Assembly (NCBI GenBank): GCA_025454525.1
Contig: JALOOG010000001.1
Location: forward strand, 1-64,000
Direction: 5' to 3'
Origin: Anaerolineae bacterium
GTDB lineage: Bacteria; Chloroflexota; Anaerolineae; Aggregatilineales; Phototrophicaceae
DNA length: 64,000 bases
Shown: piece after piece, positions 1 through 64,000 of the stretch
Layout of the letters: every line of letters begins with the position of its first letter
Numbering within the stretch: the stretch's first letter is position 1
Made by a program: the position numbers and the translations under genes
The notes under the pieces: model-generated
Seen by the model: the letters and a program-made list of their open reading frames with translations, nothing else
The model's database searches: none
Told to the model about the DNA's origin: nothing

Positions 1-12
1 ACTTGAAACCAG

Positions 13-55
13 TTAAACGATTAAGCTTGACATTGTTTTTAAAGCATCTTATCCT
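13..55 (+). promoter_or_regulatory. Sigma70-type promoter with LacI-type operator
   Basis: A consensus -35 TTGACA (27-32) is followed after 17 bases by TATCCT (50-55). Just upstream lies TTAAACGATTAA (13-24), a near-palindrome with central CG of the kind bound by LacI-family proteins. A half-like TAAACGAT occurs again at 85-92 beside the start codon. The arrangement suggests that the downstream LacI-type gene represses itself. Promoter elements are seen directly; operator function is inferred. Confidence 0.65.
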
Positions 56-96
56 TGAGACGAATTTCACATCCTCCAGAGGCGTAAACGATCATC

Positions 97-1113
97 ATGA
101 AATTGGAAGATATTGCTGAAAAGGCGGGCGTTTCCCGATCAACGGTGTCACGAGTGATCAATGGTGATCGCTATGTCAGTGAAAAAACGCGCCATAAAGT
201 GTTAGAAGTGATCGAAAATGAAGGATTTAGCCCGAATCCGGCGGCGCGGATGCTGGTGACGCAACGCACGGATGTGATCGGTGTGGTCTTAGCGAATCGG
301 GTGGAGGAAGTCTTTTCGGCGGATTCCCCGTATTACTTCTCTAACTTGATTCAAGGGGTGTCTGATACGGCTCACGATCATGACTTTTCGATGCTCTTAT
401 GGTTAGAGCATTCCCGCGAAAGTGTGGAACAGTTTTATCAGCGCATCTTAAAAAATCGTCTCATGGACGGGTTGGTGATCGCCGCATCGGTCACTCGTGA
501 AAACCTGTTGCTTAATAGCTTACTTAAAAGTCAAACCCCCTTTGTTTTGTTAGGGCGACCTTTGCAATATGAAGATCAGATCAGCTATGTGAGCGTGGAT
601 AACGTGCAAGCGGCCCAAATGGCCGTGCAGCATCTGTTAGCGCAAGGACGACGGCGCATTGCCACGATCACCGGCAATCTGGATGATGCCGACGGGATTG
701 ATCGTCTAGAAGGCTATAAACGGGCGATCCAAAACGCCGGACTGACCGTGGATCAAGCGCTCATCACCGAAGGCCGTTTTACCCGGGATTGGGGGTATCT
801 TTGTGCGCGTACCTTGTTACAACGTGGAACTCCGATCGATGCGGTGTTCGCGGGCAATGATGCGATCGCTATGGGCGCGATCCAAGCTTTTACTGAAGTC
901 GGGTTACGAGTCCCCGATGACATCGCGATCATCGGCTTTGACGATCTCCCGATCGCGACTCAAAACGCCCCACATCTCACCACTATTCGCCAACCGATCT
1001 TACAAAAAGGGGCGCGTGCTACCATTTTATTGATCGATCTGATCGAAGGCCGCGGCCAGCAACCGACCCAGATCTTGTTACCGACGCAACTCGTCATCCG
1101 GCAATCGTCTTAG
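97..1113 (+). CDS. LacI-family transcriptional regulator
   Basis: This is a 338-residue repressor of the usual family length. Residues 1-55 form the LacI helix-turn-helix and hinge (ITerminus pattern DIAEKAGVSRSTVSRVING, then NPAARML). Residues 60-335 form the periplasmic-binding-protein-like sensor domain with the typical GFDDLPIA and TTIRQP segments near the C-terminus. It would bind a sugar or related small ligand and control carbohydrate genes. The ligand cannot be read from the sequence, and the gene lies at the window edge so its target operon may be upstream. A LacI-type operator in its own promoter points to autoregulation. Confidence 0.9.
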   Translation: MKLEDIAEKAGVSRSTVSRVINGDRYVSEKTRHKVLEVIENEGFSPNPAARMLVTQRTDVIGVVLANRVEEVFSADSPYYFSNLIQGVSDTAHDHDFSMLLWLEHSRESVEQFYQRILKNRLMDGLVIAASVTRENLLLNSLLKSQTPFVLLGRPLQYEDQISYVSVDNVQAAQMAVQHLLAQGRRRIATITGNLDDADGIDRLEGYKRAIQNAGLTVDQALITEGRFTRDWGYLCARTLLQRGTPIDAVFAGNDAIAMGAIQAFTEVGLRVPDDIAIIGFDDLPIATQNAPHLTTIRQPILQKGARATILLIDLIEGRGQQPTQILLPTQLVIRQSS

Positions 1114-1124
1114 GGGGCTATGAT

Positions 1125-1154
1125 TGGGGACATGATGATGAAGCCATGTCCCCA
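1125..1154. terminator. Hairpin between convergent genes
   Basis: A perfect 10-bp stem (TGGGGACATG / CATGTCCCCA) with a 10-base loop lies between the converging LacI-type gene and asnS. The plus-strand side continues into GGTTTTAGG, a weak U-tract. It probably ends transcription of the regulator gene and may work from both sides. Confidence 0.55.
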
Positions 1155-1164
1155 CGAGCTGGTT

Positions 1165-2508
1165 TTAGGGGTATTTGCGGTTCAAAATGCGGGGATAGGG
1201 GATCGTCTCACGCACATGCGGCAAACCACAAATCCAAGCGACAGTGCGCTCTAACCCTAAGCCGAATCCGGCATGAGGCACACTCCCGAATTTCCGCAAT
1301 TCCAGATACCAAGCATACGCTTCGCGTGGTAAGCCGATTGTTGCGACTCGCTGTTCGATTAATTCGGAGTCATAGATCCGTTCACTGCCTCCGGTGATCT
1401 CACCGTAGCCTTCGGGTGCAAGCAGGTCGACACTCCGACACACTTCTGGACGGCCTTCCACGGGCTGCATATAAAACGCCTTCACCGCGGTGGGATAGTG
1501 ATAGACAAACACCGGACGATCAAACATTTCCGCGATCGCGGTCTCATGCGGGCTACCAAAATCGCTCCCCCATTCGATCGCTAACAGCGCCTTTTGTTCG
1601 GGATCTTGCGTTTCGGCGGCTAATTTTTGTAGGCGTTCGACGGCCTCATCGTAGCTAATGCGGGCAAAGGGCGCGGTGATCTGTTCCAATTTGTTGAGAT
1701 CACGCTCTAAGATCGCCAATTCGCGTTGATGTTTTGCTAACACTGCTTTCACCACATGGCTTAAGAGTTGCTCTTCCATGTCCATGAGGTCTTCTAACGA
1801 GAAGAACGCCATTTCCGGTTCTAACATCCAAAATTCGATCAAATGGCGACGGGTTTTCGACTTTTCGGCACGGAAGGTCGGGCCAAAACAATAGACCTTG
1901 CCAAAGGCCATCATATTCGCCTCGTTATAGAGCTGACCCGTTTGGGCCAAGTAAGCCGGTTCACCAAAGTAATCCAATTGAAATAGGGTGGTGGTTTCCT
2001 CTCCGGCCGCCGGGGTGATGATCGGCGTATCGACCAACAGATACCCGTGATCATCTAACCAATTGCGAAGCTCATGCACGATCGTCGCCCGAATCCGCAA
2101 GATCGCCCATTGACGGCTTGACCGTAACCATAAGTGACGGTTATCCATTAAAAACTCAACCCCGTGTTCTTTCGGGGTGATCGGGTAATCTTCGGCATGA
2201 TGCACCAGTTGTAACGTTTTGATCCCGACCTCATATCCCCCGGGTAGACCCGGGGCGCGATCGTCTTTGCGTACCGTTCCGGTGATCACCAACGAGGACT
2301 CTTGGGAGAGTTTTGAGGCGTTGGCAAATTCGGTTTCATCCATGTCTTTTTTAAATGCCACACATTGCGCGATGCCTGTACCGTCTCGCAATTGAATAAA
2401 TTGAAGCTTGCCTTTATCTGTCCGATCATACACCCAGCCGCGCAAAGTAATTTCTTGTCCTTCATACTTGGCGAGATCGGCGATCTGAATAAGGTTATGG
2501 AGGGTCAC
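1165..2508 (-). CDS. asnS: Asparaginyl-tRNA synthetase
   Basis: Cytoplasmic class IIb synthetase that charges tRNA-Asn with asparagine. The 447-residue length fits AsnRS. Residues 20-105 are the OB-fold anticodon-binding domain (LRGWVYDRTDKGKLQF). Motif 2 is at about 210-230 (FRAEKSKTRRHLIEFWMLEPE) and motif 3 near 420 (GFGLGLERTVAWICGL). The start is GTG, chosen because AAAGGA stands 8 bases upstream and the N-terminus aligns with the OB domain. It is transcribed alone from a promoter with a perfect TATAAT. The WML-EPE segment after motif 2 favours AsnRS over AspRS. Confidence 0.95.
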   Translation of the reverse strand: MTLHNLIQIADLAKYEGQEITLRGWVYDRTDKGKLQFIQLRDGTGIAQCVAFKKDMDETEFANASKLSQESSLVITGTVRKDDRAPGLPGGYEVGIKTLQLVHHAEDYPITPKEHGVEFLMDNRHLWLRSSRQWAILRIRATIVHELRNWLDDHGYLLVDTPIITPAAGEETTTLFQLDYFGEPAYLAQTGQLYNEANMMAFGKVYCFGPTFRAEKSKTRRHLIEFWMLEPEMAFFSLEDLMDMEEQLLSHVVKAVLAKHQRELAILERDLNKLEQITAPFARISYDEAVERLQKLAAETQDPEQKALLAIEWGSDFGSPHETAIAEMFDRPVFVYHYPTAVKAFYMQPVEGRPEVCRSVDLLAPEGYGEITGGSERIYDSELIEQRVATIGLPREAYAWYLELRKFGSVPHAGFGLGLERTVAWICGLPHVRETIPYPRILNRKYP

Positions 2509-2545
2509 GTTGTTCTATCCTTTAGGTTGATGTTTAACGGACTGT

Positions 2546-2551
2546 ATTATA
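2546..2551 (-). promoter_or_regulatory. -10 box of asnS promoter
   Basis: A perfect TATAAT on the minus strand lies 37 bases upstream of the asnS GTG start. No good -35 match is visible at 17-18 bases. No T-box leader or S-box-like structure is visible in the short leader. Confidence 0.6.
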
Positions 2552-2879
2552 ACAAGACGACGCGATCGCCATTGAGAGGGAATTTTGTGTTCTTCATTTA
2601 TGGCAACTTGTACAAATGCGTCGTGAACCATTTGTGCAACATGAATAGATGCTAAATAGGGACTAGACAGAATGTGAAATCTGCAATTTAATCTACTTGG
2701 GGGTTAGTGTTAAAAATACGCGAAGCTTTTGACGCTTTTTACCATATTTCACAGGATAACCATAGAAAAGGGGACATTCGTTAACCTTGATTTAAACATC
2801 ATTTTGTACACTTTACACTAACTACCATAAATAGCCCGATCCATCGTCCGCAAAAACTAAATTTATGAGGGAATCCAAA
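2552..2879. other. AT-rich intergenic region with inverted repeat
   Basis: Between the asnS promoter and the small plus-strand gene there are about 330 bases without a convincing gene. The region is AT-richer than its surroundings. It holds an imperfect inverted repeat at 2608-2639 (TTGTACAAATG / CATTTGTGCAA, 10 of 11 paired, 10-base spacer), which could be a regulator-binding site or a hairpin. No transfer RNA or other known RNA is recognisable. Confidence 0.5.
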
Positions 2880-3191
2880 ATGCTTAATCATAACCAGATC
2901 AATTACCATGTTGAATATATGGACGTTTCTCAACATTGGTGTCCAGTTTCTGAAAAATACGCCGGGGGCGATTGTTTGATCACCGCCTTGTCTAAAGGTT
3001 GGCAAATGAACGATGTGATTCAAACCGAAACCCGTTGGTTTGCGGGAATGCGCTCCATCAACATCTATCATATTGAACTCCATCGCAACGGAGAACAAAT
3101 GATTATGCCTGTGTTAGACAATCCATACATCGATAAGTTGCTACTGAACCCCGAACTTGTGTTGCAACCGATCGAAAACGACCAAGACTAA
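2880..3191 (+). CDS. Small hypothetical protein, 103 residues
   Basis: I do not recognise this protein. It is soluble, with no signal peptide or membrane segment, and it is rich in His, Asn, Met and Trp. The ATG at 2880 is chosen because GAGGGA sits about 8 bases upstream; an in-frame ATG five codons earlier lacks this spacing. It is monocistronic and faces away from asnS. Its stop overlaps the stop of the convergent giant membrane gene by a few bases. The overlapping minus-strand frame lacks a ribosome-binding site and is taken as a shadow. Confidence 0.6.
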   Translation: MLNHNQINYHVEYMDVSQHWCPVSEKYAGGDCLITALSKGWQMNDVIQTETRWFAGMRSINIYHIELHRNGEQMIMPVLDNPYIDKLLLNPELVLQPIENDQD

Positions 3192-6100
3192 ACGATCCAT
3201 CCGCGCACCTTATCCGGCAAAAAGGGCTTGATAAACCCCCATTCATCCGGATCAAGCGGGCGTAAGATCAGCAACATCAATGGATATACCATCAATCCGA
3301 CTATCAAGGCGAATCCTGTATTTTGTAAGACCAGTATGGCGATGATCATCGTAAACGCTGCGGTGCATTGTCGCCATAACACCCTTACCCACGGGATCGG
3401 ACCCACCGCACTTTGAAATAACCACACAAATGGGATCAACAACACCGCCTCCGACAAAATCGTGATCACCGCCGAAGCCCGAAAACTGAAGATCGGGATC
3501 AACAAGAGATTCGCGCTGATATTAAACGTGACCGCGATCAAAAACGCGATCGTGATCCGCCGTTGCAGATCCACCGCGATCAAGGCGTATTGGGTCAAGC
3601 TATTCATCCAACCGATCGGGATGCTCCAGATCATGATCTGAAGTGCGATCGCACCGTCGGGCAAATAGGCCGATCCGCCTAACAATCCGGTCAACGGTTC
3701 AGCCAACGCCGTGAAGATCACCGCTAAGGGCAAGGCGATCGAGGTGAGCAGTTTGATGGAAAGCACATAGGTGCGTTTGAGGGCGACTCGGTCAGTTTGT
3801 GCTTGACGTGACATGATCGGCATCAGCGCTTGGGTGAAAAACGCCGGAATCACATTGATCGCCAGTAACCAACTATACGCCACGCGATATAACCCTACTG
3901 TCACCGCGCCGCGTAAGGCCTCTAACAGCACTACATCGATCTGAAAAAAGATCGTGGCTAACAGATGATTGAGCATCAACGGGAAACTTTGTCCCGTCAT
4001 CGCTTGTAGGGCGTGGGGTTGGGGGCGTGATAACGCGAGAGTGCCGTTTAAAGCGCGGATCTGCTTAAAAATTTCGCGTGCGCCATAAAGCAAGATCGTT
4101 AGAGTGATCACATTGGTGACGATGCTCACCGCCGCGAGTCCCACGATCCCATAGCCTAGCAACAGCGCGATCATGCCAAATACGATCCGGCATAAGGTGG
4201 TGATCGTGGTGATCGCCGCCGGATATTCAGCCCGCTCAAACGCATAAAATAGCGCGGTGAGTCCCTTGCTCAGGCTGCCGGGGATCAAACCCACATAAAA
4301 CAGCGCGATCGTCAATAACACCGACTGATTAAGCGGATCGGCGGCCCCTTGTCGCACGGTCAAGACGGCCATTAGCAACGGGATACAAGCGATCACCAAA
4401 AAGAAGCGTAATGTGCTGGTGTTATAGAAAAAAGTGGCAGCTTTTTCCCGACTCCGCCCCGCCTCTCGCATCAGATACACATCCAACCCAAAATTAGAGA
4501 GGATGTCAAACCACCCAAAGATCGCGATCGCGTAGTAGTAGAACCCCGCGCCTTCCGCGCCCAAAATGCGGAACATCACCGCTGCGAACACAAAATCGAT
4601 CCCGCGATTAAACAAATTGAGGAGGATCGGCGCAAGGCTATTCCGTGCTAAGCGCGATGCGGCGGAGTCGGACGAGTCCCGCGGTGCGATCCACCCGCGC
4701 CATAGCCATGTCCCGACGATCAAGATCAACGTCGCCGCGCTGATCAAGCTCCCAAATACCCCGATCTGAAAGCTAGGCGGACTATAGATCCAACGCACCG
4801 TCCATGATCCGGCGTTAGGCAACTGTACCCCTTGAAAATGATCCGCGATGCGTTCGATCGGCAATTCGATTTCATCGGACTCTGAACCCGTTTGTGGCCG
4901 CACGAACACCCGCCAACCAGGGACATCGCTTTGACCGACGATCACCCATGTCGGCGCATCATTGACCACCTTGAAGATCAGTTCGCGCCCGCTGTCTCGA
5001 AGCAATTCGACCCGCCCGATCTGATCTAGGCGTTCGGGATCAGGAGTCGTGTAGATGCGTGGGATCGCGGCCTGATTCAACCAGATCCGCACCGCTTGAT
5101 CTTCATACACCAATTCAATCTCGGTGAGATCATCGCGAAAAACGGTGTTTTTATGCGTGATCAAGTAGCGTGGACTCAAGCGTAAGAAGCGTTCCGACAC
5201 CACCAAGCGATTCACGTCTTGCCACGTATACAGCGGCAAGATCCGATTAAAGTTGAGAAATTGATTGACCGCGTTGAGGTTTTCTTCACGCATCATCGCC
5301 CGAATATACTGGACATATTGCGCGGAGATGATGCTATCGTACCCAGTGTAATCACGGAGTCCGTAGCGTAAATTGATGTTCGCAAATAACAGATCGCGCC
5401 CGTTGCCATTGACCGCGGCGAATCGCCAAAGGCCCGGCTCTTCTTGTTCACGTTCGATCAACCATGCGATCGCGGGTGGTGTGAACGCCAATAATTGCGG
5501 ATCGGACGCGGCATTAAACCCCCATGACGCGATCAACAGATCCGCCGCTAACAATGTCACCGCGAACGCTTGCATCAGCTTGACCCGCCCCGATGTAGCG
5601 AGTAAAAATATGAGGCCCGCCCCAAATACCACCAACCCTAAGATCAACCCATTGACCCATTGATAGCTGTAAAACATTTCGGCGGAGCTAAACGCCTCAC
5701 TGGCTCGGGCCATATTCAGCCGGATCGACTCGATCAAGGGCGCGATCGACGGGTAGATCAACCGCGATAAGAGCAATCCCATGAGGATCAAGAGGCCGAT
5801 TCCGGTCAATAACCCCCCGATGCGACGGATGATCTTACGCGGTTCAGCCAGTAGATCCGCGCCGAATCCCGCTAAGACGGCGACTCCGACTGTCACCCCA
5901 AAAATCCAACGAAATGGGGTGTTGAGCTGATTGATCCCCGGCAACATATAGATCGCCGCGTAAGTCGGAAGTCCAAAGGCAAACGAGAGACTCGCGATCA
6001 CCAACACCCCAAATAGGATCTTAATCAACCACGCTTGACGATTGCTAAACGCGAATAGGGCCAAAATCAGCGGCAAGATCCCGACATACAACGCACCTTC

Positions 6101-7174
6101 CACATAATTTTTCATGCCCCATTCGGTATGGGTACGAAATTCGCCCGCGCTATTGGTAAAGCCGATCGGGATCGTTTGTCCGCTGAAGAGGTCAAAATAG
6201 TGATGATGCGCCGGATTCCCATAAAAATTCGGCATCAAAAACGAGAGCGCATCACGATACGGGTGAGCATAGCTTAACACCGTCTGGAGATCGGCCCGTT
6301 CTGATCGCCAATTGGTACGGACAAAATCGTACAACGGGATCAACTGCACCGCGCCTAAGCTGATCCCTAACAATACCAACGCGCTTAGCCATGCAAACCG
6401 AGTCGCGATACGCCGAAATAAGCTGTTTTCACCTCGCGTCTGCCATGCCAGAGCGATCAAGCGTATTCCGCTGTAATAGGCGAGGATCAATAAGGAGTAG
6501 ATCGTGATCTCTGGGTGTCCGGCGAGGATATTACATGCGAGGGCGATCGCGCCGATCGCTACCCATGGGGCGCTGGTCGGTTTTCCCCAAAGCGGTCGCT
6601 GTTGCAAGATAAACTCCGCCATAAGCAGCATCAATGGCAGCCACACGATCGCCCCAATGATCATCGGATGTACGGCACTGGCGACAAACATGCCCGCTAA
6701 TTGATAGGTGATCGCGCTGATCAGCGCCCCAAAGCGTTTGACACCAATCCCACGCATGAATAAAAACATCATCACGCCCGCTAACCAGAGGTTGATCACC
6801 GTGAACCAGCCATAAGCGGCCGGCAACGGCATCACGTAATAGAGGATGCTTAGCGGATAGAGGGTGGATTGTTGACCCGCCGCCATAAACGGCGCTCCAG
6901 CGAAATTATACGGATTCCACAGTGGGATCTCGCCGATCGCAAATTGATCACGCAAAAAAGACTTCCACTGGTAATTTTGCAAGACCAGATCCGAGAGTAA
7001 ATGGTTATGAGGGACGGCCGGGGCATTCACCACTTCCCGATAAGTGGCGTAAGGTTCAAATTGATACAGATTTTCCGTCGGGAGCAGTGTTTTACCCCCG
7101 ATCGTTTGTTGCCAAAACAAGATCAACGGGAGTAACAACAGTAAAGCAATAATACCCAGATCATGACGACGCAT
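3188..7174 (-). CDS. YfhO-like membrane protein fused to polysaccharide flippase
   Basis: A 1328-residue polytopic membrane protein with two halves. Residues 1 to about 825 resemble the YfhO family: many TM helices, a WNPYNFAGAPF motif near residue 85, and a large soluble domain at about 540-800. YfhO-type proteins are linked to lipid-linked sugar transfer or glycosylation of cell-wall polymers. After a short polar linker near 830-840 (APRDSSDSAASR), residues 845-1328 form a 12-14 TM Wzx/MATE-like polysaccharide flippase (NRGIDFVFAAVMFRILGAEGAGFYY). Fusing the two suggests one polypeptide that modifies and flips a lipid-linked glycan. No frameshift or stop separates the halves. It is transcribed alone. 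The domain calls are from sequence pattern; the joint role is inference. Confidence 0.8.
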   Translation of the reverse strand: MRRHDLGIIALLLLLPLILFWQQTIGGKTLLPTENLYQFEPYATYREVVNAPAVPHNHLLSDLVLQNYQWKSFLRDQFAIGEIPLWNPYNFAGAPFMAAGQQSTLYPLSILYYVMPLPAAYGWFTVINLWLAGVMMFLFMRGIGVKRFGALISAITYQLAGMFVASAVHPMIIGAIVWLPLMLLMAEFILQQRPLWGKPTSAPWVAIGAIALACNILAGHPEITIYSLLILAYYSGIRLIALAWQTRGENSLFRRIATRFAWLSALVLLGISLGAVQLIPLYDFVRTNWRSERADLQTVLSYAHPYRDALSFLMPNFYGNPAHHHYFDLFSGQTIPIGFTNSAGEFRTHTEWGMKNYVEGALYVGILPLILALFAFSNRQAWLIKILFGVLVIASLSFAFGLPTYAAIYMLPGINQLNTPFRWIFGVTVGVAVLAGFGADLLAEPRKIIRRIGGLLTGIGLLILMGLLLSRLIYPSIAPLIESIRLNMARASEAFSSAEMFYSYQWVNGLILGLVVFGAGLIFLLATSGRVKLMQAFAVTLLAADLLIASWGFNAASDPQLLAFTPPAIAWLIEREQEEPGLWRFAAVNGNGRDLLFANINLRYGLRDYTGYDSIISAQYVQYIRAMMREENLNAVNQFLNFNRILPLYTWQDVNRLVVSERFLRLSPRYLITHKNTVFRDDLTEIELVYEDQAVRIWLNQAAIPRIYTTPDPERLDQIGRVELLRDSGRELIFKVVNDAPTWVIVGQSDVPGWRVFVRPQTGSESDEIELPIERIADHFQGVQLPNAGSWTVRWIYSPPSFQIGVFGSLISAATLILIVGTWLWRGWIAPRDSSDSAASRLARNSLAPILLNLFNRGIDFVFAAVMFRILGAEGAGFYYYAIAIFGWFDILSNFGLDVYLMREAGRSREKAATFFYNTSTLRFFLVIACIPLLMAVLTVRQGAADPLNQSVLLTIALFYVGLIPGSLSKGLTALFYAFERAEYPAAITTITTLCRIVFGMIALLLGYGIVGLAAVSIVTNVITLTILLYGAREIFKQIRALNGTLALSRPQPHALQAMTGQSFPLMLNHLLATIFFQIDVVLLEALRGAVTVGLYRVAYSWLLAINVIPAFFTQALMPIMSRQAQTDRVALKRTYVLSIKLLTSIALPLAVIFTALAEPLTGLLGGSAYLPDGAIALQIMIWSIPIGWMNSLTQYALIAVDLQRRITIAFLIAVTFNISANLLLIPIFSFRASAVITILSEAVLLIPFVWLFQSAVGPIPWVRVLWRQCTAAFTMIIAILVLQNTGFALIVGLMVYPLMLLILRPLDPDEWGFIKPFLPDKVRGWIV

Positions 7175-7203
7175 AAACAGCCCCCTAATGTGATGCGCCT
7201 CAC

Positions 7204-7209
7204 ACTATA
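7204..7209 (-). promoter_or_regulatory. -10 box upstream of the YfhO-flippase gene
   Basis: TATAGT on the minus strand sits inside the near-palindrome CACACTATACACAC, 30 bases upstream of the ATG. A GGGGG run close to the ATG can serve as the ribosome-binding site. No strong -35 is visible. Confidence 0.4.
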
Positions 7210-7247
7210 CACACGGGGGTAACATTTTTCTAGTTAGCATCTTTCGA

Positions 7248-9572
7248 TCAGATCACCGCACGGATTGTCTCTAACAATTCCCCTTGATCAAATTGTGACT
7301 TCACCAAGTAGGCATCTGCTCCCACCCGTAAACCCGCTTCACGTTGTTCCGGTTTGCTTAACGAGGTCAACAAGATGATGGGCAGATGTTGATATTGCGC
7401 GGTTTGTTTGATGCGTGCAGTGAGTTCAAGCCCGTTCATGTGGGGCATTTCTACATCGCTGATCACCAGATCAAACTCAAAATCACTTAAGATCCGCCAC
7501 GCTTCTTGACCGTCGGTAGCGACCTGTACGTCAAACCCCGCGGTTTCGAGGATGTTCTTTTCGAGTGTGCGAGTCGTGATCGAATCATCAACGATCAACA
7601 CACGCATTCGGCGTTGTTCGATCCGCTCCGTATTAGACGGCATGATCCGCCGCCGGGGTAATGACGTGCCGCCGGCCGCCCGTACCAGATCATTGGTATC
7701 CAGCACGATCACGATCTCCCCGTTGCCTAACAGCGCCGCACCAGACACAAATCGCGCACGGGACAATTCGATCCCTAGCGGTTTTAACACCAATTCCTGT
7801 TCACTCAACAATCCGTCTACCTCAAACGCGATCGTGCGATTCGCCGCTTTCAGGATCAACAAATGTGCCAACGACTCAATACGATTTTGAGCGGGCAGAT
7901 CTAACACCGCGCTTAACAGGACACAGGGCATCGGTTGATCGTTGATCACGACCATTTCTTGACCTTCAGCGGTGAAGATCTCACTACGGGCGACGGTTTG
8001 CATCCGCCCGACAACCACCGACGGCACAGCAAACTCTTGTTCACCCACCCGTAGCAAAATACAGCGAATCCGCGTGAGCGAGACCGGCACATGGATCGTA
8101 AAGGTGGTCTGTTGCTGTAACACGCTGTCTAAGGTGATGCGCCCGCGTAAACTTTCGACCCGATCGCGCACGATGTCCATGCCCAACCCGCGCCCACTCA
8201 CCGCCGTCACCGTTTCTTTGGTGGAAAGGCCGGGGTGAAAGATATACAAACACACCTCATCATCATTGAGCGCTTGGGCCTCGCTTTCGGAGAGCAGTTT
8301 ATTTTTGACGATCGCCCGCCGCACACGCGCCGGATCGATCCCGCCGCCGTCGTCGCTCACCCTGATCACGATCTCATTTCCCCGTTGTTCCACCGAAAGT
8401 TGAATGCGTCCAATTGCTGATTTTCCCCGTTCTTCGCGCTCTACAGGGGACTCGATGCCATGATCAACCGAGTTCCGTAACAGGTGCATCAACGGGTCTT
8501 TGAGCGCATCCAAGACCGTCTTATCGATCTCCACAAAGCCGCCGCTGATCTCTAATTGCACTTGTTTGTCGAGATCGCGGGCCAGATCGCGTAACATGCG
8601 TTGAAACCCACTCACTACCGAGTCAAACGGGATCAAGCGCATCCGACTGATGTCATTTTGCAGTTGATCTGCTAAGGTAGAAAGGTGCATGTTGTCTTGG
8701 GCAAAGGTCTGGACAAGTTGCGTCAAATAACGATTCGTCTCGCTTAAATAGCGCTGATTCGTCTCTAAAAACTTAAAGATCGTGAGCAATTCCCCGCTTG
8801 GTGGGATGTGACTGTCTTGAATTTGTCGCACAAGGCGGATATAAGCGGTGCGGACGCTGCGCCATTCCCGTTGCCATTTGTTATGAATTTTACGGAGTTG
8901 TTGCACCGACCGTTGACGCTCTTCACTGTGCATTCGCGCCACGATCAACTCGGTCGCTTCGGCCATCAAACGATCCAATTTGCTCACCGTCACCCGCACC
9001 GTGTCCTCAACCGGACGTAAGGACACCGCTTGCGCTTCGATTGGCGCGATCACCAACGCATCATCCGATTTGACTTGGGGATCGCCTTGACCTGTAGCTT
9101 GATCCTCATCTTCAGCTTGATCCGGTTCAATTACGGGAGCTTCATCGTCCTCATCATCAATGGACGTTTGAACGGCGGTTTGCGTCACCAACTGTTCTAA
9201 GCGCGTCAAAACCTCCGCGATCATTTCATCGGTGGTCGAATCTTCATCGGTGTTTTCTTCTAGTGTGTTTTGGATCAAATCGAGGCCATCGTAGAGCGAA
9301 TCGCATACCGCCGGAGTCAGTTTGAGATGCTGATGCAATGCCGCGTTGAACACCTCTTCCATGTAATGCGCGATCGTTTCGATCACCTTGATGCCCACCG
9401 CCCGCGCCGCGCCTTTCATGCTATGTGCGACTCGGTTCATCTCGATCAACGTCGGTTGATAACTCCGATCATCGGCCGCTAACATCTCAATTTGCAGCAG
9501 CGCGTTATTGAGCGACTCCAGATATTCGCTGACTTCTACCCGAAAGATACTTAGCAGATCTTGATCAGCCAT
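7248..9572 (-). CDS. CheA-type chemotaxis histidine kinase with receiver domain
   Basis: A 774-residue hybrid CheA. Domains in order: Hpt at 5-110 with the phospho-accepting His at about 50 (RVAHSMKGAARAVG); an acidic linker at 140-180; a dimerisation helix region at about 200-330; a HATPase with N-box HLLRNSVDHGIE near 365 and glycine boxes DDGGGIDPARV and GRGLGMDIVRD; a CheW-like domain at about 500-630; and a CheY-like receiver at 655-774 with the Asp in VISDVEMP. It phosphorylates its own receiver and perhaps others. It is the last gene of the cheW-MCP-cheA operon. The attached receiver is typical of Pil-Chp or alternative cellular function systems rather than simple flagellar chemotaxis. 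Confidence 0.93.
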   Translation of the reverse strand: MADQDLLSIFRVEVSEYLESLNNALLQIEMLAADDRSYQPTLIEMNRVAHSMKGAARAVGIKVIETIAHYMEEVFNAALHQHLKLTPAVCDSLYDGLDLIQNTLEENTDEDSTTDEMIAEVLTRLEQLVTQTAVQTSIDDEDDEAPVIEPDQAEDEDQATGQGDPQVKSDDALVIAPIEAQAVSLRPVEDTVRVTVSKLDRLMAEATELIVARMHSEERQRSVQQLRKIHNKWQREWRSVRTAYIRLVRQIQDSHIPPSGELLTIFKFLETNQRYLSETNRYLTQLVQTFAQDNMHLSTLADQLQNDISRMRLIPFDSVVSGFQRMLRDLARDLDKQVQLEISGGFVEIDKTVLDALKDPLMHLLRNSVDHGIESPVEREERGKSAIGRIQLSVEQRGNEIVIRVSDDGGGIDPARVRRAIVKNKLLSESEAQALNDDEVCLYIFHPGLSTKETVTAVSGRGLGMDIVRDRVESLRGRITLDSVLQQQTTFTIHVPVSLTRIRCILLRVGEQEFAVPSVVVGRMQTVARSEIFTAEGQEMVVINDQPMPCVLLSAVLDLPAQNRIESLAHLLILKAANRTIAFEVDGLLSEQELVLKPLGIELSRARFVSGAALLGNGEIVIVLDTNDLVRAAGGTSLPRRRIMPSNTERIEQRRMRVLIVDDSITTRTLEKNILETAGFDVQVATDGQEAWRILSDFEFDLVISDVEMPHMNGLELTARIKQTAQYQHLPIILLTSLSKPEQREAGLRVGADAYLVKSQFDQGELLETIRAVI

Positions 9573-9577
9573 AAGGG

Positions 9578-10798
9578 TTAGAGTTTCAATTCACTCAAAA
9601 CTTCATTGACTCGGTGCGCGGCATCCCGTAAACGTTGTACACTGGCCTCCACTTGCATCGTACTTCCGACGGTTTCGGTCGTCGCATGTTTGATCGTTCG
9701 CATCGCTTGGGTGAGTTGATCCATACCGATCGTTTGTTGGCGGGTGCTGGCCGCGATCTGAAGGGCCGCCATGGCCGCGTCCTCGATCGCTCGCGATAAT
9801 TCCCGAATGGAGTCGCCGGCCTTGTTGACCAACACTTGCCCTTGATCTACGCCTTTACTGCCTTCTTCTGTCACCATCACCGCCGCATTGGTGGCCCGTT
9901 GGATCTCACCCAAGATCTCGCGGACTTGGATCGTCGCATCGCGGTTTTGATCGGCCAGATTACGGACTTCCATCGCCACAACCGCGAAACCTTTGCCTTC
10001 TTCACCCGCCCGCGCCGCTTCCACCGAGGCGTTGAGCGCTAACATCCGGGATTGATCTGCGAGGTTATTCACGGTAGCGATGATCTCGCCGATCTGTTGC
10101 GTGTGTTCGGACAAAACGAGGATATTATCGGCGATGTCTTCTACGCGCCGCCGAATCACATCCATACCCGATACCGTTTCTGTAACGGCCTCGGTGCCGG
10201 TGCGTGAGATGTCTACCGAAATTTGCGCGGTTTCGGCCACACTTTGCGCGCGTTCGGCGGTTTCGGTGACAGTCGCCCGGACTTCATTTACGGTGGCCGT
10301 CGTTTCTGTCACCACCGCATCTTGTTCATTTGCCATCACGATCTGACGCGCCGTTGCATCCAAGATCGCTTGCGTATCCATATCTAACCGTTTCATGGCG
10401 TTGGTGATCTCCACAATCACCCCTTGTAAGCGATCCAAGGTGCGATTGATCGCGATCCCCAGTTTGATCATCGTGTCCATTTCGCGTTGGGTAATCGCCA
10501 CGTTCGGGATCTGCAAGCGCTGATTCAACGCACCAGACGCGATCTGCTCTAAGGTGTGCTGATATTCATCTAGCAACTTCTCTAGATCGCGGTGACTTTG
10601 CAAATACACCAGCACCCCGAAGATCAACCCGATGATCAAGGCGATAAACGACCACAAAAACACGCCCAAGTTAGGGGTATCGGAGGTGATATACAGCACG
10701 GTCGAAAAGATAAACAATGGCAGGAACGCTGCTATCCCTGTCCCTAAGACGATCGTATTTCTAAGCAAGGTGAACCACCGAAACGAGTCAAAATTCAT
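9578..10798 (-). CDS. Methyl-accepting chemotaxis protein
   Basis: A 406-residue MCP. Two TM helices near residues 12-34 and 43-65 leave only a very short extracytoplasmic loop, so there is no classical periplasmic sensor domain. A HAMP-like segment follows, then a long coiled coil. The conserved hairpin tip ([20 protein letters not shown]) docks CheA and CheW. With no external sensor domain it probably senses membrane or cytoplasmic state. Its start overlaps the cheW stop by 4 bases (ATGA) and cheA follows 5 bases later, so the three are translated as a unit. Confidence 0.93.
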
Positions 10799-11343
10799 TC
10801 CAGACCGCCTATGATTAAACGTTCATCTTCAAACAACGCGGCGAGATCCAGCACCACTAAGCGCGATGCCGTCACGCCTTTTAAATACTTCATGTGTTCG
10901 GCGGAATGCAGGTCATCTAACGAGAGCGTTTGAATGCCTTGTACGTGATCCGCCAATAATCCTAATTCTAAGCGATTCCCCTGTACGATGATCACTTCTC
11001 GCGCTTGATGTTCGGCCGTCATCTCAAAAAAACGCCGGAGATCCATTAAGGTAATGATCTGTCCGCGCAAGTTCATCACCCCGCGATAAAAATCCGGAAC
11101 GCCCGGCACGGGTGTGATCTTGGATAATGATCGCACCGCACGCACAAAGGACACCTCCACCGCGTACCGTTCTGTGCCAAGGTCAAACGCGAGGACAGTT
11201 AAGGAATGGGTGTTTTCATCAGTGCTGATCCGTTTTTGCGGAGCGGCATATTGATCCGCACGTTGTTTTAACAGCGCTTGCTCTGAATCCGCCTCATTCC
11301 AAGTGATATTTTCGCGGATCACCCGCCAATCAACTTGACTCAT
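10795..11343 (-). CDS. cheW: CheW-like chemotaxis coupling protein
   Basis: A 182-residue scaffold that couples the receptor to CheA. The CheW domain covers about residues 48-175 ([42 protein letters not shown]). A roughly 45-residue N-terminal extension is rich in Glu and Gln. It is the first gene of the chemosensory operon, with a TATACT box 22 bases upstream. No CheR, CheB or separate CheY is nearby. Confidence 0.92.
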
Positions 11344-11364
11344 TTGATCTGCTCACTTTAGCTT

Positions 11365-11370
11365 AGTATA
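11365..11370 (-). promoter_or_regulatory. -10 box of the cheW-MCP-cheA operon
   Basis: TATACT on the minus strand lies 21 bases before the cheW ATG. The same hexamer recurs before several genes in this window. A convincing -35 is not visible. Confidence 0.5.
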
Positions 11371-11394
11371 ACGCGGGATCGATTTTCCGCATTT

Positions 11395-11523
11395 AAGTAG
11401 GTACAGAAAAGTGTCTTGCGTCTAACCCCACCCCTAGCCTTCACCCAAGCATGGGGAGGGAACTGGCCCGCGTAAGATAGGCTGTTCCGTCTCCATGGGT
11501 GTGGTACTTTTCTGAGGTTACTG
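11395..11523. repeat. MITE-like dispersed repeat, copy A
   Basis: About 129 bases that closely match a second copy at 18887-19017. Both share the internal run TCTTGCGTC-AACCCCACCC, a CACCCA...CATGGGG hairpin core, then GTTCCGTCTCCAT or its close variant. The ends are imperfect inverted repeats: CAGAAAAGT at the left and ACTTTTCTG at the right, with GTA/TAC further out. The element has no coding capacity and lies between the cheW and pdxS promoters. Short length, inverted ends and multiple copies fit a non-autonomous mobile element or REP-like repeat. Confidence 0.7.
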
Positions 11524-11570
11524 AGAACATCGTTTGCTGTTTACGGACTTGGCCTTAAATGGACATACAG

Positions 11571-11600
11571 TTGCCACTTGCGAACCATTAGGCTAGGAAT
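11571..11600 (+). promoter_or_regulatory. pdxS promoter
   Basis: TTGCCA (11571-11576) and TAGGAA (11594-11599) are spaced by 17 bases, about 40 bases upstream of the pdxS ATG. This is a plausible sigma70-type promoter just outside the repeat element. Confidence 0.5.
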
Positions 11601-11639
11601 ACATCAAACCAATCAGTGACTTTTTTTAGGGTTAAACAA

Positions 11640-12554
11640 ATGACAGTTAACGGTAATCATAATCGTGAACAGCAAGACGGTCAAACCGGAACCGAAATGG
11701 TGAAACGCGGTCTTGCTCAAATGCTTAAGGGCGGCGTGATCATGGATGTGGTCACACCGGAACAAGCCAAAATCGCCGAGGATGCGGGCGCGGTGGCGGT
11801 CATGGCGTTGGAACGCATTCCGGCGGATATTCGGGTACATGGTGGCGTAGCGCGCATGAGCGATCCTGATATGATCGAAGGGATCATGCGGGCAGTGACG
11901 ATCCCGGTTATGGCAAAAGTCCGCATTGGTCATATCGTGGAAGCGCAGATCTTAGAGGCGGTCGGTATCGATTACATTGATGAAAGCGAAGTGTTGACCC
12001 CCGCCGATGAAGAAAATCACATCAACAAACATCGGTTTAAAGTCCCCTTTGTGTGTGGATGCCGCAATTTAGGGGAGGCCTTGCGCCGGATCAACGAAGG
12101 TGCGGCGATGATGCGTACCAAAGGTGAAGCCGGTACGGGCGATGTGGTTGAAGCGGTGCGTCATGCCCGCGCCGTCAACAGTGAGATCCGTCGGATCAGG
12201 GCCATGGATGAGGATGAATTGTTCACCTATGCCAAAAACATCCAAGCGCCGTATCATCTGGTCAAAGAAACTGCCGAATTAGGCCGTTTGCCCGTGGTCA
12301 ATTTTGCGGCGGGTGGGGTGGCGACTCCGGCGGATGCCGCCCTGATGATGCAGTTGGGCATGGACGGCGTGTTTGTTGGATCAGGCATTTTTAAGAGTGG
12401 CGATCCGTCCAAGCGTGCAAAGGCGATTGTTGAGGCGGTCACACACTACAACGATCCTCAAATCCTACTCAATGTGAGTCGCGCTTTGGGTGAAGCAATG
12501 GTCGGGATCAATGTGACCCCCGAAACCTTAGTTTTAGGCAAACGTGGCTGGTAA
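11640..12554 (+). CDS. pdxS: Pyridoxal 5'-phosphate synthase lyase subunit PdxS
   Basis: Makes the PLP ring from ribose 5-phosphate, glyceraldehyde 3-phosphate and ammonia in the DXP-independent route. The 304-residue length fits the family. Conserved segments are [17 protein letters not shown], the [10 protein letters not shown] strand with the Schiff-base Lys near 90, RTKGEAGTG in the phosphate loop and [14 protein letters not shown]. The ATG at 11640 is preferred over an upstream in-frame GTG at 11616 because family N-termini begin shortly before VKRGL. The usual glutaminase partner pdxT is not adjacent and must lie elsewhere, or free ammonia is used. A strong terminator follows. Confidence 0.96.
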
Positions 12555-12564
12555 ATCGCGTGTC

Positions 12565-12592
12565 AGGGGATTGCGAGACAATCCCCTTTTTT
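12565..12592 (+). terminator. Rho-independent terminator after pdxS
   Basis: A perfect 9-bp stem (AGGGGATTG / CAATCCCCT) with a 5-base loop runs into TTTTTT. It ends pdxS transcription 10 bases after the stop and separates it from the convergent LiaF-like gene. Confidence 0.9.
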
Positions 12593-12601
12593 GATCTGTT
12601 T

Positions 12602-13531
12602 CTACGGCACAGTCTCCACCGTGATCAACCCACGCGGCACGATCAACGTATAACGGATGAGAATTTCAGCGGAGGTAAAGCGCCGATTTTCCAACAACAC
12701 GCCGCGAATGTATTCATAAACGGTGGGATCAAAATCGGGTTCTTGCGCGCTTTCGATTTCGAGTCGCGCCGCTACCGCTTCGGGGATAAACAGGGTGAGT
12801 GCGCCATTACGAATCGTGAGTGTCCCCGGTTGTTCCTGTACGATCGGTGAACGCGGTTCATATTCCGGCATGGTCAACAAGACATTTCCGGTTTGTAAGT
12901 CTAAATTCAAGCGCTCTAAGGATGCACCGCTTAGGTTAAAGGTCGCATCTCCAGCATTAGCGATCACCGTCATATCGATCGCCACTTCCGGCGGCACCAC
13001 CAAGCGCAATCGCCCGCGCCCGACCTCACTTAAGAGTGGAAAGGGTTCTGGTTTTGTTTCGCGGAGGATAAACGTACCGCGTCCGGCATCGTCTTCTACA
13101 TAATCAAAATCGACTTGACTCTGCAAGCTGCCTAAAAATTCACCGCTTAACGATCCGCGGCTTTCGGCCAAGGTGATCTCTAGATCGGTGTCTAAGGTTT
13201 CCAACGTAATCTGTAGCAGACTCACATCCGTGCCAATCGACTCCGCGATCGGGACTCGTTGATCTTGGCTGATCTGGCCGGATCGCGTGACAAATGCCAC
13301 AGCCGCCACACCCCCCACCAACACCAAGCTGATGATCACCGCAATCACCCCGCTAAACGGCACGCGGTTACGCAAGAGCAGCGCTAAACCGATCAACACC
13401 ACTAACGCACCGGATGCACGGGAGAGCAGATCGTCTAATCCGGTGGGAAATACCCCCAACGCACGTAATACGAGGAGCAAAGCCAGCGCCACAAACACCA
13501 ATGCGCCGATGAAATTTTTGCGAGGTTGCAT
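12602..13531 (-). CDS. LiaF-like membrane protein with toast-rack beta domain
   Basis: A 309-residue protein. Four short TM helices lie at about residues 8-24, 34-52 and 57-82. A beta-strand-rich C-terminal region (about 100-309) resembles the DUF2154/LiaF adhesin-like fold found next to PspC genes. These modules act in envelope-stress sensing. It directly abuts the upstream PspC gene with no gap and is the last gene of that operon, pointing to a PspC-toast-rack pair. Family assignment rests on architecture and context, not on a diagnostic motif. Confidence 0.65.
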   Translation of the reverse strand: MQPRKNFIGALVFVALALLLVLRALGVFPTGLDDLLSRASGALVVLIGLALLLRNRVPFSGVIAVIISLVLVGGVAAVAFVTRSGQISQDQRVPIAESIGTDVSLLQITLETLDTDLEITLAESRGSLSGEFLGSLQSQVDFDYVEDDAGRGTFILRETKPEPFPLLSEVGRGRLRLVVPPEVAIDMTVIANAGDATFNLSGASLERLNLDLQTGNVLLTMPEYEPRSPIVQEQPGTLTIRNGALTLFIPEAVAARLEIESAQEPDFDPTVYEYIRGVLLENRRFTSAEILIRYTLIVPRGLITVETVP

Positions 13532-13891
13532 CTACGCCCTCACTTGTCGGAACAGAAAGATCAAGCTCAACATCAGGGCAACCAAGGGCAGAAACAACGA
13601 TTGTCCACTGGAGAGTTGTAACAGGGTATCACGGGTGAGCCATAGGCCCGTTAAAATGCCGATCAATAACACCGTCATGATCAACGCGCCCCACGATCCT
13701 TTAGGACGTAGGGTTGGTGATTGTTGGGGAATGGCCCACCACAACGCCAGATAGACGATCACCCCGAATCCGACACTCGCGATCGTCAACAGGCTAAAGA
13801 TCAATCGGATCAACCACGGATTCACGCGCAACTGCGTGCCGATTCCGCCACAGATCCCTCCTAAAACGCGATCGGTAAAGCTTCTCATCAC
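13532..13891 (-). CDS. PspC-domain membrane protein
   Basis: A 119-residue protein. The N-terminal 60 residues carry the PspC signature (RVLGGICGGIGTQLRVNPWLIRL then a TM helix ending LALWWAIP). Two further TM segments lie at about 65-90 and 95-115. PspC proteins sit in the membrane and signal envelope stress. Its ATG overlaps the FHA gene stop by 4 bases, so the two are translationally coupled, and the LiaF-like gene follows at once. Confidence 0.88.
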   Translation of the reverse strand: MMRSFTDRVLGGICGGIGTQLRVNPWLIRLIFSLLTIASVGFGVIVYLALWWAIPQQSPTLRPKGSWGALIMTVLLIGILTGLWLTRDTLLQLSSGQSLFLPLVALMLSLIFLFRQVRA

Positions 13892-14325
13892 GATGCCACA
13901 AACCGAATGATCACGCGCACTCGCCCGAACTCAATTTCATCACCGTCGCGTAAACGGTATTCGCGGCCTGGGGTCACTTGTGCGCCATTGATCCGCGTCC
14001 CGTTGGTGCTGTTCAGATCTTCAAGGTACAATGCGCCCGAATGTCGGCGGATCAACGCATGTCGGCGGGAAACACCACTTTGATACGCCCCTTGTGGGTT
14101 TAAATCCACATCCACCCGACTCGCCGTGTCTCCTTCTACCGATCGCCCCACCGAGATCTCCGAATAGACGGGTAAGGTCAATTTTTGATTGTCGATTTTC
14201 AATTGCAAACGCCAGTTTTCGCCAAATTCTGGCGCGACCTGACCTTGCCCAGTATCCGATAAGGGTGAACTTGGGGGCAAATTCAGGTAATCGGTTTCGC
14301 GTTTTCTCCGTTTGTCGTCTGCCAT
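13888..14325 (-). CDS. FHA-domain protein
   Basis: A 145-residue cytoplasmic protein. An FHA domain at about residues 45-140 shows the phosphothreonine-binding signature (SVGRS near 60, SRRHALI near 95, LNSTNGTRING near 115). The first 40 residues are polar and probably disordered. It would read Thr phosphorylation by a Ser/Thr kinase; no kinase is in this window. Coupling to PspC suggests that phosphorylation feeds into the envelope-stress group. Confidence 0.9.
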   Translation of the reverse strand: MADDKRRKRETDYLNLPPSSPLSDTGQGQVAPEFGENWRLQLKIDNQKLTLPVYSEISVGRSVEGDTASRVDVDLNPQGAYQSGVSRRHALIRRHSGALYLEDLNSTNGTRINGAQVTPGREYRLRDGDEIEFGRVRVIIRFVAS

Positions 14326-14404
14326 CGTTAAACACCCTTGTAACCCTTGTAAACCATCTCAAAGCCAAGTGTGGATGAGAACCGCGCAAAATGCAAGAAT
14401 TGTA

Positions 14405-15100
14405 TCAACGATCTTTATCTTTAATGGTAATGGTATTCGTTTCGGCCAGTGACTCCAATCCATGCCGATCCGCGATATACAATTTACGCCCTTTTTTCTT
14501 CAACAGGCCCGCGTTCAATAACCCGCGCAAGGCCCGCCCAACCACTTCCCGCGTTGTGCCAAGGATCGAAGCGATCTCTTCTTGGGTTAAACGGGTGGGA
14601 GCATCTGCATTGTAATCGGCGTAGCTGGTTTCATGCAGAAATAACTTTGCCAAGCGTGACGGAATCGATCGAAAGGTCATGTCTTCTAGCCGTTCGATAT
14701 ATTCGCGATTGATATGGGCCAACGCCTGTAGGTAATTGCTCATCAATTGCGGCTCTTGGGCCAACAATCTCATCAGGGTAGGATGACTTAGCGTTAAGAC
14801 TTGCGCTTGTGTCACCGCTACAGCGTTATACGGATTTTTACCCCCGTCAATCGCGGCCACCTCGTTAAAGGTGGCGATCGGACGTAACAGGCTTAACGTG
14901 TGCAATCGACCTTCCGAATTGACCCGATAGATCCGAATCAACCCCTCTAACACCAGATGAAAACCCGCGCACCTTCCACCTTCGGTAAAGATCGTGGCCC
15001 CCGCTTGATAGCGATGATGATGTGCATCCGCCTGTAACCGATCGATCACGCATGGCTCAAGATTGGCAAAATACGGCACACGATCCCAACGAATGATCAT
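14405..15100 (-). CDS. Crp/Fnr-family transcriptional regulator
   Basis: A 231-residue regulator. The cyclic-nucleotide-binding-like beta barrel spans about 8-125 (AGATIFTEGGRCAGFHLVLEG). A dimer helix follows, then a winged HTH at about 150-215 (LTQEEIASILGTTREVVGRALRGL). No Fnr-type cysteine cluster is visible. It follows the small membrane protein by 3 bases and so belongs to the sortase operon. A CpdA-like phosphodiesterase elsewhere in the window makes cyclic-nucleotide control conceivable, but ligand binding is not shown. Confidence 0.9.
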   Translation of the reverse strand: MIIRWDRVPYFANLEPCVIDRLQADAHHHRYQAGATIFTEGGRCAGFHLVLEGLIRIYRVNSEGRLHTLSLLRPIATFNEVAAIDGGKNPYNAVAVTQAQVLTLSHPTLMRLLAQEPQLMSNYLQALAHINREYIERLEDMTFRSIPSRLAKLFLHETSYADYNADAPTRLTQEEIASILGTTREVVGRALRGLLNAGLLKKKGRKLYIADRHGLESLAETNTITIKDKDR

Positions 15101-15103
15101 AGA

Positions 15104-15478
15104 TCATAGCACCAACGACAACACAAATAACGCGATAAACAGCGATACCGCCAAAATGCCCATATTCCGCAAATCGCGTAACACATAGCCATATTGGGCG
15201 TGTAACTGTTCTTCTGTTACCTCAATCGTCGGATGATCCAAGAGATCTTGAATGTCTGCTAAGGTCAATTCGACGTTTTTCTCTTTCCGTTTTTCAAAGG
15301 AGGCTGAATCGATCTTGGCGCGGCGGGTGCTTTTAGCGACATGCGCGCGCCGTTCGGCCCGGGTGCGTCCGCTTGAACGTGGCACACCGCTCACGCCCTC
15401 TGCTTGTTGCCTTGCGCGTTCTAAAGTCTCCTCTGAAATTTCAGACGGGGTATTTTGAGTCTGTGTACGCTTTGTCAT
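15104..15478 (-). CDS. Small C-terminally anchored membrane protein
   Basis: A 124-residue protein that I do not recognise as a named family. The first 95 residues are polar and highly charged, with an Arg/Lys-rich stretch at about 40-70. A single TM helix closes the chain (GILAVSLFIALFVLSLVL). It should face the cytoplasm with a tail anchor. It lies 12 bases after the sortase gene and 3 before the Crp/Fnr gene, so the three are co-transcribed. Confidence 0.7.
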   Translation of the reverse strand: MTKRTQTQNTPSEISEETLERARQQAEGVSGVPRSSGRTRAERRAHVAKSTRRAKIDSASFEKRKEKNVELTLADIQDLLDHPTIEVTEEQLHAQYGYVLRDLRNMGILAVSLFIALFVLSLVL

Positions 15479-15490
15479 AAATTGATCCCT

Positions 15491-16552
15491 CTATAAATCC
15501 ACACGTTCCGCAAATACGATATACCGTTTGTTGTTGACCCCATACGGGTAACACGAGATCAGGGTCACAATTGCCCTATCTTGTTCTTGCATCACATAAA
15601 TATCGGTGGGATTGACGATCAGCGTATCAAACACGCGATAGGTATAGGTTTGCGTGCGCGTCTGTACCTGAAATTCATCACCAACCACCAATTGATCCAG
15701 ATCGCGGAACAATTCACCATAAATATCATTATGTGCCGCGAAAACGACGTTTCCTGTCGGATCGCTGGGGACTGCACCGTTTAACACCTGTCCAACCCCT
15801 AATTTAAGTGCTTCCCAGTCTGTCCCCTGCACGATACTTTGATCGATGTTCAGCTGTGGGATGATCAATTGCAATGGGGTTTGATCGGTCGGCGCGGGGC
15901 GGGTGATGTCGATTGGAAAATACGCTTGACGTTGCACCGTGCTTAACAGATGCGACGGCACATCGCTGATAAATTCATCAAAGTTAAATTGTGCCACACC
16001 GTTCGCATCGATAATGTGACCCCCCGGCAAGACAAAGCTCTCTAAACCCACTAATTCGATCACTGAAGTCGGAGCGAGTGTCGGGAGTCCGGCGAGGCGT
16101 TGTTCATTGGCCATGGCTTGCGCCAAGGCGCTTTCCCGCTGCAAATTGTTCGCCGTCACCATCAAATTGACCCCTAGCCAGATCAACCCACCGACCGCGA
16201 TCACTTCCACAAACAACAATGCGCGATTCGTGAAGGTTTTCCAAAGGCGACTGTTGGTTTCTGTCATCGGGGCTTCCCCGTCATCCTCAAATGACGGTGT
16301 TGGACTCCTCTCACTTAAACTGACGGCCTGGTGATCAAGGACGAGAGTGGCCGACGGGATCACCGCAGTTTCGGGTTGGCGTGTTTTTGCGATCGGCGCG
16401 GATCGTGAAACTGGGTCTACTTCTCCCCCTACCACCCGCCCATCGGATTTAAACCGTTGTAACCGTTTTTGACGTTCTTCACGACGACGAATCGCCAAGA
16501 TTCGCTCTAATTCCACGATCGAAAGTTCATCTACAGGTCGTTTATCGCGCAT
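15491..16552 (-). CDS. Sortase
   Basis: A 353-residue membrane-anchored transpeptidase. A long cytoplasmic N-terminus (1-105) precedes one TM helix at about 110-132. The sortase barrel fills about 205-353, with the catalytic His in FAAHND near 272, the catalytic Cys in TLISC near 334 and the Arg in NNKRYIV near 342. Sortases cut at LPxTG and join surface proteins to the cell wall or a pilus. The LPDTG protein at 25708-26604 is a likely substrate. The ATG at 16552 is chosen over an upstream TTG because GAGG stands 10 bases before it. Confidence 0.92.
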   Translation of the reverse strand: MRDKRPVDELSIVELERILAIRRREERQKRLQRFKSDGRVVGGEVDPVSRSAPIAKTRQPETAVIPSATLVLDHQAVSLSERSPTPSFEDDGEAPMTETNSRLWKTFTNRALLFVEVIAVGGLIWLGVNLMVTANNLQRESALAQAMANEQRLAGLPTLAPTSVIELVGLESFVLPGGHIIDANGVAQFNFDEFISDVPSHLLSTVQRQAYFPIDITRPAPTDQTPLQLIIPQLNIDQSIVQGTDWEALKLGVGQVLNGAVPSDPTGNVVFAAHNDIYGELFRDLDQLVVGDEFQVQTRTQTYTYRVFDTLIVNPTDIYVMQEQDRAIVTLISCYPYGVNNKRYIVFAERVDL

Positions 16553-16644
16553 GGCTATCAAGCCTCAACTTCAACTTTACCTTCAATATACATCCCCCAC
16601 ACCATGCAAAAGGCCAAAGGGTGATGTGTGGTTCAATTATTCGG

Positions 16645-17457
16645 TTACTCTTTAGGCACTTTCGCCGCCACTGCAAACACTTCTCGCTCAAAAAACCAGC
16701 TAAATGGCGGTAATCCGAACGCGATCTTTCGCATGATCGCTAAGATCTGATGTTCGGTGCGATTTTGCGGTGGGCTATCTAACCACACTTTCGGACGGAA
16801 TCCAGCGCGTTTTAACGCCTGTTGCAGACTCCACCATGATTGCTCATTCACATGCACATGCTCATTGACATCAACCAAAAATTGACGCGGATTTTTAGGA
16901 TAATTCGCGCCTTGTCCCATCAATGTTCGCACGATTCGCACCATGGGATATGCATAGCGATCATACCAAACATTCGGCGCGGTATGCACGATAAAGCGGC
17001 CATTCGGCTTTAGCACCCGATAGATCTCTAACATCGCATCGTGCAATTCCCACGGATGTAAATGTTCCACCACATCAAACATCAATACACGATCGAACAT
17101 CGCATCCCCGAAAGGCAGCTTTTTTGCGTCGGCTAATGCCACACCCACTTGACCGGGGACGGTATCAGGGGTGGTGATGATCACTTGTTGCGACATTTGC
17201 ACCGCTACGGGGGCATAATCGATCCCATAAGCATCTGCGCCCAACGCCGCACAATGCCGTAAGATCTCTCCGCGCCCACAGCCAACATCCAATACGGTCA
17301 TGCCGGGGGTGACTTCGGCCAACGAAAATGCCGCCGCTAAACGCCGTGAGAGGTGTTGCCCTTCGCTTTGGTTAAATTCATCGTACCCTTCACAGGCGGT
17401 ACGGAAATATTCTTCGGTGTAGAGTGATGCCGGTAAGGGTTGTTTCTGTTTATCCAA
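16645..17457 (-). CDS. Class I SAM-dependent methyltransferase
   Basis: A 270-residue soluble methyltransferase. Motif I is VLDVGCGRGEILRHC near residue 58, followed by an acidic ribose-binding strand (GIDYAP), the DVVEHLHPWEL segment and ALKRAGFRPKV near the C-terminus. The substrate cannot be told from the sequence. It has its own gap on both sides and precedes the sortase operon on the same strand. Confidence 0.88.
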   Translation of the reverse strand: MDKQKQPLPASLYTEEYFRTACEGYDEFNQSEGQHLSRRLAAAFSLAEVTPGMTVLDVGCGRGEILRHCAALGADAYGIDYAPVAVQMSQQVIITTPDTVPGQVGVALADAKKLPFGDAMFDRVLMFDVVEHLHPWELHDAMLEIYRVLKPNGRFIVHTAPNVWYDRYAYPMVRIVRTLMGQGANYPKNPRQFLVDVNEHVHVNEQSWWSLQQALKRAGFRPKVWLDSPPQNRTEHQILAIMRKIAFGLPPFSWFFEREVFAVAAKVPKE

Positions 17458-17583
17458 GGTGACGCGCCTATTCTTCCCGATTAAAATGCGATTATAGTTT
17501 ACTCACCGGATCACGCCATGACTAGACTCAGCGTTATAAGGGCGTGATGATCTTAAAGTTCAAATCGAAATGCTTGATCCATG

Positions 17584-18687
17584 TTATCGTGCCACCGACT
17601 GAAACCAACTCAACAACCCGCGTAGATCGTTGAGCGTCGGTGCGCTCACCACATTCGCTAAATCAGGGACTAACACGATCCCATAGGTTTGAGCATCAGC
17701 AAACACCCGATCTTCATCGGTGATCAGCCGTTCTACTGGACGTAACCCAGCTTGTGGTAATTGGATCTGCTGCGCGTTGCCTGTCAACCAATCCGCGAAT
17801 AGGTTCACCGCTTGCCGTTGATCCTCGGTGGTGCTGCTATCATCCCACCGTGCCAACGGAAATTCAAACATCACCGTTGGATCGGGATATTCAAAACGCG
17901 GTGTTCCCATCCGGGCCATCCCTTGCACACTTTGTAGCCATTGTGACTCCGCCGCCAGCCCAAAATCCGCCGATGATACCCCCCGTGCGACAAACCCCGC
18001 CGCATTTCCGCCGATCGAATTAAACGACGGAATCGCCCCTAATACCTGACTAAATGCGTCACGATAGGCTGAATTGGAAAGTTGAACTCCGGTCAAACGC
18101 GCTTGATCGCTAAAATCTGCCGCCGCTGTCAGCAAGGCCGCTAATCCCACGATATTATCATCTGCACGCGGAAACGCGATCTTCAAAAAGCCCCAATTCG
18201 ATTGACCACCGAGGGTTTGCCAATTCTGATCGCTTGCCGCCGCCGTGAACACCGCATCCCAGTTCAGCGGATTCGCGCTACCGTCCGTGATCACATTGAT
18301 TCGTTCGGCGTAACCGCCCCAAATCAGCGGCGTTTTAGCCACTGACGGTTTAACCTCGATAAACGGCATATTTCGGGCGTAGCCGATGCTGAAACTGGCG
18401 GCCGGAATCCACGCATCTGGGTGATTAGTGCTTGTCCAAAAATTATTACCGCTCCATACGTCAAGGTCTTCGGTCAACTGTACTGTTACCGACACACGCC
18501 GCCCAGAGGCCGTAATCCGGTTTTGGGCGTTAAATTCGCTTACTGTAGGGCGCATCCAACTTTCTAGCAACGGAGAAACCGCTACGGTGATCGTGATCGG
18601 CGGTTGATTCTGTACGATCTGACTCGCGGCAATTAATCCAATCACGACCAGAATAAAGATCCCAAGAACGATAGTTCCTCGTTTCAT
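17584..18687 (-). CDS. Extracellular substrate-binding protein
   Basis: A 367-residue exported or membrane-anchored binding protein. A hydrophobic segment at residues 4-25 is an uncleaved anchor or signal peptide with no obvious lipobox Cys. The rest shows type-2 periplasmic-binding-protein features (ITITVAVSPLLESWMRPTV at the start, DAWIPAASFS, LPQAGLRPVERL at the end). No transporter genes adjoin it. The ATG at 18687 is preferred because the longer frame adds a non-hydrophobic stretch before the signal. The ligand is unknown. Confidence 0.75.
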   Translation of the reverse strand: MKRGTIVLGIFILVVIGLIAASQIVQNQPPITITVAVSPLLESWMRPTVSEFNAQNRITASGRRVSVTVQLTEDLDVWSGNNFWTSTNHPDAWIPAASFSIGYARNMPFIEVKPSVAKTPLIWGGYAERINVITDGSANPLNWDAVFTAAASDQNWQTLGGQSNWGFLKIAFPRADDNIVGLAALLTAAADFSDQARLTGVQLSNSAYRDAFSQVLGAIPSFNSIGGNAAGFVARGVSSADFGLAAESQWLQSVQGMARMGTPRFEYPDPTVMFEFPLARWDDSSTTEDQRQAVNLFADWLTGNAQQIQLPQAGLRPVERLITDEDRVFADAQTYGIVLVPDLANVVSAPTLNDLRGLLSWFQSVAR

Positions 18688-18756
18688 CTGTTGCCTTTGC
18701 CTTTGATCGCCTGTATGTAAAATTGAGCATACCACAAAGATCATCGGAGATGCCAA

Positions 18757-18886
18757 GTCAGGACTTAGCTTCTACCCGATCGATCCTTTGTCCTTAGGCT
18801 AAAATGCCTAGCCGCTATTCCCTAGCGTTTACCGTGTCCGTTAGTAACATCAGGAAAGCATCCGTTAAACGCTTTGAACCCCAGAA
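18757..18886. other. Intergenic stretch before the repeat
   Basis: Together with the repeat and leader module described separately, this is part of a 580-base region without long genes. It contains TTAAACGCTTTG (18865-18876), a poor match to a LacI-type operator. Nothing else is recognisable. Confidence 0.3.
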
Positions 18887-19017
18887 GAAGTAACCTTAGG
18901 AAAATTTCTTGCGTCCAACCCCACCCTAGCCCTCACCCATACATGGGGTGGGAACTGATATGCGTGGGATGAGTCGCTCCGTCTCCATAAAGTGGGGTAT
19001 TTTTCTGAGATTACTTC
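18887..19017. repeat. MITE-like dispersed repeat, copy B
   Basis: About 131 bases matching the element at 11395-11523. The terminal inverted repeats are clearer here: GAAGTAA at the left end and TTACTTC at the right end, with AGGAAAAT / ATTTTTCT just inside. The interior has the same CCCCACCCTAGCCCTCACCC tract, the CATGGGG hairpin and the CCGTCTCCAT segment. It lies just upstream of the conserved promoter-leader module. Confidence 0.72.
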
Positions 19018-19051
19018 TGTGGTTTACATATTTTATCTGAAAAAACAGACA

Positions 19052-19244
19052 AATGTTACGGCTTTTCCGCTCATCTGTGCTATGATCCACACAAGCAAGC
19101 CTGTGAGGTATTGAACCCATGGATCGAAAAGCATGTTTTAACCGAATAGCGCCAATTCTTACAATAAAGCTTGTGATGCTGCGGCCGCCGAAAAAAATTT
19201 TTCTTTAGTCGCCGCTTCACCGCCGCCGAGTCGGGTTAAATAAA
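19052..19244 (+). ncRNA. Conserved promoter-leader module, copy 1 (possible ncRNA)
   Basis: This stretch aligns with 59392-59598. Shared blocks in order are AATGTTAC; TTTT-CGCTCAT-TGTGCTATGAT, which holds an extended -10 (TGC TATGAT at 19081); an SD-preceded short open frame; CCGCCGAAAAAA-TTTTTCTTT; ACCGCCGCC; and TTAAATAAA. Spacings between blocks agree within about 10 bases. The CCGCCGCC tract could base-pair with ribosome-binding sites. It may be a small RNA, a leader with an upstream open frame, or both. A separate -10 box precedes P450, so this unit may be independent. Promoter and similarity are seen; function is unknown. Confidence 0.6.
19119..19208 (+). CDS. Candidate 29-residue leader peptide in module copy 1
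   Basis: An ATG with GAGG 10 bases upstream opens a 29-codon frame ending in LRPPKKIFL and a TAG stop within the conserved A/T tract. The module copy near 59.5 kb also has an SD-preceded short frame passing through KIFL in the same register at this tract. The rest of the peptides do not resemble each other. This may be a regulatory upstream frame or chance; coding is not established. Confidence 0.3.
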   Translation: MDRKACFNRIAPILTIKLVMLRPPKKIFL

Positions 19245-19292
19245 TCGAAAGGTTCTTATTGGAGTTTTAAACTCTTTTACCCTGATGTTTGT

Positions 19293-19298
19293 TATACT
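19293..19298 (+). promoter_or_regulatory. -10 box upstream of P450
   Basis: TATACT lies 40 bases before the TTG start of the P450 gene and after the conserved module. This suggests that P450 has a promoter of its own. The -35 is not clear. Confidence 0.4.
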
Positions 19299-19337
19299 CA
19301 ACCGATCTTTTGTGTTAATCAAGCAAGGTGTTCTAAA

Positions 19338-20669
19338 TTGGCCGTTGTACATACAAAACCGATCCCTAATCCATCGCCGTTAACCAGTTTACGCGCCTTA
19401 CGGGCGATTCTCCGTGATCGGAGTGTCTTAGCCGGAATGCAGGTCTTTCACGCCGAAACTGGAGATGTTTTTCGCCTTTCGTTACCCGGTTTTAATCCGG
19501 TGGTGTTAGTGGGTGCAGAGGCGACCCATTTTATCCTCACCAAAGCACGTCATGATCTCCGTTGGCGGATCGATGATGACCCGATCACCAAGCTTTTGAT
19601 CCATGGTGTGCTAGTTGAGGACGGCGACTCGCACGATCAGATCCGGCGTAGCCTAAATCCGGCACTCCATAGGAACATGCTTTCCAAGTATGAGGACGCG
19701 ATGTTACGCCGCACCGATCAGATTATCGATGCGTGGACAGATACACAACCGGTCGATATGCTGGTAGAGATGCGAAAAGCCGCCTTGTTGATCCTCATGG
19801 ATGCGTTGTTTCATGTCGATTACACGCCCGAAATGGAGCGGTTATGGCATTCGGTTCTCAACTTGATCGGCTTTATCTCACCGGGGTTATGGTTGGTGTG
19901 GAAAAACGCACCCCGTCCGGGTTATCGACAGGCCCGCGCCCTCATGGATGAGTATTTGCTTCGCATCATCCGTTTGCATCGCGAACACTTAGACGATCCC
20001 GATGACATGATCTCCTTTCTGATCAAAGCGGGTATGAGCGATGAATTGATCCGCGACCAACTGATGACCATGTTGATCGCCGGCCACGACACCAGCACGG
20101 CGATGTTAGCGTGGTCATTGTATTTGTTAGGCGCACATCCTGAAGCACAAGCCCGCGCTCGTGAGGAAATTGATCAAGAATTGAATGGCGCTGCGCCGAA
20201 CGCGGTAAACACCTTGCAATTGCGTTATTTGCAACAAATCATTGATGAGACCTTGCGCCTTTATCCCCCGATTCATTTGGGATCACGGGTGGCCGCGGTA
20301 GATTTAGAATTTGACGGTTTTGCGATCCCCAAAGAAACACGGGTGTTATATTCGATCTTCTTGACGCATCGTCATCCGGATTACTGGGAGCGTCCGAATG
20401 ACTTTGATCCGGATCATTTTAGCCCTGAAAATAAACACAAGCGTGAACATTATATGTTTTTGCCTTTCGGAGGGGGGCCGCGTAATTGTATCGGCATGGC
20501 TTTCGCCCAAGTTGAAACGCGCATTGTTTTAGCGCGCATCTTACAACGGTTTCGTTTAGAGCAGCGCGGTCATGCGGTGCATTTACACATGGGTGCAACG
20601 CTCGAACCGCGCCCCGGTGTCTGGATTCAACCTTATTCGCGTTTATCCAAAGGCAATACCTATGGCTGA
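19338..20669 (+). CDS. Cytochrome P450
   Basis: A 443-residue soluble P450 monooxygenase. The I-helix oxygen-activating motif AGHDTSTA is near residue 246, the ExxR of the K helix (ETLRLYPP) near 304, and the heme-ligand loop FGGGPRNCIG near 375-384. The pattern resembles CYP enzymes that hydroxylate fatty acids, terpenoids or carotenoids; substrate is unknown. The start is TTG with AAGG 9 bases upstream; the first ATG would remove conserved N-terminal residues. Ferredoxin or reductase partners are not adjacent. The phosphodiesterase gene overlaps its stop by 8 bases. Confidence 0.93.
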   Translation: MAVVHTKPIPNPSPLTSLRALRAILRDRSVLAGMQVFHAETGDVFRLSLPGFNPVVLVGAEATHFILTKARHDLRWRIDDDPITKLLIHGVLVEDGDSHDQIRRSLNPALHRNMLSKYEDAMLRRTDQIIDAWTDTQPVDMLVEMRKAALLILMDALFHVDYTPEMERLWHSVLNLIGFISPGLWLVWKNAPRPGYRQARALMDEYLLRIIRLHREHLDDPDDMISFLIKAGMSDELIRDQLMTMLIAGHDTSTAMLAWSLYLLGAHPEAQARAREEIDQELNGAAPNAVNTLQLRYLQQIIDETLRLYPPIHLGSRVAAVDLEFDGFAIPKETRVLYSIFLTHRHPDYWERPNDFDPDHFSPENKHKREHYMFLPFGGGPRNCIGMAFAQVETRIVLARILQRFRLEQRGHAVHLHMGATLEPRPGVWIQPYSRLSKGNTYG

Positions 20670-21492
20670 TCCGATCTTAACGTTTATCCATTTGAGCGAT
20701 ACCCATATTCACCCCGATCCCAGTTATACCGGAAGTTTTGTTGATTTTAGCTCTCGGTCAAGCCTAGCCGCGGTGATCGCCCAGATCAACGCTTTGCCCT
20801 TCCCGATCGATTTTGTCCTACATACCGGGGATGTGATGAACGATCCCGAACGCAATGAGGATTACACCGTTATTCAAGATTTGTTTGCCTCGCTGAAAAT
20901 GCCGGTGTATTACGCGGTCGGCAACCATGATCGCCCGGAGGGGATCAAACAAGTTTTATTCGGACATCAGGTGATCCTTGCGGGGTCAAAACGCCTGTAT
21001 TATCAATTTGAGGCGAAGGGGGTGCAGGTGGTTATCTTGGATGGCCACCTACAAGGCACCGCGGCCGGCACCTTAGACGATGATCAACTCCGTTGGCTAG
21101 AGCGCCTGTGTCATGATCCTAACGATCAACGGCCATTGATTGTGGCCTTGCATCAGCATCCGATCTTGATCGGCACACCTTGGATCGATAAAATCCCATT
21201 GACCAATGGTGAGGCGTTACATCAAATCTTATTATCGGCACGGCATCGATTACGCGGGGTGTTTTATGGGCATATCCATGAGCAGATCTGCACGGTGCGT
21301 GACGGCATCCCCTATTTTAGCGTGTTGAGTTGTTGGTTTCAGACTCGCACATGGCATGGCCAAGCCGATCCCCTGAACGATCCGACCCATATCCCCGGTT
21401 TTAACCTTGTCACCCTAAGTGAGCGCGATCTTTGGGTGCGATCTTACCGTGTTCCGATTGAGGAGTTTAAGAGATTGCTAAAACCAGAATAA
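20662..21492 (+). CDS. CpdA-like metallophosphoesterase
   Basis: A 276-residue calcineurin-type phosphoesterase resembling class III cyclic-nucleotide phosphodiesterases (CpdA, Rv0805 type). Metal ligands are visible in HLSDTHIH (about 10-17), TGDVMND (about 55), GNHDRPEG (about 87), the HQHP segment and GHIHEQ (about 203). It would hydrolyse 3',5'-cAMP or a related phosphodiester. The ATG is inside the P450 stop region (ATGGCTGA overlap), so translation is coupled. A Crp/Fnr regulator elsewhere in the window could be a distant partner, which is inference only. Confidence 0.85.
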   Translation: MADPILTFIHLSDTHIHPDPSYTGSFVDFSSRSSLAAVIAQINALPFPIDFVLHTGDVMNDPERNEDYTVIQDLFASLKMPVYYAVGNHDRPEGIKQVLFGHQVILAGSKRLYYQFEAKGVQVVILDGHLQGTAAGTLDDDQLRWLERLCHDPNDQRPLIVALHQHPILIGTPWIDKIPLTNGEALHQILLSARHRLRGVFYGHIHEQICTVRDGIPYFSVLSCWFQTRTWHGQADPLNDPTHIPGFNLVTLSERDLWVRSYRVPIEEFKRLLKPE

Positions 21493-21572
21493 GGTTGTAT
21501 CAAAGGGGTGCGCTTTCGTTGAAAACGGCCTTTGTTTATGCCACAATCACAGCACTTGTTAAGGACGTGACA

Positions 21573-23234
21573 ATGACCACACAATCAGCACGATCATCTT
21601 GGTTGAATACCCGTCGCGGACAACAACTTTTGGAAAATCTCACCGCTTATCTGTTTTTATCACCGGCTATTTTGATCATTTTTATCTTTGGGATTTTTCC
21701 GGTTGCGTTCGCCTTCTTTGTGAGTTTACATGAATGGGGTCGTTTCCCCGATGAATATGTCGGACTCGCGCAATATGTGAAAGCATTGGGCCCTTTTGCC
21801 TACGTACTGTTCTTTTGGATCGGGATCGCGTGTCTCACTGGTGCGGGGTGGGCATTAACCCATCTCTGGCGTGATTCAGCAGGTGAACGGCGCGGTCTGC
21901 TCTATTTGATCCCTGGTGCGTCTCTGACCGCGGCCTTGTTGGCATTTGTCAACTGGTTTTTCATCCTCTTATTGTTTTTGATGAATGTTCCAGTGCGTTT
22001 ACGTGGGCAACAAGTAACCCAAGTGAGCTTTTTAAACGAATTTTACGCCAGCTTTCAGTTCCCTCAAGCCCTAGCAGCTGCGGAAATCATGTGGATCGTG
22101 ATCGCGTTGGCAGGGGTCATCAGCCTCCTCTTTATCGTGTTGATCAAGACCGAGCGGCGCGGACACCAGCTTTTACAGAGTATGTTGTGTTTTACCTTGT
22201 TAGGGGCGGGTGTGTTGATCTTGCAATTAACGCTCACCGAGATTCAAACCGCGATTCTTGCGGCCCAAGCGTCTGGGGAAAGTTTACCGATCTGGTCACA
22301 GATCATCGTGATCAGCGCGGGGGTTGGCTTGTTGGGCTTGGCTTACACGCTATGGCGACGAGGTATTCATGCCGACTCGGATCGTCAATTTGTGATGCAA
22401 GCGTTGATCGCGGTCTTATTGGTGGTCGGTGGTTATTTGTTGATTGCGGAATTACCACGCGCCTTAGGTCAGATTGATCGGGACATCATCAGCGGCTTTA
22501 ATGTCACCGTGATGCTCACGATCGGCACTGTCCCGTTGCAATTGGCGATCGGTTTAGGGTTAGCGGTATTGTTGTTTCAAAACATCAAAGGGCAAGCATT
22601 TTTTCGGGTGGTGTATTTTTTGCCCTATATCACCCCGTTTGTAGCGACAGCGACGATCTTTAGCCTTTTGTTTTCATCACGGCCGGAATCACCGGTGAAT
22701 CAATTGATCAACTCGTTAGGGATCGCCGATCAAAATTGGTTACGTGAACCGAGTGGCATTTTTCAATTGATCTTTGGGTCAAATGTGCCGGATGCGTTAG
22801 CCGGCCCCAGCTTAGCGTTGCTGGTGGTGATCTTGTATTCGACTTGGGTTTATGCAGGTTATAGCACGGTGATCTTTTTGGCCGGTTTAGGCAATATCCC
22901 GAAAGAGATGTATGAAGCGGCTAAGATTGACGGTGCGAACGGTTGGCAGACCTTCCGGTTTATCACTTTGCCCCTGTTATCACCGACCACCTTTTTCTTA
23001 GTGTTGATCGCCACGATCGGATCATTTCAAGCCTTTTCCCAGATCTTTTTATTGCGTAAACCCGGTGCGTATGAGGCGGTAGACACGATCAACCTCTATA
23101 TCTTAGAAGAAATTCGCCGTGATCGTCCTGATTATGCTTACGGATCGGCGATGGCCTTTGTCCTATTTGCGGTGATCCTGATCTTGACGATTGTACAGAA
23201 TCGTTATGCCCAACGGAGAGTATTCTATGGCTGA
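21573..23234 (+). CDS. Sugar ABC transporter permease, MalF/UgpA type
   Basis: A 553-residue inner-membrane permease. The C-terminal half (about 300-553) is the usual binding-protein-dependent TM domain with the EAA loop EMYEAAKIDGANGWQTFRFI. Between the first TM and this domain lies an extra region of about 220 residues with several predicted TM helices, making it much longer than typical 290-residue UgpA proteins. The ATG at 21573 has AAGGA 8 bases upstream and is preferred over an upstream TTG. The MalG-type partner overlaps its stop by 8 bases. Confidence 0.88.
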   Translation: MTTQSARSSWLNTRRGQQLLENLTAYLFLSPAILIIFIFGIFPVAFAFFVSLHEWGRFPDEYVGLAQYVKALGPFAYVLFFWIGIACLTGAGWALTHLWRDSAGERRGLLYLIPGASLTAALLAFVNWFFILLLFLMNVPVRLRGQQVTQVSFLNEFYASFQFPQALAAAEIMWIVIALAGVISLLFIVLIKTERRGHQLLQSMLCFTLLGAGVLILQLTLTEIQTAILAAQASGESLPIWSQIIVISAGVGLLGLAYTLWRRGIHADSDRQFVMQALIAVLLVVGGYLLIAELPRALGQIDRDIISGFNVTVMLTIGTVPLQLAIGLGLAVLLFQNIKGQAFFRVVYFLPYITPFVATATIFSLLFSSRPESPVNQLINSLGIADQNWLREPSGIFQLIFGSNVPDALAGPSLALLVVILYSTWVYAGYSTVIFLAGLGNIPKEMYEAAKIDGANGWQTFRFITLPLLSPTTFFLVLIATIGSFQAFSQIFLLRKPGAYEAVDTINLYILEEIRRDRPDYAYGSAMAFVLFAVILILTIVQNRYAQRRVFYG

Positions 23235-24147
23235 AATCACGGCACAATCGATCGAACAAGTCGAGTCGATCGCAACCACCCAACAACCGCCTAAACCATT
23301 TCGCATCGGCGATCTGCTAACCTATGCGGTGCTGTTATTCGGGGCGTTTTTGGCCTTGCTCCCGTTTATCTGGATGTTGAGTTGGTCGGTGATGACCGCG
23401 AATGAAGTTTCACGCGGGCAATTGATCCCGAATCAAATCTTGTTACAAAATTACACCGACGCTTGGAATCGGGCGAATTTTGGCTTGTTTATGTGGAATA
23501 GTGTGCGTATCAGTGTGATCAGCATTGTGGGCATGTTGCTGTTTTGTGTGCCAGCGGCCTATGCCTTTGCCAAGATGAAATTTTTTGGCAAAAACATCTT
23601 GTTCGCGGTGATGTTGGCGACGTTGATGATCCCGGATGTGGTGACATTGATCCCCAACTTTTTAACCGTGGTGTGGTTTGATCGCTTAGGGCAAAGCATT
23701 TTCGGTGATGTGGGACGGTGGATCAACAATTGGCCGTCGCTCACCGTGCCGTTTATGGCTTCTGCTTTTACGATCTTTTTGTTGCGTCAATTTTTCGCAC
23801 AATTACCCGATGATCTCTGGGAGGCGGCTCGCATTGACGGGGCAGGACATTTCCGTTACTTGATCTCGGTGGTGATCCCGTTATCCAAAGCGCCGATCAT
23901 GACGGTGATCACATTGGCATTTATCGCCTCTTGGAACTCGCTATTATGGCCGTTATTGGTTGCCAATAGCGATGATTGGCGGCCGATCGCCTTTGGCTTA
24001 TCGAAATTTGTGACCGCAGATGCAAGCGATGAGTTTCACTTGCAAATGGCGGCCTCGGTGATCATGGTGTTACCGATCATCGTATTGTATTTTTTCACCC
24101 AGAAACAATTTACCGAAGGTATCGCAAGTTCTGGGTTAAAGGGTTAA
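23227..24147 (+). CDS. Sugar ABC transporter permease, MalG/UgpE type
   Basis: A 306-residue permease with six TM helices and the EAA loop DDLWEAARIDGAGHFRYLI near residue 200. It pairs with the preceding MalF-type permease to form the channel. The ATG within ATGGCTGA has GGAGA upstream. A hairpin terminator lies just after its stop, before the binding-protein gene. No ATPase gene is in the cluster, so a shared MsmX/UgpC-type ATPase encoded elsewhere is expected. Confidence 0.92.
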   Translation: MAEITAQSIEQVESIATTQQPPKPFRIGDLLTYAVLLFGAFLALLPFIWMLSWSVMTANEVSRGQLIPNQILLQNYTDAWNRANFGLFMWNSVRISVISIVGMLLFCVPAAYAFAKMKFFGKNILFAVMLATLMIPDVVTLIPNFLTVVWFDRLGQSIFGDVGRWINNWPSLTVPFMASAFTIFLLRQFFAQLPDDLWEAARIDGAGHFRYLISVVIPLSKAPIMTVITLAFIASWNSLLWPLLVANSDDWRPIAFGLSKFVTADASDEFHLQMAASVIMVLPIIVLYFFTQKQFTEGIASSGLKG

Positions 24148-24152
24148 AGCAA

Positions 24153-24179
24153 AGGGCGCAGTGTTGCGCTCTTATTTTT
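24153..24179 (+). terminator. Hairpin between permease and binding-protein genes
   Basis: An 8-bp stem (AGGGCGCA / TGCGCTCT, one G-U pair) with a 4-base loop leads into TATTTTT. It probably ends or attenuates the permease transcript. This would uncouple the levels of permease and binding protein. Confidence 0.75.
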
Positions 24180-24286
24180 GGAATTGATCCCTCCATTGCC
24201 GGAGCAGTCCGGTGATGTTTTTAAAGCAAGACTCCGGGGAGGGGTTTACCGGAGACTCGTTTAGGTCAACAAGGAGTCGATCTACA

Positions 24287-25639
24287 ATGAAGAATGTGTT
24301 TGCATTTTTAGTGCTGTTGTTGGTGATCGGGAGTGCGATTTCGGCACAAGAAGCGGCCGATCTGAGCGCGATTGATCCGTCCGGCCAGACGATCGTCTAT
24401 TGGCACGAATGGGACGGCGCGCAATTAGAGGCGCTTGATCAAATCATCGCTAACTTCAATGCCAATAACGAATGGGGTATCACCGTCGAAACGGTCGCGC
24501 AAGGCAACACCGGTAACATGGGTGAAGCGATGAACGCGGCGATCACCAGTGGCGATCTACCCAACCTTGTCGGCGGTTTCAGCAGCACCGCGCAAGACTA
24601 CTATCTGGACGGTGTATTGGTACCGTTGGATGCTTATGTGACGGATGCCACTTGGGGCTTTACCGAAGAACAAGCCGCGGACATCAACTTTGAGTTGATC
24701 GACGGCTTTAACCGGATTTCCGGTGAACCGTTCAACGGTCAATTATTGGCTTGGCCGATGGGCCTCTCATCCGTGGTGATGTCGGTCAACCTTGAGATGT
24801 TAAACGAATTAGGGTTTGAGACCGCGCCGGAAACGTTGGAACAATTCCGCGAAGTGGCTTGCGCTGCGAACGAATTGACCACGGAAGCGGGTGGGGATGT
24901 GCAAGGTTTCCCGCTCCGCGCCAATGGTCAAGACATGGAAGCGTTCATCTTGAATCAAGGCGGTTCGATTTTTGACCCCGAAACCAATACCTTCAGCTTC
25001 ACCAACGAAACCACCATTGAAGTATTGACCTTCTTCCAACAACTTTACAATGACGGTTGCGCCTATATCCCCGAAACCAACTTCCAAAATACGGCCGATT
25101 TTGCGTTCGGTTTGAACCCGATGGCCGTGGGCAGTAGCGTCGGTGTCCCCTTCATCCTCAACGATATTGAAGAAAGCGGGAGCGGGATCGTTGATTGGAC
25201 GAACACTACTCCGCCATGGAGCGAAGGAAACCGCACCTTGGTCTTGAATTTCCGTAGCGTGTTGATGATCCAAAGCACCCCGGAACAACAATTGGCCACT
25301 TGGTTGTTTATGAAACATCTAGCCAGCCAAGAATCACAATTGATCTGGACGGAATTAACCCGTTACTTCCCGTACACCAATTCGGCGTTAGAAGGTCTCG
25401 GTGAAGAATTTATCACCGCGAATCCGCAATTCGCCAGTGTCCGTGATGTGTTGCTAGATGACAGCGTGCGTAAGTACGGTGCATCGCAAATTTTGGGCTA
25501 TCAACAAGCGATCGCTGAATTTAGTAACTTAGTGGCGGACATCACCACCGGCGGACGTGATGTAGCTGAGGCAGCAGCTGAACGTGAAGCACTTGCAAAT
25601 GAGATCCTCGCGGAACGTCAAGCGGAAATTCAACCCTAA
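24287..25639 (+). CDS. ABC transporter extracellular sugar-binding protein
   Basis: A 450-residue secreted solute-binding protein of the MalE/UgpB family. Residues 1-20 are a signal peptide ending SAISAQ. The mature part starts with the typical IVYWHEWDG strand and has the AMNAAITSGDLPNLV and VLNFRSVLMIQSTPEQQLA segments. There is no lipobox Cys in the visible signal. The ATG at 24287 has AAGGAG 10 bases upstream; longer frames are rejected. It serves the two upstream permeases. Codons look like those of highly expressed genes. Confidence 0.93.
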   Translation: MKNVFAFLVLLLVIGSAISAQEAADLSAIDPSGQTIVYWHEWDGAQLEALDQIIANFNANNEWGITVETVAQGNTGNMGEAMNAAITSGDLPNLVGGFSSTAQDYYLDGVLVPLDAYVTDATWGFTEEQAADINFELIDGFNRISGEPFNGQLLAWPMGLSSVVMSVNLEMLNELGFETAPETLEQFREVACAANELTTEAGGDVQGFPLRANGQDMEAFILNQGGSIFDPETNTFSFTNETTIEVLTFFQQLYNDGCAYIPETNFQNTADFAFGLNPMAVGSSVGVPFILNDIEESGSGIVDWTNTTPPWSEGNRTLVLNFRSVLMIQSTPEQQLATWLFMKHLASQESQLIWTELTRYFPYTNSALEGLGEEFITANPQFASVRDVLLDDSVRKYGASQILGYQQAIAEFSNLVADITTGGRDVAEAAAEREALANEILAERQAEIQP

Positions 25640-25657
25640 GCGGTATCCATAGCCATA

Positions 25658-25693
25658 AAAAGAGCGCGGAGGGGGTACGCGCCGCGCTCTTTG
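25658..25693. terminator. Bidirectional rho-independent terminator
   Basis: An 11-bp GC-rich stem (AAAGAGCGCGG / CCGCGCTCTTT) lies between the converging binding-protein gene and the LPDTG gene. The minus-strand side runs into CTCTTTTTAT, a good U-tract; the plus side has CTCTTTG. It closes both operons. Confidence 0.88.
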
Positions 25694-25707
25694 ATCGCAT
25701 TCTCTGT

Positions 25708-26604
25708 CTAGCGGTCTACTCGACGACGGATCGTGCGTGCCATTACGATCAACCCGACTAAACCCACAGCCATCAAGGCGATTGTGCCGAAACCATCACC
25801 ACTCCCGAAACCGTCAAACAATCCGGTATCCGGTAAGGTAGGATCGGTGCGCGGACGTGGTGTGCTGAAACCCACGGCCGTCCCAGTATTACCGGGGAGC
25901 GGGATCTGCTGATCGGTTTGTTGTCCGCTAGGGGTGGGTGGATTCAATATTAATGCTAAGGCCGTAGCGGTCTGTTGAACGTCACTGATACTGATCGTCT
26001 GCGCCGGTTGAAGTGGGCCGCCTGTCCCCGGATCTTGTGTTTCGGCGGGTAACGCGGCTTGAGTCAACGCATCGCGGGTTTGTTGGAACAAGACGGCTTG
26101 TGAGGTTTCTTCTACGGCGGTCTCATTCAACGACGGGGTTTCGGTGGCCGCGATGGTCGGCGTTTCGGTTGGAGATGGAGACGGTGAGGGGGTTGGAGTC
26201 TCGGTCGGTAACGCCGCTTGGGTTTGATCCAAGAAAAATTGTTCAGTTTGAGCGGCATTGGTGAGCGTGATAATCGCTAATAAAGTCGCATTTTGGTTGG
26301 CGATCGCGGTACGAGTGGGTGAGTCAGGGGATTCAGGTTGTGGCCGTGCCAATAAGAACAAGCCCACCAAAATCAACACCACAAAGATCACCCCTAATAG
26401 GAGCGCCAACAAGACAAACCGACGGCTAGAGCCTTGATTCTCTTGCGCGGGATCGGCACCCAGATCATCGCCAAAATCGTCATCTAGACTATCAAAGCCC
26501 GTATTGGCATCGTTATCGAGATCATCGAAACTGTTAAAGTTGTTGTTTTTGTCGTTGTCGGCAAACGGATCATCATCAAAATCAAAGTCATTGCGGTTGG
26601 TCAT
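25708..26604 (-). CDS. LPDTG-anchored PT-rich surface protein
   Basis: A 298-residue protein. Residues 1-58 are Asp/Asn/Phe-rich. A TM helix at about 62-86 (RRFVLLALLLGVIFVVLILV) follows. Residues 115-245 are extracellular, low-complexity Pro/Thr/Ser/Gln. LPDTG at about 255-259, a second hydrophobic segment near 270-288 and the basic tail RTIRRRVDR form a full cell-wall sorting signal. The unusual extra N-terminal TM would leave an acidic cytoplasmic tail. The sortase in this window is the expected enzyme. The ATG at 26604 has AAGGAG 6 bases upstream. It ends the GlmL-like operon. Confidence 0.78.
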   Translation of the reverse strand: MTNRNDFDFDDDPFADNDKNNNFNSFDDLDNDANTGFDSLDDDFGDDLGADPAQENQGSSRRFVLLALLLGVIFVVLILVGLFLLARPQPESPDSPTRTAIANQNATLLAIITLTNAAQTEQFFLDQTQAALPTETPTPSPSPSPTETPTIAATETPSLNETAVEETSQAVLFQQTRDALTQAALPAETQDPGTGGPLQPAQTISISDVQQTATALALILNPPTPSGQQTDQQIPLPGNTGTAVGFSTPRPRTDPTLPDTGLFDGFGSGDGFGTIALMAVGLVGLIVMARTIRRRVDR

Positions 26605-26641
26605 CAAGTTCTCCTTCTGGTGAAAGCCTGTAATGTGTCCA

Positions 26642-27721
26642 TTAGCGGCCCAATACCTCTAGATTGGCTAACGGCACGTAAACGATCTCTCCTCCCGCAA
26701 GTTCAACCTGTGCGGACGGCACACGGAGACCATTGTCTAACAAGATCGGGTTTTTTGGCAAATCGATCACTCGCGCTGTTTGTCCGGTGTAAGGTTCACG
26801 GGTGATCCGCACGTTCATGCCGGAACGCAAGGTTAACATAATATTCGGTCTAGACGGATTTTCCCCTCCCTTGGGTGTAGTGGTATTGACGATTATCTCT
26901 GGACGGCGGGTATCCCAATTACGAGGCTGATAAGCGTCTAGGGTGACTTGCTGCCCTTCAAATTCGGTGAGTAAGTTCAATACCGGACGGCTCATGCGTG
27001 TATTGCCAAATCCTTCGGTGAGCAGGATCGCGCCGTTGGTTTTGAGCGCCATTTCTACCAGACTATAATCCATACTAGGCGCGATTATACCCGCAATCCC
27101 TTGTTCTTCCATGACACTCATCGTCAATGGCTTTAAGGAGCGTTTGGTAACGACGACCGCGCCGAGATACTTCATATCTAACTGTTCCTGCACAATGCTT
27201 TCGATCCCCGCCTCTGGTTCGATTCGCAATACCGCAATCGTGCGGCGATCATTGCCCCACACCCCTTGTAATTGCGCGCCTGTGGTCTCGATCACCGCGC
27301 TTTTACCCGCGATCACTTGTGCGATTCGCCCGCGCACCCCTGCCTCTAGATCGATAATTTGAGGCATCTCTTGGATGATCACTTGGCCGTTACCGATGTA
27401 GATCACAATGCCCTTGACGGGTGAAAACACCCGCTTACCACGAGTCGCACTGCGGCCGGCGATCGCCTGCACATCCACCACATCTCCAACGTTTACCAAC
27501 ATAAAGCGTTCTGCATCTGAGGGCCGGCGCAATCCCAACTGTTGAGCGACATCCAAGATCACATGGCGCGATGGGCGCACCCCTTGCGCGATCACTTCAC
27601 GAATATCGACCCGTTGTGATTCTTTGGCCGTAATCACCCCAGTCGCTTCTTCCGGTAGACTGACCTCACGACGGATCACGGTTGAACGAGATACATAACG
27701 TTGTTCAGGATAGTGTGGCAT
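26642..27721 (-). CDS. Conserved protein partnered with GlmL-like ATPase
   Basis: A 359-residue soluble protein without signal peptide or TM helices. I do not recognise a named family. It is rich in beta strands and Gly-Val-Ile runs. The C-terminal 60 residues look like a KOW/SH3-type barrel (TGQTARVIDLP, ending VYVPLANLEVLGR). Segments such as VFSPVKGIVIYIGNGQVII suggest further small barrels. It overlaps the end of the GlmL-like gene by 17 bases, indicating tight co-expression and perhaps a direct partnership. Upstream in-frame ATG/GTG codons up to 27745 are alternatives. Confidence 0.7.
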   Translation of the reverse strand: MPHYPEQRYVSRSTVIRREVSLPEEATGVITAKESQRVDIREVIAQGVRPSRHVILDVAQQLGLRRPSDAERFMLVNVGDVVDVQAIAGRSATRGKRVFSPVKGIVIYIGNGQVIIQEMPQIIDLEAGVRGRIAQVIAGKSAVIETTGAQLQGVWGNDRRTIAVLRIEPEAGIESIVQEQLDMKYLGAVVVTKRSLKPLTMSVMEEQGIAGIIAPSMDYSLVEMALKTNGAILLTEGFGNTRMSRPVLNLLTEFEGQQVTLDAYQPRNWDTRRPEIIVNTTTPKGGENPSRPNIMLTLRSGMNVRITREPYTGQTARVIDLPKNPILLDNGLRVPSAQVELAGGEIVYVPLANLEVLGR

Positions 27722-29606
27722 CGCGCAAATCATCCAATTCATCACGCCCGGCTTTCGCGGGGGCAGTCGGTGTGGTTGAGGTCGTAGGAGCGGTGGGGCG
27801 TGACCGTCCGAACAGACGGCGATGATCGGCTTTCGCGGGTTTATTCCCTAATGGCATTGGGAACGGATCTTCATCCTCATCCACCACTTCCAACCAACGC
27901 GGATCAAGCGGTAACACGGGATCACCGGTGGCTTCAGCGATCCACATCGGCATCTGGGTAAACCGTTGCTCTAATGATAGTGCCGAAGGTTCACCGCGTG
28001 CATCAAAGATCAAACGGCCGCCGATCACCGTTTGCCGGATGCGTCGTTTACCCCCTAATGACCCGCCTCGCGCCACATTGTTTACTTGAACTTGTGCTTT
28101 TTGTCCGATCGGCAATTGATACACAAACAGATGTCCCCCCATGACCGTCTGTTCAACGGAGTCGCCATTTTCTAGCGTGATTTTAACCTTTAATGCCGGT
28201 TTGTCGAGTCGGGGAATACCCGAAAGGTTAAAACTTGTGCCTAAATATTCAAGGTTATCCGTTTCTAACAGATGTACCACCGCTTCGGGTTGCACTGCCG
28301 CGATTGAACCCAAGGCCGCGATCAAACCGAACGGATCGCTATACAGTTGGGTGACTCCGGTCGGACGTAAGGTATCTAAGATCAATAAGGCCGTGTAACC
28401 CGCATTACCAACACCCGTTAACGCCGCACCCGCCGCGATCAACAGCTCAAATTTATCCGTTTGTGGGTGTTTCCAAGTGGGACGCGCTGCATTTAACAAC
28501 GCCACGATCGCGGCCCGTAATAGCGCGTGTTCAAGATAGGTTTCGCGCAAAGTGGTAGGAATGGTGGCCGGCCGTAGAAGCTTATTAGCCGCGTAATTGG
28601 TCAACTCTAGATCGGATATTTGAAACGGTAGCCAACGCCGAATCGCCTCTAATCCCACTGTCTTTAACAGGGTGAGGGCGTTATGGCCTAATCCTAATTC
28701 GGTGCGGATTGCAGTTTCGACATTGCCTTGAATACCCGCTGCCAACACACTCGCCGCGCTCCCGATATCCAAGGCCAAGACGTTGTGTTTACGAGTCTGG
28801 GTGAGATAGGTCACCACCGTATTGTAACTTTGTGCCGTGGGCAAGACCCCGTTTTTACTCATCGCGGTGATTGCCGCAAAATCGGTGCTACGTTTCTCTT
28901 TATAAAGATCAAAAGCTTGGGCAAGCTGATTTTGTGCCGCTTTCAACGCTTCTTCATTCAACGATGGCCGCACATTTTGCGCGATCAACACCGGGGTGAT
29001 CCCCTCAAAAGCGGTGAGAATCGCCGACTCCAACTCGGTATTGCCCGCAAAGATCACCGACGGACGACGACTCGCATCGGTTAACGAGACCGCTAAGCGC
29101 ACCAACTCTACCAATTCCATTACCGCCGATTTAGCGCCTTTTTCTGTTCCGCCCGCGATGATGATCAAATCAGGGTAATTGAGGATGATGGTGTTAAAGC
29201 GTTCTTGCTCCGTGCGTTGATCGTCCAGATGGATGGTTTCTGTGACTTGGATATAAGTGCCTGTGGCGGCCCGAATCGCACTCATCACGCTGAATTGGGG
29301 CATTAACCCAACAATCACAGCCCGCAATGGCCGACCGATGCTGGCAGTTGCGGTGAAAATATCAACACCCGACCGATCGGGACGTTCAGGTGTCATCACT
29401 TTGCCGTCGGGCCCGGTGAGCGTGCGTCCGGTGGTGTCCCCTAATTCTCGTAACACGCGGTCAAGTCCCACGGTCAAATCATTGACCGGAAATCCGTCGG
29501 TTGTGCGGGTTTGCGCCCGCGCTACTAACTGATAAGTGCCGTCCACAATATCGATCAGAACGGCGCGAGTATTCACACTACCAAAATCTACCGATAGGAT
29601 CGACAT
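27705..29606 (-). CDS. GlmL/MutL-family ASKHA ATPase
   Basis: A 633-residue protein of the glutamate-mutase accessory (GlmL) family. ASKHA nucleotide-binding motifs are visible: phosphate-1 SVDFGSVNTRA at 5-15, phosphate-2 LALDIGSAASVLAAG near 277, and an adenosine loop LLIAAGAALTGVGN near 395. The last 35 residues are a Pro/Thr-rich tail. Classical GlmL reactivates B12-dependent glutamate mutase, but glmS and glmE are absent here and the gene lies among membrane-protein genes. A role as an actin/Hsp70-like ATPase in an envelope complex is a possible alternative. Family call is from motifs and general similarity; function in this context is unknown. Confidence 0.75.
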   Translation of the reverse strand: MSILSVDFGSVNTRAVLIDIVDGTYQLVARAQTRTTDGFPVNDLTVGLDRVLRELGDTTGRTLTGPDGKVMTPERPDRSGVDIFTATASIGRPLRAVIVGLMPQFSVMSAIRAATGTYIQVTETIHLDDQRTEQERFNTIILNYPDLIIIAGGTEKGAKSAVMELVELVRLAVSLTDASRRPSVIFAGNTELESAILTAFEGITPVLIAQNVRPSLNEEALKAAQNQLAQAFDLYKEKRSTDFAAITAMSKNGVLPTAQSYNTVVTYLTQTRKHNVLALDIGSAASVLAAGIQGNVETAIRTELGLGHNALTLLKTVGLEAIRRWLPFQISDLELTNYAANKLLRPATIPTTLRETYLEHALLRAAIVALLNAARPTWKHPQTDKFELLIAAGAALTGVGNAGYTALLILDTLRPTGVTQLYSDPFGLIAALGSIAAVQPEAVVHLLETDNLEYLGTSFNLSGIPRLDKPALKVKITLENGDSVEQTVMGGHLFVYQLPIGQKAQVQVNNVARGGSLGGKRRIRQTVIGGRLIFDARGEPSALSLEQRFTQMPMWIAEATGDPVLPLDPRWLEVVDEDEDPFPMPLGNKPAKADHRRLFGRSRPTAPTTSTTPTAPAKAGRDELDDLRDATLS

Positions 29607-29609
29607 GCT

Positions 29610-30245
29610 TTATCCTCCCGTAAGCTGTGTTAACCAAAACCCGATCCGTTCGATCAAGATGGTGAGACTCGTTAGGATCGCCGCGGCATACAACGCGCCG
29701 AGTGTTGTGATAATAAAACCGAAGCCAATACCGCCTAAAGTTTTCATCAAGGGCGTGCGTTCCACGGTTCCTTGAGGCGTTTTACGCACCAGCGCATATT
29801 GAAAGTAAATCAGCGAGGTGATCACCCCGATGAATACGATCAAGGTATTCAAGAGGTTGCCTGTGAACGCATCACCGATCGTCAAAGTCAACGGGATCAA
29901 TGTCCCGGTGACGATCCCAACGAGGGCAACGGCCGCGCCTACCCCGACCAAAAACGCTAAAGCCAAATTTCCGGCTTGTCCAAGGCGGGGTGAGGTTTTA
30001 AACAACAATAGCACCCCAAACAGCACCGGAATCAGACCGATCCCGATGTTGATCGGTTGACCTGTTAAAACAGTGGATTCAAACCAAGGAATCAGCACGC
30101 TTTCGACGGTGACGATCGTGATAAAACCCGCAGTCAGACCGATCAAGGTGTAAACGGCCAAGCGATACAACGGGTTATCACCCAGCAGATAACTTAAGAT
30201 CATCAACGTGAGCGCAAAACTGGCGATCAGTGCGATGCCTTCCAT
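29610..30245 (-). CDS. Polytopic membrane protein, six TM helices
   Basis: A 211-residue hydrophobic protein with about six TM helices and short loops. I see no transporter or enzyme motif. Conserved-looking polar positions are few (ESTVLTGQ near 57, FKTSPRLG near 83). It lies 3 bases before the GlmL-like gene and 6 after the large SH3-repeat gene, so all are translated from one message. It may form a membrane platform with the other multi-TM proteins of this operon; that is inference. Confidence 0.72.
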   Translation of the reverse strand: MEGIALIASFALTLMILSYLLGDNPLYRLAVYTLIGLTAGFITIVTVESVLIPWFESTVLTGQPINIGIGLIPVLFGVLLLFKTSPRLGQAGNLALAFLVGVGAAVALVGIVTGTLIPLTLTIGDAFTGNLLNTLIVFIGVITSLIYFQYALVRKTPQGTVERTPLMKTLGGIGFGFIITTLGALYAAAILTSLTILIERIGFWLTQLTGG

Positions 30246-30251
30246 GTTTAA

Positions 30252-33200
30252 CTACCGTCCTCTGCGAATCAGGTTAAAGATATTCACCACCGCGATGATC
30301 AGGACAATGACGCTGATGCCCAAAGTCATCGCGTACCACCGTTCCTCACGATACGGGATCAATTCGGGTGCAGATGCGATCGGCGCGGGGGTAGAAGTGG
30401 GAGGGGATTGCCGTATAAAACTGATATAAACGGTTTGCCCCTCATCATCCCAGTTGGTCGAATCGTCCTCAAAATCTAACAGCGTCCCTAAGATCCACCC
30501 TTCAAGGTCATTGGCTAAGCGTACTCGATACCAAGTTTGATCGCTATTCGCCTCTAACACCAACACCCGCTCACCGGGTTGGACACTACCGACCGGCCGG
30601 AAGCCGAGACCCGCGCCTTCTCGCACATTCACCGCTTGCGACGCATTCACCCGCGCAAAAGTTTCGGTTGCAGCGTCCGTCGGAGTCGGTGGGATCGGCG
30701 TGGGGGATGGAGGTATCACCGTGTTTTCAGGGGTGAGCGTTGGGGTAACTTCTTCCGTTGCGATGATGATGATCGCATCAACGGTAGCGGTTGCGATACT
30801 CTCACCCGTGGCGATCGTCGTAGGTTGAGCCGTTGGGCTGGCAAGTGTGGGAATCGGTGTGGCTGTGGGTGTTTCGGCGATCGGAGTCGCTAACGTCGGT
30901 GTTTCAACGATCGGAGTCGCTAAGATGGGTGTTTCAACCGTTGGTGTTTCGGAAGCAGTCGCTTCTTCTGTTGGACGATCCACGCCTTCTAGGCCTTCTA
31001 GTAACACCGAATAGGTAAACGCATCTTCATAGCCGATGATCACGCCGTCAATCCCCGCGTTCAGGTAGGGCATGATTAGGGGAGATGCTGAATAACTAAT
31101 TCCCATGGTGATCGGCACATTAGTGATCGGCGCGATCTGTTCTGCCCAATTGCGGGCGCTTTCGAGACGTTCCGCAACCACCACAATCAAGGCAAAATCA
31201 TCTAATGAATTAAGCGCGAGTCCGGTAGATTGACCTTGTAAATCGTTGCTGGTCAATTGGCGGAGATTCTCGCTAAAGTCACGTAATCCGATGCTTTCTC
31301 CGGCGATATAGCCACCGATGTAATAATCAGTATTGGGTGTAAGACCGGTGATCCGTGTGACTCGTTCGCTGGCCAGCAATACGCCGATCGGATTGGTACT
31401 CACAATCACCGGACGCGCCCCGCGTAAAACGATATGATTTAACAAGACATCGCTCACGGTATTTAAATCACCCGCGGATGTTGCCCCGTATTCGGCCGCA
31501 AATAACACCAGTTGCCCCGGTTGTAACCGATCGATCTGATCAAACACCCGCTGCTCTGGGCTATTGGTTGGGAATAGGCCCGGAGGCAATTCACCAATTT
31601 GACCGATCCCAAAGAAGGGTAAGATCACCGCGATCAAGACCACGACGGCGATCAACAACCGTCCAATTTTGAGTTGTAGACGCAAGCGCGGCCGTGGTTT
31701 TGCGACCGACTCGCGTAATGCTTCCACGCCGATTGCGTCACCTGCTAAGGATGCGATTCCCGCCAATAATTGTGCGTTTTTGATCTGTTCTGGTGTCAAT
31801 TTGAGTTGATTGGTGATGCTCAACGTCCCGGGTTGGATCGGCGCGGGGGGTAACGCATCTGTAAGATCCGGGATCAAATTGGCCAAGGCCAAGTCATTTT
31901 CTACCGTTTCCGTCGGATTAAGGTTGAGTCCTTCTTCCCGTAGTGCCAATAACCGATCCGAGAGATCTTCTAGGGGACGATCTTGTTGTTTACGCACGAT
32001 CGCCGAGGCTGAAACTTCACCGACCGAGACATTCGCTAACCAATCTGGCGCAAGTGGGAGCGGGGTTTCTTCTTGTGGCGATTGTAGTTGATCAAAATCG
32101 TCGTTAAACAAGTCTTCAAAATCGATCGTGTTTGCTAGGTCGTCAAAATCCACTTGCGGGATGATCTCATTACCTGAACCTGTTCCTAATGAGGCCAAAA
32201 ATGAATCGACATCGATCGAGTCGGCTTTAGGCGGCGTTTTTGAACTAGAGGCAGTCACCGGAGCAGCTTCAAGACTCTCTAGCCAACCCAGATCATCCAG
32301 TTCATCCATAGACGATGATGAGCGGACAGGTTGCACCGGGGAAGGCGTTTCAAGTTGATCTTCACTAAATGACCAATCAAAATCATCAAAAGAAGGTTCT
32401 TCATCCTCGCTTGCAGGATCACCAAAATCCTTAAAAAGGTCAAAATCGGAGTCTAATTCTGTGGAAGCATCAGGATTCAATAATCCGGTTAAACCCGTGC
32501 CGGACGGAGCTAACGCGGCCTCATCCGACTCATCTAAAACATCGTCAGCGTTCAACAATCCGGTTAAACCTGTGCCGGATGATTGCCCCGCGAATAGATC
32601 AACTTCATCGGCTTGATCACCAAATAGATCGTTGAAAAAATCATCATCGTCGGTTGATGCGCGATCCACTCGCAACCAATCGGGAGTTTCAGCCACGTCA
32701 AGGTCATCAAAATTAAAACTTTCTACAGGTGTGTTTGTGGCAGTGGGTGTGGGCAGCCAATCAGGGTTTTCCGAAACCAGATCCTCAAAATTAAACTCTG
32801 GGGCATCGTCAAGTGTGAGATCGTCCTCTGGATCCGCCTCTGCACCCTGTAACCATGAAGGCAAGGCGCTTGTTTCTTCATCGTCAAAATTTGGCGTTTC
32901 GATGTTTCGATTGACTCCCGCAGCACGTTCCGCCGCTTCGATCTGCTCTTCGATCGCGGACTTACGTGCATTCACTTGTGGTGCTTCTTCCGTCGCTTCG
33001 GTGGGATCTTGTAACCAATTGAGTTGACCTGTCACCCCTAAACGGCGTTGCTCACCTTGTTTCGGCTCACTCGTGGGATCAGACATCCAATCAAAATTGA
33101 GATCTTCCTCGGAAGTCACACCTTGATCATCGGAATCCCGATCGCGTAGCCATGGCAATTCGCCCGTAACTCCCAAGCGTTTTTCATCGCGTTGTTTAGG

Positions 33201-33323
33201 CGCGTTTCCTTGATCACCGATCAACCAATCAAGATCGGGTTGTTCATCTTGGTTGGAGTCATCATCCTGATCGTTGGGACGACGCAACCATGACAGATCA
33301 TCATTATCGAAATCGTTGCCCAT
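30252..33323 (-). CDS. Large acidic W-L-repeat protein with SH3 domain
   Basis: A 1023-residue membrane protein. Residues 1 to about 470 are strongly acidic and hold about ten short repeats ending in WL (LSWL, LDWL, LPWL, LNWL, PSWL, PDWL), including two RRLGVTG- or KRLGVTG-type and two SGTGLTGLLN units. A TM helix lies at about 554-573. Residues 580-780 form an alpha/beta extracytoplasmic domain, followed by a PT-rich linker (800-870), a bacterial SH3 domain (about 888-951, with VNVREGAG and GWILG) and a last TM helix near 996-1017. The cytoplasmic repeats look like docking motifs; the SH3 domain may bind peptidoglycan. Function is not known. Confidence 0.75.
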   Translation of the reverse strand: MGNDFDNDDLSWLRRPNDQDDDSNQDEQPDLDWLIGDQGNAPKQRDEKRLGVTGELPWLRDRDSDDQGVTSEEDLNFDWMSDPTSEPKQGEQRRLGVTGQLNWLQDPTEATEEAPQVNARKSAIEEQIEAAERAAGVNRNIETPNFDDEETSALPSWLQGAEADPEDDLTLDDAPEFNFEDLVSENPDWLPTPTATNTPVESFNFDDLDVAETPDWLRVDRASTDDDDFFNDLFGDQADEVDLFAGQSSGTGLTGLLNADDVLDESDEAALAPSGTGLTGLLNPDASTELDSDFDLFKDFGDPASEDEEPSFDDFDWSFSEDQLETPSPVQPVRSSSSMDELDDLGWLESLEAAPVTASSSKTPPKADSIDVDSFLASLGTGSGNEIIPQVDFDDLANTIDFEDLFNDDFDQLQSPQEETPLPLAPDWLANVSVGEVSASAIVRKQQDRPLEDLSDRLLALREEGLNLNPTETVENDLALANLIPDLTDALPPAPIQPGTLSITNQLKLTPEQIKNAQLLAGIASLAGDAIGVEALRESVAKPRPRLRLQLKIGRLLIAVVVLIAVILPFFGIGQIGELPPGLFPTNSPEQRVFDQIDRLQPGQLVLFAAEYGATSAGDLNTVSDVLLNHIVLRGARPVIVSTNPIGVLLASERVTRITGLTPNTDYYIGGYIAGESIGLRDFSENLRQLTSNDLQGQSTGLALNSLDDFALIVVVAERLESARNWAEQIAPITNVPITMGISYSASPLIMPYLNAGIDGVIIGYEDAFTYSVLLEGLEGVDRPTEEATASETPTVETPILATPIVETPTLATPIAETPTATPIPTLASPTAQPTTIATGESIATATVDAIIIIATEEVTPTLTPENTVIPPSPTPIPPTPTDAATETFARVNASQAVNVREGAGLGFRPVGSVQPGERVLVLEANSDQTWYRVRLANDLEGWILGTLLDFEDDSTNWDDEGQTVYISFIRQSPPTSTPAPIASAPELIPYREERWYAMTLGISVIVLIIAVVNIFNLIRRGR

Positions 33324-33326
33324 GCG

Positions 33327-33977
33327 CTACTCCCGATAGGAACGTTCTAAACCAATTAAGACGCGGACACCCGCTACCAAGGTTGCTAAGGCGATCCCTA
33401 ATAAGATCCCGCGTGCGCCTGCATTCACAGGTACGGTTAACAACCAATCGCGCACTTGGGTGACGACGGCAAATTCACCCAACGGGATCGCCCCGATTAA
33501 GACGATCAAGACCACACCCACAAACCAAATACTGGTTAATGAGCGCCGTCGGCGGGTAATCGTTGCTGCACCATACACGAGTGCAAACAACAAGAGCGCC
33601 GCTAACGCCGACTCGATCGAAATTTGCAAGTTTTGTAAGATCACAAAGCCACTGGCGCGTTGTACTACATACATCCCGATCACTAGGAAAAAACTTAAGA
33701 TCAAGGCGACGCTATAAAAAGCGTTAGAGCGTCGGGTCACGATGCGCTCCACATGCACAGCCAACAAATTTAAAATGCCAATGAACAGGGTTAACGCGAT
33801 CGTGATCGCCGCGATTCGTAAGAGGATCGTCGCTTGGGTACGGATGCCTAACCCGGTGACTAACGTGGATAGCAGGCCTAATTGATCACCCACCAATAGC
33901 CCTAAAACGGTGATGATCCCGGCGCTAATGGTGATCGCGACACTCAGAATTGACCAGAAATTAGTGGAACGTCTCAC
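33327..33977 (-). CDS. Polytopic membrane protein, six TM helices
   Basis: A 216-residue integral membrane protein with about six TM helices and basic loops (TRRSNAFYS, TRRRRSL). It is not recognised beyond that. Size and topology resemble the other 211-residue membrane protein of the operon, though no clear sequence repeat between them is visible. It sits 3 bases after the DUF6754-like gene and 3 before the W-L-repeat gene. Confidence 0.72.
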   Translation of the reverse strand: MRRSTNFWSILSVAITISAGIITVLGLLVGDQLGLLSTLVTGLGIRTQATILLRIAAITIALTLFIGILNLLAVHVERIVTRRSNAFYSVALILSFFLVIGMYVVQRASGFVILQNLQISIESALAALLLFALVYGAATITRRRRSLTSIWFVGVVLIVLIGAIPLGEFAVVTQVRDWLLTVPVNAGARGILLGIALATLVAGVRVLIGLERSYRE

Positions 33978-33980
33978 GGA

Positions 33981-34736
33981 TTACACTCCATTGAGCAGCG
34001 ATAAGCCCATCAAAATTAACAACGCGGCGATCAGCACCCACCGCAATAAATCGATCGTGATCGTTTGCCCCATTTGACTAGCGCTATCGCTCAAATATGC
34101 GCCTGCTTGGAAAATCTCCTCACCGATCAACGGATAATCGGCAAATACAAAGGCGATCGCTTGGCCTTCCAATTGATCGCTCACCGCAATTGAAGGCAGA
34201 TCGCGCCGTAAACCCGCTTCCATCATCAATGCGAGTTCGGGGCCAAACCGGCCGGCAAATACATTCGCCGAAACCCGATCATCGCCCATAATGGAGGCGA
34301 TCGCGGCTGCATAGGTTAATGAACGTGCGCCGGCCGGATACCAACGCACATTGGTATTCCGAAAACGATCGATCCGTCCACGCGATTGATAAGCACGGCG
34401 TAAGGTGTCTTGACCGAACGGCAAAAGACTCGTGTTGCTCATGGTGATCAACGGTGCAACATCACCGACCGCGTTTCGTTGTGCAATCTGATAAAACAAT
34501 TCCGCGCTGGCCAAAGAGAGTAAGGTCGAGGGGCCGGTCAGTTCAGCGCTCCCAAAGGATAATTGTAGCGGTCGATTGGACTCGATCGCAAATCCGACAA
34601 ATTCCGGGATCATCTGATAAGCAGGGATCGGGCGCAAAAGAGCGCGACGACGGCGTGCGATCTGTGTTGTGATCATGGTTACACTGAGTGCCAAAACGAT
34701 CACCAAAAGCCCTAAAACTTGCGTTGTCGCGTCCAC
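33981..34736 (-). CDS. DUF6754-like membrane protein
   Basis: A 251-residue protein with TM helices at both ends (5-25 and 228-248) and a central alpha/beta domain. The pattern (FGSAELTGPSTLLSLASAELF, NVRWYPAGARSLTYAA, SDQLEGQAIAFVFADYPLIGEEIFQAGAYL) recalls the DUF6754 family; I recall this from memory and am only moderately sure. The central domain of the W-L-repeat protein has a similar texture (AAEYGATSAGDLNTVSDVLL). The start is GTG. It follows the 75-residue gene by 8 bases. Confidence 0.62.
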   Translation of the reverse strand: MDATTQVLGLLVIVLALSVTMITTQIARRRRALLRPIPAYQMIPEFVGFAIESNRPLQLSFGSAELTGPSTLLSLASAELFYQIAQRNAVGDVAPLITMSNTSLLPFGQDTLRRAYQSRGRIDRFRNTNVRWYPAGARSLTYAAAIASIMGDDRVSANVFAGRFGPELALMMEAGLRRDLPSIAVSDQLEGQAIAFVFADYPLIGEEIFQAGAYLSDSASQMGQTITIDLLRWVLIAALLILMGLSLLNGV

Positions 34737-34744
34737 ACAACCCC

Positions 34745-34972
34745 CTAATCCTCTTGTAACTGTTGTTGAAGTGCTTCGATCCCGCCGGGTGTTTCAAGGG
34801 CTTGTGCGATGTCTTGAATCGGCGCGCCCCAACCTAAGATCCCGAAGGTGGGTTGTAGCACATACAGCAGATTTGCGCCAAATGCCCCAAATGGTTCGAG
34901 AATCGTCAAACCCCATGAGATGATCCCGGCTAAACCACGTACTTTGATTTGGGTAATCCAATGTTCATCCAT
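34745..34972 (-). CDS. Small hypothetical protein, 75 residues, leaderless
   Basis: First gene of the eight-gene operon. The product has a hydrophobic central region (about 10-50) that may be one TM segment or an amphipathic hairpin, and a polar tail ending in Gln/Glu. The ATG at 34972 lies 7 bases after a TATACT box with no ribosome-binding site between, so the message probably begins at the start codon. A longer in-frame version would start inside or before the promoter. I do not recognise the family. Confidence 0.6.
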   Translation of the reverse strand: MDEHWITQIKVRGLAGIISWGLTILEPFGAFGANLLYVLQPTFGILGWGAPIQDIAQALETPGGIEALQQQLQED

Positions 34973-34979
34973 GCACGGG

Positions 34980-34985
34980 AGTATA
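34980..34985 (-). promoter_or_regulatory. -10 box of the GlmL-like operon
   Basis: TATACT on the minus strand ends 7 bases before the ATG of the first gene. Transcription would start at or next to that ATG, giving a leaderless mRNA for the operon. A TTGAGT element further upstream is too far away (22 bases) to be a good -35. Confidence 0.55.
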
Positions 34986-35203
34986 ACACAGGGTGTAAAG
35001 AGGCGAAACTCAACTTTGCCAAACATTTGATAAACAGGCGGGATCAGGCGAGTCAGGTCTATGCAACATTTTGAGCGTTTTCAACGTCTATGATGAGATC
35101 GTTGACTTCTCGTAGGATTGGCGTTGAGTAAAGTTCGGGCTTTTGTCTGATACTCAACATCAGGAAACTTTGTTAGAATTAGCGTTAGCGCAGGAATCAC
35201 AAG

Positions 35204-36286
35204 ATGTCAGGCGTTCTCATGAGTCATCAAAGCGATAAACAACTCTCATCACGTTCGAGGGATGTATCTTTTATGCAACGTAGCAGACCCCGTAATTTAT
35301 TCGGTCAGATCTCGGCCGCCTTATTGCAACCCGTGTTTTTCTTTCGGACGCTTCCCGCCATGGGGGAAAATCGTCAATGGTTATGGGTTGCATTGCTGAT
35401 TTTAGTCTTATTCGGTTATAGTGCTGTGCGACAACAGACGCTTACAGCGACGGACACCGGAGAAATCCCCGGGCCGATTACCCCGATTGGTGAAGTCCCC
35501 GGCGGTGATTTTGGTGGATTCCAAGACGGCGGTGGCGGTTTTGATCCCGGCGCGATCCCACAAACACCGATCGATAGTGCGGCCAGTGCTGGCAACGTCA
35601 CCGATGATTTAACGATCGCGATCGTCAATGCCAGTGGCATCGTGTTAGGGTGGGTGATCGTGATGATCTTGCTATGTGAGGTCTCGTTATTTCGTGGGCA
35701 AGCGCCGCGTTTGGGTCATAACTTCCAGATCGCGATCTGGTCAAGTTTGCCTTTGGCCTTGATGGCCTTCTTGCAGGTCTTGTACTACGCGGTGGGCGGC
35801 ATGGTGGGCAAACCCGGCATCTCCGGTTTATTGAGCGACTGGGAGACTTTTCCGACACTTGCGCCTTCAGTTCAAGCCGTGTTGATCTCGTTGACCTCAC
35901 AATTTACCTTATTTTGGTTGTGGGGATTGATGATGTTGTATTTCGGGGCGCGGTTTGCGCTCAATGGACGGCGTTGGACGGCGATCCTCGTCGTGTTATT
36001 ATGGGTGTTTGTGGTGGTAACGCTCCCTGTAATTACCGGACGCATTGAAATTCCAGAAACACCGATCGAGGACGGACTCGATCCACTTTTCCCCGATGGT
36101 GAAATTCCTTTTGATCCGTCATTTGATCCGTCTGCACCCTTTGATCCGTCCATACCCTTTGACCCGTCTTTATCGGATGATCCGGGGGTGATGTTGACCG
36201 ATGAGATCCCGTCTGATGAGGTGATCTCACCCATAGAAACCACCGCGCCCGCGATCGAACGATCCGAAGAAGCGCCGATCCCATAA
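35204..36286 (+). CDS. YIP1-like membrane protein
   Basis: A 360-residue protein. Residues 25-290 resemble the Yip1 domain: PVFFFRTLPAMG, then about five TM helices. Residues 300-345 carry an acidic proline repeat built on FDPS (four copies). YIP1 proteins often accompany ABC exporters in bacteria. The ATG at 35204 has AGGA 9 bases upstream. It opens the plus-strand exporter operon and is 21 bases from the ATPase gene. Confidence 0.78.
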   Translation: MSGVLMSHQSDKQLSSRSRDVSFMQRSRPRNLFGQISAALLQPVFFFRTLPAMGENRQWLWVALLILVLFGYSAVRQQTLTATDTGEIPGPITPIGEVPGGDFGGFQDGGGGFDPGAIPQTPIDSAASAGNVTDDLTIAIVNASGIVLGWVIVMILLCEVSLFRGQAPRLGHNFQIAIWSSLPLALMAFLQVLYYAVGGMVGKPGISGLLSDWETFPTLAPSVQAVLISLTSQFTLFWLWGLMMLYFGARFALNGRRWTAILVVLLWVFVVVTLPVITGRIEIPETPIEDGLDPLFPDGEIPFDPSFDPSAPFDPSIPFDPSLSDDPGVMLTDEIPSDEVISPIETTAPAIERSEEAPIP

Positions 36287-36307
36287 GTATTGAGTCAGTG
36301 AGTCAAG

Positions 36308-37045
36308 ATGATTGTAGGGCATCAACTTCAAAAGCATTTTCAATTGGGCGATCAATACGTTCACGCCCTTAAACAGGTGAGTTTAGAGATCCCAGCCGGC
36401 CAATTTATCGCGATCATGGGGCCTAGTGGATCGGGAAAATCGACGCTCTTGTATTTGTTGGGTGGACTTGATCGCCCGAATGACGGCGGTATCTTGATCG
36501 ACGGTCGTCGGATCGACATGATGAATGATGAAGAACTCGCGCAATTTCGGCGTGAAATGGTCGGTTTTATCTTTCAGGCGTTTCATCTGGTACCCACCAT
36601 GACCGCTTTAGAAAATGTGGCTTTACCGGGCGTGTTTGCTGGATTGCCACGCGATGCACGAGAGCGGCGCGCTACCAAATTGTTAGGCGCATTAGGCATG
36701 GGCGAACGATTGGATCATCGCCCCTCGCAATTATCGGGCGGACAACAACAACGAGTCGCGATCGCCCGCGCTTTGTTCAATAACCCACCGATCATCATGG
36801 GGGATGAACCTACGGGTGCATTGGATAGTAAAACCGGACAAACGGTCATGGAATTGTTGCGGTATCTGTGTAAACAACGGGGAAAAACGGTGATCGTGGT
36901 GACGCATGATCCGAATGTGGCGGCGTATGCCGATCGCATGTTGCATTTACGGGACGGGCAGATTGTTGAAGATCAAACCCGTGTTGTTTCCCCTGATACA
37001 CCGTCAATGTTAGGAGCAAAGGTAGATGATGACAAAATGGCGTAA
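36308..37045 (+). CDS. ABC exporter ATP-binding protein, MacB/LolD type
   Basis: A 245-residue ATPase. Walker A is GPSGSGKST near residue 39, the signature LSGGQQQRVAIARAL near 142, Walker B with IIMGDEPTGALDS near 165 and the switch His in VVTHDPN near 200. Sequence and context fit the LolD/MacB class that drives mechanotransmission rather than transport through the membrane. The exoprotein gene overlaps its stop by 20 bases; the FtsX-type permease is two genes on. Confidence 0.95.
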   Translation: MIVGHQLQKHFQLGDQYVHALKQVSLEIPAGQFIAIMGPSGSGKSTLLYLLGGLDRPNDGGILIDGRRIDMMNDEELAQFRREMVGFIFQAFHLVPTMTALENVALPGVFAGLPRDARERRATKLLGALGMGERLDHRPSQLSGGQQQRVAIARALFNNPPIIMGDEPTGALDSKTGQTVMELLRYLCKQRGKTVIVVTHDPNVAAYADRMLHLRDGQIVEDQTRVVSPDTPSMLGAKVDDDKMA

Positions 37046-39074
37046 CGCTTTGACAGCGGCCTTAATCAGTTTATTCGCGTTGATGGGAGTGGTGATCGCG
37101 CAGGAACCCGGAACTTCACCCGAACAACCGATCCGACAACCTTGTGTGGTGACGTTTGATCGAATGTATCCGCGCCAATTTACCACCGGCACACCGGGGA
37201 CACTCACGATTGAAGGATCAGGGTTTGAAAGTTCGCGTAATCCGGTGGTGAGTGTGATTGGATTCCGTGCTTTAACGACCACTGTCTTAAATTCGGAGCG
37301 GATCATCGCCACAATTCCGGCGGACATCCCACCGCGGGATGTCTATCGAATCGCGATTAGTCAACCCGGTTGTGGTGATCCAATCTATTCGACGACCAAT
37401 CCACGTAACTTTACGGTATTGGCCGCGCCGACTCCCATTCCCACTGAACCGATCCTCGATATTCCGACTCCAATGCCAACTGAGCCTTCTTTGATTGCGC
37501 GCAATTTCTCCGCGTCTCCTAGTGTCGTCCGTCCCGGAGAAACGGTCACATTGACGTTTGAGGTTTTTAATCAAGGCACAGGGATAGCGTTCGGGGTATC
37601 GGCGGCTTTAGACAGCGGCGGCGCGTTCATCCCGTCGGGCGGACAAGCCACGACTTTAATCCCTGATATTTTCCCCGGTGGAGTCGCGGTGGTGAGCTTA
37701 AACGCCGTGGCCGGATCAGAGGCCAAAGGCGGCCCGACTAGCATCCCAATCACCATTCGCTATCGGAGTGCCGATGGTGAAGCATTAACCAGCACCGCCG
37801 CCTTAAGCGTCACCGTGGAGCAAGTGGTCGACGCTACACAATTGATCTTAAGTCGGTACGAAGTCACCCCGAATCCGGCAATTCCCGGTCAACCGCTTAC
37901 CCTCACTGTCCAGATCGCCAACACCGGAACGACTGTGGCCGAACGCGCTTTATTGCGGGTTGGGGCGGAAGGCGTGTTATTGGCGGGCGCGCAAGGGGAT
38001 ACCTTCTCGTTAGCGGATCTACAACCGGGTGCAACGGCCAGCGTTAACATGCCGTTGATCGTCAAAACCGATGCGAAACCCGGCCCCCAACCCCAACCCT
38101 ATAGTATCGCCTTTACTGAAAACGGTGAGGCCAAGACCTTAGAAGGCACGATCACGATTGAAATTGCGCGAGTGGTGGAAGAGCGACCACTGATCTTGAT
38201 CGACTCCTACACGATCGATCGCGATCCGTTGGAACCCGGTGATGCGTTTGTCCTCACCTTGACGTTGAAAAATGCAGGGACAATCAATGCGATCGGTATG
38301 TTAGTCACCTTCGGCACTGTGGAATCATCAGGGGGCGGTGGGGGTGGCGGTGATCCCGATGGTGGGAGCGGCAATGGTAGTGGCAATGGTTCTACCACCA
38401 GCACGACTCCTAGCACGACCTTCGCACCTATGGGAACAGGTGGTACGATCTTCATCGGCGATGTGCAAGCAGACACCGATACCACCTTTGAACAACAGTT
38501 TATGGTGAACGGTTCCACCAACACCGGCATTTATAGCTTGCCGATCACGTTGCGCTATCAAACTGAGGACGGCCGTCAAATTCAAGATAACTTACGCGCA
38601 AGTGTCGTGGTGATCAAACCGCCGGCCCTACGCTTTACCCTACAAGCGCCTCCTTTGGATACCGTCAATGTGGGTGATGCGATCACCCTTGCCTATGATA
38701 TTGTCAATAACGGCCAAAGTTTGATCGATTTGACCAATGCGACCACCACGGCCGAAAATGCCGATGTTGTAGATGGAGCAGAGACGTTTATCGGGAGTAT
38801 CGCGGCGGCCGATCAAGGCACTTATACCACTACGGTGATCCCAAATGCAGAAGGGGAAGTGACGATCACGGTAACATTCCGCTACATTGATGAGTTAAAC
38901 GGCGAGCGGGCGGTGGAATACGTCTATACGGTGAATGCGTTGATGCCGCCCCCGTTACCGACCGATAACTTTATCCCGATCGATCCCATTCCCACGCCTG
39001 AACCAGAAGAACCTGTAGACGATAGCAACTTCTTAGGCCGGTTATTGTTGGGGTTGTTAGGGTTAGGGAGCTAA
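37026..39074 (+). CDS. Secreted CARDB/IPT-domain protein of ABC exporter operon
   Basis: A 682-residue exported protein. Residues 1-25 are a signal peptide (LISLFALMGVVIAQ). Residues about 38-125 look like an IPT/TIG domain. A Pro/Thr hinge follows, then three or four CARDB-like immunoglobulin folds (VRPGETVTLTFEVFNQGTG, PGQPLTLTVQIANTGT, PGDAFVLTLTLKNAGT, VGDAITLAYDIVNNGQ). A Gly/Ser/Thr-rich insert interrupts one fold near 435-470. The C-terminus is weakly hydrophobic (FLGRLLLGLLGLGS) and may anchor it. It lies between the ATPase and permease genes, so it probably works with the transporter at the cell surface. Confidence 0.8.
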   Translation: MMTKWRNALTAALISLFALMGVVIAQEPGTSPEQPIRQPCVVTFDRMYPRQFTTGTPGTLTIEGSGFESSRNPVVSVIGFRALTTTVLNSERIIATIPADIPPRDVYRIAISQPGCGDPIYSTTNPRNFTVLAAPTPIPTEPILDIPTPMPTEPSLIARNFSASPSVVRPGETVTLTFEVFNQGTGIAFGVSAALDSGGAFIPSGGQATTLIPDIFPGGVAVVSLNAVAGSEAKGGPTSIPITIRYRSADGEALTSTAALSVTVEQVVDATQLILSRYEVTPNPAIPGQPLTLTVQIANTGTTVAERALLRVGAEGVLLAGAQGDTFSLADLQPGATASVNMPLIVKTDAKPGPQPQPYSIAFTENGEAKTLEGTITIEIARVVEERPLILIDSYTIDRDPLEPGDAFVLTLTLKNAGTINAIGMLVTFGTVESSGGGGGGGDPDGGSGNGSGNGSTTSTTPSTTFAPMGTGGTIFIGDVQADTDTTFEQQFMVNGSTNTGIYSLPITLRYQTEDGRQIQDNLRASVVVIKPPALRFTLQAPPLDTVNVGDAITLAYDIVNNGQSLIDLTNATTTAENADVVDGAETFIGSIAAADQGTYTTTVIPNAEGEVTITVTFRYIDELNGERAVEYVYTVNALMPPPLPTDNFIPIDPIPTPEPEEPVDDSNFLGRLLLGLLGLGS

Positions 39075-39076
39075 CC

Positions 39077-40396
39077 ATGTTTTACGAATTGGCACGATTG
39101 GCGATCGGAAATTTGTTGCGCGCACGAGCGCGCTTAGCAATGACCTCCGGTGGGGTATTGGTGGGAACGACGGCCGTGATCTTATTGATCGCGGTCACGT
39201 TCGGGTTACAAAACGCGGCCGAAGCTGGGATCGGACAAAGTGGATCGCTCACCGAGATCCAAGTCTACCCGAATTATGAGCCGCGTCCCGGACAAGACCC
39301 CGCGGACATCCCACAATTGACGGTGGCTAATGTGGGGCGTTTATGGCAAATTCCGGGTGTTCAGGCCGTGATCCCCGTGGTGAATTTTCGGGGCGGGGTG
39401 GAAGTCACGACGGCGGAAAAATTCACGGGCTATATCTCGATAGCCGGAGTCGATCCGCGTCTTTTGCCTTTCTTGGGACTCACGATTGAACAGGGTCAAT
39501 TGACCTTGAATCCCGGTGAGGCCTTGGTGGGAGCGCGTTCGGGGGATTATTTTAGCGATCCCAACGCCGATCCCGATAACTGGGAGCCGACTCCGGTCAA
39601 CCTATATGAAGAGGAAAACCCTCGCATGAAGATCACCAAGTGGGGCATGACCGTTGAAACCCGTCGCTTTGAGGTTGAGTTTTCCGGTCAATTGGCCGAA
39701 AGTTCTAACCAATTTGATTATGTGGTTTTGATGCCGATCCAAGAGGTGATCAAGCTCAATGAATGGGTGGAAGATAAGCCCTTTGACCCCGAAACGTTTA
39801 TCTATGATCAAGTCACGGTGCGCGCCACGAGTCGTGAAACCACCAACGAAGTTTCTGACGCGATCCGCGAATTGGGGTTTCAAACGGGCGGCATGGGTGA
39901 ATTTCTCAACCAACTGAACAGCTTTTTTACCACAATGCGCCTGATGTTAGGTGGAGTCGGTGGGATCGCGTTGTTAGTGGCGGCCTTTGGTGTGGCGAAC
40001 ACGATGACCATGGCGATCCTTGAGCGCACCAAAGAAATCGGGCTGATGAAGGCGATCGGCGCAACGGATCAAGAGGTGTTAACTGTGTTTTTGATCGAAG
40101 CCGGGTTGGTGGGCCTCATCGGTGGGACTGCGGGAGTCACGGTGTCTTATGTGTTGCAAAATGTGATCAATCAGGCGATTATGAACTTGCCTCGTGATGA
40201 CACGGGCGGCGGCGGGGGTGGATTTTTCCCGTTACCCTTTGATCCGAATCAGATCGGCGGTAATCTATTGGTGATTCCACCAGAATTAGCGCTATTTGCC
40301 TTGACCTTGGCGACCTTGGTTGGGATTGGGGCGGGTTTATATCCCGCGTTTCGTGCGGCCAAATTGCCGCCTGTGATTGCGCTAAAATCCGAATAG
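39077..40396 (+). CDS. ABC exporter permease, FtsX/MacB type
   Basis: A 439-residue permease. TM1 at about 18-40 is followed by a large extracytoplasmic MacB_PCD-like domain (to about 280). Three more TM helices follow near 290-315, 340-365 and 395-420, with the FtsX-type segment MAILERTKEIGLMKAIGATDQEV between them. A Gly-rich loop interrupts the last part (DDTGGGGGGFFPLP). It follows the CARDB gene by 2 bases and pairs with the ATPase upstream. The family moves lipoproteins, peptides or signals by mechanotransmission. Confidence 0.93.
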   Translation: MFYELARLAIGNLLRARARLAMTSGGVLVGTTAVILLIAVTFGLQNAAEAGIGQSGSLTEIQVYPNYEPRPGQDPADIPQLTVANVGRLWQIPGVQAVIPVVNFRGGVEVTTAEKFTGYISIAGVDPRLLPFLGLTIEQGQLTLNPGEALVGARSGDYFSDPNADPDNWEPTPVNLYEEENPRMKITKWGMTVETRRFEVEFSGQLAESSNQFDYVVLMPIQEVIKLNEWVEDKPFDPETFIYDQVTVRATSRETTNEVSDAIRELGFQTGGMGEFLNQLNSFFTTMRLMLGGVGGIALLVAAFGVANTMTMAILERTKEIGLMKAIGATDQEVLTVFLIEAGLVGLIGGTAGVTVSYVLQNVINQAIMNLPRDDTGGGGGGFFPLPFDPNQIGGNLLVIPPELALFALTLATLVGIGAGLYPAFRAAKLPPVIALKSE

Positions 40397-40426
40397 GCAT
40401 AGGAATCAATAGGAGTCAATAAGGTG

Positions 40427-41440
40427 ATGTTTCGAGTCTGGTTAGTGGTGATGCTGTTGTCTTTGACGCTTTCTGCCACACAAGCGCAAGCGATCGATCC
40501 GTATGTGAATGATTTTGCCGGGGTTCTGTTAGAACCATTTGAAGCCAATTTACGGGTACAGTTTGCCGCATTAGCGGACTCGCAAGACTTGCAATTGACC
40601 TTGGCCACTTTGAACGAACGCCATGAATCACCGGAACAATTGTTTGAAGAATGGGAGATCGGACAAGGCTTTAGCGCCGGAGTGCTGGTGGTGATCTACA
40701 CCGAAGAACGTGAGTCGGCTATTGTCTCCACCTTGGCAACCGATGCCGAACAAGAGATTACCCAATTGATTGATACTGCTTTAGACTCGGTGACGGTGAG
40801 CAGCACCTATAGCTTTCAACTTTACCGTGGGTTCTCCGATGTGATCGTGCTGTTTAACACGGGAATCAGCTTAGATCAACAACCGGCCGGCCCTTATGCA
40901 GGTATTCCGATGTGGCGCTCAAGCGACGGCGCGTTTAGCCTAGGCGATCCCGCTGCGCCGATCACAATCGTCTTATTTACTGATTTTGCCTGTCCCCACT
41001 GTCAACAATTTCGTGAGGACATCACCCGCCCCTTGATTGATGAATATGTCCGTGAGGGACTCGCGATCTTTGAATATCGCACATATGCGACGGCCGGCGG
41101 TGATAGCACGGTACATGCGGGGCAATTGATGGAATGCGCCTCTGAACAGCGTGCTGAAGCGGCTTGGGAAGCCTTTGATTACTTCTTTGAGATCGGGTCA
41201 ACTCGCGCTTATGACACCGATATGACCGATGATCTCGCCACCGAACTTGACCTTGATGCCGACTTGTTAGTGGCGTGTTTGCCTACAGCATTCCAAGCGT
41301 TTGATGATTACGATTATGGGGTTTCGTTGGGCGTGTTCTCAACGCCGTCCCCCTATGCCCGTTTAGCCGGTGGACTTACGGTGTCCCTCGATCGCGATTG
41401 GGAAGCCATCGTTTATGCGATCGAAGTGGCTAACGACTAA
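40427..41440 (+). CDS. TPM-domain and DsbA-like thioredoxin-fold fusion
   Basis: A 337-residue exported protein. The signal peptide covers 1-23 (LSLTLSATQAQA). Residues about 26-145 look like a TPM domain (YVNDFAGVLLEP, EEWEIGQGFSAGVLVVIY). Residues about 163-337 form a DsbA-like thioredoxin fold with redox Cys189-Pro-His-Cys192 (DFACPHCQQF) and a Thr-Pro cis-proline loop (FSTPSPYARL). It could form or isomerise disulfides in exported proteins, perhaps the exporter's partner. I chose the ATG at 40427 over the adjacent GTG. Last gene of the exporter operon. Confidence 0.82.
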   Translation: MFRVWLVVMLLSLTLSATQAQAIDPYVNDFAGVLLEPFEANLRVQFAALADSQDLQLTLATLNERHESPEQLFEEWEIGQGFSAGVLVVIYTEERESAIVSTLATDAEQEITQLIDTALDSVTVSSTYSFQLYRGFSDVIVLFNTGISLDQQPAGPYAGIPMWRSSDGAFSLGDPAAPITIVLFTDFACPHCQQFREDITRPLIDEYVREGLAIFEYRTYATAGGDSTVHAGQLMECASEQRAEAAWEAFDYFFEIGSTRAYDTDMTDDLATELDLDADLLVACLPTAFQAFDDYDYGVSLGVFSTPSPYARLAGGLTVSLDRDWEAIVYAIEVAND

Positions 41441-41451
41441 ATGAAAAAGAT

Positions 41452-41477
41452 GTGGAGCGGTTCACGCGCCGCTCCAC
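41452..41477. terminator. Hairpin between convergent operons
   Basis: A perfect 9-bp stem (GTGGAGCGG / CCGCTCCAC) with an 8-base loop lies between the converging TPM-DsbA and DUF3592-like genes. On the minus strand it is followed by ATCTTTTTC, a good U-tract. It may also slow plus-strand transcription. Confidence 0.75.
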
Positions 41478-41480
41478 CTG

Positions 41481-42047
41481 CTACTTTAACGACTCGGATC
41501 TGATTTTACGGCGTTGCCAACCGAGTCGTACCAAGCCAATTCCGATCAAAGTGATCACCGAAAACGTTATCACGATCGGCAAATCATCGGGTAACAGCGG
41601 ACGCACGATCAAGGCGACGAATAATCCCCCTTGATCATCGGGTAAATAAGCGACCGTCACCACGTCACCCACTGCATAGCGCGGCCCAAAGCGTCCGGTA
41701 GTAAAGGTGATCCGTGAACCTGTGTGATCATTAAAACTGATCTGGTACTGATTATCAAAACGCGGTTGAAAGACCGACTCCACACGGCCGATCGTCTGCA
41801 TCCCCCAAAAGCGGATCACTAAAAATTCGGCATAGATCAGTAGGATACCGAGTAAGATCCCGATCCCTAAGATGAGTAGTACCCCACTTCGATTGAAGTA
41901 GGGGAGAATGGTCGGAAGTGAACGTAAAATGACGACCATGAACACCGCTAAACCTAGGCCAATCAAGAGATCGGTCGCGTTAAGAATCAGCAAGATCCCT
42001 ACCATAACCCCAAACACCAAAAGCTGAAAAAATCGTTGACGACTCAC
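41481..42047 (-). CDS. DUF3592-like membrane protein
   Basis: A 188-residue protein with TM helices at about 10-42 and 55-80, a beta-rich extracytoplasmic domain at about 85-150 and a final TM helix near 152-172. The beta domain has the DUF3592 pattern (GRVESVFQ, YQISFNDHTG, FGPRYAVGDVVTVAYLPDD). Function of this family is unknown. It is transcribed alone, divergent from the ScyD-like gene. Confidence 0.7.
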   Translation of the reverse strand: MSRQRFFQLLVFGVMVGILLILNATDLLIGLGLAVFMVVILRSLPTILPYFNRSGVLLILGIGILLGILLIYAEFLVIRFWGMQTIGRVESVFQPRFDNQYQISFNDHTGSRITFTTGRFGPRYAVGDVVTVAYLPDDQGGLFVALIVRPLLPDDLPIVITFSVITLIGIGLVRLGWQRRKIRSESLK

Positions 42048-42126
42048 CTTGATTTTAAACCTCTATTTACAATTGATCTGGCCCATTAAACATCATAAGG
42101 GTAGATGCGTTTCATCGGAAAGTGTT

Positions 42127-42132
42127 TATACT
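42127..42132 (+). promoter_or_regulatory. -10 box of the ScyD-like gene
   Basis: TATACT lies 44 bases before the ATG. AAGGGG about 8 bases before the start codon is the ribosome-binding site. The -35 is unclear. Confidence 0.45.
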
Positions 42133-42176
42133 CTAAATTAGTGCTTGCGTCGCACCATTCAAGGGGAATGTGAACT

Positions 42177-43199
42177 ATGATTAAAAAGTGGGTGGGTGTG
42201 CTGATCTTGATCAGCATGATTGGATCCTCGTTGCTATTTGCACAATTAAGTCCTGAACCGATCGTGAGCGGATTAAGTTATCCGCGTGGCATTGAATACG
42301 ATGCGGATGGCAATTTATATATTGCCGAATCCGGCGCGGGGGGGGATCAGGTGATTAGCGAGATTGAAGGCCTGCAAATCAAGGGCGGATCCACGGGTCA
42401 GATCATCAAAGTAGCGCCGGACGGCACACAAACCGTGTTATGGGGGAATTTTTTCAGCTTATTTGTGCCGTTTGAAGGGGCATCCTTAGGGATCTATCGG
42501 GTAATCCCAGACGGAGACTCGCTTTGGTTGGTTTTATCTGAACAGCAAAATGCCTCGGTGTTTAGCGATGCGATCGTTCAAATTGACACAGCCACCGGAC
42601 GGGTTCGCACCTATATTGACCTTTATGCCTATGAAGCTGCCAATGATCTAGACGGCACGGGCGAAATTTACAGCAATCCGTCCGATGTGGAGATCGCACC
42701 CGATGGACGGGTGTTTATCGCGGATGCGGGTGCGAACGCGGTGTTAACTTGGACTGCTGAAGGCGGTTTACAGACCTTCCAAGCGTGGGAAGGCAACCCT
42801 GTTCCCACAGGGATTGAATTTGCATCTAATGGCGAGGTGTTGATCAGCTTTTTGGGGCAAGGGTTGACTCCGGGCGCGGGTCGGATCGAACGGTGGAGTG
42901 CTGATGGCCGTGAGTTATTGTGGACTTATGAGGGATTAACATCGGTCACGGATCTGTTGGTAGATGCAAACGATCACATCTACATCGTGCAGATCGCCGA
43001 ATTAGGTGAACAAGGCCCCGCTCCCGCCTCTGGACTCGTGGCGCGAGTCACCGAGGATGAGGTGATCGTGATCGCTGAAGGTTTAAATACCCCGTTCGGA
43101 CTTGCGATGACTCCCGGCGGTGATCTTGTGGTCAGCACCCATAGCGCCTTTAGTGAACCCGAAATCGGCGAAATTCTGTTGATCGCATTAGATGAATAA
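42177..43199 (+). CDS. ScyD/ScyE-family secreted beta-propeller protein
   Basis: A 340-residue secreted protein. Residues 1-23 are a signal peptide (VLILISMIGSSLLFAQ). The rest shows NHL/SMP-30-like propeller repeats (YPRGIEYDADGNLYIAESG, NPSDVEIAPDGRVFIADAGAN, GLNTPFGLAMTPGGDLVVSTH) and fits the ScyD/ScyE family, which is named after cyanobacterial scytonemin genes but widespread and mostly of unknown role. A cytochrome c lipoprotein follows on the same strand after a hairpin, so an electron-transfer partnership is possible. Confidence 0.85.
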   Translation: MIKKWVGVLILISMIGSSLLFAQLSPEPIVSGLSYPRGIEYDADGNLYIAESGAGGDQVISEIEGLQIKGGSTGQIIKVAPDGTQTVLWGNFFSLFVPFEGASLGIYRVIPDGDSLWLVLSEQQNASVFSDAIVQIDTATGRVRTYIDLYAYEAANDLDGTGEIYSNPSDVEIAPDGRVFIADAGANAVLTWTAEGGLQTFQAWEGNPVPTGIEFASNGEVLISFLGQGLTPGAGRIERWSADGRELLWTYEGLTSVTDLLVDANDHIYIVQIAELGEQGPAPASGLVARVTEDEVIVIAEGLNTPFGLAMTPGGDLVVSTHSAFSEPEIGEILLIALDE

Positions 43200-43211
43200 G
43201 CATCAGCAGTT

Positions 43212-43245
43212 CACGCTAGGGGGAGGCGTGGCTTCCCCTAGTGTG
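43212..43245 (+). terminator. Hairpin between ScyD-like and cytochrome genes
   Basis: An imperfect 12-bp stem (CACGCTAGGGG / CCCCTAGTGTG with one G-U pair) encloses an 8-10-base loop. It lacks a strong U-tract and ends just before the AAGGAG of the next gene. It may be a partial terminator or a processing site that sets the ratio of the two messages. Confidence 0.5.
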
Positions 43246-43261
43246 TTCTAAGGAGTTTGAG

Positions 43262-43666
43262 ATGAAACATCGGATCAGTTTGTTGGTGATCCTAGGCATG
43301 ATCCTGATCGGATGCACGCAATTTGAATTTAATTGGATTGTACCAGAAACAAGTTTAGTAGGTGATCCTGCACGCGGTCAGCGCTTATTTACATTGCCGA
43401 TCGATCAAGCGCCGCCTTGTTCCAGTTGTCATAAAGTCCAAGCTGAAGAACCGGGCTTTCGGCAAGGGCCTAGCTTAGTAGGGATTGCAGATCGGGCAGG
43501 ATCGCGGATCGCGAACATGGATGCGATGATGTATCTCACCCAAAGCATTGTCGATCCCGCTGAATTTGTCGTTTCGGGTTTCCGCAGTTCAATGTATCCG
43601 AATTATGAAAACGTGTTCTCTGAACAAGAGATCGCCGATTTAGTGGCTTATTTGTTGCAACTCTAA
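43262..43666 (+). CDS. Cytochrome c lipoprotein
   Basis: A 134-residue class I cytochrome c. Signal sequence 1-20 ends in a lipobox (LIGC), so the mature protein is lipid-anchored outside the membrane. Heme attaches at Cys53-Ser-Ser-Cys56-His57 (PPCSSCHKV), and the Met axial ligand is likely in the SSMYPNYENVF loop. The C-terminal helix EQEIADLVAYLLQL is typical. The ATG at 43262 has AAGGAG upstream. It should shuttle electrons at the outer face of the membrane. Confidence 0.92.
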   Translation: MKHRISLLVILGMILIGCTQFEFNWIVPETSLVGDPARGQRLFTLPIDQAPPCSSCHKVQAEEPGFRQGPSLVGIADRAGSRIANMDAMMYLTQSIVDPAEFVVSGFRSSMYPNYENVFSEQEIADLVAYLLQL

Positions 43667-43691
43667 GGGGTAGGTCAAGCTACCCCTATTT
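43666..43691. terminator. Terminator between convergent genes
   Basis: An 8-bp stem (AGGGGTAG / CTACCCCT) with a 6-base loop is followed by ATTT on the plus strand. It overlaps the end of the cytochrome c stop codon and separates it from the E2 gene. Confidence 0.7.
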
Positions 43692-43696
43692 GATCC

Positions 43697-44998
43697 TTAG
43701 CTGAAATTTTCGATCGTCTGTTTGATGTCCATCACAAACGCATCGGCGGTCGCACCATCTAACACCCGATGATCAAAGCTGAAACTGATATAGGCACACG
43801 GACGGATCGCGATCGCATCGTGGATCACTTTCACGCGCTTTTCGATCATGCCAATCCCCAAAATGCCCACTTGCGGCTGATTGATGATCGGCGTGCCGAT
43901 CAAACTTCCCGCGACTCCGTGGTTGGTAATGGTGAATGTGCCGCCTTTGACCTCATCAGGTTTGAGTTGATTTTTGCGGCCGCGCTCCGATAGATCGTTG
44001 ATCGCACGCCCAAGCCCTAACAAATTCATGTTATCGGCGCGTTTGATCACAGGGACAATCAAGCCCGAAGGCACAGCGACCGCGATCCCCATGTTGATCT
44101 CACGTTTGAGCAAGAGTCCATCCTCTGACCATTGCGCGTTGACCATGCGATGCTTTTTCAGCGCATAGACGACCGCGCTTACGATATACGGCATATAGGT
44201 GAGTTTTACGCCGTCCCGTTCAAACAGGTCTTTATGCGCCGCACGATGTTTAGCCACGGCACTAAAGTCAAACTCAAACACGGTGGTAACGTGGGGACTA
44301 GTATGTTTGCTGCGTACCATGTGTTCCGCGATCGCCCGCCGCATTGCATTTAAGGGCATCAGCTCATCGCCCGCTTCTAACGGGATCGGATCGGCTTTGG
44401 GCTTTTGGATCGGCGTGACGGGAGTCGGGATCGGAGTCGGTGCAACAGGGGCGACGGGAGTCGGTGCAGTCTCTTGTGTGTCTAGGTAAGCGAGAACGTC
44501 TTTTTTCGTGATGCGACCATCGCGCCCCGACCCGTTTAACTCATGCACATCAATATCATGCACTTGTAACATCCGTGCGACGACCGGACTCACCCGCACG
44601 CCGTCAAAATCACGTTTTCCGGCGCGTTCTTCATCATCCAACGAGTTATCATCCAACGAGTCATCGATCGGCGTATTCGGGCTAGGTACAGGCGCGATTG
44701 GGCGAGACGGGGCATGATGCCCAACCGCGCCGACAGCTTCCAATTGTGGGATCACTTCGCCTTGTGTGCCGATCACCGCTAACACCGTGCCAACAGCGAC
44801 CGTTTGCCCTTCATGCGCGTGGATTTTAAGCAGCACCCCTTCGGCTTCAGCGGTGATCTCCACTGTCACCTTATCGGTTTCGATCTCTAACACCGGTTCA
44901 TCCAATTTGAGGGGATCGCCGACTTTTTTGAGCCAGCGCACGATCGTGCCTTCGATCACCCCTTCACCCATTTCTGGCATAATAATATTTGCACTCAT
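43697..44998 (-). CDS. 2-oxoacid dehydrogenase E2 acyltransferase
   Basis: A 433-residue dihydrolipoamide acyltransferase. The lipoyl domain (1-78) has the modified Lys43 in EIETDKVTVE. A Pro-rich linker, an E3-binding domain at about 135-170 (RVSPVVARMLQVHDIDVHEL) and a second linker follow. The catalytic domain (about 205-433) ends with FSFDHRVLDGATADAF, which holds the active-site His and Asp. With the fused E1 upstream it makes a complex probably acting on branched-chain or other 2-oxoacids. The ATG at 44998 is preferred over a TTG further upstream. Confidence 0.92.
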   Translation of the reverse strand: MSANIIMPEMGEGVIEGTIVRWLKKVGDPLKLDEPVLEIETDKVTVEITAEAEGVLLKIHAHEGQTVAVGTVLAVIGTQGEVIPQLEAVGAVGHHAPSRPIAPVPSPNTPIDDSLDDNSLDDEERAGKRDFDGVRVSPVVARMLQVHDIDVHELNGSGRDGRITKKDVLAYLDTQETAPTPVAPVAPTPIPTPVTPIQKPKADPIPLEAGDELMPLNAMRRAIAEHMVRSKHTSPHVTTVFEFDFSAVAKHRAAHKDLFERDGVKLTYMPYIVSAVVYALKKHRMVNAQWSEDGLLLKREINMGIAVAVPSGLIVPVIKRADNMNLLGLGRAINDLSERGRKNQLKPDEVKGGTFTITNHGVAGSLIGTPIINQPQVGILGIGMIEKRVKVIHDAIAIRPCAYISFSFDHRVLDGATADAFVMDIKQTIENFS

Positions 44999-45024
44999 GT
45001 AAACCAAGTTCTCCAAGAATAAGG

Positions 45025-45044
45025 GCCCCTCGCTTAGGAGGGGC
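45025..45044 (-). terminator. Intercistronic hairpin between E1 and E2 genes
   Basis: A 7-bp GC stem (GCCCCTC / GAGGGGC) with a 6-base loop lies between the fused E1 stop and the E2 start. On the minus strand CCTTATTCTT follows, which is a weak U-tract. It may attenuate E2 expression or protect the E1 message. Confidence 0.45.
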
Positions 45045-45054
45045 GCGTCATGAC

Positions 45055-47466
45055 CTATTTATAAAATAAGGGGTATTGTCTCGGATTCGAGTCGTGCATC
45101 AAAGCATAGATCGCCTCGAAAATATCCTCAACATTTGGTTTCGAGAAGTAACTTCCGTCCGATCCATACGCCGGACGATGCGCTTTGGCGGCTAACGTGC
45201 GTGGTTCAGCGTCTAACCAATGATACCCGCCTTGTTTTTCCAAGACTTCTTGCATCATATAGGCCGTCGTGCCACCGGGGACATCTTCATCAAGGAATAC
45301 CACCCGATTCGTTTTTTGCAGGGATTGACCGATCACCCCGTAAAGATCAAACGGAAGTAATGATTGCACATCGATCACTTCGGTATCGATCCCCACTTCA
45401 GCCAATTGTCTGGCCGCGATCAGCGCATGTTCACACAGCGCGCCATAAGTAACCAGTGTGACATCCGATCCTTCCCGTAAGATCTCCGGCATTCCTAACG
45501 GGATCGTGACCTCTGCCAAGTTATCCGGCAAGGCCTCTTTTTTGCGATACCCGTTAAGTACCTCCACCACAATCCCAGGGTCATCCCCTTTTAACAATGT
45601 GTTATAGAAACCGGCCGCCCGTGTCATATCACGCGGAACGAGGACATGAATCCCACGCACAAGGTTAATAATCCCAGACATCGGCGATCCCGAATGCCAG
45701 ATCCCTTCTAGGCGATGACCGCGCGTGCTGATGATTAGCGGTGCTTTTTGCCGTCCCACCGTGCGCCAATGCAACGTCGCTAGATCATCCGACAACAGCT
45801 GTAGCGCATATAGGAGATAATCTAGATATTGGATCTCCGCCACTGGACGTAACCCACGCAACGCTAAACCGATCGCTTGACCGACGATCGTGATCTCACG
45901 AATACCGGTATCCGAGACACGCAATTCCCCATATTTTTGTTGTAAACCGGCCATGGTCTGATTCACCCCGCCCAAAAAGCCGACATCCTCACCGAACGCC
46001 ACGATGCGCGGATCGCGGGCAAACATCGACTCGAAAAACAGGTTCATGATCTGAAAACCGTTCACTGTTTCGGGTTTCGCGCTATAGATCGGTTTCACTT
46101 CGGCGACCCGTAGCGGGGAGTGGGCGGTTTCACTGTAGAGATGTGATCCGTAGAGCCGTTCGTAACTGTGTTTTTGCTGATCGCGCCATGTGATCAACGT
46201 TTCGCGCATCGGGAGGGCTTCATGGCGGGTCACTTTTAGAATCTCAAAGATCGCTTCCATCAGATCGCGCCGTTTCGGATATTGTGCGTTCATTTTCGTC
46301 TGTGCGATCTTTTTGATCTGTGAAGCATGTTGCGAATATCGGGCTAATTCGTCGATCATGGCGCGCACTTCTTCGCGCTCTATATCCAGTGCCTGAAGGT
46401 AATTGTTCCAAGCTTCTTTCATTTCAGCGCGCACCAGATCACGATCTTGTTCTTCATATGCGTCTAATTCCGGCCCGGTGATCAAACCTTGTGCCAAGAT
46501 CCACGCCCGCATCTGCATCAGACCATCGTATTCCCGTTCCCATTGCAAGCGCTCTTCAGATTTATAACGCTCATGGCTACCAGACGTGGAATGTCCTTGC
46601 GGTTGAGTCAATTCGATCACATGGATAATCGCCGGAATATGCGACTCGCGGGCGGTTTGTACCGCTTTGTGATAGACATTGACTAGCGCGGCGTAATTCC
46701 ATCCGTAGACTGTGTACACATCAAAACCATCGCCGCCTTCTTCACGTTGGAAACCAGACACCAACGCCGATAGATCTTGCTTGGTGATCTGATGTTTATT
46801 CGATACCGAAATGCCATAACCGTCATCCAAGATCGTGATCACGGCTGGAGCGCGCAACACCCCGATCGCGTTGAGCGATTCCCAGAACATGCCTTCGGCA
46901 CAACTCGCATTTCCGATGATCCCAAAGGCCACTTCATCACCGTTGCGAGAAAATTGTGTGAAGTGTTTGAGTTCATCCAATTCCCGATACAAACGCGAGG
47001 CATAGGCTAAACCCACTAGGCGCGGCATTTGCGACGCGGTAGGCGAAATATCGGCGGAGGTGTTGTATTGTGCCGTAAGATCGCGCCATGTGCCGTCTGT
47101 GTTCAGGCTATGGGTGACAAAATGGGCGTTCATCATCCGACCGCCAGACGCAGGCTCAAAATTTTGATCCGCATGGGCGTAAAGTTGTGCGAAATATTGC
47201 GGCACAGTCAATTCACCCAGTGCGAACATCAAGGTTTGATCGCGGTAGTAACCGCTACGAAAATCCCCTTTTTCAAACACACGGGCCATCGCCAACAAGG
47301 GCAGTTCTTTGCCGTCGCCAAAAATCCCGAATTTTGCCCGCCCGCTGAGGACTTCTTGACGGCCGAACAAACTCACTTGACGACTCCGATAAGCAAGTCG
47401 GTAATCTTCAATAATTTGTTGAGGAGTCAACGTAAATAATGTAGGTTCAGAAGGAGCGTTGATCAT
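45055..47466 (-). CDS. Fused 2-oxoacid dehydrogenase E1 alpha-beta
   Basis: An 803-residue thiamine-diphosphate enzyme with E1-alpha (about 1-380) joined to E1-beta (about 455-803). The alpha half has GYYRDQTLMFALG and a TPP/Mg segment reading GNASCAEGMFWE...ILDDGYGISV, where the common GDG and NN are GNA and DD. Such variants occur in fused E1 proteins, so loss of activity is not implied. The beta half has FGEDVGFLGGVNQ and SLLPFDLYGV. It decarboxylates a 2-oxoacid and passes the acyl group to E2. It starts 4 bases after the GntR gene; an E3 gene is not nearby. Confidence 0.9.
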   Translation of the reverse strand: MINAPSEPTLFTLTPQQIIEDYRLAYRSRQVSLFGRQEVLSGRAKFGIFGDGKELPLLAMARVFEKGDFRSGYYRDQTLMFALGELTVPQYFAQLYAHADQNFEPASGGRMMNAHFVTHSLNTDGTWRDLTAQYNTSADISPTASQMPRLVGLAYASRLYRELDELKHFTQFSRNGDEVAFGIIGNASCAEGMFWESLNAIGVLRAPAVITILDDGYGISVSNKHQITKQDLSALVSGFQREEGGDGFDVYTVYGWNYAALVNVYHKAVQTARESHIPAIIHVIELTQPQGHSTSGSHERYKSEERLQWEREYDGLMQMRAWILAQGLITGPELDAYEEQDRDLVRAEMKEAWNNYLQALDIEREEVRAMIDELARYSQHASQIKKIAQTKMNAQYPKRRDLMEAIFEILKVTRHEALPMRETLITWRDQQKHSYERLYGSHLYSETAHSPLRVAEVKPIYSAKPETVNGFQIMNLFFESMFARDPRIVAFGEDVGFLGGVNQTMAGLQQKYGELRVSDTGIREITIVGQAIGLALRGLRPVAEIQYLDYLLYALQLLSDDLATLHWRTVGRQKAPLIISTRGHRLEGIWHSGSPMSGIINLVRGIHVLVPRDMTRAAGFYNTLLKGDDPGIVVEVLNGYRKKEALPDNLAEVTIPLGMPEILREGSDVTLVTYGALCEHALIAARQLAEVGIDTEVIDVQSLLPFDLYGVIGQSLQKTNRVVFLDEDVPGGTTAYMMQEVLEKQGGYHWLDAEPRTLAAKAHRPAYGSDGSYFSKPNVEDIFEAIYALMHDSNPRQYPLFYK

Positions 47467-47470
47467 AAGC

Positions 47471-48121
47471 TTAGTCCTTATTTAAATTGCTGACGAACAT
47501 TTCAACAGGATCACCTAAATGTTGGCGTAACAGATCGACCGCCATTGAGCTGTTTTTAGCGCGACATTGCGCCACGATCTCCCGATGTTGCGCTTGGGAG
47601 CGTCGGAGTTGTTCTTCATTCACATAGCGGATCAAGAAGCGCACGACGTTATGGTGCAATTCACGCACCGTCTGTAATAACAACGGCATGTGCGCGGGCT
47701 GATACAGCGCGGCGTGAAATTCCCAATTGAGTTCCGCCCAACGGGTGAGATCGGTCTCATGATCGATCCGCGTGAGCAGATGATCCATCTGGACAAAATC
47801 GGCTAGGGTCATATTCGGAATCGCCCGCGTCAGGGCGATCGGTTCAAGGGCCAATCGCATCGTATAAATTTCAGCCACTTCATGATAAGTCAGGCTAGAC
47901 ACGATTGCGCCCCGATTCGGGGTGAGTCGGACAAGTCCTTCGGCCTGAAGTTGTACCAAGGCCTCACGGACGGGGATTTTACTGACGCTAAGCTGCCCTG
48001 CGATCTCATCTTGTTTCAGCGATTGCCCACTTTTGAGCTTGCCTTGCAAGATTGCGGATCGTAGGCTATCAGCGACCAGTTCAGAAGTATTTTTTGTGCG
48101 TTGTATACGACTTAGGTTCAC
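47471..48121 (-). CDS. GntR-family regulator, FCD subfamily
   Basis: A 216-residue regulator. The winged HTH at 10-75 is typical (LKQDEIAGQLSVSKIPVREAL, GLVRLTPNRGAIVS). The C-terminal all-helical FCD ligand domain (about 85-210) has the metal or acid-binding Asp/His pattern (RIDHETDLTRWAELNWEFHAALY). It heads the E1-E2 operon, so it likely responds to an organic or amino acid fed to that complex. The start is GTG with GAGGA close upstream. GTATAC operator-like sites lie in its promoter and 5' end. Confidence 0.92.
   Translation of the reverse strand: MNLSRIQRTKNTSELVADSLRSAILQGKLKSGQSLKQDEIAGQLSVSKIPVREALVQLQAEGLVRLTPNRGAIVSSLTYHEVAEIYTMRLALEPIALTRAIPNMTLADFVQMDHLLTRIDHETDLTRWAELNWEFHAALYQPAHMPLLLQTVRELHHNVVRFLIRYVNEEQLRRSQAQHREIVAQCRAKNSSMAVDLLRQHLGDPVEMFVSNLNKD
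48101..48110. promoter_or_regulatory. GTATAC operator-like site inside gntR 5' end
   Basis: TTGTATACGA matches the TnGTATACnA form reported for FCD-type GntR regulators. It lies within the first codons of the regulator gene. Together with the upstream palindrome it suggests autoregulation, possibly by looping. Confidence 0.4.
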
Positions 48122-48196
48122 AATTCCTCAGATATACTTGTATGAATTACCCGCGTTTTTTTGTGCATTTTACCTAGTATAGCAGATACGGGTATA

Positions 48197-48208
48197 ATCG
48201 TATACGAT
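48197..48208. promoter_or_regulatory. Perfect palindrome ATCGTATACGAT, likely GntR operator
   Basis: A 12-base perfect palindrome containing TnGTATACnA. It overlaps the -35 position of a minus-strand promoter whose -10 (TATACT) is about 17 bases downstream of it. Binding here would block the gntR-E1-E2 operon. This is inferred from position and from the family's known operators. Confidence 0.55.
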
Positions 48209-48292
48209 CCAAGTTTAAAAGATCAGGAATCTCTGGTCATTAGCGATCCATCTTGAAAAAAGTGAGTGTTTTTGAGGGATTTTGACCAAAGA

Positions 48293-48319
48293 GACGATGT
48301 AATCGATTATCACATCGTC
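48293..48319 (-). terminator. Hairpin after transketolase gene
   Basis: An 8-bp stem (GACGATGT / ACATCGTC) with an AT-rich loop lies 12 bases after the transketolase stop. A short T-run follows on the minus strand. It probably ends the transketolase transcript before the gntR promoter. Confidence 0.6.
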
Positions 48320-48330
48320 CCTCAAGGATT

Positions 48331-50325
48331 TTAGCGTTGTAACAAGGATCGGGCCGCTTCGATCACCTTAGCAGCGGTCAACCCAAATTCTTGATAGAGT
48401 CGTTCATACGGAGCGCTTGCGCCGAAATGATCAAGGCCGATCGCGATCCCGTCTAATCCGACGTATTTTTGCCAACCTAGTGTGACTCCTGCCTCGATAC
48501 TCACCCGATTTTTAACCGCTTTTGGCAACACACTTTCTCGATAGCTTTCGTCTTGCGCCTCAAACAATTGCCAACACGGGAGCGAAACCACACGCGCCTT
48601 AACGCCTTCACCGATGAGGTGATGATAGGCTTCATGTACGATGTGAACTTCACTCCCAGAGCCTAATAAGATGATTTCGGGCGTTCCCTCGCAATCGGCA
48701 AGGATATAACCGCCGCGTGGCACACCGGCCCGAATCCGTTCAAGATCGGTCAATACGGGCAAGTCTTGACGGGTGAAGATCAACACCGCAGGGCCATCTA
48801 CCAGCATCGCGGTGCGCCATGCTTCAGCCGTTTCGTTCGCATCCGCCGGACGGAAGGTGAAATTGTGCGGGATCGCCCGTAAGCTCATCGTATGTTCGAT
48901 CGGTTGGTGGGTCGGGCCATCCTCACCTAAGCCGATGCTATCATGGGTAAAGACAAACAGGTTTTTGAGTCCCATAAGTGAACTTAAGCGGATCGCCGGA
49001 CGCATGTAATCACTGAATACCAAGAATGTTGAGCAGTACGGACGCATGATCCCACCATGCAGATATAACCCGTTGGTGATCGATGCCATGCCATGCTCAC
49101 GCACCCCAAAGCGTAGATTACGTTCTTTAGGGTGATTAAACCCGGTATTGCCCGCGCCTTTGATCAACGTTTTGGTGCTACCGGCCAGATCCGCGTCACC
49201 GCCGATCATCGTGGGCAAGTGTTTAGCGATCGCGTTTAAGACTTCACCGGACGCATTGCGAGTCGCGATCTCTTTGTCTCCGCTAAAAGTGGGAATATCA
49301 CGATCCCAACCCGCTGGAAGTTCACCTGACCAAGCCTCATCCCATGTTTTCGCCAAGTCCGGATAAGCGGAACGCCATGCGTCAAATCGGAGTTGCCATT
49401 CGCGTTCATAGACTGCACCGCGATCGATCGCTTCGCGGAAGTGTTCTAAGGCCTCGCCGGGCAGGTAAAATTTCTCTTGCGGCCAGCCGTAGTAGTCTTT
49501 AGTCAGGCGAATTTCATCTTCACCCAACGGCGATCCGTGCGCTTTGCTAGAGTTGGATTTGTTAGGGCTACCGTAACCGATGATCGTCTTAACCACGATT
49601 AACGACGGTTGATCGGTGACATGACGGGCCGCTTCGATCGCATCGCGGATCGCTTCGACATTATTGCCGTCCTCAACGCTCAAGACGTGCCAATTCCATG
49701 CCTTAAAGCGGGTTGGGATGTCCTCGGTAAAGGTCATATCAGCACGGCCGTCTAAGGTGATCTGATTCGCATCGTACAGACAGATCAGCTTGCCAAGGCC
49801 CCAATGTCCGGCCAAGGCGCACGCTTCCATCGCGACTCCTTCCATCAGATCACCGTCGCTCACCAGTCCATAGGTGTAATGATCGACGATCGTATGTCCC
49901 TCACGATTGAAATAATGAGCGAGGTACGCTTCGGCCAAGGCCAAGCCAACCGCGTTGGCCACGCCTTGACCGAGTGGCCCGGTCGTGGTTTCGATCCCGG
50001 GAGTCAAAAAGTTTTCCGGATGGCCGGGGGTGATGCTGCCCCATTGCCGGAAATTTTTGATCTGCTCTAATGAGAGATCGTACCCTGTGACATGCAATAC
50101 CGAGTAGAGCAGCATTGAGCCATGACCGGGGCTAAACACAAAGCGATCGCGATTAGCCCAGTGTGGGTTACGCGGGTTATGACGTAAAAAATACGTCCAG
50201 AGGGTATACATCATCGGGGCCGCGCCCATCGGCAAACCCGGATGACCGCTATTTGCCTGTTGCACCGCGTCGATTGATAAGGTACGCAAGGTGTTGATCG
50301 CTTGCGCTTGAAGGGTATTAGACAT
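48331..50325 (-). CDS. tkt: Transketolase
   Basis: A 664-residue thiamine-diphosphate enzyme that moves two-carbon units between sugar phosphates in the pentose phosphate or Calvin-type pathway. Conserved segments: [15 protein letters not shown] at the N-terminus, the TPP motif [19 protein letters not shown] with DANQITLDG, and [19 protein letters not shown] in the middle domain. Length is normal. The ATG at 50325 is chosen over an upstream in-frame start because the family begins shortly before [14 protein letters not shown] and AAAGGA stands about 12 bases upstream. It is transcribed alone. Confidence 0.96.
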
Positions 50326-50450
50326 TGTATCGTTTGTTCCTTTGATATGCTGGGATGTCGTTGAGTATATAACACGGGGGGAATTTAACACACGGAAAAC
50401 GAAAACACGCTAAAATTCCTCTAAGTTTAGTGATCATAAGGACACCCTTA

Positions 50451-50873
50451 ATGAGCGCGATTGAACACTATGCGTATGGGATCACCCGTGAATGGAACGA
50501 CGATCACAGCATCGTCATCGTAGCTACTCAAGGAGACATGGCCCGCGGAGCGATTGATACATGGGCTGATGTATTGATCGAAACGATCAAGGTATGGGAC
50601 ACAGATAAGCCCATCTTAGTTTTACATGACTTGAGTCATCGTAATCAAGGTTTAAGTCAGTATTCCCGCCAACGCGCTGAAGAATTGTACAATTATATCC
50701 CGGTGGACAAACCCACCTACGCCGCGATCGTGATAAGCGATGGACTCGTTTCGCGTCTCATTTCGATCTTTTTTGTCATGCGTTGGCGTGGTAATCATAT
50801 CCATGAACGGATTTTTACCAACCGTAAAGAGGCTTTAGCATGGCTTAACGAACAAAAACACGCGCATGAATGA
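50451..50873 (+). CDS. Hypothetical protein, 140 residues
   Basis: A soluble alpha/beta protein without signal or TM segments. The pattern (IVATQGDMARGAIDTWADVL, PILVLHDLSHRNQGL, FTNRKEALAWLNEQ) is like SpoIIAA/STAS-type single-domain proteins, where the last part is a common C-terminal helix. No catalytic motif is visible. The ATG has AAGGA 9 bases upstream. It is divergent from transketolase and ends at a strong hairpin. The fold suggestion is tentative. Confidence 0.7.
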   Translation: MSAIEHYAYGITREWNDDHSIVIVATQGDMARGAIDTWADVLIETIKVWDTDKPILVLHDLSHRNQGLSQYSRQRAEELYNYIPVDKPTYAAIVISDGLVSRLISIFFVMRWRGNHIHERIFTNRKEALAWLNEQKHAHE

Positions 50874-50874
50874 G

Positions 50875-50909
50875 CCTGTAAAGAGGGTTATGATCACCCT
50901 CTTTACAGG
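50875..50909. terminator. Strong hairpin between convergent genes
   Basis: A perfect 13-bp stem (CCTGTAAAGAGGG / CCCTCTTTACAGG) with a 9-base loop lies right after the 140-residue gene and before the pdhC end. It lacks a clean U-tract but its position fits a bidirectional terminator. Confidence 0.75.
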
Positions 50910-50923
50910 TTGTAGTGTGGAGT

Positions 50924-52192
50924 TTAGACCAACAAACGCATCGGATTTTCGATCAAGGCGCGCAACTCTTGTAAATAGGCAGCGCCTTCTGCACCATCAC
51001 TCACACGATGATCCACGCTGATCGTGATCTTGATGCGCGTTTCCACACCAATCGATCCATCCGCTTTGACCACCGGAATTTTACGCCCTGAACCAATCGC
51101 TAAGATCCCCGCTTCAGGTGGGTTGATGATCGCGATAAAATGTTCAACATCGTAAGGGCCTAAGTTGCTGGTGGTGAAGGTGCTACCTTGTACATCTTCA
51201 GGTTTCACCTTGCCTTCACGGGCGCGGGCGATCATCTCTTTATTCATTTGGGCTAAAGCGCCTAATGACAAGCGATCCGCGTCTTTTGCGACCACATTGA
51301 TCAAGCCGCCATTCGACAGTGCCACCGCGATCCCGATGTTATAACGATGATGCCGCACCAATTTGTCCCCATAGTAATGGGTGTTCAGATTCGGGAATTT
51401 GTGCAGGGTGATCGCAGTTGCCTTGACCAACATATCATTGACACTCACCTTGATCCCTTGTGATTCAAGGCTCTTGTTCACATCCTCACGGAGTTTCAAG
51501 AGCGGATCAAGGTTGATCTCAGAGGTGACATAGAAATGAGGCACCCATTGTTTGCTCTCCACCGTGTTTGCGGCGATCCGAGCGCGCATCCGGGTAACTT
51601 CGATGATCTCCACATCGGGGCCTTCTGGCGCTTTGCGGACGGGCATCCCGCCGAATTGGACTGCGGTCGCGATTTGAGGTTGAGTCGTTTGCTCCGTCTT
51701 AGATTTTACTGTGGACGGAGGGGCCGCGGCCGTGGTAGGCGTGGGTTGGAAGTTTTCTACATCGGACTTGGTGATCCGACCGCCGGGTCCTGTGCCGCGG
51801 ACTTGTGCCAGATCGATCCCTTTTTCCGCTGCCATGTTGCGCGCTACGGGTGAGGCCTTATAACGGCCTTCGGGAGTCATGCCATTTCCAGCTGTGGCCG
51901 TCTCTTGTGGGACGGGAGCGGCGGTAGCGGTAGGCGCGCTCACTGGGGCTGCCGGGGCGGGCGCGCTTGCACCTGCTTCGCCGATCGTGCCGATCACTGT
52001 GCCTTCTTTGAGTTCATCCCCAGGTTTCGCGCTAACACTTGCAATCACGCCGCTAGTGGGAGCCTCTACTTCTACCGTCGCCTTGTCTGCCTCTATTTCT
52101 GCGATGATGTCACCTTTGTTCACTGAGTCGCCCTGATTTTTGAGCCAATTCAACAACGTGCCATCCATCGAGAGGACAATATTTGTCGCCAT
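50924..52192 (-). CDS. pdhC: Pyruvate dehydrogenase E2 acetyltransferase
   Basis: A 422-residue E2. The lipoyl domain (1-75) has the modified Lys37 in EIEADKATVE. Ala/Pro-rich linkers flank an E3-binding domain at about 110-145 (YKASPVARNMAAEKGIDLAQ, GPGGRITKSDV). The catalytic domain ends with ISVDHRVSDGAEGAAYL. It moves acetyl groups from lipoamide to CoA. It is the third gene of the pdhABC-type operon, 4 bases after pdhB. The substrate assignment to pyruvate rests on the typical alpha and beta subunits. Confidence 0.93.
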   Translation of the reverse strand: MATNIVLSMDGTLLNWLKNQGDSVNKGDIIAEIEADKATVEVEAPTSGVIASVSAKPGDELKEGTVIGTIGEAGASAPAPAAPVSAPTATAAPVPQETATAGNGMTPEGRYKASPVARNMAAEKGIDLAQVRGTGPGGRITKSDVENFQPTPTTAAAPPSTVKSKTEQTTQPQIATAVQFGGMPVRKAPEGPDVEIIEVTRMRARIAANTVESKQWVPHFYVTSEINLDPLLKLREDVNKSLESQGIKVSVNDMLVKATAITLHKFPNLNTHYYGDKLVRHHRYNIGIAVALSNGGLINVVAKDADRLSLGALAQMNKEMIARAREGKVKPEDVQGSTFTTSNLGPYDVEHFIAIINPPEAGILAIGSGRKIPVVKADGSIGVETRIKITISVDHRVSDGAEGAAYLQELRALIENPMRLLV

Positions 52193-52196
52193 GATT

Positions 52197-53177
52197 TTAA
52201 ATTACCTCTCGTACTGCATCGATCACTTTTTGGGTGTTGGGCAGCGCCATCAATTCAATATCATGCGCGTAAGGCAGCGGTACATCCATCGCCGATACCC
52301 GTTTGACGGGCGCATCCATGTAATCAAACATCTGATCTTGGATCTGTGCGGCGATCTCGCTCCCGAAACTATACAACGGGAGGCTTTCTTCAACGACCAC
52401 ACACCGATTCGTCTTTTTGAAGCTCTCAAACACCGCTTCCATATCCAACGGGCGCAACCACCGCATATCGATCACCTCACACTCCACCCCTTGCTTGGAG
52501 AGTTCTTGGGCGGCTGCAAGTGACCATTCTACGCCGCGGGCATAGGTGACGAGGGTAACGTGTTTGCCCTCACGTTTGATCTCACTTTTTCCGATCGGCA
52601 GGACAAATTCATCGCTATCCGGCACCGGCCCCGGCTTGGAATACAACGCGATGCTTTCGGTGAACAACACCGGATTTTCATCGCGGATCGAGGCTTTTAA
52701 CATGCCTTTCGCATCGCGGGGGGTTGCTGGACACGCCACATACATCCCCGGAAAATGCGCGAAGATCGGTTCAGGTGTATGGGAGTGAGTCGCGGTGGCT
52801 TGATTGCCCCAACCGGACGCAGCCCGGAACACCAACGGCACTTTAAATTGACCGTTAAACATATAATGGATTTTGGCCGCGTGATTGATCATCGCGTCTA
52901 ATGCTAAAAATGCAAAGTTGATCGTCATGAACTCCGCTACCGGCCGTAGACCCGCCATGGCCGCACCGACCGCCGCTCCGCCGATCACCATCTCGCTAAT
53001 CGGTGTATCGATCACCCGCTTTGCACCAAACTCCTCTAATAGCCCTTGTGTGACGCGATGTGTCCCTTGCCATTGACCCACTTCCTCGCCCATGACATAC
53101 ACCCGGTCATCACGTAGCATCTCCTCGCGTAGCGCTTGACGAAGCGCCTCACGCATCGGAATGTTTTTCTCTGCCAT
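52197..53177 (-). CDS. pdhB: Pyruvate dehydrogenase E1 beta subunit
   Basis: A 326-residue beta subunit. It has VYVMGEEVGQWQGTHRVTQGL, the DTPISEMVIGGAAVGAAMAGL motif, and the C-terminal DMRWLRPLDMEAVFESFKKT segment of the transketolase C fold. It pairs with the alpha subunit to bind thiamine diphosphate at their interface. It is 11 bases after pdhA and 4 before pdhC. Confidence 0.94.
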   Translation of the reverse strand: MAEKNIPMREALRQALREEMLRDDRVYVMGEEVGQWQGTHRVTQGLLEEFGAKRVIDTPISEMVIGGAAVGAAMAGLRPVAEFMTINFAFLALDAMINHAAKIHYMFNGQFKVPLVFRAASGWGNQATATHSHTPEPIFAHFPGMYVACPATPRDAKGMLKASIRDENPVLFTESIALYSKPGPVPDSDEFVLPIGKSEIKREGKHVTLVTYARGVEWSLAAAQELSKQGVECEVIDMRWLRPLDMEAVFESFKKTNRCVVVEESLPLYSFGSEIAAQIQDQMFDYMDAPVKRVSAMDVPLPYAHDIELMALPNTQKVIDAVREVI

Positions 53178-53188
53178 GAAAAGCTCCT

Positions 53189-54163
53189 CTATTCGACGTA
53201 AACGTTACGGACAAGATCATCCGCATCAGGATCAGGACTGTTAAGTGCATATTCGACGGATTCCTCTACGATTTTAAGTTGTTGATCGACAATCGCTTCC
53301 AATTGATGATCGTCTACACCGTGTTCCGTCTTAAGCAGATTTGCCAGAATCGTGATCGGTTCTTTGTTTTCCACCCAATCTTTTAACTCGTCCGCTAACC
53401 GCTTGTCATAAGAGCGATCCGAAACTCCATGGCCTTTGTAACGATAGGTCATCGACTCGATCAAGACCGGGCCTTCCCGACGGGCATATTCCACGCCTTC
53501 CTTGACCCGATTGTAGACTTCTACCACATTTTGACCGTCTACCCGTTCTAAATCCTTGATCCCATAGGCATCAGCCCGACGATGTAAGATCGGTTGACCG
53601 CTTGCGTCCTCGATCCGCGTCCCCATGCCAACCAAGTTATTTTCGATGATCCAAATCACTGGAAGTTTATAGATCTGGGAAAAGTTTAACGATTCATGGA
53701 AATAACCATTATTGGTTGCACCGTCTCCGATGAAACAGATCACCACTTCATCGGTATTGTTGTAACGGCACGCTTGGGCGATGCCCGCCGCTAAGGGCAA
53801 ATGCCCACCGACGATCGCATACCCTCCCCAAAAGTTATGTTTGCGCGAGGCGAGGTGCATCGATCCGCCTTTACCACCGCTCACCCCGGTGCGTTTGCCC
53901 ATCATCTCCGCCATGAGCGGCTTTGCATCCACCCCGCGGATCAGCGCTAAACCATGATCCCGATAAGCCGTGATCACATGATCGCGTTTTTCGATCGCCG
54001 CTAATGCCCCGATTCCTGTCGCTTCATGACCGCTATACAGATGTAAATACACCCCAGTAATCTTTTTATCACGGTACAACTCATCGCAACGGGTTTCAAA
54101 CTGCCGGATCAATACCATCTGGCGATACCAATCTAGCAGGGTATTTTTGCTGATTTCCGCCAT
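53189..54163 (-). CDS. pdhA: Pyruvate dehydrogenase E1 alpha subunit
   Basis: A 324-residue alpha subunit. The TPP motif is canonical (FIGDGATNNGYFHESLN ... IIENNLVGMG). The GKRTGVSGGKGGSMH segment and the phosphorylation-loop-like YRYKGHGVSDRS are those of pyruvate rather than branched-chain enzymes. It opens the pdhABC operon with AAGGAG upstream. No E3 lipoamide dehydrogenase is present in the window. Confidence 0.94.
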   Translation of the reverse strand: MAEISKNTLLDWYRQMVLIRQFETRCDELYRDKKITGVYLHLYSGHEATGIGALAAIEKRDHVITAYRDHGLALIRGVDAKPLMAEMMGKRTGVSGGKGGSMHLASRKHNFWGGYAIVGGHLPLAAGIAQACRYNNTDEVVICFIGDGATNNGYFHESLNFSQIYKLPVIWIIENNLVGMGTRIEDASGQPILHRRADAYGIKDLERVDGQNVVEVYNRVKEGVEYARREGPVLIESMTYRYKGHGVSDRSYDKRLADELKDWVENKEPITILANLLKTEHGVDDHQLEAIVDQQLKIVEESVEYALNSPDPDADDLVRNVYVE

Positions 54164-54310
54164 TTCGACTCCTTCAAACTACGATACGTCTCCACATGGA
54201 GATCCGAATAAAAACGACTCCTCAATGAAATTCAAATTCTAAGTCTAACGCATCCCAAAGTTTAGATCCAACTGGTTCTAAGAGGTTTCATAAGTGTGAT
54301 CTCACAAGCA

Positions 54311-54346
54311 AAGACAAGCCAACCCAAAGATCGATTGGCTTGTCTT
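54311..54346 (-). terminator. Terminator after amylase gene
   Basis: A perfect 12-bp stem (AAGACAAGCCAA / TTGGCTTGTCTT) with a 12-base loop lies about 40 bases after the amylase stop on the minus strand, before the pdhA promoter region. The following T content is modest. Confidence 0.65.
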
Positions 54347-54384
54347 AGAGTCGGGCCAATAGATGGAGATACGTTTAGCTAATG

Positions 54385-56007
54385 CTAATCACCCAATTGA
54401 ATGATTAAGACGCTATGCGGTGCAAGTTCCAACGTCGGAACATACGCATCAAAGCCTCCTGCGGCATTCACGATCGGCGTTTCGATTGGATCCGCTTGAT
54501 CGATGCCGAATAAAGCCTGCGCGTTGATCGCACCACTCAACGGCCCCGCCGCAAGCGTTAAATCGTAGCCCGTTACCGCCCGATCATCCATATTCAGGAT
54601 CACCAACACCGTTTGTTCCGCATTGGTGCGAAGATAACTCAATACCTTACGATGCGCGCTCTGCACAAACACCAGATTACCCGTGCGTAAGGCGCTATGT
54701 TCCCCGCGCAATTGGATCAAACCGCGATATAAACTCAAGAGCGAGTCGGGATCATCCGTTTGAGCCGCGATATTGACCGTTGTAAAATCAGGATTGACCG
54801 CTTGCCAAGGCGTACCGGTGGTAAAACCGGCCGTTTCGGGAGTCGCATCCCATTGTAACGGCGTGCGGATCAATTCATCCGGTTTTTCCCCGACCATGCC
54901 AATCTCCTCACCGTAGTAGATAAACGGCACACCGGGCAAGGTCAATAACACCGAGGCCGCGATCCGCGCCCCGCCTAAATTCCCCCGTAGCACGGTCATC
55001 ACCCGATTTTGATCGTGATTGGTGAGAAACGTCGCATATTGTCCGGCGGGGTAATTTTCGATCACCGGTTCAATAGCTTGGCGTAAGGTGTTCGGTAAAC
55101 CGAATCCTGATGCACGCACGATCCCTTCAGCAAGATCAAATTCAAACGCAATATCGACTTCATCACCGATATACGGCAAAACGAGAGTCGTCGCTGACCA
55201 AATCTCGGCCACGAGTACCGCTTCTGGGTTAATCGATCGGACAAAATCGTAATACGCTTGCATCCACTGATGAGTCGCGGGCGTGTTTTCTTGGGCGCGC
55301 CCTTCTTCTACCATGTGTTTCACCGCATCTAGGCGAAAACCGTCTACACCCATTTCTTCTAACCAGAAGCGCGTGACATCATACATTTGCGCGGTGACAT
55401 CCGGATTCGCATAATTGAGATCGGGCATTTCTGACCAGAACAGCCCGTAATAATAGCGACCGGCCCGCCGATGCCACACGGTTTGACCTGTGGGGCCGCT
55501 GTAATTAGGGTTCTCATCTTCCCAGATATACCAATCCTCATAGGGGGATTCGGGCGTTTGTGAGTCCAAAAACCACGGATGCTGACTCGATGTATGATTC
55601 AACACCAGATCGATGATCACCGCGATCCCACGTTCATGCGCCGCTGCCAAAAACGCTTGAAAGTCCTCTTTTGTGCCGTATTCTTGATCCACCGCGTAAT
55701 AATCGACCACATCATAGCCGTGGTAACTCGGTGACTCGGTGATCGGCATTAGCCAAATGCCCGTGATCCCTAAATCGGTATCCGTCGTGGGATCTCCGTC
55801 ATTCAAATAATCCAATTGACTGGTGAGGCCGCGAAAATCGCCGACTCCATCGCCGTCACTATCATAGAAACTACGGACAAAGATCTGATAAAACGTGCGA
55901 TCATTCCACCAAAATACCTCTCCCTCTGGGGTGGACTCTTGCGCGATCACCACTGGAGCGAGTGAGAAGGTCAGCAAAGTGAAAAACAGGGCAAATTTTG
56001 CCAACAT
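54385..56007 (-). CDS. Secreted GH13 alpha-amylase-family enzyme
   Basis: A 540-residue glycoside hydrolase. Residues 1-22 are a signal peptide ending VVIAQ. The GH13 motifs are intact: DLVLNH, GFRLDAVKH with the nucleophile Asp near 226, LVAEIW with the acid Glu near 265, and FLTNHDQNR with the third Asp near 331. An acidic calcium-type loop DSDGDGVGDF follows the first strand. It acts on alpha-glucans outside the cell and could feed the sugar ABC transporter. It starts 7 bases after the MBL-hydrolase gene. Confidence 0.93.
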   Translation of the reverse strand: MLAKFALFFTLLTFSLAPVVIAQESTPEGEVFWWNDRTFYQIFVRSFYDSDGDGVGDFRGLTSQLDYLNDGDPTTDTDLGITGIWLMPITESPSYHGYDVVDYYAVDQEYGTKEDFQAFLAAAHERGIAVIIDLVLNHTSSQHPWFLDSQTPESPYEDWYIWEDENPNYSGPTGQTVWHRRAGRYYYGLFWSEMPDLNYANPDVTAQMYDVTRFWLEEMGVDGFRLDAVKHMVEEGRAQENTPATHQWMQAYYDFVRSINPEAVLVAEIWSATTLVLPYIGDEVDIAFEFDLAEGIVRASGFGLPNTLRQAIEPVIENYPAGQYATFLTNHDQNRVMTVLRGNLGGARIAASVLLTLPGVPFIYYGEEIGMVGEKPDELIRTPLQWDATPETAGFTTGTPWQAVNPDFTTVNIAAQTDDPDSLLSLYRGLIQLRGEHSALRTGNLVFVQSAHRKVLSYLRTNAEQTVLVILNMDDRAVTGYDLTLAAGPLSGAINAQALFGIDQADPIETPIVNAAGGFDAYVPTLELAPHSVLIIQLGD

Positions 56008-56014
56008 GATCCAA

Positions 56015-56722
56015 TCAACCTTTTACTTTTGAGTTTAAAAATGTGTTTAATTGCGCGCTTGCGTCTTTTTGAATCACCTGCCCATGACAAATGCACAACG
56101 TCTCCACGTCTAGATCGGCCGCCTTACGGATCGATCGGAGCGCTTCTGGCATATCGGGGGTGTAATTCGGGATCGGTGTCATCAAGCCCCACGGCAAACG
56201 AATCACCAGATCGCCCGCGAATAGGATGCGCTTTTCCGCCCACCATAGGGCAGAATGGCCGGCACTATGCCCCGGCAATTCGATCACTTCTAAGATACCA
56301 CCGAGCCGATCGCCGCCTTTCACCTCTCGATCTACCCGGGCTGGCGCGCTGGTATTGGCTTTCATTGCGGGACTCAAAACGCGCCACAGGCCTTTGAGAT
56401 CTTCTGGACGTGGCATCATCGCTTGAGTTTCACCTCGCACGATCGGCGCGTCATTCTGATGTACATGCGTCTGTATATCGGTGACTTGTTGCAAATAGGC
56501 GAGTCCACCCGTGTGATCATAATGGGCATGGGTGATAAAGACATGCTTTAGATCGCGGGCATTACGTCCGGACTGGGTGAGCGATTCTAGCACTTGATCA
56601 ATCTGACTCCGGTTGACTCCAGCATCGATCAATACCATGCCTTCGGGGGTATCGATCAAGTAGAGGTTTAGAAATCCCATAAAAAACGGAAAAGTGAAGA
56701 CATTATCCATGATGCGGCGCAT
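56015..56722 (-). CDS. Metallo-beta-lactamase-fold hydrolase
   Basis: A 235-residue MBL-fold enzyme. The zinc motif THAHYDHTGG is near 62-71. Later ligands are in ELPGHSAGHS, LFAGDLVI and CICHGQVI. These proteins cleave thioesters, lactones or similar bonds; the specific substrate is unknown. The ATG at 56722 has AAAGGC about 11 bases upstream; an in-frame ATG 12 bases later is an alternative. It lies between the aldolase and amylase genes on the same strand. Confidence 0.88.
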   Translation of the reverse strand: MRRIMDNVFTFPFFMGFLNLYLIDTPEGMVLIDAGVNRSQIDQVLESLTQSGRNARDLKHVFITHAHYDHTGGLAYLQQVTDIQTHVHQNDAPIVRGETQAMMPRPEDLKGLWRVLSPAMKANTSAPARVDREVKGGDRLGGILEVIELPGHSAGHSALWWAEKRILFAGDLVIRLPWGLMTPIPNYTPDMPEALRSIRKAADLDVETLCICHGQVIQKDASAQLNTFLNSKVKG

Positions 56723-56806
56723 GATGTTTTGGCCTTTGGGTGAGGATCTGTGAAGGTGAGCAAGCGGGCGCATTATCGATCGCACCCGCTTACAGTTAAA
56801 TCGGAC

Positions 56807-57907
56807 TTAGGCGATCGTGACTTCTTCGCAGAGATACACGTCTTGAATCGCGTTGAGCAAACGCGCCCCTTCTTCCATTGGACGTTGGAACGCTTTCCGG
56901 CCGCTGATCAAGCCCGTTCCACCGGCCCGTTTATTGATCACCGCCGTTTCGATCGCTTCGGCAAAGTCGTTTTTGCCGCTTGCGCCGCCGGAACTGATCA
57001 AACCCGCACGCCCCATAAACCCATTCGCCACTTGATAACGGGTGAGGTCGATCGGGTGGTCGGTTGCGAGATCGGTATACATCCGTTCATCCAACTTGCC
57101 GTAGGGAGACTCGGTGCTGTTGAGCGCTTTAAAGCCGCCGTTGGTGGTCGGTAATTTTTGTTTCACGATGTCCGCTTCCAAGGTCACGCCGAGATGATTG
57201 GCTTGTCCGGTGAGGTCAGCCGAAGTTTCGTAATTCGTGCCATTGACCTTGAAGGCGGTATTACGGGTGTAGCACCATAACACAGTGGCCATGCCCAACT
57301 CATGTGCTAATGAGAACGCTTGCGCGATCTCCACGATCTGACGGGCGCTTTCTTCTGAACCAAAGTAGATCGTTGCGCCAACAGCCGTTGCGCCCATATT
57401 CCACGATTGTTTCACCGTGCCGAACAAGATTTGGTCGAATTTGTTCGGATAGGTCAATAACTCGTTATGGTTGATCTTGACGATGAACGGGATGCGATGT
57501 GCGTATTTGCGCGCTACCGATCCCAACACACCAAAGGTAGAGGCGACCGCGTTACAACCGCCTTCGATCGCCAATTTGACGATGTTTTCCGGGTCAAAAT
57601 ATTGTGGATTTTTGGCAAAAGACGCGCCCGCTGAATGTTCGATCCCTTGATCTACGGGAAGAATGGAGAGATAGCCTGTGCCGGCCAAACGCCCATGATC
57701 GAATAATTGGGCCAAGCTCCGCAACACTTGGGCATTGCGATCGGTTTGACTATAGACTTGATTCACAAAATCCCCATTAGGCAGGTAGAGATGTTCTTTG
57801 GGGATCGCGTTGCTGGTATGATTTAACAGGTAATCGGCCTTGCTGCCGAGTGCTTCAGTGATCTTATCGATCGTGTAGGTGGTCGTGTGAGTGGTAGACA
57901 TCACCAT
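56807..57907 (-). CDS. Class I fructose-bisphosphate aldolase, DhnA/FbaB type
   Basis: A 366-residue Schiff-base aldolase of the archaeal/FbaB kind. Typical segments: [68 protein letters not shown] and [12 protein letters not shown]. It cleaves or makes fructose 1,6-bisphosphate in glycolysis and gluconeogenesis. AAGGAG stands 8 bases before the ATG and a good promoter lies upstream. Confidence 0.94.
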
Positions 57908-57939
57908 AATCGTTACTCCTTACAGTTGGAATTTAGACG

Positions 57940-57970
57940 AGTATAACTGGTTTGTACCTTGACCTGCAAT
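57940..57970 (-). promoter_or_regulatory. Promoter of the aldolase gene
   Basis: TATACT on the minus strand (57940-57945) is preceded at 18 bases by TTGCAG, about 32 bases before the aldolase ATG. Confidence 0.55.
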
Positions 57971-58071
57971 TGTGCGATCGGCCAAAAATTGAGTGACATT
58001 TTGCCCCTTGCATTGAGCGAAAGACTCCATTTCGATCCGCATCATCTCAATGTTGATCGTGTAACACGGCC

Positions 58072-58455
58072 TTATAACACCGCGATCATCTCAATTTCGA
58101 CGTGTGCATCACGCGGCAAACGCGCCACTTCCACCGTAGATCGGGCCGGGCGATGATCCCCCATGATCTCGGCGTAAACCTCATTCATGGCGGCAAAATC
58201 GTTCATGTCTTTTAAAAACACCGTGGTTTTAACGACATCTGTAAATTCACATCCTGCTGCCGCTAACACCGCTTTTAAATTTGCTAAGACTTGACGGGTT
58301 TGTGCTTGGATACCGCCTTCCACAAACGCCCCCGTTTTGGGATCAAAGCCAATTTGTCCGGCTGTAAACACCAAGTTACCGGCCTTGATCGCTTGTGAGT
58401 AGGGTCCGGCTGCCGGTGGCGCTTGATCGGTATGTACACTGATTTTTTCGGTCAT
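58072..58455 (-). CDS. ridA: RidA-family deaminase
   Basis: A 127-residue protein of the YjgF/RidA family that hydrolyses reactive enamine and imine intermediates from PLP enzymes. The signature is clear: [13 protein letters not shown], the conserved Arg in [13 protein letters not shown] near 106, and VEIEMIAV at the end. It starts 8 bases after the amidohydrolase stop, so the two are co-transcribed. Confidence 0.95.
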
Positions 58456-58463
58456 GATCGGGT

Positions 58464-59315
58464 CTAGTCCTTGTTTTGGATTCGCATCAATTCTTTTAAT
58501 ACCAATTCGGGGCGTTCATCCCGTAACAACGGGAGTCGGCCGCGCGTTCGGTTGATCTGCCCTAAATCGATCGTTTGTACCAAGAGCGCCTCATCGAAAT
58601 AGGTGCCAGATAGCAAAAATTCACCGTCGGGATCGGCGATCGATGACCCGCCCCAAAAGTTTTTCCCGTCCTCATAGCCCACCCGATTACAGTGGATCAC
58701 ATAATTGGTGAAGATACTCGCGTAAGCTTGGTTCACCAATTCCACCCACCGCGATGAGGCCAATTGATCACCCGCGTTTAAGCCACGGCTTGGGCTGGCA
58801 CTATGTAGCAGCAATAAATCCGCGCCATCTAACCAGAGCAGATACGGCGGTGACATATGCCAAAAATCCTCACAGATCAACATGCCCACACGGCCAAAGC
58901 GGGTATCAAAGGCGCGGATCTGCTCCCCTTGATCAAAGTAGCGGCCTTCATCAAACATGGTATACGTAGGCAAGTAGATCTTTTGGTGGATGTGAACGCA
59001 TTTCCCGCCGGAAAGATATGCCTGTGAGGTATAGTAACGGTTACGCTTATCCAGCTGCACAAACCCAAAGGTAAAATCGATGCGTTCGCTGATCTTGAGT
59101 AGTTGCGCGAATACCGGATCGTCTTCTGTAGCGCTGATCGCCACTTCCGGCACCAAGTCTTGGACTTGATACCCTGTGAGTGACATCTCTGGGAACAGCA
59201 ACAGATCGACTTTGGCTTCAATAGCGCGTTCAAGATAATCGAGATGTTTCTCTAAATTAGCGCTGATACTCCCGATCTTCGGGTAAATTTGCGCGAGTCC
59301 GATGTTGACGCGCAT
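58464..59315 (-). CDS. Carbon-nitrogen hydrolase (nitrilase superfamily)
   Basis: A 283-residue amidase. The catalytic triad is visible: Glu43 in FPEMSLTGY, Lys112 in HQKIYLP and Cys148 in LICEDFWH. The [17 protein letters not shown] and ICEDFWH segments resemble the glutaminase part of NAD synthetases, but the synthetase domain is absent. It probably hydrolyses an amide with release of ammonia. The ATG at 59315 has AAGGAG 11 bases upstream. Confidence 0.9.
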
Positions 59316-59391
59316 AGGCGATGACTCCTTGTCTACGTAAGGTACGGTCATTGTCGCAAGAATATCGCATAAAAGCAACAAAAAAGTAGAT

Positions 59392-59598
59392 AATGTTACA
59401 ATTTTTCGCTCATGTGTGCTATGATGATCTCAAGAGGGAAGGAGACTGGTCACGATGAACTTAAAACACACTTCAAATTTATTTTTTAGAGGTCTCAAAA
59501 TCCGATCTTACAACCGATCTTACTATGCGACCGCCGAAAAAATTTTTCTTTTCACGGCCACATCCACCGCCGCCAATTAGCACCTCTTGTTAAATAAA
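59392..59598 (+). ncRNA. Conserved promoter-leader module, copy 2 (possible ncRNA)
   Basis: Matches the module at 19052-19244: AATGTTAC, TTTTTCGCTCATGTGTGC followed by TATGAT (59420-59425, an extended -10), an SD-preceded short frame, CCGCCGAAAAAATTTTTCTT, CCACCGCCGCC and TTAAATAAA. Here the module runs right up to the CoA-transferase start, which has no ribosome-binding site of its own. It therefore may act as a regulatory leader. A trans-acting RNA whose C-rich tract pairs with ribosome-binding sites is the main alternative. Confidence 0.6.
59455..59580 (+). CDS. Candidate 41-residue leader ORF in module copy 2
   Basis: An ATG with AAGGAG 10 bases upstream opens a 41-codon frame that includes EKIFLFTATSTAAN and ends at TAG in the C-rich tract. 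KIFL is in the same register as in module copy 1. A second short frame (59525-59593) encodes RPPKKFFF and PPPP and stops 10 bases before the CoA-transferase gene. One or both could couple translation to the downstream gene. Coding is unproven. Confidence 0.35.
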   Translation: MNLKHTSNLFFRGLKIRSYNRSYYATAEKIFLFTATSTAAN

Positions 59599-59603
59599 AT
59601 GAT

Positions 59604-60407
59604 ATGACTCACTGGATTGATCTCAAGAGTAGCGCAGACTGCATTCAAGATGGTATGACGATCGCGATCGGCGGGATGACGCTCTATCGTCGTCCGGTGG
59701 CTTGGACGCAAGCGCTGTTAAGACGGGCCTCCCGCCCGCGTGATCTCACTCTGTTGGCTTTTACCGCCGGATATGAGTGCGATCTCTTGGTGGGCGCAGG
59801 GGTGATCCGCACGATCCGAAGTTGTTATTTTGGACTCGAAGCCTTTGGACTCGCGCCGATGTTTACGCACAAGGCCGCGCACGGTGAACTTCGGATCCTT
59901 GAGGAGACCGAGACCAGTTTAGTTTTAGGCTTGCGTGCGGCGATCAGTGGAGTCCCGTTTATGCCGTCTCAAGCATGGATCGGCACGGATTTACCCCGTT
60001 TACGGCCGGATGTACAGACCGTGACCGATCCCTATACGGGTCAAACCTTAACCGCTTTCCCCGCAATTCCGGTGGATGTGGCGGTGATCCATGCGTTAGC
60101 GGCCGATTCAGCGGGCAATGTGTTGATCAACACTAATTTAGGGATTGATCCGGAATTGGTGTATGCAGCCGATCGCGTGATTGTGACCGTGGAGCGTGTC
60201 GTCGAAAAGCTAGAAAAATCGGTAGACGGCTTATTGATCCCCGGCGCGGGGGTGGACATGATCGCGATCGCACCCAACGGGGCTGCGCCAACCAGTTGTT
60301 ACCCGGATTATCCCTTACGGGGCAGCATATTGCTAGATTATATAGAAGCCTGCAATCGGGGTGATTTTGAAAAGTATCTGATTGATTTTCTAGACGAACC
60401 CCGTTAA
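59604..60407 (+). CDS. CoA-transferase alpha subunit, GctA/IpdA-like
   Basis: A 267-residue family I CoA-transferase subunit A. It has the N-terminal loop DGMTIAIGGMTLYRRPVAW, the YECDLLVGAGVIRTIRSCYFGLE segment and DVAVIHALAADSAGNVLI. Similar proteins include glutaconate CoA-transferase A and the steroid-ring enzyme IpdA. The beta subunit, which carries the catalytic Glu in these enzymes, is not downstream: a TPP riboswitch follows directly. It has no clear Shine-Dalgarno and sits behind the conserved leader module. Confidence 0.85.
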   Translation: MTHWIDLKSSADCIQDGMTIAIGGMTLYRRPVAWTQALLRRASRPRDLTLLAFTAGYECDLLVGAGVIRTIRSCYFGLEAFGLAPMFTHKAAHGELRILEETETSLVLGLRAAISGVPFMPSQAWIGTDLPRLRPDVQTVTDPYTGQTLTAFPAIPVDVAVIHALAADSAGNVLINTNLGIDPELVYAADRVIVTVERVVEKLEKSVDGLLIPGAGVDMIAIAPNGAAPTSCYPDYPLRGSILLDYIEACNRGDFEKYLIDFLDEPR

Positions 60408-60422
60408 AATGATGATTACCAG

Positions 60423-60515
60423 ACCGGGGGAGTCCGCGCTAGTGGGCTGAGAGGATGCGTATGGCCGCATCGACCCTAGAACCTGATCCGGGTCATACCG
60501 GCGTAGGGAGGTTGT
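60423..60515 (+). promoter_or_regulatory. TPP riboswitch (THI element)
   Basis: The conserved core is present in order: GGGGGAGTCCGC, GGGCTGAGAGGATG, CGACCCTAGAACCTGATC and GGGTCATACCGGCGTAGGGA. It binds thiamine diphosphate. A terminator hairpin follows closely, so high TPP should stop transcription before the thiamine-transport genes. Confidence 0.95.
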
Positions 60516-60523
60516 CCTCTACG

Positions 60524-60562
60524 CCACTTTGATGATCGAAGTCTCAAAGTGGTTTTCTTTTC
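60524..60562 (+). terminator. Terminator of the TPP riboswitch expression platform
   Basis: An 8-bp stem (CCACTTTG / CAAAGTGG) with a 13-base loop is followed by TTTTCTTTT. It lies between the aptamer and thiB and is the likely TPP-controlled terminator. Confidence 0.88.
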
Positions 60563-60608
60563 CCCCTCTGGTGAATCGAATCGATAGTTCACTTTGGAGG
60601 TTTAGCAA

Positions 60609-61640
60609 ATGCGCTTTTTCCTTGTGTTAACCCTATTTTTAACCCTCACGATCAGTGAGGCACAAGCCCCAATCACCTTACGTCTGATCACCCACGACAG
60701 CTTTAACATCAGTGAGGACATCTTGACACAATTCCAAGACGAAAGCGGGATCACCGTGGAGATCGTGCGCTTGGGAGATACTGGGACATTGGTGAATCAA
60801 GCGATCTTGACGCAAAACAACCCCTTGGGCGATGTGTTATATGGGATCGATAACACCTTTTTGACTCGCGGTTTAGAGGCGGATCTCTTCCTCCCGTATG
60901 AGTCTCCGCGGTTAGAGACGGTTGATCCGGCCTTTGTGTTGGATGAAGAATGGCGGGTGACTCCGGTGAATTACGGGGATGTCTGTCTCAACTACGATGT
61001 GGCCTATTTTGCCGAACAGGAGCTTGATGTGCCAGAAAGCCTCGCGGACCTGACCTTGCCGGAGTATCGCGGGTTACTGGTGATACCGAATCCTGTGGTG
61101 TCATCCCCCGGTTTAGCCTTTTTGTTGGGGACGATCGCGGTTTTCGGTGAAGACGAATATCTGGATTATTGGGAGGATCTGGTCGCGAATGATGTGTTGA
61201 TCGTCAACGATTGGACGACCGCCTATTACAGTGAGTTCACCGTACCCAGTGAGTCCGGAACGCGCCCCTTAGTGGTAAGTTATGCCAGCAGTCCGCCCGC
61301 GGAGGTCTATTTTGCCGATCCGATGCCGGAAACCGCTCCGACAGGTGCGATTGTGGCGGATGAGACCTGTTTCCGTCAGATCGAATTTGTCGGCATTTTA
61401 CGTGGCACACAGCATGAGACAGCGGCCCAACAATGGATCGATTTTATGTTGAGCCTTGAATTTCAGTCCGATCTCCCGCTCCAGATGTTTGTATTTCCGG
61501 TGAATGCTGAAGCGGAGTTACCTGATGTGTTTGTCGAACACGCCTTGATCCCCGAAAACCCGCTCACCTTGCCAATCGCTGATATTGAGGCCAACCGTGA
61601 GACGTGGTTACAAGCATGGACAGAGACGGTCTTACGCTAA
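60609..61640 (+). CDS. thiB: Thiamine ABC transporter substrate-binding protein
   Basis: A 343-residue secreted binding protein. Signal peptide 1-19 (FFLVLTLFLTLTISEAQA). The mature part starts ITLRLITHDSFNISEDIL, typical of ThiB, and contains LGDVLYGIDNTFLTRGLEADLF and VTPVNYGDVCLNYD with aromatic residues likely to hold the pyrimidine ring. TPP riboswitch control confirms a thiamine role. Stop and thiP start overlap (TAATG). Confidence 0.93.
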   Translation: MRFFLVLTLFLTLTISEAQAPITLRLITHDSFNISEDILTQFQDESGITVEIVRLGDTGTLVNQAILTQNNPLGDVLYGIDNTFLTRGLEADLFLPYESPRLETVDPAFVLDEEWRVTPVNYGDVCLNYDVAYFAEQELDVPESLADLTLPEYRGLLVIPNPVVSSPGLAFLLGTIAVFGEDEYLDYWEDLVANDVLIVNDWTTAYYSEFTVPSESGTRPLVVSYASSPPAEVYFADPMPETAPTGAIVADETCFRQIEFVGILRGTQHETAAQQWIDFMLSLEFQSDLPLQMFVFPVNAEAELPDVFVEHALIPENPLTLPIADIEANRETWLQAWTETVLR

Positions 61641-63235
61641 TGGGACTTGCGCGTCGATCCTTTCGCCTACTTCCGTTACTGTTTTGGGCGGTCTTTTTTG
61701 CCTATCCCTTGTGGGCGATCTTTCGTTTAAGTCTGTTTCCAGATGGCCGCTTTGACGGGAGCGGCTTTCTTAACCTAGCGACTTCCTCCTATTACCTAGA
61801 GACTTTGGGATTCACGGTGGGACAAGCGGCGCTCTCAACATTGATCACGCTAGGTTTAGCCTTGCCTAGCGCTTACGTGTTTGTGCGCTTTCGCTTTATG
61901 GGAAAAAAGCTCTTGTTAGCGCTCTCAACGTTACCCTTTGTTTTGCCAACCGTGGTTGTAGCGACCGCATGGAGCGCTTTAATCGGAGATCAAGGGGTGA
62001 TCAACACGGCGTTGATCACGATTTTTGGACTCGCCTCACCCCCGTTTCAGATCGAACGCTCCTTAACGTTGATCTTGATCGCACATGTATTTTACAACTA
62101 CGCGATCGCTTTACGCTTAATCAGTGGATTTTGGGCTAACCAAAGCCCACACCTTGAAGATGCAGCCCAGGTGTTAGGCGCACATGGATGGCGCTTATGG
62201 TGGGAGATCCGACTGCCTTTATTGTGGCCGGCGATCGCATCAGCGGCCGCATTGGTATTTATCTTCACCTTTACCAGCTTCGGGGTGATCGTGATATTGG
62301 GTGGTTTACGTTATGCTACTTTAGAAGTTGAGATCTTCAATCAAGCCCGCAATCTTTTCAACTTACCGATGGCCGCAGCGCTTTCCCTCGTTCAGATCGG
62401 GAGCATGTTCGCCTTGATGCTTGTGTACACCCGCTTACAAAAACGCACGCCGATCGATCTCTTTCGATCGGCTCAACTCACCCGATCGCCCAAAACTTGG
62501 ACGGAACGCACCATGATCGCCTTGACGATCGGTTTGATCGGCATTTTGGTGTTCAGTCCGCTGATCGCCTTGGTGATCCGATCATTACAAGGTGGGTTTA
62601 GCGCCTATCTCCGATTGAATCAGAATCCACGCGGATCAGTCTTATTCGTCACACCCTTAGAGGCGATCGGCAACTCCCTGATGTTCGCGGTGATCACCAC
62701 GATCCTAGCGGTGATCTTAGGTCTACTCACCGCTTATTTGATCCAACGGCGTGGGATATTGGATGCGCTGTTTATGTTGCCGTTAGCGACAAGCGCGGTA
62801 ACGTTAGGCTTTGGCTACTTGTTGACCATGCCGGGTGAGATCTGGGTGATTCCGGTGGTGCATACGTTAGTCGCTTTGCCTTTGGTCATCCGGAGCATCT
62901 TGCCTGCGCTTCGCAACCTCCCGCCGCATTTATCTGAGGCCGCGCAAGTTTTAGGGGCGACTCCGTGGCAAGTATGGCGTGCGGTGGATCTGCCCTTGCT
63001 TCGACGGGGCTTGATCGTCGGTGCGACGTTTGCGTTTACCGTCAGTATGGGGGAATTTGGAGCATCGTTGTTTTTAGCCCGCCCTGACACCCCGACGATC
63101 CCGATCGTGATCTTTCGGTTGTTGGGGCAACCGGGCGCGACCAATTATGGGCAAGCTTTAGCGATGAGTGTGATCTTGATGATCATTTGTGCGATCAGCT
63201 TTTGGATAATTGAACACACCAGCGGAGATTTTTGA
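61640..63235 (+). CDS. thiP: Thiamine ABC transporter permease
   Basis: A 531-residue double permease with about 12 TM helices. Two EAA-type loops are visible: LEDAAQVLGAHGWRLWWEI near 175 and LSEAAQVLGATPWQVWRAV near 435. The two-domain layout is that of ThiP and the iron permease FbpB; riboswitch control decides for thiamine. The ATG overlapping the thiB stop (TAATG) is preferred over upstream in-frame GTG/ATG codons. Confidence 0.93.
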   Translation: MGLARRSFRLLPLLFWAVFFAYPLWAIFRLSLFPDGRFDGSGFLNLATSSYYLETLGFTVGQAALSTLITLGLALPSAYVFVRFRFMGKKLLLALSTLPFVLPTVVVATAWSALIGDQGVINTALITIFGLASPPFQIERSLTLILIAHVFYNYAIALRLISGFWANQSPHLEDAAQVLGAHGWRLWWEIRLPLLWPAIASAAALVFIFTFTSFGVIVILGGLRYATLEVEIFNQARNLFNLPMAAALSLVQIGSMFALMLVYTRLQKRTPIDLFRSAQLTRSPKTWTERTMIALTIGLIGILVFSPLIALVIRSLQGGFSAYLRLNQNPRGSVLFVTPLEAIGNSLMFAVITTILAVILGLLTAYLIQRRGILDALFMLPLATSAVTLGFGYLLTMPGEIWVIPVVHTLVALPLVIRSILPALRNLPPHLSEAAQVLGATPWQVWRAVDLPLLRRGLIVGATFAFTVSMGEFGASLFLARPDTPTIPIVIFRLLGQPGATNYGQALAMSVILMIICAISFWIIEHTSGDF

Positions 63236-63237
63236 GC

Positions 63238-64000
63238 ATGTTACAGCTGAACGGGATCAACCGATCATTTGACGATCAACCGATCTTACAGAGTTTAGAT
63301 CTTACGGTCAACGATGGGGAGATCGTCTGTTTATTAGGGGCAAGCGGGAGCGGTAAAACCACCCTGTTACGGGTGATCGCGGGTCTAGAAACGCTTGATA
63401 GCGGCGATCTCTCGTTAGACGGCGTTTCGATTCGCGATCTTCCGGTGTATCGGCGTGATTTTGGCCTGATGTTTCAAGATTTTGCGCTCTTTCCACATTT
63501 AAACGTGGCGCAAAATGTGCTTTTTGGCCTGAAAATGCGAGGGACTTCACACACCTTACAAACGCAACGCCTCACTGAAGTGTTAGCATTGGTCGGATTA
63601 TCTGGCTTTGAGCGCCGAAGTGTCACCGAGTTATCCGGCGGTGAGCGTCAACGAGTCGCATTAGCTCGGAGTCTCGCACCTCGTCCCCGGTTACTCTTGT
63701 TAGATGAGCCAATGGGATCACTAGACGCGGCCTTACGAGAACGCCTAATGATCGAAGTCCGTGACATCATCAAAGCGGCCGGCATTACGGCGATCGCTGT
63801 GACTCATGATCAACAGGAGGCCTTTACGATTGCCGATCGTATCGGCGTGATCCACCATGGGCAAATTGAGCAGATTGACACCCCGTCTGCCTTGTATCAA
63901 CGGCCCAAAACAACCTATATCGCGCAATTTCTAGGCTTACACAACTTGATCCCCGTGTTAGAAGCACAAGACGGGATCGCCACAACGCCGATCGGCTCAT
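63238..64000 (+). CDS. thiQ: Thiamine ABC transporter ATP-binding protein, partial
   Basis: The gene starts 2 bases after the thiP stop and runs off the window end after about 254 codons. Walker A is GASGSGKTT near residue 34, the signature LSGGERQRVALARSL near 138, Walker B LLLLDEPMGSLD and the switch His in AVTHDQQEA. The end visible is the start of the regulatory domain (FLGLHNLIPVLEAQ), so the full protein is longer than the 230-residue ThiQ of enterobacteria. It powers ThiP. Confidence 0.92.
   Translation, partial: MLQLNGINRSFDDQPILQSLDLTVNDGEIVCLLGASGSGKTTLLRVIAGLETLDSGDLSLDGVSIRDLPVYRRDFGLMFQDFALFPHLNVAQNVLFGLKMRGTSHTLQTQRLTEVLALVGLSGFERRSVTELSGGERQRVALARSLAPRPRLLLLDEPMGSLDAALRERLMIEVRDIIKAAGITAIAVTHDQQEAFTIADRIGVIHHGQIEQIDTPSALYQRPKTTYIAQFLGLHNLIPVLEAQDGIATTPIGS

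What the first reader, a model, noticed from the sequence alone, without database searches (positions are those of the whole stretch)
25708..34985. Eight-gene operon: GlmL-like ATPase, DWL-repeat SH3 protein, multi-TM proteins and LPDTG protein
Genes are spaced 3-34 bases or overlap, with one promoter and one terminator. The GlmL-like ASKHA ATPase has no mutase genes nearby. It is embedded with a beta-rich soluble protein, three integral membrane proteins, a giant protein with cytoplasmic acidic W-L motifs and an outer SH3 domain, and a sortase substrate. This looks like a membrane-spanning machine linking a cytoplasmic ATPase to the cell wall, not B12-enzyme repair. This is my best candidate for an undescribed system.
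Basis: partly seen in the sequence, partly recalled or inferred. Interest (0 to 1): 0.72.

Follow-up and report, generated by a model that had tools for sequence, protein, structure and literature searches.

The report
Undescribed multi-phylum actin-fold ATPase membrane system
Seven genes in a row encode what looks like a membrane-spanning machine driven by an actin-fold ATPase; the same genes in the same order recur in several distantly related bacterial phyla, yet none of the parts has a known job, so this may be an overlooked basic component of many bacterial cells.

Summary
The window (Chloroflexota) carries a compact operon. Its core is seven genes: g8 (small), g7 (DUF6754), g6 (6 TM), g5 (WL-repeat/TM/outer domain), g4 (6 TM), g3 (MutL/GlmL-family ASKHA ATPase) and g2 (barrel-sandwich + swivelling + KOW domains). 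g1 (LPDTG) is a lineage add-on. In 151 Chloroflexota genomes, all 38 with DUF6754 also encode the ATPase. It is adjacent in 30; in the other 8 the contig ends. Outside the phylum the same families recur in Armatimonadota (51 of 61 sampled genomes), Planctomycetota, Bacillota, Eisenbacteria, Cloacimonadota and others. g7-g6-g5-g4 occurs as an unbroken, never reordered cassette in 56 loci; g3-g2 lies before it, after it or apart. No B12 mutase accompanies this ATPase, whereas true GlmL in the same phylum sits beside mutase genes. Pfam, NCBIfam, PADLOC, PDB and open-access papers name no system. Topology puts the g7 domain and WL arm inside and the Rossmann-like g5 domain outside. Best reading: an undescribed ATP-dependent transmembrane complex, with the ATPase and its KOW adaptor acting on a four-protein membrane module. 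Cargo and output are unknown. The cell-wall link is a lineage-specific addition, not the core.

The parts
34745..34972 (-). g8: small protein (75 aa from ATG), first gene. Counterparts occupy the slot just before g7 in Chloroflexota, and before g3 or g7 in other phyla (motif ..PAILFLE..KPLSFIGSQ..).
   Evidence: profile of non-Chloroflexota g8 finds the slot-mate in most Chloroflexota loci (E 1e-24 to 1e-3), the window's own copy only weakly (E 0.5) but related to L045/L070 by a window-based profile
33981..34736 (-). g7: DUF6754 protein, TM - cytosolic domain - TM
   Evidence: PF20539 1.9e-30; positive-inside rule 3.8 vs 0.6 K/R
33327..33977 (-). g6: six-TM protein, N-in, no Pfam family
30252..33323 (-). 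g5: cytosolic acidic WL-repeat arm, TM, outer Rossmann-like domain, T/P-rich linker with SH3_3, TM
31704..33323 (-). g5 WL-repeat arm (about residues 1-540); in Chloroflexota relatives usually Zn-ribbon + up to ~70 PxWL repeats
30990..31571 (-). g5 conserved outer domain (about residues 585-778), Rossmann-like model, pLDDT 90
30477..30635 (-). SH3_3 domain of g5 (residues 897-949)
   Evidence: Pfam 4.7e-11
29610..30245 (-). g4: six-TM protein, no Pfam family
27705..29606 (-). g3: MutL/GlmL-family ASKHA ATPase with extra C-terminal ~130-aa domain (DARGRP motif region)
   Evidence: PF13941 7.8e-53; phosphate motifs DFGSVNT and DIGS
26642..27721 (-). g2: soluble adaptor: barrel-sandwich hybrid + swivelling beta/alpha/beta domain + KOW domain
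25708..26607 (-). g1: acidic N-terminus, TM, T/P-rich region, LPDTG, TM, RRR; lineage-specific add-on
   Evidence: relative with LPNTG in L045
25659..25692 (-). intrinsic terminator
34980..34988 (-). possible extended -10 promoter (TGTTATACT), implying a leaderless transcript; not confirmed
   Evidence: read by eye; not found by scan

Best explanation
The seven core genes encode one envelope complex. Shown here: the genes form a strongly conserved unit with a fixed membrane cassette g7-g6-g5-g4 and an ATPase pair g3-g2 that is adjacent or elsewhere in the same genome. Inferred from topology and folds: g6 and g4 (6 TM each) form the membrane core, the DUF6754 domain of g7 faces the cytosol, and the Rossmann-like domain of g5 faces outwards. 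The ASKHA ATPase g3, with the three-domain adaptor g2, docks on the cytosolic face (most likely through g7 and g8). ATP-dependent opening and closing of its actin-like fold is passed through the membrane core to the outer domain of g5, either to do work (moving or assembling an envelope component) or as an assembly switch. In Chloroflexota a Zn-ribbon/WL-repeat arm was added to g5, probably as a multivalent tether for cytosolic partners. In Ktedonobacteria, which lack DUF6754, the same arm is a separate soluble protein beside g3. Cargo and cellular output are not known. My estimates: unit is real 0.97; undescribed 0.85; ATPase acts on the membrane module 0.65; transmission to the outside as described 0.4.
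For: All 38 Chloroflexota genomes with DUF6754 encode the ATPase (37 by PF13941, G105 by my own profile). It is adjacent in 30; in the other 8 the operon runs into a contig end. 25 of 30 genomes reached through the ATPase in other lineages also have DUF6754, and of the five without it three are Ktedonobacteria; 51 of 61 Armatimonadota genomes have it. g7-g6-g5-g4 occurs in this order in 56 runs with no permutation; g3-g2 lies before it (15) or after it (21). Tandem duplicates of the whole cassette occur in L192 and L201. Distance matrices of the six larger proteins over 36 loci correlate at r 0.87-0.95 (shared ancestry contributes). Topology by the positive-inside rule. Folds: g2, g5 outer domain. 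ATP-site motif DxGxxxT in 29 of 33 g3 sequences by pattern.
Against: No interaction was shown: there was no complex prediction and no experiment. g3-g2 also occurs without the membrane cassette (Ktedonobacteria: DUF6754 absent from three genomes), so the pair must have some role of its own or another membrane partner. In Chloroflexales g2 is encoded elsewhere. g4 and g6 show no conserved charged residue pattern that would suggest ion or substrate transport. No motor precedent is known to me for the MutL/GlmL branch of ASKHA proteins.
Confidence: 0.5

Rival explanations
1. Repair or reactivation of a B12-dependent mutase (ordinary GlmL role), with unrelated membrane genes nearby.
For: g3 belongs to the same Pfam family as GlmL; the genome has four B12-binding matches elsewhere.
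Against: 80 bits against a GlmL cut-off of 475; extra C-terminal domain; no B12-binding domain on the window's contig; no mutase among recurrent neighbours in over 120 loci; true GlmL in the same phylum is 469-470 aa and sits beside MutE or B12-binding genes, without g2.
Confidence: 0.03
2. Cell-wall-anchoring or adhesion machine: the ATPase drives or holds a link from the cytosol to the peptidoglycan through the SH3 domain and the LPDTG protein.
For: SH3_3 in g5 and LPDTG in g1, LPNTG relative in L045, sortases in the genome.
Against: Among the g5 sequences read, the SH3 insert was seen only in the window; g1 was detected in one of the first 20 loci; most phyla have a 270-290 aa g5 without either.
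Confidence: 0.15
3. Transport or secretion system: g4/g6 form a path, g3 supplies energy or acts as a chaperone, g5 is the outer gate or receptor.
For: Two 6-TM proteins plus an ATPase and an outer domain; tandem paralogous cassettes in one genome (L192, L201) would fit different substrates.
Against: No dedicated substrate gene recurs beside the cassette; no transporter family match; ASKHA ATPases are not known to drive transport.
Confidence: 0.2
4. Cytoskeletal or division-associated scaffold: g3 polymerises like FtsA/ParM and g5's arm recruits partners to the membrane.
For: Actin fold; membrane tethering; Ktedonobacterial scaffold tails (e.g. RGLFEAIREWLSR, RRGWRRIFGR) and Chloroflexales g3 tails look like the membrane-targeting tails of FtsA or MinD (resemblance recalled, not tested).
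Against: FtsA is present in all 151 genomes, so g3 is not its replacement; no division gene is a recurrent neighbour.
Confidence: 0.15
5. Function tied to glycine cleavage or lipoyl metabolism.
For: gcvPB lies beside g8-g3-g2 in 8 loci, among them Cloacimonadota, WOR-3, TA06 and Eisenbacteria; L143 has gcvT, gcvH (read from sequence) and lipoate ligase around the full cassette; the g2 N-domain is lipoyl-like in fold.
Against: Restricted to a minority of loci; not seen in Chloroflexota, Armatimonadota or Brocadiales loci.
Confidence: 0.05
6. Gliding motor of filamentous Chloroflexota, whose mechanism is not established.
For: Present in Chloroflexus and Herpetosiphon genomes, which glide (PMC13104615; identity of G118 and G110 rests on replicon length, own knowledge).
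Against: Near-universal in Armatimonadota and present in Planctomycetota and Bacillota, groups not known for gliding; pili are the published proposal for Chloroflexales (PMC7332563).
Confidence: 0.03

Closest known systems
GlmL / MutL (methylaspartate mutase accessory protein, NF040745; Pfam PF13941)
   Same: Same ASKHA family and ATP-site layout
   Different: Far below the GlmL cut-off, extra C-terminal domain, partner g2 and membrane cassette instead of a B12 mutase
DUF6754 (PF20539)
   Same: g7 is a member; best-scoring members are in the other phyla found here
   Different: No function or partner assigned to the family anywhere that could be searched
FtsA / PilM type membrane-tethered actin-fold ATPases
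   Same: Actin-fold ATPase acting at the membrane with peptide-like or TM partners (analogy only)
   Different: No sequence match of g3 to FtsA or PilM families; partners are multi-TM proteins; FtsA is encoded separately
RnfC/NqrA barrel-sandwich and NusG/Spt5 KOW domains (g2)
   Same: Domain folds: NqrA Z 8.3 over 63 residues, KOW Z about 9 over 50
   Different: Domain combination not found in one known protein; no cofactor or RNA-polymerase partner implied
RCK/KTN nucleotide-binding domains (g5 outer domain)
   Same: Rossmann-like arrangement, Z about 10 over 120 residues, rmsd about 3
   Different: 9-16% identity, domain faces outwards, no GxGxxG motif seen; a shared arrangement only

Membership tests
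GlmL (NF040745, B12-mutase accessory protein) | score above the curated cut-off (475 bits) | tested here: not met
   80.3 bits
GlmL (NF040745, B12-mutase accessory protein) | encoded with a B12-dependent mutase | tested here: not met
   no B12-binding domain on the contig; none among recurrent neighbours; true GlmL controls do have it
MutL superfamily PF13941 | score above gathering cut-off | tested here: met
   180.3 vs 27 bits
DUF6754 PF20539 | score above gathering cut-off | tested here: met
   106.3 vs 27 bits
FtsA | g3 is the genome's FtsA | tested here: not met
   a separate FtsA lies on contig C16 (E 7.8e-125); g3 matches only MutL in Pfam at E up to 0.1
PilMNO / type IV pilus or type II secretion platform | PilM, PilN or PilO families in the operon | tested here: not met
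   no such Pfam or NCBIfam match at E up to 0.1
Known anti-phage defence systems | component matches a PADLOC model | tested here: not met
   no match except a weak low-complexity hit of g1
Sortase substrate (g1) | LPxTG, hydrophobic segment, basic tail, and a sortase in the genome | tested here: met
   LPDTG..RTIRRRVDR; three sortases
Sortase substrate (g1) | actual anchoring to the wall | not testable with these tools
   needs cell fractionation
ASKHA ATPase | ATP hydrolysis | not testable with these tools
   phosphate-1 pattern DxGxxxT found in 29 of 33 relatives; window has DFGSVNT and DIGS
RCK/KTN domain (g5 outer domain) | nucleotide-binding Rossmann domain of that family | tested here: inconclusive
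   fold similarity only, Z about 10; no sequence match

The most novel reading that the evidence does not exclude
An undescribed, widely inherited class of ATP-powered transmembrane machine, in which an actin-fold (MutL-type) ATPase with a KOW/barrel-sandwich adaptor does work across the cytoplasmic membrane through a four-protein DUF6754 module, spread over several bacterial phyla and near-universal in Armatimonadota.
Probability: 0.4. Interest if true: 0.9.

Novelty: categorically new. Interest (0 to 1): 0.77.

Why it matters
A seven-gene unit with conserved order, shared by several phyla and near-universal in at least one, would normally be a named cellular machine. This one has no name: g4, g6, g5, g2 and g8 have no Pfam or NCBIfam family of their own, and g7 is a DUF. 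None of the 14 control genomes has DUF6754, which may explain why it was overlooked. If the complex is real it is a candidate core envelope system of Chloroflexota, Armatimonadota, Brocadiales and FCB-group lineages, and it would give the MutL branch of ASKHA ATPases a function other than B12-enzyme repair. It also makes a direct test possible: purify one complex and see what it holds.

Tried and rejected
B12 repair: rejected. FtsA replacement: rejected, FtsA is present in all 151 genomes. g7 and g5 as paralogues, g6 and g4 as paralogues (suggested by their repeating 2TM-6TM-2TM-6TM layout): no profile-profile signal. Known solved relatives of g4, g6, g7: none. Plasmid spread of DUF6754: none found. 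Defence system: no PADLOC match. Literature: no paper in the open-access library mentions DUF6754 or PF13941; broader text searches gave nothing relevant; subscription papers and preprints could not be searched. A genome-wide scan with the full g3 alignment failed for lack of conserved stretches and was repeated with a closer subset, so very divergent members are under-sampled. The g5 fold matches (RCK/KTN, Z about 10) and g2 domain matches (Z 8-10) are shared arrangements and do not show function.

Full report
WHAT IS IN THE WINDOW. The window is contig C202 of a 5.24-Mb genome. On the minus strand, between a sugar ABC transporter and a MacB-like ABC transporter on the plus strand, eight ORFs follow one another with gaps of 3-34 bases or a small overlap. 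I number them from the 3' end: g8 (75 aa), g7 (251), g6 (216), g5 (1023), g4 (211), g3 (633), g2 (359-367), g1 (299). A good intrinsic terminator follows g1. A promoter is only suggested by an extended -10 at 34988-34980, seven bases before the first ATG; the scan did not find it.

FAMILIES. g3 is a MutL-family protein (PF13941, 7.8e-53) and g7 is DUF6754 (PF20539, 1.9e-30); g5 has one SH3_3 domain; the others match no Pfam or NCBIfam family convincingly. g3 is not GlmL itself (80 bits against 475). Profile searches of solved structures by sequence find a KOW domain at the C-terminus of g2 and a barrel-sandwich-like N-terminus, confirmed by weak Pfam hits in a relative (RnfC_N, Biotin_lipoyl, KOW).

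CO-INHERITANCE WITHIN THE PHYLUM. Of 151 Chloroflexota genomes, 38 have DUF6754. All 38 encode the ATPase: 37 by PF13941 and G105 by a profile made here. In 30 the two genes are within a few kilobases on one strand; in the other 8 the DUF6754 gene sits at the end of a contig with the operon running off it (contig lengths). 20 loci were read in full: the order is g7-g6-g5-g4-g3, with g2 next except in Chloroflexales, where it is elsewhere. g5 is always the gene between g6 and g4. It has two TM segments around a conserved ~220-aa domain, preceded in most Chloroflexota by a Zn-ribbon and a long arm of PxWL repeats, up to about 70, or by nothing in the short forms (294-299 aa).

A SECOND ARRANGEMENT. 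In other Chloroflexota the pair g3-g2 occurs without the membrane cassette nearby, often preceded by a soluble Zn-ribbon protein, in Ktedonobacteria full of PxWL repeats. Three Ktedonobacteria genomes lack DUF6754 altogether. So the WL arm goes with the ATPase pair even where the membrane module is missing. The tails of these scaffolds and of Chloroflexales g3 (e.g. RGLFEAIREWLSR, KRGFFRRK) look like membrane-targeting tails of FtsA or MinD; that is recalled resemblance, not a test.

OUTSIDE THE PHYLUM. A scan of 84,980 species genomes with a g3 alignment returned 479 relatives, of which the best 80 were kept. They lie in Armatimonadota, Bacillota, Planctomycetota (Scalindua, Brocadiaceae), Poribacteria, Latescibacterota, Eisenbacteria, Cloacimonadota, WOR-3, TA06, Gemmatimonadetes and Chloroflexota (names are those of the records, many are MAGs). 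Profiles made from Chloroflexota alone recognise g2, g7, g6, g5 and g4 in these loci with E-values down to 1e-100. In Planctomycetota and others the order is g3-g2-g7-g6-g5-g4, a cyclic permutation of the window's order. Where the cassette was not beside g3, 25 of 30 genomes still had DUF6754 elsewhere, and there it was again followed by g6, g5, g4. Across everything read, 56 runs contain g7-g6-g5-g4 in that order and none in another. Two loci carry the cassette twice in tandem (L192, L201). In Armatimonadota 51 of 61 sampled genomes have DUF6754, and none of 14 control genomes does. Distance matrices of the six larger proteins over 36 loci correlate at 0.87-0.95, as expected of one inherited unit, though shared ancestry alone also produces such correlation.

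THE SMALL PROTEIN. A profile of the small proteins just before g3 outside Chloroflexota finds the ORF just before g7 in most Chloroflexota loci (E 3e-24 to 3e-3). The window's own g8 is too diverged to be found by that profile (E 0.5) but lies in the same slot and is related to those of L045 and L070. I count it as the seventh component, with that reservation for the window copy. A small 2-TM protein, weakly PH-like, is an eighth partner in Bacillota and Armatimonadota.

TOPOLOGY AND FOLDS. The positive-inside rule puts the DUF6754 domain inside (3.8 K/R after TM1 against 0.6 before) and the g5 domain outside (3.2 before TM1, 0.8 after; 3.6 after TM2), in and out of Chloroflexota alike. g6 is N-in. 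The g2 model (pLDDT 88) shows a barrel-sandwich part, a swivelling beta/alpha/beta domain (nearest RraA, phosphohistidine-type and aconitase-X domains, Z 8-10) and a KOW domain (Z about 9). The g5 outer domain model (pLDDT 90) is Rossmann-like, nearest MT0777 and RCK/KTN domains (Z 9-11, rmsd about 3, identity about 10%). These are shared arrangements and do not by themselves show function.

TESTS OF THE B12 EXPLANATION. The window's 188-kb contig has no B12-binding domain. In the neighbour clustering over more than 120 loci no mutase recurs. The two controls, real GlmL proteins in the same phylum (G089, G060), are 469-470 aa, lack g2, and sit beside MutE or B12-binding genes.

CONTEXT CLUES. 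Recurrent neighbours outside Chloroflexota are gcvPB in 8 loci, tsaE/tsaB/rimI/tsaD and alr in Bacillota, and SpoIVB-type peptidase in Brocadiales. They are lineage-bound and I give them little weight.

HOW IT MOST LIKELY WORKS. The anatomy fits a complex with a cytosolic actin-fold ATPase and a soluble three-domain adaptor, a cytosolic docking domain held by two TMs (g7), a membrane core of two 6-TM proteins, and an outward Rossmann-like domain held by two TMs (g5). I infer that nucleotide-dependent opening and closing of g3 is passed through g2 and g7 to the membrane core and to g5. Whether that does mechanical work, gates something, or builds the complex cannot be told. Shown: the unit, the order, the topology signals, the folds at model level. 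Inferred: that the proteins form one complex and that ATP turnover drives it.

NOVELTY. g3 belongs to a known family and g7 to a known DUF, but no known system has this composition. I found no paper on it in the open-access library, which is not proof that none exists. I rate it categorically new as a system, with the output unknown.

Noticed in passing
L216 (G000:C75:1-8082), also L212: Another protein of the window's own genome carries the same acidic PxWL repeats (LPDWLIEQ, LPDWLRDD, MPDWLREQ, DPLAWLESL), with an apparent TPR-like end, just before an rRNA dimethyltransferase (RsmA/KsgA-like) gene. The WL motif may be a general docking motif in these bacteria.
   Followed up: partly
L051-L055, L160-L170: Ktedonobacteria have a soluble Zn-ribbon/PxWL scaffold ending in a basic-aromatic, membrane-targeting-like tail just before the ATPase pair, and lack DUF6754.
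   Followed up: partly
L036, L037: The ATPase of Herpetosiphonales-like genomes carries its own PxWL motifs and a basic-aromatic C-terminal tail.
   Followed up: no
L124, L127, L128, L131, L134, L135, L144, L147, L143: Glycine-cleavage P-protein gene beside g8-g3-g2 in FCB-group loci; L143 has gcvT, gcvH and a lipoate ligase around the full cassette.
   Followed up: partly
L192:3980-13154, L201:5019-12146: Two tandem copies of g7-g6-g5-g4; in L192 they follow ExbB/ExbD/TonB-like genes. G165 has five DUF6754 matches.
   Followed up: no
L123:606-7148: Two tandem g3-g2 pairs in one Bacillota contig.
   Followed up: no
L096, L097, L099, L101, L104, L105, L106, L115, L128, L131, L143; also L191, L198, L202, L205, L208: A ~165-aa 2-TM protein with a weak bacterial PH-domain match precedes g8 and may be another component outside Chloroflexota.
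   Followed up: partly
window 15491-16561 (-): Sortase gene (PF04203, 4.6e-30), a possible processor of the LPDTG protein.
   Followed up: yes
L071-L076: In Chloroflexales g2 lies apart from the operon, mostly beside response-regulator genes or near ATP synthase genes.
   Followed up: no
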